A stretch of 24,001 nucleotides of DNA from a virus, in IMG/VR virus record IMGVR_UViG_3300023176_001566, positions 1 to 24,001 of that record. One strand, written 5' to 3'. This document shows, one piece after another, positions 1 to 24,001 of this stretch. The notes under the pieces are model-generated. The model saw nothing but the letters and a program-made list of their open reading frames with translations, made no database searches and was not told the origin of the DNA. The translations under genes and the position numbers were made by a program. Numbering within the stretch: the first letter of the stretch is position 1; each line of letters starts with the position of its first letter.

Positions 1-29
1 GCATGGACTGACAGGAGAATAACTGCAAA

Positions 30-254
30 ATGAAAATAACAATTTATAGCAAACCAAACTGCCCGTATTGTAATATGGCAAAGAATCTAGCAGAAATGAA
101 AGGTGCTGAAGTAAGATATCTTATGCTTGGAGAGGACTTCGAGGCAAAGAATTTTATGGCAGAGTTTCCAACTGCTCGAACTTTTCCACAAATTATACTA
201 AACGGCAAGAAGATTGGAGGTTATACAGAACTGGAGAAAGCACTTAGTGAGTAG
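30..254 (+). CDS. Glutaredoxin (74 aa)
   Basis: This is a small cytoplasmic thiol-disulfide oxidoreductase of the thioredoxin fold. The N-terminal strand is followed by the redox motif CPYC at residues 11-14. A cis-proline segment (TFPQI, about residues 52-56) and the GG motif of the glutathione site (KKIGGYTELE) follow. The length of 74 aa is normal for a phage glutaredoxin. The ATG is preceded by an AGGAGA ribosome site at about 12-17. The stop overlaps the next gene by 8 nt. Family knowledge: such proteins reduce ribonucleotide reductase, and this window also encodes a class Ia NrdA/NrdB pair, which is its likely client (inference). It could also reduce the peroxiredoxin at 16459. The identification is secure; the client is not. 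Confidence 0.93.
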   Translation: MKITIYSKPNCPYCNMAKNLAEMKGAEVRYLMLGEDFEAKNFMAEFPTARTFPQIILNGKKIGGYTELEKALSE

Positions 255-537
255 TATCTTCAATAAGAAAGAGAAAATTCAGTATAAATTTCAAGAAGAT
301 AAAATTCTTAGAATGATAAAGAACTATATAGATGGCACTTATGGCGCTCACTATTCTATGAATAAAATTCAATCTACAGAGTTCATTGTAGATGCAGGAC
401 ATGCTGAAGGTTTCTGTATTGGAAACATTATTAAGTATGCTCAAAGATATGGTAAGAAAAACGGAAAAAATGAAGTAGATTTACTCAAAATTATTCATTA
501 CACAATTATTTTATTAGGGAGTGAAGATGGCAATTAA
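247..537 (+). CDS. DUF3310 family protein
   Basis: This 96-residue protein carries the pattern of DUF3310, a small family common in phages. It has an HY pair, then EFI, a GNIIKYAQRYGKK segment, and a DLLKIIHY helix. The family is sometimes annotated as a nucleotide-kinase-like accessory protein, but its function is not established. I chose the GTG at 247, which has GGAG ten bases upstream inside the glutaredoxin gene and gives a short overlap. An in-frame TTG at 214 would overlap glutaredoxin by about 40 nt and lacks a good ribosome site. The gene is followed with overlap by the HTH gene at 527, so translational coupling is likely. Confidence 0.75.
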   Translation: MSSIFNKKEKIQYKFQEDKILRMIKNYIDGTYGAHYSMNKIQSTEFIVDAGHAEGFCIGNIIKYAQRYGKKNGKNEVDLLKIIHYTIILLGSEDGN

Positions 538-1192
538 AAGTAAATCACATGAAAAATTAACAGATACTAACATACAACATGTAGTATCATTACTAGAAGC
601 AGATAATCCTATCACGAAAAAGGAAGCCTGTGAGATTCTGAATATTAGGTATAACACGACCAGACTTCAGAAAATTATAGATGACTGGCGTGATACAATG
701 GAGTTTCGTGAAAGACGACGCTCTATGAACAAAGGTAAACCCGCGAGTGAAGATGAATTAAAAACTGTAGCTCAAATGTATATTGAAGGATTTAATGTAT
801 CTAGTATAGCACAATCGATATATCGTTCTCCTGCTTTTGTGAAAGCAATAGTGGATAGGCTCGGTATTCCAATGAAACTACCTGCAACTGACTATGAGGG
901 CATACGAAATGCTATGCTTCCCGAGCAGTGTGTAAGTGATAGTTTTAAAGAAGGAGAGATTGTATGGGCAATTCGTAAGAATTTTCCAGCAAAAGTAATA
1001 CGAGAACACACTAACATGGATTACGAAAGTAAGCATGGAGCAAAGTGTTATTTAATATATACAATAGAAGAAAACAATTTTGAAGGAACTTTCTTTCCAC
1101 ACATAGAATATGGTGGAAGATACTCATCTCAGCTCGCATATGACTTAGGAAGTCTAAGGCATTTGGAGCAATATGGAGTTAAGTTTATTTAA
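527..1192 (+). CDS. Putative HTH DNA-binding protein
   Basis: This 221-residue protein has two regions that look like helix-turn-helix units. The first is at about residues 15-50 (a KKEACEILNIRYNTTRLQKII-like helix pair). The second is at about 75-115 (ELKTVAQMYIEGFNVSSIAQ, then a recognition-like helix). The C-terminal half has a short beta-rich segment (KEGEIVWAIRKNFPAKVI ... CYLIYTIEE) that could be an SH3-like barrel. ATG 527 is preferred over GTG 521 because AGGGAG lies five bases upstream. The gene overlaps the DUF3310 gene by 11 nt and the next small membrane-protein gene by 20 nt. I do not recognise the exact family. A transcription-regulatory role is an inference from the HTH pattern alone. 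Confidence 0.7.
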   Translation: MAIKSKSHEKLTDTNIQHVVSLLEADNPITKKEACEILNIRYNTTRLQKIIDDWRDTMEFRERRRSMNKGKPASEDELKTVAQMYIEGFNVSSIAQSIYRSPAFVKAIVDRLGIPMKLPATDYEGIRNAMLPEQCVSDSFKEGEIVWAIRKNFPAKVIREHTNMDYESKHGAKCYLIYTIEENNFEGTFFPHIEYGGRYSSQLAYDLGSLRHLEQYGVKFI

Positions 1193-1448
1193 ATTTGCAA
1201 TCGCTATGTATATTTCAGGCGTAGGAATAGCTATGTGGAAAATTTGGTTTCCATGTCATAGAATAATTACGTCTATAGATAGAAATAATATTATGGTGAA
1301 GAAACCTATCTTATCTTTTCTCATTGTATTTGTAATATTTTTTATTATGTTCCCTTTCATAGCATGGATTATATTATTTGATGATAAGATAACAAGGTTT
1401 CAAGATGGATTTATAAAGGGAGTATTAGGAATTAATAATGATAAGTAA
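1173..1448 (+). CDS. Small two-helix membrane protein
   Basis: This 91-residue protein has two clear hydrophobic stretches, at about residues 6-26 and 45-69, separated by a short basic loop (HRIITSIDRNN). That suggests a double-pass inner-membrane protein with both ends on the same side. No signal peptidase site or catalytic motif is visible. The ATG has GGAG a few bases upstream within the HTH gene, overlaps that gene by 20 nt, and overlaps the next gene by 11 nt. Its function is unknown. Its place among small genes ahead of the replication block suggests a host-interaction role, but nothing in the sequence shows that. Confidence 0.65.
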   Translation: MELSLFKFAIAMYISGVGIAMWKIWFPCHRIITSIDRNNIMVKKPILSFLIVFVIFFIMFPFIAWIILFDDKITRFQDGFIKGVLGINNDK

Positions 1449-1641
1449 TAAAAATTTTGATGTTTATTCTTCATATGTAAAAGGAGACCTTCAAGCAGAC
1501 ACTATAAAAATAGGCGACGATTGGGGTTGTGCTTTCTATAAAAATGGAGAGTTTATTAAAACAGAAACTTACAAAGGACATAGTGAATCTTACGCAGAAG
1601 ATGCTGCTGATAACTATGTATTTGGAATTAAAAAATTATAA
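1438..1641 (+). CDS. Small hypothetical protein (67 aa)
   Basis: This is a 67-residue acidic soluble protein. Visible features are an aromatic cluster DDWGCAFYKNGEFIKTETYKG and a C-terminal helix-like SYAEDAADNYVFGIKKL. The first part reads like a small beta-sheet, the last like one helix. It overlaps the membrane-protein gene by 11 nt, and its stop shares a base with the ATG of the following small gene (TAATG). I do not recognise the family. The run of tightly coupled starts is the main support for its being real. Confidence 0.6.
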   Translation: MISNKNFDVYSSYVKGDLQADTIKIGDDWGCAFYKNGEFIKTETYKGHSESYAEDAADNYVFGIKKL

Positions 1642-1796
1642 TGGCAATTTGGTATATGAGATTACTGGAAGAACAAGAAAAAGCAGAAAAATATGTAGAA
1701 TCAGAACTTCCACAAAACGAACAAAAGAATAAAGGTTGGTATTGGGATTCAGAAACTAAAAAATTCTACAGGTGGGATAACTTCCCAAGGGGATAA
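1641..1796 (+). CDS. Very small W-rich protein (51 aa)
   Basis: This short gene starts at the ATG that overlaps the preceding stop (TAATG at 1639-1643) and encodes 51 residues. The first half is a charged helix (LLEEQEKAEKYVESE). The second half is an aromatic motif with W33, Y34, W35, F42, Y43 and W45 (GWYWDSETKKFYRWDNFP). This resembles the two-tryptophan beta hairpins of WW-like or OCRE-like modules, but the match is by eye only. The gap between its neighbours is filled exactly: its stop lies two bases before the ATG of the gene at 1799. Its function is unknown. Confidence 0.6.
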   Translation: MAIWYMRLLEEQEKAEKYVESELPQNEQKNKGWYWDSETKKFYRWDNFPRG

Positions 1797-1798
1797 AT

Positions 1799-1996
1799 AT
1801 GAACTATTTATTAGAAGCATTATGTAAAAAATTAGAAGGCGAAATCGCAGTATGCAAAGCAAATGTTCTTGCATATCAAAGAAATCCTGTTGGAATTGGG
1901 GAACACCCAGAGATTGTAGAAGCTGTCGAGTCTCAGGTTGCTAAATTAGCAGAGGCCGAAGATAAGTTAGAAGTAATCAAAAGACATTTTTCATAA
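1799..1996 (+). CDS. Small helical protein (65 aa)
   Basis: This 65-residue protein is almost entirely helical by appearance. It has an N-terminal helix (MNYLLEALCKKLEGEIAVCKANVLAYQ), a short Gly/Pro break (PVGIGEHPEI), and a C-terminal heptad-like helix (VESQVAKLAEAEDKLEVIK). It could form a helical hairpin or coiled coil. AAGGGG lies upstream of the ATG, overlapping the end of the preceding gene. It is the last gene before a strong promoter at 2015-2043. I do not recognise the family. Confidence 0.6.
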   Translation: MNYLLEALCKKLEGEIAVCKANVLAYQRNPVGIGEHPEIVEAVESQVAKLAEAEDKLEVIKRHFS

Positions 1997-2003
1997 GGAA
2001 ACG

Positions 2004-2043
2004 AAAAATAGTTCTTGACACCGCCTTAAAATTTTTATATAAT
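2004..2043 (+). promoter_or_regulatory. Sigma70-type promoter P1
   Basis: TTGACA at 2015-2020, a 17-bp spacer, and TATAAT at 2038-2043 match the sigma70 consensus perfectly. The -35 box lies in an AAAAATAGTTCTTGACA block that recurs at five other sites in this window. The start of transcription is expected near 2050. It drives the HTH gene at 2070, about 20 nt downstream. Confidence 0.93.
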
Positions 2044-2069
2044 ATAATTATATTTTAGAAGAACAGTTA

Positions 2070-2543
2070 ATGAGTGATAGATTTTATATGCAACAATTAC
2101 AAGCAACTGGATGGGCTCCAGGCTATCGTAATACAGACAGCATAGAAGAATACAAATCACGATTTGGCTTAATTAATAGGAGAAAAAGAATGTCTTGGAC
2201 AGACGAGAAAAAACAAGAAGCAGTTGACATGTATGTCGCTGAAGAACCTACTCCAGAGAATAGTATGGAGATAGTAAAAGATATCGCAGAGCAGCTAGAA
2301 GAATCTCCAAATGGTGTTAGAATGATTCTTACAAAAGCAGGTGTTTATGTAAGAAAAACTCCAGCAGCTAGATCTTCAGGCGGTTCAAGCGGTGGTGGTA
2401 GAGTAAGTGTTGCTGACGCACAATCCTCCTTGACTAGTGCGCTGAGTGATGCAGGTCAGGATATTGATGAAGCAATCATCTCAAAACTAACTGGTAAAGC
2501 AGCAGTATACTTTACTACAGTAGTAAATAACTTAAACAATTAG
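2070..2543 (+). CDS. HTH DNA-binding protein, Gly/Ser-rich linker
   Basis: This protein is 157 residues from ATG 2070. Residues 41-100 begin MSWTDEKKQEAV and continue to a recognition-like helix (SPNGVRMILTKAGVYV). This resembles each repeat of the HTH protein at 6270, which begins KWTDERTQQLV. A flexible SSGGSSGGG linker (about 103-111) leads to a C-terminal helical domain (LTSALSDAGQDIDEAIISKLTGKAAVYFTTVV). The start is ambiguous. ATG 2190 has a strong AGGAG site and would give a 117-residue protein starting at the WTDE motif, while ATG 2070 sits just after promoter P1 and includes 40 extra residues. The gene stands alone between P1 and terminator T1, as expected for a separately controlled, abundant regulator or nucleoid-type protein (inference). 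Confidence 0.75.
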   Translation: MSDRFYMQQLQATGWAPGYRNTDSIEEYKSRFGLINRRKRMSWTDEKKQEAVDMYVAEEPTPENSMEIVKDIAEQLEESPNGVRMILTKAGVYVRKTPAARSSGGSSGGGRVSVADAQSSLTSALSDAGQDIDEAIISKLTGKAAVYFTTVVNNLNN

Positions 2544-2557
2544 TTTTAGTTTTTTAG

Positions 2558-2587
2558 CTAGGGTATCTTAGGGTACCCTAGTTTTTT
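2558..2587 (+). terminator. Intrinsic terminator T1
   Basis: CTAGGGTA (2558-2565) pairs perfectly with TACCCTAG (2574-2581) around an 8-nt loop and is followed by six T. It lies 14 nt after the stop of the HTH gene. No consensus promoter is visible between it and the next gene at 2657; only a weak TTTACA (2613-2618) with a poor -10 is present. Confidence 0.85.
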
Positions 2588-2656
2588 GCATCCATAGTAT
2601 GTAACCAAAAATTTTACAATTCAAATAATCATTTGTTAGATAAAATTGGAGGAAAC

Positions 2657-2920
2657 ATGACAAAGGATGATTTTAAAAAGAAACTAGATGACGCAGGCGA
2701 TGCAGTCATTACTTACAGAAGTAAGAATTCACGCAGACTAAAATACAATATTTGCACTAGAGACTTTTCTACGAAGTATATAGCAGAAAAGAAAAATAGA
2801 GCAAAAGAATCTAAAGACACAGTCCTCTTATTTTGCTGGGACACAGACTCATATCGTCTATTGATGCCTAATAATGTGACAAGTATTGTACCATTAAATA
2901 GGATAATTAAAAATGATTGA
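2657..2920 (+). CDS. Small basic protein, possible SH3-barrel (DUF2693-like)
   Basis: This is an 87-residue protein from ATG 2657, which has GGAGG five bases upstream. An upstream in-frame TTG at 2633 has no ribosome site. The sequence alternates strand-like segments: AVITYRSKNSRRLKYNICT, then a basic patch, then TVLLFCWDTDSYRLLMPNNVTSIVPL. The WDT(D/E) element followed by a short strand resembles the small phage proteins annotated as SH3 beta-barrel or DUF2693. That match is from memory and tentative. It overlaps the PC4-like gene by 8 nt, so the two are probably co-translated. A nucleic-acid-binding role would fit the basic surface but is not shown. Confidence 0.7.
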   Translation: MTKDDFKKKLDDAGDAVITYRSKNSRRLKYNICTRDFSTKYIAEKKNRAKESKDTVLLFCWDTDSYRLLMPNNVTSIVPLNRIIKND

Positions 2921-3209
2921 TTTAAGTGCACCTACAAAATATGAAAGAGTAATTACAGAAGGAGATACGGAGCAACTCCGTTTAGTAATCAACACCTTTA
3001 GAGGTGTTGAGTACCTTTCTCTCCGAAAATACTATTTAGACTTTGATGAAGAATGGTTGCCTTCAAAGGAAGGTGTATCCATGCCTATTGATATTGAAAA
3101 TGTTCAGGAACTTTTTACAGGACTAGTTGAAATATTATCACTAGCAGAAAGTAAAAGTATATTGGAAGAAGAGTTTAAAGAAATTTTAGACCAAATTTAC
3201 CAAAACTAA
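2913..3209 (+). CDS. PC4/p15-type ssDNA-binding protein
   Basis: This 98-residue protein matches the transcriptional coactivator p15 (PC4) fold. It has a strand LRLVINTFRGVEYLSLRKYY, then DEEWLPSKEGVSM, then a helix that starts DIENVQELFTGLVEIL. In the family this reads as V(R)L..F.G...VDIR.YY followed by the PTKKGIS turn. PC4 proteins dimerise and bind single-stranded DNA. Phage and bacterial members are thought to act in transcription or DNA transactions. It overlaps the upstream small gene by 8 nt and is followed 9 nt later by promoter P2. No acidic tail is obvious beyond the C-terminal EEEFKEIL helix. The family call is fairly secure; the role in this phage is unknown. Confidence 0.8.
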   Translation: MIDLSAPTKYERVITEGDTEQLRLVINTFRGVEYLSLRKYYLDFDEEWLPSKEGVSMPIDIENVQELFTGLVEILSLAESKSILEEEFKEILDQIYQN

Positions 3210-3213
3210 ATTT

Positions 3214-3247
3214 AGTTCTTGACAAATCCTTAAAAGCCGTGTATAAT
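3214..3247 (+). promoter_or_regulatory. Sigma70-type promoter P2
   Basis: TTGACA (3219-3224), a 17-bp spacer and TATAAT (3242-3247) are preceded by AGTTC as in the other copies. Transcription should begin near 3254, directly at or just before the ATG at 3255 and 26 nt before the ATG at 3280. It would transcribe the tRNA-Glu gene. Confidence 0.92.
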
Positions 3248-3254
3248 ATTATAT

Positions 3255-3554
3255 ATGATTATAAAAGGAAGTTTAAATTATGACCAATTTGGTCGCAAAA
3301 GAAAAAGAAAAGCAACAAGGGCGCGTTCGTCTAGTCAGGTGAGGACACAAGGTTTTCATCCTTGCAACACGGGTTCGAATCCCGTACGCGCTTCCAGTAA
3401 ACACATACCTAGTGCAGAACTGAAGCCATATACACCGCCGAAAGATGACAGCTATAAGAAAGAAGTAAGTAAAAACTATACTGTTTCGATAGCGTACAAC
3501 AAAGGTGCATATCAAGTGATTCCTAAGGATGAAGTCAAACATATCGGAAAATAG
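3255..3554 (+). CDS. Small protein gene interrupted by tRNA-Glu
   Basis: From ATG 3255 a 99-codon frame runs open through the tRNA at 3320-3396 and ends at TAG 3552. Residues 22-48 are then simply a translation of the tRNA, so this frame may not be the ancestral one. A second start, ATG 3280, has an AAGGAAG site about nine bases upstream. It encodes MTNLVAKEKEKQQG and then enters the tRNA, where it meets TGA at 3340. If exactly the 77 tRNA bases are removed, the 3280 frame joins the downstream frame at ...KQQG/KHIPSAELK... and gives 65 residues ending in YTVSIAYNKGAYQVIPKDEV followed by KHIGK. The C-terminal part looks like a genuine small protein. Whether the product is the 99-aa read-through, a disrupted gene, or something processed is open. 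Confidence 0.45.
   Translation: MIIKGSLNYDQFGRKRKRKATRARSSSQVRTQGFHPCNTGSNPVRASSKHIPSAELKPYTPPKDDSYKKEVSKNYTVSIAYNKGAYQVIPKDEVKHIGK
3320..3396 (+). tRNA. trnE: tRNA-Glu (anticodon UUC)
   Basis: A full cloverleaf of 77 nt with encoded CCA can be drawn. The acceptor GGCGCGT pairs with ACGCGCT. The D stem is GTCT/GGAC, the anticodon stem CAAGG/CCTTG with loop TTTTCAT (anticodon TTC), the variable loop CAAC, and the T arm ACGGG-TTCGAAT-CCCGT. The TC at positions 8-9, GTCT D stem and 4-nt variable loop match bacterial tRNA-Glu. Two features are odd: the first pair is G1-U72 and the discriminator base is U73, whereas bacterial tRNA-Glu normally has G or A there. GAA is a very frequent codon in these AT-rich genes, so the tRNA could support phage translation. 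It is transcribed from promoter P2. Confidence 0.93.
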
Positions 3555-3586
3555 TTCTTGACACATGGTTAAATTTTTAGTATAAT
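3548..3586 (+). promoter_or_regulatory. Sigma70-type promoter P3 (leaderless ligA)
   Basis: TTGACA (3558-3563), a 17-bp spacer and TATAAT (3581-3586) form another perfect copy. The TAG stop of the preceding frame (3552-3554) lies inside the conserved ATAGTTC block. The ligA ATG is at 3593, only six bases after the -10 box, so the transcript should start at or next to the A of the ATG. Confidence 0.93.
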
Positions 3587-3592
3587 ATATAA

Positions 3593-4531
3593 ATGTTAGA
3601 AAATCTTATCAAGCGAGCATCAGCAGAGTATTATAAAGGCACTCCAATCATGTCAGATGAGGTTTTCGATCACCTAGTACAAATGGTGACAGAAGAAAGT
3701 ATCGGTTATAAGAGTTCTTATGAAAGAAGATACAAGCACATGTTTCCTTTGTTCTCCCTCCAAAAAGTAATACAAGGCGTCGATTCCCCACCAGATTGGG
3801 GAAACGACGACTTTGTTACGACTGCAAAACTTGACGGTGCAGCTATAAGTATACTTTATGGTGGAGGTGAGTTTCAAAAAGCACTCACAAGAGGAGACGG
3901 AATAGAAGGACTAGACATTACTCATCTTATTCGTACACTAGTCCCGAATAAAATTAATTATGATGAGGTAATACAGATTTCGGGAGAAGTAGTAGCTCCC
4001 AAGGAGATACCTAATGCAAGAAACTATGCAGCGGGTGCGCTAAACTTAAAAGATAGAAAAGAATTTGAGACAAGAGAACTCAACTTTGTCGTACACGGAG
4101 TATCTCCTTACATTACAGACAACTATGTATCAGACATGAGATTTATATCAAATCTTGGTTTCGATACAGCCATCGATAGTGACTACTCACAGTTTCCTCA
4201 TGACGGCTCTGTATTTCGCGTTGCTCAAAACGATAGATTTGACGCATATGGATATACAAGTCATCATCCCCGTGGCGCATTTGCCCTGAAGAAGCAGGAA
4301 ACAGGAGTAGTCACCGTCCTCCAAGATGTAACTTGGCAAGTAGGTAAATCAGGTGCAGTTTCACCTGTTGCACACTTCAAGCCAATCGACATAGAGGGCG
4401 CAACAGTATCAAAGGCAACTCTACACAATAAGTCAATTATCGAAGCACTGAATTTAGAAATTGGATGCAAGATAGAAGTAATTCGTGCAGGTAAAATTAT
4501 ACCGCAAGTTTTAAGGAGAATAAATGACTGA
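3593..4531 (+). CDS. ligA: NAD-dependent DNA ligase, adenylation and OB subunit (LigA)
   Basis: This 312-residue protein is the N-terminal half of a bacterial-type NAD+-dependent DNA ligase, which seals nicks during replication. A domain Ia-like helix pair (SAEYYKGTPIMSDEVFDHL) starts the protein. The nucleotidyltransferase core has the nucleophile motif KLDG (K79), RGDG (100-103), SGEV (130-133) and RNYAAGAL (143-150). The OB fold is at about 225-312 (TWQVGKSGAVSPVA ... IEVIRAGKIIPQVLRRI). The motif IV lysine of the usual DGVVIKV is Arg209 here (DGSVFRV). The protein ends just where the zinc finger would begin; that part is supplied by LigB at 5506. Phage T5 also has LigA and LigB. Translation is probably leaderless from P3, since there is no room for a ribosome site after the predicted start of transcription. 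Confidence 0.93.
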   Translation: MLENLIKRASAEYYKGTPIMSDEVFDHLVQMVTEESIGYKSSYERRYKHMFPLFSLQKVIQGVDSPPDWGNDDFVTTAKLDGAAISILYGGGEFQKALTRGDGIEGLDITHLIRTLVPNKINYDEVIQISGEVVAPKEIPNARNYAAGALNLKDRKEFETRELNFVVHGVSPYITDNYVSDMRFISNLGFDTAIDSDYSQFPHDGSVFRVAQNDRFDAYGYTSHHPRGAFALKKQETGVVTVLQDVTWQVGKSGAVSPVAHFKPIDIEGATVSKATLHNKSIIEALNLEIGCKIEVIRAGKIIPQVLRRIND

Positions 4532-4661
4532 AGTAGATATTTTAAAAGCAGAAATAACAGATTTAAACAAAAGACTATATGAAGCATATGAAAAAATCGC
4601 AAAACTTTCATCCGAAAGAAATAGAGAACAGCAAAAGAATCTTCAAGAGTGCGACTCCTAA
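4524..4661 (+). CDS. Very small coiled-coil protein (45 aa)
   Basis: A 45-codon frame starts at ATG 4524 with a strong AAGGAG site five bases upstream, overlapping the end of ligA by 8 nt. The protein is one charged helix with heptad-like leucine and isoleucine spacing (VDILKAEITDLNKRLYEAYE, then KIAKLSSERN), so a coiled coil is likely. It overlaps the membrane-protein gene at 4579 by about 80 nt in another frame. The ribosome site and coupling to ligA support it. Its function is unknown. Confidence 0.5.
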   Translation: MTEVDILKAEITDLNKRLYEAYEKIAKLSSERNREQQKNLQECDS

Positions 4662-4890
4662 GTACACGATTGATTGGTATGTAAAGTGGGTGGCTTCACT
4701 CATTTTACTTTGTGCTATGGTAGTAAGAGCTGCTGGATACAGCAATACTCTTGATACGTTTCTATCCTTTCTTGGATGCCTAGGTTGGCTATTTGTTGCA
4801 TTTGCATGGAAAGACCGCGCACTTGTAATGTTAAATAGTATTGCATGTTTCATATTACTTACAGGATTATTGACAAACTTAAATGGCTAA
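4579..4890 (+). CDS. Small three-helix membrane protein
   Basis: This protein is 103 residues from ATG 4579, or 100 from ATG 4588; neither has a clear ribosome site. After a basic N-terminus (KSQNFHPKEIENSKRIFKSA) comes TPKYTIDWYVKWVASLILLC. Three hydrophobic segments lie at about residues 36-55, 60-78 and 84-100. It is therefore a probable inner-membrane protein with a cytoplasmic basic tail. The N-terminal 25 codons overlap the coiled-coil gene at 4524, so the true start may lie further in. It overlaps the next gene by 8 nt. I do not know its function. It lies between the two ligase halves. Confidence 0.65.
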   Translation: MKHMKKSQNFHPKEIENSKRIFKSATPKYTIDWYVKWVASLILLCAMVVRAAGYSNTLDTFLSFLGCLGWLFVAFAWKDRALVMLNSIACFILLTGLLTNLNG

Positions 4891-5089
4891 TACACTTAGA
4901 CAAAAAATAGAACTTCGTATGCAAATTCTTGAAGAAATGATGAAAAGAAATATGCAGATTCATGACCCAGAAACAGTAGATTTATTCTTAGATAGACTTA
5001 CTTACTGTTGGGGAGTTATGAATGAAGAAGATCGTGATTTTGTTCAAGGTTGTCAGTTTGCACTTGAAGAAAAACATGAGTGGAAATGA
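4883..5089 (+). CDS. Small acidic helical protein (68 aa)
   Basis: This 68-residue protein is rich in Glu, Met and Asp and probably all-helical (TLRQKIELRMQILEEMMKRN ... ETVDLFLDRLTYCWGVMNEE). The ATG overlaps the end of the membrane-protein gene by 8 nt, and the stop overlaps the next ATG (ATGA at 5086-5089). I do not recognise the family. Its only evident context is the small-gene cassette that separates ligA from ligB. Confidence 0.65.
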   Translation: MANTLRQKIELRMQILEEMMKRNMQIHDPETVDLFLDRLTYCWGVMNEEDRDFVQGCQFALEEKHEWK

Positions 5090-5451
5090 GCGGAGTCTAT
5101 AATCAAACCTATTTTGACAATCACCCTCACGAAAAAGATAGAGAAGGTGTTCTCTATGGAGTTATTCTAGTAAATAAATCCACTTGGGAACGTGAATGTA
5201 TCAAGGTAGGAATTGCCAGTGGAAAAGACTGGCGTCATGTAATCAAAAGAAGTCGTGGTTTTCAAGGCTACGATTTGCGTATTCAACGCACTTATCATGA
5301 TACTATTTATAACTGTTGGAAGTTTGAGCAAGAACTACATAAGAAGTTTAAGCATGATAGTTACAAACCTCAACAAAAATTTGGTGGGCACACAGAGTGC
5401 TTCAAAATTTCGTCCCTTATTTTACGGGACTTCCCAAAAAATAGTTCTTGA
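5086..5451 (+). CDS. GIY-YIG-type nuclease (T5orf172/MUG113-like)
   Basis: This 121-residue protein follows the T5orf172/MUG113 branch of the GIY-YIG nuclease superfamily. It has a first strand VLYGVILVN, a second element CIKVGIASGKDWR (the K-G and following Arg), a basic loop, then the glutamate helix KFEQELHKKFKH and a closing GGHTECF motif. GIY-YIG proteins cut DNA, and many are homing or site-specific endonucleases. It uses ATG 5086 overlapping the preceding stop; GTG 5080 is an alternative. The last three codons AAT-AGT-TCT and the TGA stop are part of promoter P4, so the C-terminal NSS is promoter-derived. It lies between the ligase halves, which would fit a mobile nuclease that split the gene. 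The activity is not proven. Confidence 0.72.
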   Translation: MSGVYNQTYFDNHPHEKDREGVLYGVILVNKSTWERECIKVGIASGKDWRHVIKRSRGFQGYDLRIQRTYHDTIYNCWKFEQELHKKFKHDSYKPQQKFGGHTECFKISSLILRDFPKNSS

Positions 5452-5476
5452 CAGATGCTTGTTCTTTTGATATAAT
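5436..5476 (+). promoter_or_regulatory. Sigma70-type promoter P4
   Basis: AAAAATAGTTC precedes TTGACA (5448-5453), followed by a 17-bp spacer and TATAAT (5471-5476). The -35 box contains the TGA stop of the nuclease gene. The expected transcript start is near 5483, about 23 nt ahead of the ligB TTG start. Confidence 0.93.
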
Positions 5477-5505
5477 ATATTTATAAATTTTAGAGAGAAG
5501 TAAAT

Positions 5506-6267
5506 TTGAGAGAAATAATTATACCAACACATTGCCCAGCTTGCAACACAGAGTTAGACATTGTGAATGACCAATTATTTTGTCGAAATGATACTTGCCC
5601 TGCTAAGTCATCCAAACGAGTCGAGCATTTTGCCAAGACTTTGAAAATAAAAGGACTTGGTTCAGCTTCAATCGAGAAACTTGACTTACAGGACTACCAC
5701 GATATTTATGCTCTTACAGAACAAGAAATATCGGTTGCTCTAAATTCGGAAAGGCTAGGAGAGAAATTATTTGCTGAGATAGAAAATTCTAAATCAGCAA
5801 GTTTAACAACTCTCCTTCCAGCTTTTTCGATACCGCTGATAGGTTCTAGCGCATCTAATAAATTGACCAAACAGGTCTCGAATATTTCAGAGATAACCTA
5901 CCAAAAGTGTATAGATGCTGGTCTGGGACCTAAAGCGGCGTCGAATTTAGTTAATTGGTTAGATAATTCATTCTATCCAATGGAGTACGACGACTTACCT
6001 TTTACATTTACTTGTGAGAAGTCCGAAGTCGACAACACCCCGAAGAAAGGTGTTGTTTGTATAACAGGTAAACTTAAAAGCTATCCTACAAAGGCAGTAA
6101 CGAAAGAAGTTTTACTAAAACATGGATTTGAGACAAAGGATAATCTTACAAAAGATGTTACGATTCTATTGAACGAAAGTGGCATAGAATCAGCAAAAAC
6201 TAATAAAGCCCGAGAAATGGGTGTAATAATTTACGATAATATAAAAACTTTAATAAAGGATAATTAA
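5506..6267 (+). CDS. ligB: NAD-dependent DNA ligase, Zn-finger/HhH/BRCT subunit (LigB)
   Basis: This 253-residue protein is the C-terminal half of an NAD-dependent DNA ligase. Four zinc ligands are intact (C10, C13, C26, C31; CPAC ... CRNDTCPAK). Helix-hairpin-helix units follow: LKIKGLGSASIEKL at about 46-60, then EKLFAEIENSKSASL and GLGPKAASNLVNWL at about 145-158. A BRCT domain fills about 182-253 (GVVCITGKLKSYP ... TNKAREMGVIIYDN). Nothing of the adenylation domain is present, so it must work with LigA (3593). The start is TTG 5506 behind an AGAGAGAAG sequence, and it is expressed from its own promoter P4. It begins exactly where the OB fold of LigA stops. It is followed after 2 nt by the HTH gene. 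Confidence 0.92.
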   Translation: MREIIIPTHCPACNTELDIVNDQLFCRNDTCPAKSSKRVEHFAKTLKIKGLGSASIEKLDLQDYHDIYALTEQEISVALNSERLGEKLFAEIENSKSASLTTLLPAFSIPLIGSSASNKLTKQVSNISEITYQKCIDAGLGPKAASNLVNWLDNSFYPMEYDDLPFTFTCEKSEVDNTPKKGVVCITGKLKSYPTKAVTKEVLLKHGFETKDNLTKDVTILLNESGIESAKTNKAREMGVIIYDNIKTLIKDN

Positions 6268-6269
6268 AA

Positions 6270-6986
6270 ATGGCATTACCAAAATGGACAGATGAAAGAA
6301 CACAGCAACTAGTGGACTTCATCGGTGACCAAAGCCCTGTATCACAGGCAGTAGTTGCTGAAGCTGCTGAGCATCTTGAAACATCAACAAGATCAGTATC
6401 TTCTAAATTAAGAAAAATGGGATTTGATGTAGAACTAGCTTCTGCTTCAGCTTCCAAGTCTTTCTCAGATGAGCAAGAGGCAACTCTTAGCACATTCGTA
6501 CAAGACAACAGCGGTAGCTACACATATGCAGAAATCGCTGAAAACTTTGAAGGCGGAGCATTTTCTGCTAAGTCAATTCAAGGTAAAATTCTTTCTATGG
6601 AATTAACAGAGCATGTTAAACCTGCTCCTAAAGTAGAAACTGTTAGAACTTACTCTCCTGAAGAGGAAGGCACATTTATTGAAATGGTAAATGGTGGTTC
6701 TTTTGTAGAAGAAATCGCAGAAGCATTAGGCAAAAGCGTTAACTCAATCAGAGGTAAAGCTCTTTCATTACTTAGAAGTGGTGACATCAATGCTATTCCT
6801 AAGCAGAAAGAAACTAAAGGTTCAAGCAAAGCTGACGTATTAGCTGACCTTGACATCTCTGGAATGACTGTTCAAGAGATCGCTGATGAAATCGGCAAAA
6901 CTGTAAGAGGCGTTAAAACAATGTTAACCAGAAGAGGTTTACAATGTGCTGATTACAACGGTGCAGCTAAAAAAGAAATAGGCTAA
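6270..6986 (+). CDS. Multi-HTH DNA-binding protein (T5 D5-like position)
   Basis: This 238-residue protein appears to be four tandem helix-turn-helix units. They start at about residue 5 (KWTDERTQQLVDFI), 64 (SFSDEQEATLSTFV), 126 (TYSPEEEGTFIEMV) and 185 (SKADVLADLDISGM). Each ends in a recognition-like helix such as TRSVSSKLRKMGF, AKSIQGKILSM, VNSIRGKALSL or VRGVKTMLTRRGL. The first three begin with the same pattern as the protein at 2070. Low-complexity linkers (ASASAS, KQKETKGSS) separate them. In T5 the D5 gene, a DNA-binding transcription regulator, occupies the same place between ligase and helicase, so a similar role is plausible. The gene follows ligB by 2 nt with an AAGGA site and is closed by terminator T2, consistent with high independent expression from P4. 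Confidence 0.8.
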   Translation: MALPKWTDERTQQLVDFIGDQSPVSQAVVAEAAEHLETSTRSVSSKLRKMGFDVELASASASKSFSDEQEATLSTFVQDNSGSYTYAEIAENFEGGAFSAKSIQGKILSMELTEHVKPAPKVETVRTYSPEEEGTFIEMVNGGSFVEEIAEALGKSVNSIRGKALSLLRSGDINAIPKQKETKGSSKADVLADLDISGMTVQEIADEIGKTVRGVKTMLTRRGLQCADYNGAAKKEIG

Positions 6987-7002
6987 TCGCAATAATTAGT
7001 GA

Positions 7003-7027
7003 GGGGAGCGCACTGCTCCCCTTTTTT
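7003..7027 (+). terminator. Intrinsic terminator T2
   Basis: GGGGAGC (7003-7009) pairs with GCTCCCC (7015-7021) around loop GCACT, followed by six T (7022-7027). It lies 16 nt after the multi-HTH gene and only 11 nt before the helicase ATG, leaving no space for a promoter. The helicase operon must depend on read-through or antitermination, or on transcripts that escape here. Confidence 0.93.
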
Positions 7028-7038
7028 GAGAGAGAGTT

Positions 7039-8397
7039 ATGAATATTGCGAGTGCGTTACTAAAACAATTAATAGTACAAAGAGATTTAGATACTTGGTC
7101 ACAACTGAAGAATATTTATCTTCCAAGTGAGTACCAAGGGATATTTAACATCTTAGAAAAGCACGTTGACAATTATCAAACTCTCCCTACTTTTGAAGAA
7201 CTTCAATATGAAGTCCGAGATAAGAAAAGTCTCGAAAAACTCTCTGCCATAGAAAATGTAGAAGTAGATGTCGATGCAGACATGCTACTTGACTATCTTA
7301 AAAATGAATTCACACAAATAGAAATATTAGACGAACTTGACAAGTATATTGACAAGACTGTTGCTATGGCGAGTGCAGAAGAAAATATAGAACAACTACA
7401 GGAAATAGTTTTAAACGTAAGTGACAAGGTTGATGTAACTCCACCTTCTGAAAGTATGCAAACGATTACACTTTTTGAAGATGAAGAACAAAGATCGAAG
7501 TATTTACCTTTAGGACTCAATACTGATTACGATTCAAAGGTGAAATTCTCACCGAAAGATTTAGTGCTTGTTGGCGGCAAACGCGGTGCAGGTAAGTCAT
7601 TGACTTCCTGTAATCTTGCTGTCAATGTGTATGACTCTGGTAGAAGTGCAGTGTATTTTACTATAGAAATGGACAGCCGCTCTATTCTGCAAAGAATGTG
7701 TTCAATCTCTACACGAATTCCTTTTGTCAAAATTAGAGACAGAAACCTCAACAATGAGGAATGGAATCTTGTAGCAGGTTGGTGGGCAGGTCGTTTTGAT
7801 GGTGGTCACGAGCTTCTCCAAGAGTTTGAACTCAACAGAGATTTTGACGAGTTTCACAGAAAACTTGTTAAAAGAGAACTGAATAAAGATAAACAACTTG
7901 ACGTTATTTATGATCCCGCCCTCACTCTCTCAAAAATTCAAAGCGAACTCGATAAGAGGGTAAGTCGCCAAGACGTTGGGATTGTAATAGTCGATTATCT
8001 TAACCAAGTTCGCCGCCACAACGCACCTTCAAGAAACAGTCAGTATGACTGGCAAGAACAAATCGAGATTAGTAAAAAGATGAAGTCATTTGCGCAAGAG
8101 TATGAAACTCTTGTTTTCGCACCCTATCAGATAGACGCTACTGGAGAAGCCCGTTTTGCAAAAGGTATCTTAGATGCTGCAGATGCAGCGTATACATTGG
8201 AAGCATGGGAACCAGAGGATAAGTGTATGACATTTAATTGTACTAAAATGAGAAACAATGAAGTAAAAGGTTTCTCTAGTGAAGTAGATTGGAGTTCATT
8301 AAAGATTGGCCCCAACAGTACACTTAATCCAAAAGAAAAAGCAAAAATGAGAGAAGATATGGGATTAGCAGATGGAGAAGAAATACAGGAGATTTAA
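7039..8397 (+). CDS. Replicative DNA helicase, DnaB-like
   Basis: This 452-residue protein is a RecA-fold hexameric replicative helicase. The N-terminal ~140 residues are helical (TLPTFEELQYEVRDKKSLEK, as in the DnaB N-domain). The ATPase core has Walker A GGKRGAGKS (179-187), the catalytic glutamate region YFTIEMD (206-212), and Walker B VGIVIVDYLNQV (313-324) with D319. It also has a QIDATGEARFAKGILDAADA segment near the expected arginine-finger region and a CTKMRNNEVK element. Its length and motifs match phage DnaB/gp41-type helicases. It starts at ATG 7039 behind GAGAGAG. The primase gene follows two small genes later. This is the T5 D6 position. Confidence 0.93.
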   Translation: MNIASALLKQLIVQRDLDTWSQLKNIYLPSEYQGIFNILEKHVDNYQTLPTFEELQYEVRDKKSLEKLSAIENVEVDVDADMLLDYLKNEFTQIEILDELDKYIDKTVAMASAEENIEQLQEIVLNVSDKVDVTPPSESMQTITLFEDEEQRSKYLPLGLNTDYDSKVKFSPKDLVLVGGKRGAGKSLTSCNLAVNVYDSGRSAVYFTIEMDSRSILQRMCSISTRIPFVKIRDRNLNNEEWNLVAGWWAGRFDGGHELLQEFELNRDFDEFHRKLVKRELNKDKQLDVIYDPALTLSKIQSELDKRVSRQDVGIVIVDYLNQVRRHNAPSRNSQYDWQEQIEISKKMKSFAQEYETLVFAPYQIDATGEARFAKGILDAADAAYTLEAWEPEDKCMTFNCTKMRNNEVKGFSSEVDWSSLKIGPNSTLNPKEKAKMREDMGLADGEEIQEI

Positions 8398-8595
8398 ATG
8401 TTAATGTACACAGAAAAACAATTAGAAGAATCCTATGGACTCTTTATTTATGGACTAATACAAATTAGGAATAATCAAAAAGTATTAATAGATATTCCTA
8501 CTTTAGAAGAATTTAGAACTATTTATGAAGAAGGATGGGAACAGATTTTAGATGATGAGTGGTATTTTGATGGCGACAATAGTACAAGACACTAA
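8398..8595 (+). CDS. Small hypothetical protein (65 aa)
   Basis: This 65-residue protein starts immediately after the helicase stop, with AGGAG eight bases upstream. The body reads YTEKQLEESYGLFIYGLIQI, then IDIPTLEEFRTIYEEGWEQI and an acidic aromatic tail (LDDEWYFDGDN). The pattern MYTE-QLE ... TLEEFR-IYEE is one I associate with small uncharacterised ORFs of marine phages, but no function is known. It overlaps the deformylase gene by 26 nt. Confidence 0.65.
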   Translation: MLMYTEKQLEESYGLFIYGLIQIRNNQKVLIDIPTLEEFRTIYEEGWEQILDDEWYFDGDNSTRH

Positions 8596-9010
8596 GACGT
8601 TAAGAACTTACTCAAAAGAATGGACAGGCTCAGACGAAGAGCTAAAAAATTTATTATCCCGAATGAAACTAGCAATGGTTGAGAATGAGGGACAAGGTAT
8701 TGCTGCAATACAAATTGGAGAACCTTATAGAGTATTTGTAGCAGTAACAATGTGGGACGACGTATTCGTAAATCCAGTAGTGAAGAATCGTAGTTCTATT
8801 ATGAAAACTGATTGGGAAGGATGTTTAAGTTGCAAAGATGCGGCAGTAAGAGTTAAACGCTCTCATTCCATAGACTTAGAGTATACGAATTTCAAAGGAA
8901 ATAGAAAAACTACTAAGTTTACAGGAAACGACGCTAGAGTAATACAACATGAACTCGATCATTTAAACGGATTTTTAATAACAGATAGAGGAAAAGTATA
9001 TAAACCATGA
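8570..9010 (+). CDS. def: Peptide deformylase
   Basis: This 146-residue metalloenzyme removes the formyl group from the N-terminal methionine of nascent proteins. All three family motifs are present: GQGIAAIQIG (41-50, the GxGLAAxQ motif), EGCLS (83-87, with metal ligand C85) and QHELDHLNG (126-134, with ligands H127 and H131 and catalytic E128). The C-terminus is short (FLITDRGKVYKP), as in phage and plastid-like deformylases that lack the bacterial tail helix. ATG 8570 gives a normal N-terminus (TIVQDTKTLRTYS); ATG 8552 would add six residues. Family knowledge: marine phages often carry deformylase, perhaps to process phage or host proteins rapidly. It overlaps the primase start (ATGA). Confidence 0.95.
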   Translation: MATIVQDTKTLRTYSKEWTGSDEELKNLLSRMKLAMVENEGQGIAAIQIGEPYRVFVAVTMWDDVFVNPVVKNRSSIMKTDWEGCLSCKDAAVRVKRSHSIDLEYTNFKGNRKTTKFTGNDARVIQHELDHLNGFLITDRGKVYKP

Positions 9011-9861
9011 GAGTAGAAGAAGTACTAGCTGAAGAAAGAATACCATTTAAAGTATCCCCTGCGGATTATATTGTTTCATGTCTCAACCCTGAACATGACG
9101 ATAGCAACCCTAGTATGAGAATTGATAAAATAACTGGAATATTCAATTGTTTTTCTTGTGGTTTTAAAGGAAATATTTTTAAATTATTTAACAAACCCAG
9201 TAACTTTTTGGACATAAAAAGAGAAAAGGTAAAACAGTTAATCGATCAAAAACGCTCGGCTTCTGTCGGACTCAAATTTCCAACCGATATGATGGCATAT
9301 GTCGGAAATGAGAGAAATATAAAACCTGAGACATATAAAAAATTTGAGGCTTTTATGTGCAATCGATCACCTTTTCAAGATCGAATTGTTTTCCCTATCT
9401 ACGATATTACTAATAAAATTGTAGCATTTAATGGAAGGCTAAGAGAAAAATCTGCAATTAAAGACCAGCCAAAATATATCATACATCCACCGAAAGCAAT
9501 AATGCCTTTTTACCCAGCAACTGCTAAGCCAATAAAAGGTAGAGTAATTTTGGTCGAAGGAATATATGATGTGCTAAATTTACATGATAAAGGATTGACA
9601 AACTCAATGTGTGGTTTTGGAGTATCAAATATAACAGTAGAAAAACTTCAACTACTTAGAATGAGAGGAGTAGACCAAGTAGATATCTTTTTTGACCCTG
9701 ATGATGCAGGAGTAGCTGCAACAGAAAAAGTTCAAGAACTTTGTGAGAAAGTAGGATTAAAACATTATCATGTAAAAATACCAAAAGAACTAATAGATGC
9801 AGGAGCTTTGAATGAGCTTTATGTAAAAAGAATAAAGGAAAATTTATATGGCAATAGTTAA
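9007..9861 (+). CDS. DNA primase, CHC2 zinc finger and TOPRIM
   Basis: This 284-residue primase makes RNA primers for lagging-strand synthesis. The zinc ligands are C25, H30, C48 and C51 (CLNPEH ... NCFSCGFKGN). A linker (about 65-115) leads to the catalytic part: FQDRIVFPIYDITNKIVAFN at about 123-142, then the TOPRIM motifs VILVEGIYD (180-188, E184) and FFDPDDAG (228-235, D230 and D232). It is much shorter than bacterial DnaG because it lacks a helicase-interaction domain, which is usual for phage primases. It overlaps the deformylase by 4 nt and the HNH-like gene by 14 nt. It occupies the T5 D7/D8 position. Confidence 0.93.
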   Translation: MRVEEVLAEERIPFKVSPADYIVSCLNPEHDDSNPSMRIDKITGIFNCFSCGFKGNIFKLFNKPSNFLDIKREKVKQLIDQKRSASVGLKFPTDMMAYVGNERNIKPETYKKFEAFMCNRSPFQDRIVFPIYDITNKIVAFNGRLREKSAIKDQPKYIIHPPKAIMPFYPATAKPIKGRVILVEGIYDVLNLHDKGLTNSMCGFGVSNITVEKLQLLRMRGVDQVDIFFDPDDAGVAATEKVQELCEKVGLKHYHVKIPKELIDAGALNELYVKRIKENLYGNS

Positions 9862-10567
9862 TTCAAGAGATAGAAAAAATGATGGCTCTGAGTTTGGAAT
9901 ACTTGGAGGTAGACCTACAGTATATAACTGGGAAGATTTTGCCAAAGAAATGGAAGAAAATGACCCAGATAAGTATTATTTGTCTCCTCACATGAAGAAG
10001 TGGATGCTAGAAAATTGGGGTAAAACAGAAGACGAAATACAAAGAAGTTTTCGTAAAACTTTATGGGCAAAGTTTGGAAAGACAAATACTTCTGTAAGCA
10101 CTCCAGAAAAAGCAAAAGCATGGAGACAAAGCCCACGAGGCAGACTTAGTAAAAAGATACAAAAATTTAAGACAAAAACCACACCACTTAGAATAAAAAT
10201 TCCATTAGTAGATGTGAGTAAAAGTTTGCAAAAAAGATTAAATAGTTTTAATAGAAGAAGAACAACAATAGAAGGCATAATTATGAACTTAAAAGATTTA
10301 GTAGAACATTTAGAAGAAAAACAACAATTAAATTTAGAAAACAATACAGTAGTAGATTATTACTCAGGCGAAGTATTAGATTTAGTAAATGATACATGGC
10401 AGTTAGATCATATTGACCCAGATGGTGGAAATGGTTTAGAGAACGCCTGTATTACAAGAGAACAATATAACCAAATGAAAAATGCTTGGACAATAGAGGA
10501 AACTTTAGATGCATGTGAAAAATTATTAAAAAATCTAAGACCAAACGTATTAAAAAATAGTTCTTGA
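9848..10567 (+). CDS. HNH-like endonuclease protein
   Basis: This is a 239-residue protein. The N-terminal half is basic and rich in aromatic residues (SPHMKKWMLENWGKTEDEIQ, KKIQKFKTKTTPLRIKI) and could bind DNA. The C-terminal part (about 168-230) resembles an HNH module: DYYSGEVLDL, then TWQLDHIDPDGGNGLENACI with D187-H188, then REQYNQMKNAWTIEE with N208 and K211, the usual order DH...N..K. The zinc-binding cysteines of classical HNH/Cas9-like modules are absent. The last residues NSS and the TGA stop are encoded by promoter P5. The function could be homing, resolution or DNA degradation; the sequence does not decide. Confidence 0.68.
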   Translation: MAIVNSRDRKNDGSEFGILGGRPTVYNWEDFAKEMEENDPDKYYLSPHMKKWMLENWGKTEDEIQRSFRKTLWAKFGKTNTSVSTPEKAKAWRQSPRGRLSKKIQKFKTKTTPLRIKIPLVDVSKSLQKRLNSFNRRRTTIEGIIMNLKDLVEHLEEKQQLNLENNTVVDYYSGEVLDLVNDTWQLDHIDPDGGNGLENACITREQYNQMKNAWTIEETLDACEKLLKNLRPNVLKNSS

Positions 10568-10592
10568 CAAAAGGTCAAAATTGGAGTATAAT
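10552..10592 (+). promoter_or_regulatory. Sigma70-type promoter P5
   Basis: AAAAAATAGTTC precedes TTGACA (10564-10569), followed by a 17-bp spacer and TATAAT (10587-10592). It contains the TGA stop of the HNH-like gene. The next ATG is at 10600, seven bases after the -10 box, so the mRNA should begin at or next to the ATG. Confidence 0.93.
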
Positions 10593-10599
10593 ATACATT

Positions 10600-10791
10600 A
10601 TGAGAATTTTAAAAGAACACATAAAAGGCAGTATTATTTGGAAAGATAGAAGTCCTGATGGGCTACCAAGATGGATTGTCACTAAAAATATGGAAAATAA
10701 CGAATCAACAAAAATATTTAATTGTAACTGGTATAAATATGACCAAGTAGTAGATATTGTTGTTGCAGATGAATATAGAGGAGAACAATGA
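10600..10791 (+). CDS. Small hypothetical protein (63 aa), leaderless
   Basis: This 63-residue basic and aromatic protein lies between promoter P5 and the polymerase gene. Visible elements are SIIWKDRSPDGLPRWIVTKN, then NCNWYKYDQVVDIVVADEYR. It looks like a small beta-sheet protein with several Trp residues. ATG 10600 is the sensible start: an upstream in-frame TTG at 10564 lies inside the -35 box and could not be on the P5 transcript. Because the ATG is only seven bases past the -10 hexamer, translation should be leaderless. It overlaps the polymerase start by 4 nt (ATGA) and carries that gene's AGGAG site. The family is unknown. Confidence 0.65.
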   Translation: MRILKEHIKGSIIWKDRSPDGLPRWIVTKNMENNESTKIFNCNWYKYDQVVDIVVADEYRGEQ

Positions 10792-13070
10792 AGATAGCAA
10801 TAGTAGAATCAAAACCGAGTAGAAATAAATACTTTGAACTTTTTAATAATAAGTTTCAATTTGATTCATATGCTCTTTGTTCAAATCCTCAAGTTAAAAA
10901 AGTTCTCAAAAGAGATGTAGACATAGTATTTAATCCTGATGACTATGATTGGGTTATACTCGTAGGCTCAGAAGCCTTAAAATACTACACAAAAATTAAC
11001 TCGATTACAGAGTATAGTGGAAGAATAATTGATGGTAAATTTTTACCAGTTATTAATCCAGCAATGCTTGCTTTTAAACCAGAGGCAAAGAAAAGCTGGG
11101 AAGAGTCTAGAGATAATATTATAAAGTATATTTCTGGTGAACTCAAACAAGAAGCACTTGGAGAAGATTCTCTACTTGCAATTACAGAGAGCGAAGAACT
11201 ACATAAGTTTCTACAAGATGCGATAGACCATGAGAATGGATTTATTGCACTTGACTCAGAAACTACAGGTCTTTATCCTCGTGATGCATATATGCTAGGT
11301 ATTTCTCTATCATATAAAGAGAGTCATGGAGCTTACATTAGTACTGATTGTATTGATGAAAAAGCAGAAACAATGCTTCAAGAACTATTCAATAAAAAGA
11401 AAGTCGTATTTCATAACAGTAAGTTTGATATTGCTTTCTTTAGATATCACTTTGGTTTCAAGTTTCCACAATTTGAAGATACAATGTTAATGCACTATAC
11501 TCTTAACGAGAATCCAGGCACTCACGGCCTAAAACAACTCGCACTCAAATTTACTCCTTATGGAGATTACGAAAAAAGTATGTACGAGTGGATAGACGCT
11601 TATCGTAAACGTAACGGCTTACTCAAAGACGATTTCACTTGGGATATGATTCCTTTTGACATTATGAAAGATTATGCTGCTTACGATGCGATTTGTACTT
11701 ATCTTATTTATGAAAAATTTTTACCACACTTAGAAAAGAATGACAAACTTATGGGTGTTTATCGAAACATTCTGCTTCCTGCTACAGAGTTTCTTCTTGA
11801 TATCGAGAGTAACGGTGTTCCTTTTGATAGAGAACGCTTACAAAAATCCTCGGTGCTGATGCAAGAAGAAATTGATAAAGCTGTAGAGTCTCTTTATACA
11901 TATCCTGAAGTACAAAAGTTTGAGAAATTTCAAGGTAAAGATTTTAACCCGAATAGCACAATGCAGCTTCGCTCCCTTCTTTTTGATTTTATAGGTCTTA
12001 AACCTACAGGCAAAAAGACTGGAACGGGTGCGGATAGTACTGATGCAGAAGTTTTAAATCAACTTGCAGAAGAACATGAAGTACCAAAACTTATACTTGA
12101 TATAAGACAAAAAGTAAAAATTAAATCAACTTACCTTGACAAGATACTTCCTGCTCTTGACCGCGATGAACGACTCCGAACAGGATTCAATCTTCATGGT
12201 ACAACTAGTGGTAGGCTATCAAGTAGTGGTAAGATGAATATGCAACAGATTCCTCGTGACAATCCAATCGTTAAAGGTTGTATTCGAGCAAAAGAAGGAA
12301 AACAAATTGTTGCAATGGATTTAACTACTGCGGAGGTGTATTGTGCTGCGGTTTTAGCAAATGACAAAGCACTGATGAAAGTGTTCCAGGATGGTGGAAA
12401 CTTTCACTCGAATATTGCAAAATTAGTTTTCGGACTTCCTTGTGAAGTAGAAGATGTAGCAAAGTTTTATTCCACTGAAAGACAAATGGCAAAAGCTGTT
12501 ACTTTCGGAATTATGTATGGTGCTGGCCCGAAAAAGATTAGTGAGCAAGTTACAAAAGACTCAGGCAAATACTTTAGTACAACTGAAGCGAAAGAAGTGA
12601 TTGATGATTACTTTCGACAGTTTCACGGGTTGAAAAAGTGGCTTGAAGATAGTAAGAAGTTTATTCAAAAACATGGAACTATCTACAGTTTCTTTGGTAG
12701 AAAAAGAAGATTGCCAAACGTAAAATCAACTGACCGAGCAATCGCTGCTCACGAAGTTCGCTCTGGTATTAACTCTCTTGTTCAGTCAGTAGCCTCTGAT
12801 GTAAATCTATTAGGTGCTGTTGATGCTCATAAAGAAATATGTGAAAGAGGATATGAGAAAAATATGAAAATATTTGCTCTTGTTCATGACTCAATTCTTG
12901 CAGAAGTTGACAATGACTATATTCAGGAGTATGAAAGTATCCTATTGAAAAATGTTCAAAAAGATAGAGGATTATCAATCCCAGGCTGCCCAATCGGTTG
13001 TGACTTTGAAATAGGCGACGACTACAGTATGGGTAAGTTTGCATCTAAATATGAAGCTGTGGCAGATTAA
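10788..13070 (+). CDS. polA: DNA polymerase, family A, with 3'-5' exonuclease
   Basis: This 760-residue replicative polymerase has a proofreading domain and a family A polymerase domain. The exonuclease motifs are FIALDSETTG (D156, E158), HNSKFDIAFF and YAAYDAICTY. The polymerase has SGRLSSSGKMNMQQIPRDN, motif A IVAMDLTTAEV (the catalytic Asp retained), motif B RQMAKAVTFGIMYGAG and motif C ALVHDSILAEV. In motif C the usual HDE is HDS. The residue equivalent to E. coli Phe762 is Phe. No 5' nuclease domain is present; that activity is a separate gene at 20139. Residues 1-120 are extra: they contain WVILVGSEALKYY and INPAMLAFKPEAKK, which recall a family 4 uracil-DNA glycosylase fold. It starts at ATG 10788 with GAGGAG and lies in the P5 unit. 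Confidence 0.95.
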   Translation: MKIAIVESKPSRNKYFELFNNKFQFDSYALCSNPQVKKVLKRDVDIVFNPDDYDWVILVGSEALKYYTKINSITEYSGRIIDGKFLPVINPAMLAFKPEAKKSWEESRDNIIKYISGELKQEALGEDSLLAITESEELHKFLQDAIDHENGFIALDSETTGLYPRDAYMLGISLSYKESHGAYISTDCIDEKAETMLQELFNKKKVVFHNSKFDIAFFRYHFGFKFPQFEDTMLMHYTLNENPGTHGLKQLALKFTPYGDYEKSMYEWIDAYRKRNGLLKDDFTWDMIPFDIMKDYAAYDAICTYLIYEKFLPHLEKNDKLMGVYRNILLPATEFLLDIESNGVPFDRERLQKSSVLMQEEIDKAVESLYTYPEVQKFEKFQGKDFNPNSTMQLRSLLFDFIGLKPTGKKTGTGADSTDAEVLNQLAEEHEVPKLILDIRQKVKIKSTYLDKILPALDRDERLRTGFNLHGTTSGRLSSSGKMNMQQIPRDNPIVKGCIRAKEGKQIVAMDLTTAEVYCAAVLANDKALMKVFQDGGNFHSNIAKLVFGLPCEVEDVAKFYSTERQMAKAVTFGIMYGAGPKKISEQVTKDSGKYFSTTEAKEVIDDYFRQFHGLKKWLEDSKKFIQKHGTIYSFFGRKRRLPNVKSTDRAIAAHEVRSGINSLVQSVASDVNLLGAVDAHKEICERGYEKNMKIFALVHDSILAEVDNDYIQEYESILLKNVQKDRGLSIPGCPIGCDFEIGDDYSMGKFASKYEAVAD

Positions 13071-13524
13071 GTTTCCAGTTTATGTTCTTCATTCAGACGA
13101 AATAGAAGAACGAGATGGACTACTCTTTTGCGACACTCAAATTGTAGACGATAAAAATATGTCAGGAAATACTCTTGGCAAGAGAAGACTTCAATCACCT
13201 CATAAAAATTTATACCCACTTCGATATATGATTGAAGACTTTAGTGGGTTAATTCGACATAGAGGTAAGTTTTTTATAGATACAAAAGGCAAGTTTTTTC
13301 GCTATACAAAAAGTACAAAAGCTGATATAAAATATAAGAAAATAGAAAAAGTAGAAAAGAAAGAAGTAATTACTCTCATTTGGGTAAAGGGAATACCTTT
13401 TCCTTTTGAGGAAAAAAGACCACTGACTGCTCCGTATGCAGGAATTGCTTATATAGACGGTACTCCTTCTTTTATTTATGAGTATGTATCTGAAAAGAAA
13501 AAAGATACTTGGAGAAAAATATGA
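13051..13524 (+). CDS. Hypothetical basic protein (157 aa)
   Basis: This 157-residue protein starts at ATG 13051 inside the end of the polymerase gene (20-nt overlap). The first half contains SDEIEERDGLLFCDTQIVDD and LYPLRYMIEDF. The middle is strongly beta-like and basic (RGKFFIDTKGKFFRYTKSTK, then a run of K-rich residues to about 105). The end has LIWVKGIPFPFEE and APYAGIAYIDGTPSFIYEY. I see no catalytic motif. Its tight coupling to the polymerase and overlap with the oxygenase gene suggest co-expression, not a specific function. Confidence 0.7.
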   Translation: MKLWQIKFPVYVLHSDEIEERDGLLFCDTQIVDDKNMSGNTLGKRRLQSPHKNLYPLRYMIEDFSGLIRHRGKFFIDTKGKFFRYTKSTKADIKYKKIEKVEKKEVITLIWVKGIPFPFEEKRPLTAPYAGIAYIDGTPSFIYEYVSEKKKDTWRKI

Positions 13525-14099
13525 GACAAGTAATAAATTATCCAGTTTGGTATTCTAAAGACAGAATACCCGTTGAAGCTTGTGAAGAAATAGTAAGACA
13601 AGGACAAGAACTAGAAATTAAAAAAGCAAATATTTATGGTGCAGAAACAAGCAAAAAGCTAGATAATAAATACAGAAATTCAAAAGTTGGATGGTTTCCA
13701 AAAGGACACGAATTAGAAACACTCCTAAAAAGTTATGTAGGACTTGCTAATTTGGAGACAGGTTGGAACTTTACAGTTACAAATATGGAACCGATACAGT
13801 TTGGAGAGTATAAAACAAAACATTTCTACGATTGGCACAGAGATATAAATGTTAATCCTGGAGTACCTCACAGAAAGTTATCAGTGTCTGTAAATCTTTC
13901 TAATCCAAAAGATTACGAAGGTGGCAATCTAGAATTCAAAGATTACTGGGGAAACGAAGTATTAAAACCAGTAAATCAAATGAGATTGCAGGGTACAATA
14001 ATTGTTTTTCCTTCTGCACTTTTTCATAGAGTAACACCTGTAAAAAGAGGTAGAAGATACTCGTTAGTTCAGTGGTACAGCGGCCCAGATTTTACATAA
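13521..14099 (+). CDS. 2OG-Fe(II) oxygenase, prolyl-hydroxylase-like
   Basis: This 192-residue cytoplasmic enzyme of the 2-oxoglutarate and iron-dependent dioxygenase superfamily has the metal triad H106-x-D108 (FYDWHRDIN) and H169 (SALFHRVTPV). The 2OG-binding Arg is R179 in KRGRRYSLVQWYSGP. Strands KLSVSVNLSNP and EGGNLEFKD build the jelly roll. The PiuC/prolyl 4-hydroxylase branch fits best. ATG 13521 has GGAG eight bases upstream. The substrate is unknown: phage members could hydroxylate protein or modify nucleotides. It lies between polymerase and SF2 helicase, a position without a T5 counterpart that I know of. Confidence 0.9.
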   Translation: MRQVINYPVWYSKDRIPVEACEEIVRQGQELEIKKANIYGAETSKKLDNKYRNSKVGWFPKGHELETLLKSYVGLANLETGWNFTVTNMEPIQFGEYKTKHFYDWHRDINVNPGVPHRKLSVSVNLSNPKDYEGGNLEFKDYWGNEVLKPVNQMRLQGTIIVFPSALFHRVTPVKRGRRYSLVQWYSGPDFT

Positions 14100-14106
14100 G
14101 TCATAA

Positions 14107-15387
14107 ATGAAAGCAGTTCTTAAAAACAGAATATTTATGGAAGTAAGTAATGAGTTACAATCTAAACTCGATGAAGAACTTACTTATACCATACCCCCAA
14201 GGAATCCCTTAGACCCACCTTTTGTCATAAAGAATATGGGTATTGTTCGTAAAGGGTTAGTGACTTTACCTATCGGAAGAACGGATTTAATCCCCGAAGA
14301 TTACGAAATAGTCGACAAGCGTGTTGACTCACCAATTGAGCCTTTTGACTTTAAGTTTACTTTACGACCTTCGCAACAGTCGGTTTATGATGATGTCAAT
14401 GACAGTTGTATAATTAACGCTTGGGTCAGTTGGGGAAAGACATTTACGGCTTTAGCTATCGCAAATAAATTAAAACAAAAAACTCTCATTGTAACGCACA
14501 CTTTAGCGTTAAGATCGCAGTGGGAAAAAGAAGTGAAAAAAGTCTTTGGAGTTATACCTGGAATCATAGGCAGCGGTCAGTTTGATATTGACCACTCTTT
14601 TGTGATAGGAAATGTACAAACTCTTTATCGTAGAATAAACTCAATAAAAGATGTCTTTGGAACAATTATACTTGATGAAATGCACCATGTGAGTAGTCCT
14701 ACGTTTACTCGCATTGTAGATGCTAGTAATGCTAGGTATAAGATAGGTTTAACGGGTACGATGGAGAGAAAAGATGGACGTCATGTTATCTTTCGTGACT
14801 ACTTTAATACTAACGTATATAAACCACCAAAAGAGAATTATCTAGTACCAAAAGTAAATACAATACAATCTGGAATACGCTTTCCTGATGGAGCAAAGAC
14901 ACCTTGGGCAAGTAGAATAAATGCTATTGCATACAACTGGGAGTACCAAAATATGATAGCATTACTTGCTGCTAACTATGCGGCAAAAGGACACAAAGTT
15001 CTAGTTGTATCTGATAGAGTTGATTTTCTAAAACAATGTCATAAGTTAGTAGGAGATAACTCTATTTGTGTAACTGGAGAAATTCCACACGAAGAAAGAC
15101 CTACAATGATAAAAGGTATTTTTGGGGATAAAGATATTCTTTTTGGAACACAAAGTATATTTTCAGAAGGAATAAGTGTAGATTGTTTAAGTTGTCTTAT
15201 ACTTGCAACACCAGTAAATAATGAGCCCTTACTCACACAGCTTGTTGGTCGTATAATAAGAATACATGAGGATAAACCTCAGCCGATTATAGTTGATATT
15301 CACTTAGTCGGTAATACAGCTAGACGTCAGGCTAATGCGAGAATGGGATACTACATGAAACAAGGTTACGAAGTTGAAACGATATGA
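14107..15387 (+). CDS. SF2 DNA helicase (UvsW/T5 D10-like)
   Basis: This 426-residue superfamily 2 helicase probably acts in branch migration or replication restart. It has an RPSQQSVYDDV motif (about 87-97) and a modified Walker A AWVSWGKT (105-112, Ser in place of the first conserved Gly). It also has a motif Ia-like region around TLIVTHTLAL, motif II LDEMHH (189-194), motif III LTGTMERKDG, and motif VI QLVGRIIRIHE. The N-terminal 80 residues form a small extra domain (NPLDPPFVIKNMGIV). ATG 14107 lies 7 nt after the oxygenase gene with no strong ribosome site. The gene corresponds in order and type to T5 D10 and to T4 UvsW in function (inference). Confidence 0.9.
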   Translation: MKAVLKNRIFMEVSNELQSKLDEELTYTIPPRNPLDPPFVIKNMGIVRKGLVTLPIGRTDLIPEDYEIVDKRVDSPIEPFDFKFTLRPSQQSVYDDVNDSCIINAWVSWGKTFTALAIANKLKQKTLIVTHTLALRSQWEKEVKKVFGVIPGIIGSGQFDIDHSFVIGNVQTLYRRINSIKDVFGTIILDEMHHVSSPTFTRIVDASNARYKIGLTGTMERKDGRHVIFRDYFNTNVYKPPKENYLVPKVNTIQSGIRFPDGAKTPWASRINAIAYNWEYQNMIALLAANYAAKGHKVLVVSDRVDFLKQCHKLVGDNSICVTGEIPHEERPTMIKGIFGDKDILFGTQSIFSEGISVDCLSCLILATPVNNEPLLTQLVGRIIRIHEDKPQPIIVDIHLVGNTARRQANARMGYYMKQGYEVETI

Positions 15388-15393
15388 GCATCG

Positions 15394-15433
15394 AAAAATA
15401 CTTCTTGACATAAGGTTAAATTTTTGATATAAT
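15394..15433 (+). promoter_or_regulatory. Sigma70-type promoter P6
   Basis: AAAAATACTTC precedes TTGACA (15405-15410), followed by a 17-bp spacer and TATAAT (15428-15433). It starts 7 nt after the helicase stop. The ATG of the following frame (15432) lies within the -10 box, upstream of the expected transcript start near 15440, so P6 transcripts cannot use that ATG. Confidence 0.9.
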
Positions 15434-15842
15434 GATATTCTATAATTGGAAAAAGATAAGAAAAGAAACTAATGGAAAAGTTGGTGACATAGTTACCATT
15501 CTTTACATCTTGACTTATCGAAAGGAACCTCCAATTAATAGAAATGATAGAAGATTCAAGTTTTGGACAAAAAGCTTTCATGGTGATAGTTTTTTACTAA
15601 ATCCTGAACCTCTATTAATACAACGAAACAGATATTCAGATGTAGAGATTGCACAGTATGCAGGTATCGCTTCTCTGCGCAATCATTTTGACTATCGAAG
15701 TAAAAGAGATACCACACTGGACCTCCTGCACTATACTGGTAAGGAGGAGATATTAATAAAAAATAGACTACTTTGGGTTGAAGATGATAGAATACATTTT
15801 AAATTTGAAGAAGTCACTAAAGGAGAAATGCAATGGCATTAA
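15432..15842 (+). CDS. Hypothetical protein (136 aa), start uncertain
   Basis: The open frame encodes 136 residues. Notable segments are VGDIVTILYILTYRKEPPIN, RRFKFWTKSFHGDSFLLNP, DVEIAQYAGIASLRNHFDYR and KNRLLWVEDDRIHFKFEEVT. I do not recognise a family. The only N-terminal ATG (15432) sits inside the -10 element of P6, so it could be used only on read-through mRNA from the helicase operon. A P6 transcript would need a non-ATG start, for example TTG near 15511. The frame ends with overlap into the SSB-like gene. The position between SF2 helicase and SbcD matches that of T5 D11. Confidence 0.6.
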   Translation: MIFYNWKKIRKETNGKVGDIVTILYILTYRKEPPINRNDRRFKFWTKSFHGDSFLLNPEPLLIQRNRYSDVEIAQYAGIASLRNHFDYRSKRDTTLDLLHYTGKEEILIKNRLLWVEDDRIHFKFEEVTKGEMQWH

Positions 15843-16459
15843 CATTTAATAAATTAAAGGGCGAAGCCCAAAAAGGAAAAATCGAATCCTACACATATGT
15901 AGAAGGAGATAACACAGTACGTTTAGTTGGTGATGTATGCGCAAGATATGTTTACTGGCTAAAAGGAGAAAATGATAAAAATGTTCCTTTCGAGTGCCTA
16001 TCTTTTGATAGAGAAAAGGAAGCATTTACTAATATCGAAAAAGATTGGGTAAGAGAATATTACCCAGATATGAAATGCACATGGTCATATGCTATACAAT
16101 GTATACATGGTGGCAAAGTAAAAGTTCTTAATCTCAAAAAGAAACTTTTAGAGCAAATCATACTAGCAGCCGAAGACTTAGGCGACCCAGCAGACCCTGA
16201 AACAGGTTGGGATGTTTATTTCAAAAGACTTAAGACTGGCCCAATGGCTTACAATGTGGAGTATCAATTACAACCTCTAAAATGTAAACCAAGACCACTA
16301 ACAGATGAGGAAAAAGAACTTATCTCTGAACTTAAGTCAATGGATGAAGTCCTACCAAGACCTACTGCAGACGCACAAAAAGAACTATTGGACAGAATCA
16401 GAAGTGGTTCTGCTAATTCTGATGCGGATGAAAGTATTAATGAGGAGTTTGATATCTAA
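15833..16459 (+). CDS. Putative single-stranded DNA-binding protein
   Basis: This 208-residue protein has the look of a phage SSB of the gp32-like kind. A basic N-terminus (ALTFNKLKGEAQKGKIESYT) is followed by beta segments YTYVEGDNTVRLVGDV and WDVYFKRLKTGPMAYNVEYQ. A linker follows, then a very acidic C-terminal tail (SDADESINEEFDI), the hallmark by which SSBs recruit replication partners. A conserved-looking C/H set (C35, C54, C81, H91) might bind metal, but this is uncertain. AGGAG lies upstream of ATG 15833. The stop shares bases with the peroxiredoxin ATG (TAATG). A location among polymerase, helicase and recombination genes supports the call. Confidence 0.72.
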   Translation: MALTFNKLKGEAQKGKIESYTYVEGDNTVRLVGDVCARYVYWLKGENDKNVPFECLSFDREKEAFTNIEKDWVREYYPDMKCTWSYAIQCIHGGKVKVLNLKKKLLEQIILAAEDLGDPADPETGWDVYFKRLKTGPMAYNVEYQLQPLKCKPRPLTDEEKELISELKSMDEVLPRPTADAQKELLDRIRSGSANSDADESINEEFDI

Positions 16460-16980
16460 TGTTAGGAGTAGGAGAAAAGTTTCCCGCATTTACTTTGCGA
16501 GGTGTAGATGCAAATAATGAGTTTGTAGAAGTTTCTGTTTCAGAAAATTACGAACCATTAAAGCATGATTTTACAGTAATATACTTTTATCCTAAAGACT
16601 TTACCTTCATATGTCCAACAGAAATTGCTGGAATGGATATACTGGCAGAAGAAGCGAACGTTATCGGAATTAGTGGTGACAATGAGTTTTGCAAATTGGC
16701 ATGGAAAAAAGATAATGAATTGATTGGAGACATCCATCACCCTTTAGCTGCTGACTGTGGCTTAGGGCTATCTTCTAGTTTAGGTATAGTTAACGAGGAT
16801 GAAGGAGTTTGCTACAGAGCGACCTTTATCATTGACAAGAACGATATTATACAGCACGTAAGTGTTAATACTCTCGATACAGGCAGAAATGCAAACGAAG
16901 TTTTAAGAACTCTACAGGCTATAAAAGCAGGTGGATTAACAGGGTGTGAATGGACACCAGGGGAAGAATTTGTAGGATGA
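16459..16980 (+). CDS. 2-Cys peroxiredoxin (AhpC/TSA family)
   Basis: This 173-residue cytoplasmic peroxidase reduces hydrogen peroxide and organic peroxides. The peroxidatic Cys is C52 in YFYPKDFTFICPTEIAGMD, and the resolving Cys is C163 near the C-terminus (GLTGCEWTPGEEF). This is a typical 2-Cys arrangement with the usual Arg at about residue 118 (VCYRATFIID). The length is slightly short of bacterial AhpC (about 187). The ATG overlaps the SSB stop by one base, and the stop overlaps the SbcD-like ATG (ATGA), so it is translationally linked to both. It needs a thiol donor; the glutaredoxin at 30 or host thioredoxin could serve. An antioxidant gene inside a recombination operon is unusual. 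Confidence 0.93.
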   Translation: MLGVGEKFPAFTLRGVDANNEFVEVSVSENYEPLKHDFTVIYFYPKDFTFICPTEIAGMDILAEEANVIGISGDNEFCKLAWKKDNELIGDIHHPLAADCGLGLSSSLGIVNEDEGVCYRATFIIDKNDIIQHVSVNTLDTGRNANEVLRTLQAIKAGGLTGCEWTPGEEFVG

Positions 16981-17930
16981 TTTTATTTACAGCAGACTGG
17001 CATATAAAGCTAGGACAGAAAAACGTACCAATGCCTTGGGCATGCTCAAGATATGAGTTATTTTTTCAACAAATTGAAGAAGCTGTAGAAAAACACGATA
17101 TAAAATTGCACATCATTGGAGGGGACTTGTTTGATAGAGTCCCTTCCATGGATGAACTTACTCTTTATTTTGATTTTGTAAAAAATACAAAAGTACGAAC
17201 AATAATATATGACGGTAACCATGAAGCTACTAGAAAAAATAAAACATTCTTTGATAATTTAATAAGAGTGACAAATGAATTAAACCCTCTAGTAGAAGTA
17301 ATTACCGAAACATATCATGAAGATAACTGGGCAATATTACCTTATGCTGACTTACACAAAAAGAAAAGTATAGAGAATATTGATGCAGATTATTTATTTA
17401 CTCATGTGAGAGGAGAAATACCACCACATGTTACACCAGAAGTAGACTTAGAAAGATTTGACAAGTATAATTTGGTTTTTGCAGGAGACTTACATGCTCA
17501 CGAGAATACTCAAAGAAATATTGTGTATCCTGGAAGCCCTATGACTACGTCATTTCATAGAAACGAAGTTAAAACTGGATACTTAGTAATTGATGAAAGT
17601 TTTAATTGGACATGGCATGAATTTGCTTTACCTCAATTAATTCGTAAAACAGTTACAAGTGCAGACGAAATGGTGCAGACAGAATGGCATCATACAATTT
17701 ATGAAGTTGAAGGAGATGTTTCAGACTTGAGCGGGGTCAAAAATTCTGACCTACTTGATAAAAAAGTAATTCGCAGAAAAACAGAAGCAACTCTCATACT
17801 TGACAAAGAAATGACAATTGAGGAAGAGTTAGGAGAATATCTCTCTTACATACTTGAACTTGATGAAGATAAAGTTAAAAAAATTATAGGAGTTTTCAGT
17901 GATCACGCTAGAGAAGCTAACATGGAGTAA
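16977..17930 (+). CDS. SbcD/gp47-like recombination nuclease subunit
   Basis: This 317-residue calcineurin-like metallophosphoesterase is the nuclease subunit of an SbcCD/Mre11-Rad50-type complex that processes DNA ends. The metal ligands are visible in order: D7 and H9 (TADWHIKLG), D50 (IGGDLFDR), N81-H82 (YDGNHEA), a later FTHVRGE histidine, and GDLHAHEN. The C-terminal third (WHEFALPQL ... EEELGEYLSYILELDEDKV) would form the capping and partner-binding domain. ATG 16977 overlaps the peroxiredoxin stop; the in-frame ATG 16950 would overlap more and lacks a better ribosome site. It overlaps the SbcC-like gene by 32 nt. It is the equivalent of T4 gp47 and of a subunit of the T5 D12/D13 exonuclease. 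Confidence 0.94.
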   Translation: MILFTADWHIKLGQKNVPMPWACSRYELFFQQIEEAVEKHDIKLHIIGGDLFDRVPSMDELTLYFDFVKNTKVRTIIYDGNHEATRKNKTFFDNLIRVTNELNPLVEVITETYHEDNWAILPYADLHKKKSIENIDADYLFTHVRGEIPPHVTPEVDLERFDKYNLVFAGDLHAHENTQRNIVYPGSPMTTSFHRNEVKTGYLVIDESFNWTWHEFALPQLIRKTVTSADEMVQTEWHHTIYEVEGDVSDLSGVKNSDLLDKKVIRRKTEATLILDKEMTIEEELGEYLSYILELDEDKVKKIIGVFSDHAREANME

Positions 17931-19716
17931 TTGTTTCAGCTACGGCTCAGACAATGTAATAGAACTCAACGACAATACTTTGACACAACTTATCGGTACA
18001 AATGGTGCTGGTAAGTCTTCTATACCTCTAATTTTAGAGGAAGTTCTATTTAATAAAAACTCCAAAGGAATAAAGAAAGCCGACATTTCAAATAGAATTG
18101 TCGCAAACGGATATGATATTAGTCTTGATTTTTCGGTAAACGAAGACTCATACCACATTGATGTAACTCGCCGAGCAAATATTAAAGTAAAATTACTTAA
18201 AAACGGTGAAGATATTTCAAGTCATACTGCTACAAATACTTATAAAACACTTGAAGAAATCATAGGTATTGACTTTAAAACTTTTAGTCAGATAGTATAC
18301 CAGAATACTAACGCAAGTTTACAATTCTTGACTGCTACTGACACAAATCGTAAGAAGTTTTTGATTGATTTATTACAGTTAGATAAGTATGTAGCTTATT
18401 TTGAAGTATTTCGTGAGTTATCAAGACAGGTTGGAGTAGATGTTTCTCGAATACAAGGGAAAATTGACACAATTGAAAAATGGTTAAATGACAATAAATT
18501 GGAAAATATATCTCTATTATCAAAAATAGATTTACCAATTTACTCGGAAGAAGATGGAAAAACTTTACGTTCTTTACAGATAGAATTTGAAAATATCTCG
18601 GAAATTACGAAAAAAATAAATACAAACAATCATTGGAAGGAACAACTCGCTGATATCGACCTACCTGCCATGCGAAAGCAATTAGAGGAATATCCTGAGA
18701 AGAAAGATACTAGTAAAATATTAACTTCTCTTGGAACATGGAAAGGCGAAGCAATACATGAGCAAAAGATGTTGTCTAAGTATGAAGAACTTGCACAGAT
18801 GGATACAAAAGTATGCCCAACTTGTGAAGGCGATATAGACGAACATTTTGTAAACTCAAGTATAAAAGAGCATCAGAGTAGATTAGATTTTTGTAATCAA
18901 GAGTCTGATAAAATTCGTAAGCAGTTAAAAGAGATAGAAAATCAAAATGCTTACCATCATCAAGCAAGAACTCAAATAGAAGATTGGGAAGAACTTTACA
19001 GAAGTATTGACCAAACACTTCCGTCTGAAGTTCCTAATGCCGATGATTTAAAAAGTAAGATTGCTACATTACAAGCCGAGTATAAAAATTATAAAAGAGA
19101 ACTTGAAGAAGCAATCGAAAATAATAACGAAGTAGAAAGACATAATACTCGTTTAAATATTATTGAAGAACAACAAACAGATTTTGAGAATGAACTTGCA
19201 GAACTTATAGAGTCGCTAGATACTATAGAAGATAAACTTGCAAGTATAGAGATTCTGAAAAAAGCATTTAGTACAAATGGACTACTTGCATATAAAATTG
19301 AAAATCTTGTAAAAGATTTAGAAGAACTTACAAACGATTATCTAGCCGAACTAAGTGACGGACGCTTTAGTTTAGAGTTTGTAGTATTAAATGACAAATT
19401 AAATGTCAATATCGAAGATAATGGAAAAAATGTGGACATACTCTCGTTAAGTGCGGGAGAGTTGGCAAGAGTAAACACCGCTACACTATTAGCAATCAGA
19501 AAACTAATGAGTAGCATTTCCAAATCTCAAATAAATATACTATTTCTTGACGAAGTTACCAATGTTCTTGATGAAGTTGGTAAAGAAAGATTAGTAGAAA
19601 TATTATTAAAGGAAGACAATCTAAATACTTATATAGTATCACACGGTTGGACTCACCCTTTACTAGAAAAAATAGAAGTAATTAAAGAAAATGAAATGAG
19701 TAGATTAGATGGTTAA
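17899..19716 (+). CDS. SbcC/gp46-like ATPase subunit
   Basis: This 605-residue ABC-type ATPase is the Rad50/SbcC partner of the preceding nuclease. Walker A is GTNGAGKSS (33-41). Long coiled-coil arms (about 170-300 and 315-450) flank a zinc-hook motif CPTC (C306, C309). The ABC signature is LSLSAGELAR (515-524), and Walker B is INILFLDEVTNVLDE (545-559). The start is GTG 17899 with AGGAG eight bases upstream, inside the SbcD gene. The arms are short compared with bacterial SbcC (over 1000 aa), as in T4 gp46. The stop overlaps the resolvase-like gene by 8 nt. Confidence 0.95.
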   Translation: MITLEKLTWSNCFSYGSDNVIELNDNTLTQLIGTNGAGKSSIPLILEEVLFNKNSKGIKKADISNRIVANGYDISLDFSVNEDSYHIDVTRRANIKVKLLKNGEDISSHTATNTYKTLEEIIGIDFKTFSQIVYQNTNASLQFLTATDTNRKKFLIDLLQLDKYVAYFEVFRELSRQVGVDVSRIQGKIDTIEKWLNDNKLENISLLSKIDLPIYSEEDGKTLRSLQIEFENISEITKKINTNNHWKEQLADIDLPAMRKQLEEYPEKKDTSKILTSLGTWKGEAIHEQKMLSKYEELAQMDTKVCPTCEGDIDEHFVNSSIKEHQSRLDFCNQESDKIRKQLKEIENQNAYHHQARTQIEDWEELYRSIDQTLPSEVPNADDLKSKIATLQAEYKNYKRELEEAIENNNEVERHNTRLNIIEEQQTDFENELAELIESLDTIEDKLASIEILKKAFSTNGLLAYKIENLVKDLEELTNDYLAELSDGRFSLEFVVLNDKLNVNIEDNGKNVDILSLSAGELARVNTATLLAIRKLMSSISKSQINILFLDEVTNVLDEVGKERLVEILLKEDNLNTYIVSHGWTHPLLEKIEVIKENEMSRLDG

Positions 19717-20200
19717 TTCAAGACAAAAAGGAAACAGAGGCGAACAACAAGTAATATCAATGCTTGGTAGAATGACAGAGGAAAAGTGGGAACAAACACC
19801 AGGCTCTGGAAGTGGCAAGATAAAAGGAGATTTACGAGTTCCCGCTAAACATAATATATTTTGTATAGAAGTTAAGTTTTATAGAGAAGTTGGTTTCAAT
19901 GCAAAAATATTCACACAAAAGAGTAATAACTTTTTTAAATGGTGGAGTAAACTTTGCAGACAATCACAAGATATGGAACAAGAGCCATTACTCATCTTTC
20001 GTGAGAATCACGGCAAATTCTTTGTTGCGACTACAAGAAAACCAAAGAATACATTGCGATATATGCACATTGGCTGGCTAGGTGCATATGTATTACTCGC
20101 AGAACACTGGCTAGAAAAAGAGGAGATAAAGTTTACAAATGGCGACTACAATTGCGAACCTTGGAGCCCCGGCTCCGATTGGGAACTTGCTGATAGTTGA
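19709..20200 (+). CDS. PD-(D/E)XK nuclease, Holliday-junction-resolvase-like
   Basis: This is a 163-residue protein. The N-terminal half has the Hjc-like pattern: KGNRGEQQVISML with E12, TPGSGSGKIKGDLRV with D41, and IFCIEVKFYRE with E54 and K56, the E...D...ExK active site of this nuclease superfamily. A basic middle (NNFFKWWSKLCRQSQDM) and a strand-rich end (PLLIFRENHGKFFVATTRK) follow. It may resolve recombination junctions or trim replication intermediates next to the SbcCD complex. Its last 62 nt overlap the flap exonuclease gene in another frame. It occupies the T5 D14 position. The nuclease class is fairly sure; the exact substrate is inference. Confidence 0.8.
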   Translation: MVNSRQKGNRGEQQVISMLGRMTEEKWEQTPGSGSGKIKGDLRVPAKHNIFCIEVKFYREVGFNAKIFTQKSNNFFKWWSKLCRQSQDMEQEPLLIFRENHGKFFVATTRKPKNTLRYMHIGWLGAYVLLAEHWLEKEEIKFTNGDYNCEPWSPGSDWELADS

Positions 20201-20969
20201 TGGTTTAAATGTAGCTTTTCGATGGAAACATCAAAACATACTTGATTTTAAGTATGACTACATAAGAACAATTGAAAGTTTGGCAAAATCTTATAAGGCA
20301 GGTACGATTATCGTATGTGCTGATGGTGGTAGTTCTTACAGAAAAGAAATCTACCCCGAATACAAAGCAAATCGTAAAGAACGATATGCTGAACAAACAG
20401 AACAAGAAGCCAAAGAATTTGAAATGTTTATGGCAGAATTTCAAGACACTCTTACACTTATAAAGCAGAAGTACCCAGTATTTCACTTTAAAGGAGTAGA
20501 GGCCGATGATATTGCAGCTTACATTACAAAGAACTTTGACTTTGATGATTGTTGGTTAATCTCATCTGATAAAGACTGGGATTTACTTATAAATGAAAAA
20601 GTCTCGAGATTTAGTACAGTTACTCGTAAAGAGACAACAGTACATAACTGGGACGAACACTATGACTTTGAAATTGAGGATTATATCACTTTCAAGTGTC
20701 TAACTGGCGATAAAGGGGACAATGTTCCAGGAGTACCTGGAGTTGGTCCAAAGCGCGCAGTACAATTAATGGAACAATATGGAACAGTATTTGATATCTA
20801 TGATGCATGTCCAATAGAGGGTAAGTATAAATATATTCAAGCGGTCAACGAAAATGCAGAACAACTTCTACAAAATGTTGAACTTATGGATTTAATTACT
20901 TACTGTGAAGATGCAATCGGAGAAGATAATAGAGAAGTTATAAATAGAACTTTACAAGGAAAATTTTAA
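20139..20969 (+). CDS. 5'-3' flap exonuclease (PolA N-domain/T5 D15 type)
   Basis: This 276-residue structure-specific nuclease removes RNA primers and 5' flaps. Its acidic residues are in LLIVDGLNVAFRW, IIVCADGGSSYRKEIYPEYK, GVEADDIAAY and LISSDKDWDLLI. The helix-three-turn-helix DNA-binding motif is TGDKGDNVPGVPGVGPKRAV. It complements the polymerase, which lacks this domain. ATG 20139 has GGAG 13-16 bases upstream and gives a 15-residue leader (MATTIANLGAPAPIG) before the first strand. It overlaps the resolvase-like gene by 62 nt, a long overlap for this window. The stop shares a base with nrdA (TAATG). It is the T5 D15 equivalent. Confidence 0.94.
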   Translation: MATTIANLGAPAPIGNLLIVDGLNVAFRWKHQNILDFKYDYIRTIESLAKSYKAGTIIVCADGGSSYRKEIYPEYKANRKERYAEQTEQEAKEFEMFMAEFQDTLTLIKQKYPVFHFKGVEADDIAAYITKNFDFDDCWLISSDKDWDLLINEKVSRFSTVTRKETTVHNWDEHYDFEIEDYITFKCLTGDKGDNVPGVPGVGPKRAVQLMEQYGTVFDIYDACPIEGKYKYIQAVNENAEQLLQNVELMDLITYCEDAIGEDNREVINRTLQGKF

Positions 20970-22729
20970 TGAAAATAGATTATAGCAAAGATAAACTTTT
21001 AACAGAGTTTAGTTTCAAAACTCTAGAAGATCGCTATCTCGTAGGGGATGAAAAGTCTCCACAAGAAGGCTTTGCACGAGCAGCACAAGCCTTTGCAGAT
21101 GATGACGAACATGCTCAACGATTGTATGATTACGCAAGTAATTTATGGTTTATGTTTTCGACTCCTGTTCTCTCAAATGGAGGGACTAAGCGGGGTCTGC
21201 CAATCTCATGTTTTCTAAACTATGTTGAAGATTCAAGAGAAGGTATAACCGAACATTATACCGAAAATGCATACCTTTCTTCTTTTGGAGGAGGTATCGG
21301 AGGTTCTTGGAGTGCTGTACGTGCTGCAGGAACTAAAACATCGAAAGGTTCTGAAAGCACTGGTGTTATTCCATTTGTAAAAGTGGTTGATGCTGAAATG
21401 TTAGCTTTCTCACAGGGAGTAACTCGTAGAGGTTCTTATGCAGGATATCTGCATATTTCACACCCTGAAATAGAAGAATTTTTAGATATAAGAAAACCAA
21501 CAGGCGGAGACACCAATCGTAAATGTCTCAATCTTCATCACGGTATAGTGGTAAGTGATAAATTTATGGAAATTATTCACAGAGCAACTAAAGAGGAAGG
21601 CTTTGATGACTCTTGGGAGCTAATTGACCCACATAGTGGTGAAGTAAAGAAAGTAGTAAGTGCAAGAACACTTTGGGTAAAAATATTACAAAATCGCATG
21701 GAAACAGGAGAACCTTACCTTATGTTTGAAGATGCTGTAAATGCGGATTTACCCGAGTTTCAGAAAAGAAAAGGTTTAGTGGTAAACCACTCCAATCTAT
21801 GTTCTGAAATCACACTTGCTACAAATGAAGAGAGAACAGCAGTTTGCTGTTTATCGAGTGTAAACTTAGAGTATTATGATGAATGGAAAAAGGTTCCCGC
21901 CTTTATTCCAGACTTAATTCGTATGCTCGACAATGTGCTTACTTATTTTATAGAGAATGCACCTGATACAATGGAAAGAGCTAAATTTAGTGCTATGCGC
22001 GAAAGAAGTTTAGGTCTTGGTGCTATGGGATTTCATGCTTATCTACAGAAAAACAATATGCCTTTTGAAAGCGTATTTGCAAGTAGTGTAAATTATGAAA
22101 TGTTTAGATATATAAAAACAGAAGCACAAAAAGAAACAGAAAGGCTTGCAGTAGAAAGAGGAGCTTGTCCAGATGATGATTCTTGCTCAGTAAGAAATGC
22201 ACATTTACTGGCTATAGCTCCAAACGCAAGCTCAAGTATTATTTGTGGAAATACAAGTCCTAGTATCGAACCTTTTCGTGCGAATGCTTTTACTCAAAAA
22301 ACAAAGAGTGGGTCATTCTTACAAAAGAATAAATTTTTAGAGCAGGTACTTGAAAAGTATGGAAGAAACGATGATAATACTTGGAAAGACATAGTCACAA
22401 ACAAAGGAAGTTGTCAACATTTGGAGTTTTTAAGTGACGAAGAAAAAGAAGTATTTAAAACTGCTGTAGAAATAAATCAATCTTGGGTAGTAGAACACGC
22501 CGCACAACGACAAGAGTTTATTTGTCAAAGTCAGAGTGTAAATTTATTTTTCCCGCCTGATGTGAACAAAGGTGACTTACACAATGTTCATATGTTAGCG
22601 TGGGCGAAAAATATGAAAACACTCTACTATCTAAGAAGTGAAGCGATTTCAAGAGCAGATAATGTATCAAATAAGATAAAAAGAGAGATAATATTTGAGC
22701 AATCAGATTGTCTCAGTTGTGAAGGATAA
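20969..22729 (+). CDS. nrdA: Class Ia ribonucleotide reductase alpha subunit
   Basis: This 586-residue large subunit reduces ribonucleoside diphosphates to deoxy forms. The substrate-site cysteines and partners are visible: FSTPVLSNGGTKRGLPISCF (first redox Cys), SNLCSEITLATNEE (N, radical Cys and Glu of NLCSEI) and VCCLSSVNLEYY (second redox Cys). The PNASSSIICGNTSPSIEP loop, the Tyr pair of the radical path (MKTLYYLRSEA) and a C-terminal CxxC (SDCLSCEG) also appear. The N-terminal ATP-cone of the E. coli enzyme (about 760 aa) is missing, so dATP feedback inhibition of activity is probably absent. It starts at TAATG, overlapping the exonuclease stop, and is followed 3 nt later by nrdB. Confidence 0.96.
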   Translation: MKIDYSKDKLLTEFSFKTLEDRYLVGDEKSPQEGFARAAQAFADDDEHAQRLYDYASNLWFMFSTPVLSNGGTKRGLPISCFLNYVEDSREGITEHYTENAYLSSFGGGIGGSWSAVRAAGTKTSKGSESTGVIPFVKVVDAEMLAFSQGVTRRGSYAGYLHISHPEIEEFLDIRKPTGGDTNRKCLNLHHGIVVSDKFMEIIHRATKEEGFDDSWELIDPHSGEVKKVVSARTLWVKILQNRMETGEPYLMFEDAVNADLPEFQKRKGLVVNHSNLCSEITLATNEERTAVCCLSSVNLEYYDEWKKVPAFIPDLIRMLDNVLTYFIENAPDTMERAKFSAMRERSLGLGAMGFHAYLQKNNMPFESVFASSVNYEMFRYIKTEAQKETERLAVERGACPDDDSCSVRNAHLLAIAPNASSSIICGNTSPSIEPFRANAFTQKTKSGSFLQKNKFLEQVLEKYGRNDDNTWKDIVTNKGSCQHLEFLSDEEKEVFKTAVEINQSWVVEHAAQRQEFICQSQSVNLFFPPDVNKGDLHNVHMLAWAKNMKTLYYLRSEAISRADNVSNKIKREIIFEQSDCLSCEG

Positions 22730-22732
22730 GAA

Positions 22733-23692
22733 ATGAACTTATTAGAGGAAAGAGAGTATTATAAACCTTTTAACTATCCTTGGGCATTTGAGTTTTATAA
22801 AAAACAACAGCAAATGCATTGGCTTCCTGATGAAGTACCACTCCAAGATGATATTAAGGATTATAGAGAAAAGTTAAGTCCTGATAACAGGCTTCTGTTA
22901 GATAATATATTTAAGTTTTTTACCCAAGCTGATGTAGATGTATGCTGTGGATATGCCAAACATTATCTACCGACATTTAAACAACCAGAAATAAGAATGA
23001 TGCTAGTAAGTTATGCTTCAATGGAAGCGGTACACCAAGAAGCATATTCGTTATTACTGGAAACTTTAGGTAAGTCAGACGAACAATATCAAGAATTTAT
23101 GGATATTCAAGAAATGGTTGAAAAACATGAGTATCTAACAGATTTTAATATGAAGAATCCACATGAGATTGCTAAAACAATGGCAGTTTACAGTGGGTTT
23201 ACAGAGGGTGTTCAACTTTTTAGTAGTTTTGCTATATTATTGAACTATCCTCGACACAACTTAATGAAAGGTATGGGACAGATTGTCACATGGTCAATAA
23301 GAGACGAGTCTCTACATGTCGAAGGTCTATCCAAACTTTTTAGAACTTTTATTGCAGAAAATCCGTCTATATGGACAGACAAACTGAAATATGAGATATA
23401 TTGTGCAGCTGAACGCGTTGTTGAACTAGAAGATAAATTTATAGATGTTTGCTTTGATAAAGCGGACATTCCTGGTTTGACAGCAAAAGAAGTAAAAGAA
23501 TATATTCGTTATATTGCAGACAGAAGATTACTCGGGCTAGGAATGAAAAATATTTTTCATAGCAATGAGAATCCACTGCCATGGATTGATATGCAAGTAA
23601 ATGCGGTTGAGCATACCAACTTTTTTGAAAACCGTGCTACAGAGTATGCTAAAAGTAGTACACAAGGAAATTGGCAAGATATTTTTAAATAA
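22733..23692 (+). CDS. nrdB: Class Ia ribonucleotide reductase beta subunit
   Basis: This 319-residue radical-generating subunit works with NrdA. The diiron ligands fit the family: an Asp in FFTQADVDVCCGYAKHYLP, E and H in SMEAVHQEAYSLLLE, Glu in AVYSGFTEGVQLF, and E and H in IRDESLHVEGL. The radical tyrosine sits four residues after the first His (EAVHQEAY), as Y122 does in E. coli, so it looks like a canonical tyrosyl-radical enzyme. The C-terminus (AKSSTQGNWQDIF) resembles the tail that docks to NrdA. AAGGAT lies upstream of the ATG. Its distance to the next gene is 9 nt. Confidence 0.96.
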   Translation: MNLLEEREYYKPFNYPWAFEFYKKQQQMHWLPDEVPLQDDIKDYREKLSPDNRLLLDNIFKFFTQADVDVCCGYAKHYLPTFKQPEIRMMLVSYASMEAVHQEAYSLLLETLGKSDEQYQEFMDIQEMVEKHEYLTDFNMKNPHEIAKTMAVYSGFTEGVQLFSSFAILLNYPRHNLMKGMGQIVTWSIRDESLHVEGLSKLFRTFIAENPSIWTDKLKYEIYCAAERVVELEDKFIDVCFDKADIPGLTAKEVKEYIRYIADRRLLGLGMKNIFHSNENPLPWIDMQVNAVEHTNFFENRATEYAKSSTQGNWQDIFK

Positions 23693-23701
23693 GGAGAAAA
23701 T

Positions 23702-23974
23702 ATGTCGACAGAAAATAATCCACAAGTATCAGAACAGCAAGAGCCTGTTTTAGTACTTGATGATAAAAAATATGTCATTTCTGAACTTTCAGATCAAGCT
23801 AAATATCTAGTTGCAAGTCTTAATGATTTGCAAAGGAAAATTACTGGAGTTAGAATGGAGTTAGACCAACTTCAAGTTGCTTCAGAAGGATTTACTGCTA
23901 GATTAAAAGAAGAGGTTGAAAAACCAAGTGACGAAGTACCAGAAGTGGTAGAAGGGGAAGAGATTTCCTCATAA
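23702..23974 (+). CDS. DUF6447-like small protein
   Basis: This 90-residue acidic protein resembles small phage proteins of the DUF6447 type. It has a disordered N-terminus (STENNPQVSEQQEP) and a short hairpin VLVLDDKKYVISELSDQAKY. A coiled-coil helix LVASLNDLQRKITGVRMELDQ continues to about residue 70. An acidic tail (KPSDEVPEVVEGEEISS) ends the protein. AAGGAGAAAAT lies before ATG 23702. It is the last gene before terminator T3. The family name is from memory of the DDxxY-LSDxAK + LxxLQxA pattern; its function is unknown. Confidence 0.72.
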   Translation: MSTENNPQVSEQQEPVLVLDDKKYVISELSDQAKYLVASLNDLQRKITGVRMELDQLQVASEGFTARLKEEVEKPSDEVPEVVEGEEISS

Positions 23975-23980
23975 AGAAAA

Positions 23981-24001
23981 GGGGCTTTAAGCCCCTTTTT
24001 T
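23981..24001 (+). terminator. Intrinsic terminator T3
   Basis: GGGGC (23981-23985) pairs with GCCCC (23991-23995) around TTTAA, extendable to an AAAAGGGGCTT/AAGCCCCTTTT palindrome. It is followed by at least six T up to the window end. The A-tract on the left means it could also act on the opposite strand. It closes the P6 transcription unit after the DUF6447-like gene. Confidence 0.92.

Follow-up and report, generated by a model that had tools for sequence, protein, structure and literature searches.

Phage tRNA genes are normally intergenic. A tRNA-Lys reportedly lies within the mitochondrial cox1 gene of the isopod Armadillidium vulgare (a case attributed to Doublet, 2015), for which we know of no family of empty and occupied homologues. 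In bacteria, a predicted tRNA-Sec gene (selC) nested at the end of selB in Alphaproteobacteria has been termed the first nested tRNA in a bacterial open reading frame (ORF), and tRNA processing was proposed to be mutually exclusive with synthesis of the full-length protein; the same paper mentions a mitochondrial nested-tRNA case (Mukai 2021, PMC8124441). A literature search, covering few subscription journals, found no paper on phage nested tRNAs, and the selB study was the only relevant one.

Here we describe a small phage gene that very probably has a dual use, the same DNA being read as tRNA and as protein code, as judged by comparison with its homologues. Its tRNA is complete with an encoded CCA, as ordinary phage tRNA genes are, but differs from them in lying in a conserved coding sequence. 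The likeness to the A. vulgare cox1 case is a tRNA fully within a coding region and in direct orientation, the difference being that the latter belongs to a compact animal mitochondrial genome. The locus is the same kind of overlap as the selB case, with which it shares a whole sense-strand tRNA within an ORF, a maintained frame and remnants in some lineages, but it is a variant. In selC/selB the tRNA forms a C-terminal extension, is only ever tRNA-Sec, is mostly 93 or 96 nt long (multiples of three) and occurs in cellular genomes (PMC8124441), whereas in the phage family it lies internally, flanked on both sides by conserved coding parts, recurs with several ordinary isotypes (Glu, Ala, Asp and Thr), has lengths not divisible by three and in some members is tandem.

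The open frame across the tRNA

The 24-kb stretch analyzed (the window; 24,001 nucleotides of IMG/VR record IMGVR_UViG_3300023176_001566) carries replication genes by PHROG assignment: NAD-dependent ligase halves, a DnaB-like helicase, a DNA polymerase and a helicase. The features at the locus are:

3219..3247, + strand: sigma70-type promoter TTGACA-17-TATAAT, read from the sequence; perfect, 7 nt upstream of ATG 3255
3255..3554, + strand: 99-aa coding sequence, conserved at the N-terminus and in the C-terminal module, the linker between them being encoded by the tRNA; putatively PHROG 4593-related
3255..3319, + strand: N-terminal part MIIKGSLNYDQFGRKRKRKATR in the ATG-3255 frame; conserved in frame in tRNA-less homologues
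3320..3396, + strand: tRNA-Glu(UUC) with encoded CCA, nested in the coding sequence; ARAGORN, Rfam RF00005, compensatory changes
3355..3357, + strand: anticodon TTC, position 36 of the tRNA; ARAGORN
3397..3551, + strand: C-terminal module KHIPSAEL...YTVSIAYNKGAYQVIPKDEVKHIGK, the conserved coding part 3' of the tRNA
3558..3586, + strand: second TTGACA-17-TATAAT promoter, 6 nt upstream of the ligase N-terminal ATG 3593

The original prediction of a tRNA-Glu at 3320-3396 is borne out by ARAGORN and by Rfam, where it scores 60.7 bits against a gathering cut-off of 29 for RF00005 with all arms present; lying inside conserved coding sequence, it does not qualify as a free-standing tRNA. Likewise correct is that the frame from ATG 3255 runs across the tRNA without a stop. 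It is the only frame open through 3320-3396, ends at TAG 3552-3554 after 99 aa, and encodes peptide such as TQGFHPCNTGSNPVR from the tRNA. As predicted, ATG 3255 also lies at the expected transcript start. With the promoter ending only 7 nt before this codon, the mRNA is probably leaderless or nearly so, and all Glu and Glu-like homologues likewise have only 6-9 nt between -10 element and ATG, as do most Ala homologues with a recognized promoter. The neighboring ligase N-terminal gene has its own promoter similarly close to its ATG, which suggests that this phage often uses leaderless starts. Separate genes encode the N- and C-terminal parts of the ligase (PHROG 3359 and 3498), and small genes lie between the two (region coordinates 3593-4531, 5080-5451 and 5506-6267), of which 5080-5451 looks from its sequence like a putative GIY-YIG-type endonuclease.

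A different frame, that from ATG 3280, had been taken for the otherwise intact small gene, into which a tRNA of exactly 77 nt would have been inserted to interrupt a 65-aa protein. The frame arithmetic speaks for this: the frame does meet TGA 3340 within the tRNA, 77 is 2 mod 3, and deleting the 77 nt would formally join KQQG to KHIP. The homologues speak against it. Those without a tRNA carry the N-terminus MIIKGxxxYDQxGRKRK of the ATG-3255 frame, in frame with the C-terminal YTVxxAYNKGAYQVIPxxDVxHIGK and separated from it by a variable linker, and those with a tRNA share this organization. The ATG-3280 peptide MTNLVAKEKEKQQG is absent from all homologues compared and is thus joined to the C-terminus in none of them; nor is the ATG-3280 codon conserved (TAT-GAC is TAC-GAC in homologue L007, for example). 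The real gene, by this comparison, is the 99-aa read-through frame from ATG 3255, and the 65-aa join is the one-in-three frame coincidence that the original prediction had itself allowed for. We regard the 65-aa frame as ruled out, with a probability close to nil. What does stand of the proposed insertion is that homologues with an empty linker exist.

A start downstream of the tRNA was considered and rejected as well. The window gene has no in-frame ATG, GTG or TTG from the tRNA end to the YNKGAYQVI motif, and it is one of 44 among 65 tRNA-bearing genes (below) with no start codon in this interval.

Nested tRNAs recur across a marine phage family

With the C-terminal 51 residues as query, at least 591 homologues were found in IMG/VR. 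Our comparison set comprised 259 distinct genes from all viral scans; the queries were partly picked to reach tRNA-bearing members, and fractions within the set are not prevalences. ARAGORN called a tRNA nested within the ORF in 65 of the 259: Ala(TGC) in 18, Asp(GTC) in 14, Glu(TTC) in 13, Thr(TGT) in 8, tandem Glu+Ala in 6, Pro(TGG) in 1, and Glu-derived elements called as Lys or Stop in 5. In all 65 an in-frame ATG precedes the tRNA by 18 codons or more, and in none of the 259 genes was a frame-breaking tRNA found at up to 420 nt from the end of the gene. A second N-terminal type, common to Pelagibacter phages HTVC008M and Mosig EXVC030M, is found with nested Thr, Asp and Pro tRNAs (the HTVC008M homologue itself has none), and the same C-terminal module follows both types. 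Isotype, frame and N-terminal type occur in ten combinations, at least several of which, on this evidence, must be separate insertions, although 65 genes do not amount to 65 events and several clades may share one insertion. In the genomes compared, then, the nested layout is a recurrent one in a large marine phage family, with Glu, Ala, Asp, Thr and probably Pro tRNAs, some in tandem.

The protein matches no known structure or domain of note. PHROG 4593 was the only family recovered (Pfam gave no match of note): it was matched by 12 of 12 tRNA-less homologues, with a best E value of 2e-5 and weak single matches (the first at 0.037), and the window protein itself did not match it at E 0.01. 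The hypothetical proteins of HTVC008M and Mosig EXVC030M share the homologous C-terminal module, as, probably, does PHROG 4593. Modeled with AlphaFold (pLDDT 74.8, pTM 0.30), the window protein scores best in the C-terminal half and lowest at about residues 21-40, and the model has no PDB match at E<=0.001. The tRNA-encoded residues fall mostly in the lowest-confidence part of this modest model, consistent with a tolerant linker. Some homologues (L135-L138 and L271-L273) are proteins of about 40-50 aa with little beyond the C-terminal YNKGAYQVI module, so that in some phages the module seems to occur on its own. A T5-like Klebsiella phage (MZ634344.1, 65769-66053; L311) also has a weak homologue of it (E 0.7).

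Close relatives differ in whether the linker is occupied. In pairs of occupied and empty genes (L061 versus L140/L144, L139 versus L155, L118 versus L143/L148, and in a second set L399 with Asp versus L406 and L398 with Thr versus L407, both without a tRNA), the ends are similar and the difference is mainly a tRNA or an unrelated linker. Along a tree built from the neighboring ligase, 14 changes of linker state are counted (minimum 5), which indicates rapid exchange of the insert between close relatives. A search of GTDB genomes for a tRNA donor gave no exact match to the 50-nt consensus tRNA-Glu core or to the full tRNA-Ala.

The frame is kept over many spacer lengths. Distinct 5' spacers measure 56, 62, 65 and 68 nt for Glu and 75, 81, 96, 99 and 114 nt for Ala, and distinct 3' spacers 155, 167 and 179 nt for Glu and 131, 134, 137, 140, 155 and 167 nt for Ala, each tRNA keeping to one class mod 3. 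The tRNAs themselves, at 76-77 nt, are not divisible by three, and the 3' spacers compensate; where a Glu tRNA is one base shorter (76 nt, in L046), the 3' spacer has moved by one class. Each of the 42 different nested tRNA sequences is read in an open frame, against a mean of 1.5 open frames of 3, and Asp tRNAs use all three frames in different members, each open every time. Among 52 other tRNAs on the fetched contigs, 4 lay in a frame open for at least 18 codons on both sides, a control that takes in contigs fetched by DNA pattern, with all 4 open cases on two such contigs. The nested arrangement recurs, in frame without exception, in 65 distinct homologous genes, which places it far beyond chance in this comparison.

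Constraint on the protein and on the RNA

We then compared substitutions in the flanks and the tRNA. In the ATG-3255 frame, pN/pS of the tRNA-bearing groups (values drawn from overlapping sequence pairs) was 0.19-0.43 on the 5' side of the tRNA and 0.14-0.40 on its 3' side, and 0.19-0.34 for the N-terminal part of the GRKRK-type groups. For the tRNA-encoded peptide it was 0.4-1.4 in most groups, implying little protein-level constraint; this peptide could be merely tolerated. Synonymous divergence was lower within the tRNA than in the flanks in every group (Ala, 0.070 versus 0.60/0.45; Asp, 0.067 versus 0.38/0.29). Third codon positions were constant in 21 of 25 tRNA codons and 15 of 71 flank codons for Ala (Fisher 4e-8), and in 45 of 51 and 23 of 65 for Glu+Ala (5e-9). 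The close clade of the window gene shows this third-position contrast in the same direction, not significant alone (p=0.22), with pS of 0.087 in the tRNA and 0.316 downstream. Glu members with a normal anticodon show changes on both sides of 11 of 17 acceptor, anticodon and T-stem pairs. With flanks under purifying selection and synonymous divergence reduced in the tRNA, the protein and RNA readings both look constrained. Folding of the mRNA in context recovered the acceptor and T arms and not the full cloverleaf; the isolated tRNA behaved likewise, so that folding energy alone is no evidence here.

Ten members (L007, L010, L019, L030, L047, L217, L221, L231, L232 and L234) carry Glu-derived elements in which the acceptor (7 bp), the T stem (5 bp, loop AUCAUnC) and a D arm of the Glu type are all kept. 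Their anticodon arm has a 4-nt loop (UUCG, UUAG, CUCG or CUAG) or an unusual one (CAUUUGU or AAUUUGU), and their 3' end is ACCC or ACCT. In L007, L010, L047 and L232 the arm is a 5-bp hairpin with a 4-nt loop and the frame of the gene is kept. In L019, L217 and L231 one or two anticodon-stem pairs are broken. L008 resembles these elements with anticodon UUA, and L046 is intermediate, with anticodon UUC and CCA yet a T loop AUCAUGC. These elements, with their 4-nt hairpin loops or with anticodon loops that lack U33, are probably unable to decode. Their structure nonetheless seems to be kept, which leaves room for a regulatory role; both-side changes occur at 9 of 17 pairs in the group, some of them from L008 alone. 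A free-standing origin was not supported: outside the family, the D-arm pattern matched only tRNA-like sequences on seemingly unrelated contigs. No Rfam tRNA match was found in the 74-kb contig of L017, a phage with a Glu-like element.

One transcript with two proposed fates, and the alternatives

The location of the tRNA, its frame, the coding constraint on both sides, the RNA-level constraint and the recurrence are established by comparison of homologues, which jointly supports two options from the original prediction, a read-through fusion protein and an RNA acting at once as mRNA and as precursor of the tRNA. In the dual-use gene that we propose, a strong promoter at the start codon would drive transcription of a small gene with an intact tRNA gene in its variable linker, in a frame without stops, between the conserved N-terminal part and the C-terminal module. 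Translation of the primary transcript across the tRNA could give the 99-aa protein, in which the tRNA would supply about 26 linker residues. The same transcript could instead fold and mature into tRNA-Glu(UUC), with RNase P acting at the 5' end and 3' nucleases trimming back to the encoded CCA; this would cut the mRNA. Both products would presumably be made, competing on one transcript, with the tRNA used in decoding; the linker would tolerate tRNAs because it is unstructured.

Alternatively, the open frame might be accidental, and the locus would then comprise two separate ORFs, a short one upstream and another downstream, with a free tRNA between them. ATG 3280, preceded by a Shine-Dalgarno-like GGAAG, could indeed start a 20-codon peptide ending within the tRNA, but N- and C-terminal parts form one protein in tRNA-less homologues, the frame is held without exception over the spacer lengths above, and the missing downstream start codons in 44 of 65 genes also count against this extremely unlikely reading. 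Nor do we put much weight on the tRNA being a fossil, a relic that supplies linker residues to a protein that alone matters. Such decay or repurposing does occur, as the Glu-derived elements of L007, L010, L019, L047 and L232, with altered anticodon arms and no CCA, attest. Against this, the tRNA of the window and most others is complete with CCA at 54-70 bits, compensatory changes affect all three helices tested, synonymous divergence is reduced, and no tRNA other than the nested one was found in the 24-kb window or in relatives of 32 kb and 63 kb; the fossil explanation is accordingly very improbable in our view.

Less remote, if still unlikely, is a regulatory device in which the nested tRNA or tRNA-like fold serves mainly to have the mRNA cut or bound, as an RNase P switch or a synthetase mimic, with decoding secondary. 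In its favor are the Glu-derived elements, which keep their acceptor and T stems and show paired changes while probably not decoding, and the 27-member ligase clade that includes the window, where every member has a tRNA or tRNA-like insert. In the wider family, however, most sampled members have no insert, and most inserted tRNAs look fit for decoding. A further reading is possible and somewhat speculative: this gene family would be a dedicated phage system that repeatedly captures tRNAs in its linker, with tRNA folding and processing acting as a switch between tRNA and protein, and the non-decoding elements kept as pure regulatory mRNA domains.

The same bases thus appear to serve as a complete tRNA gene and as code for a conserved protein, with several isotypes, in tandem in places and in all three tRNA frames. 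For genome annotation, pipelines may lose either the tRNA or the coding sequence at such loci. With empty-site homologues at hand, the question of how one transcript serves both translation and tRNA processing is directly testable. More generally, the single bacterial case published understates how readily tRNA genes can settle in coding sequence.
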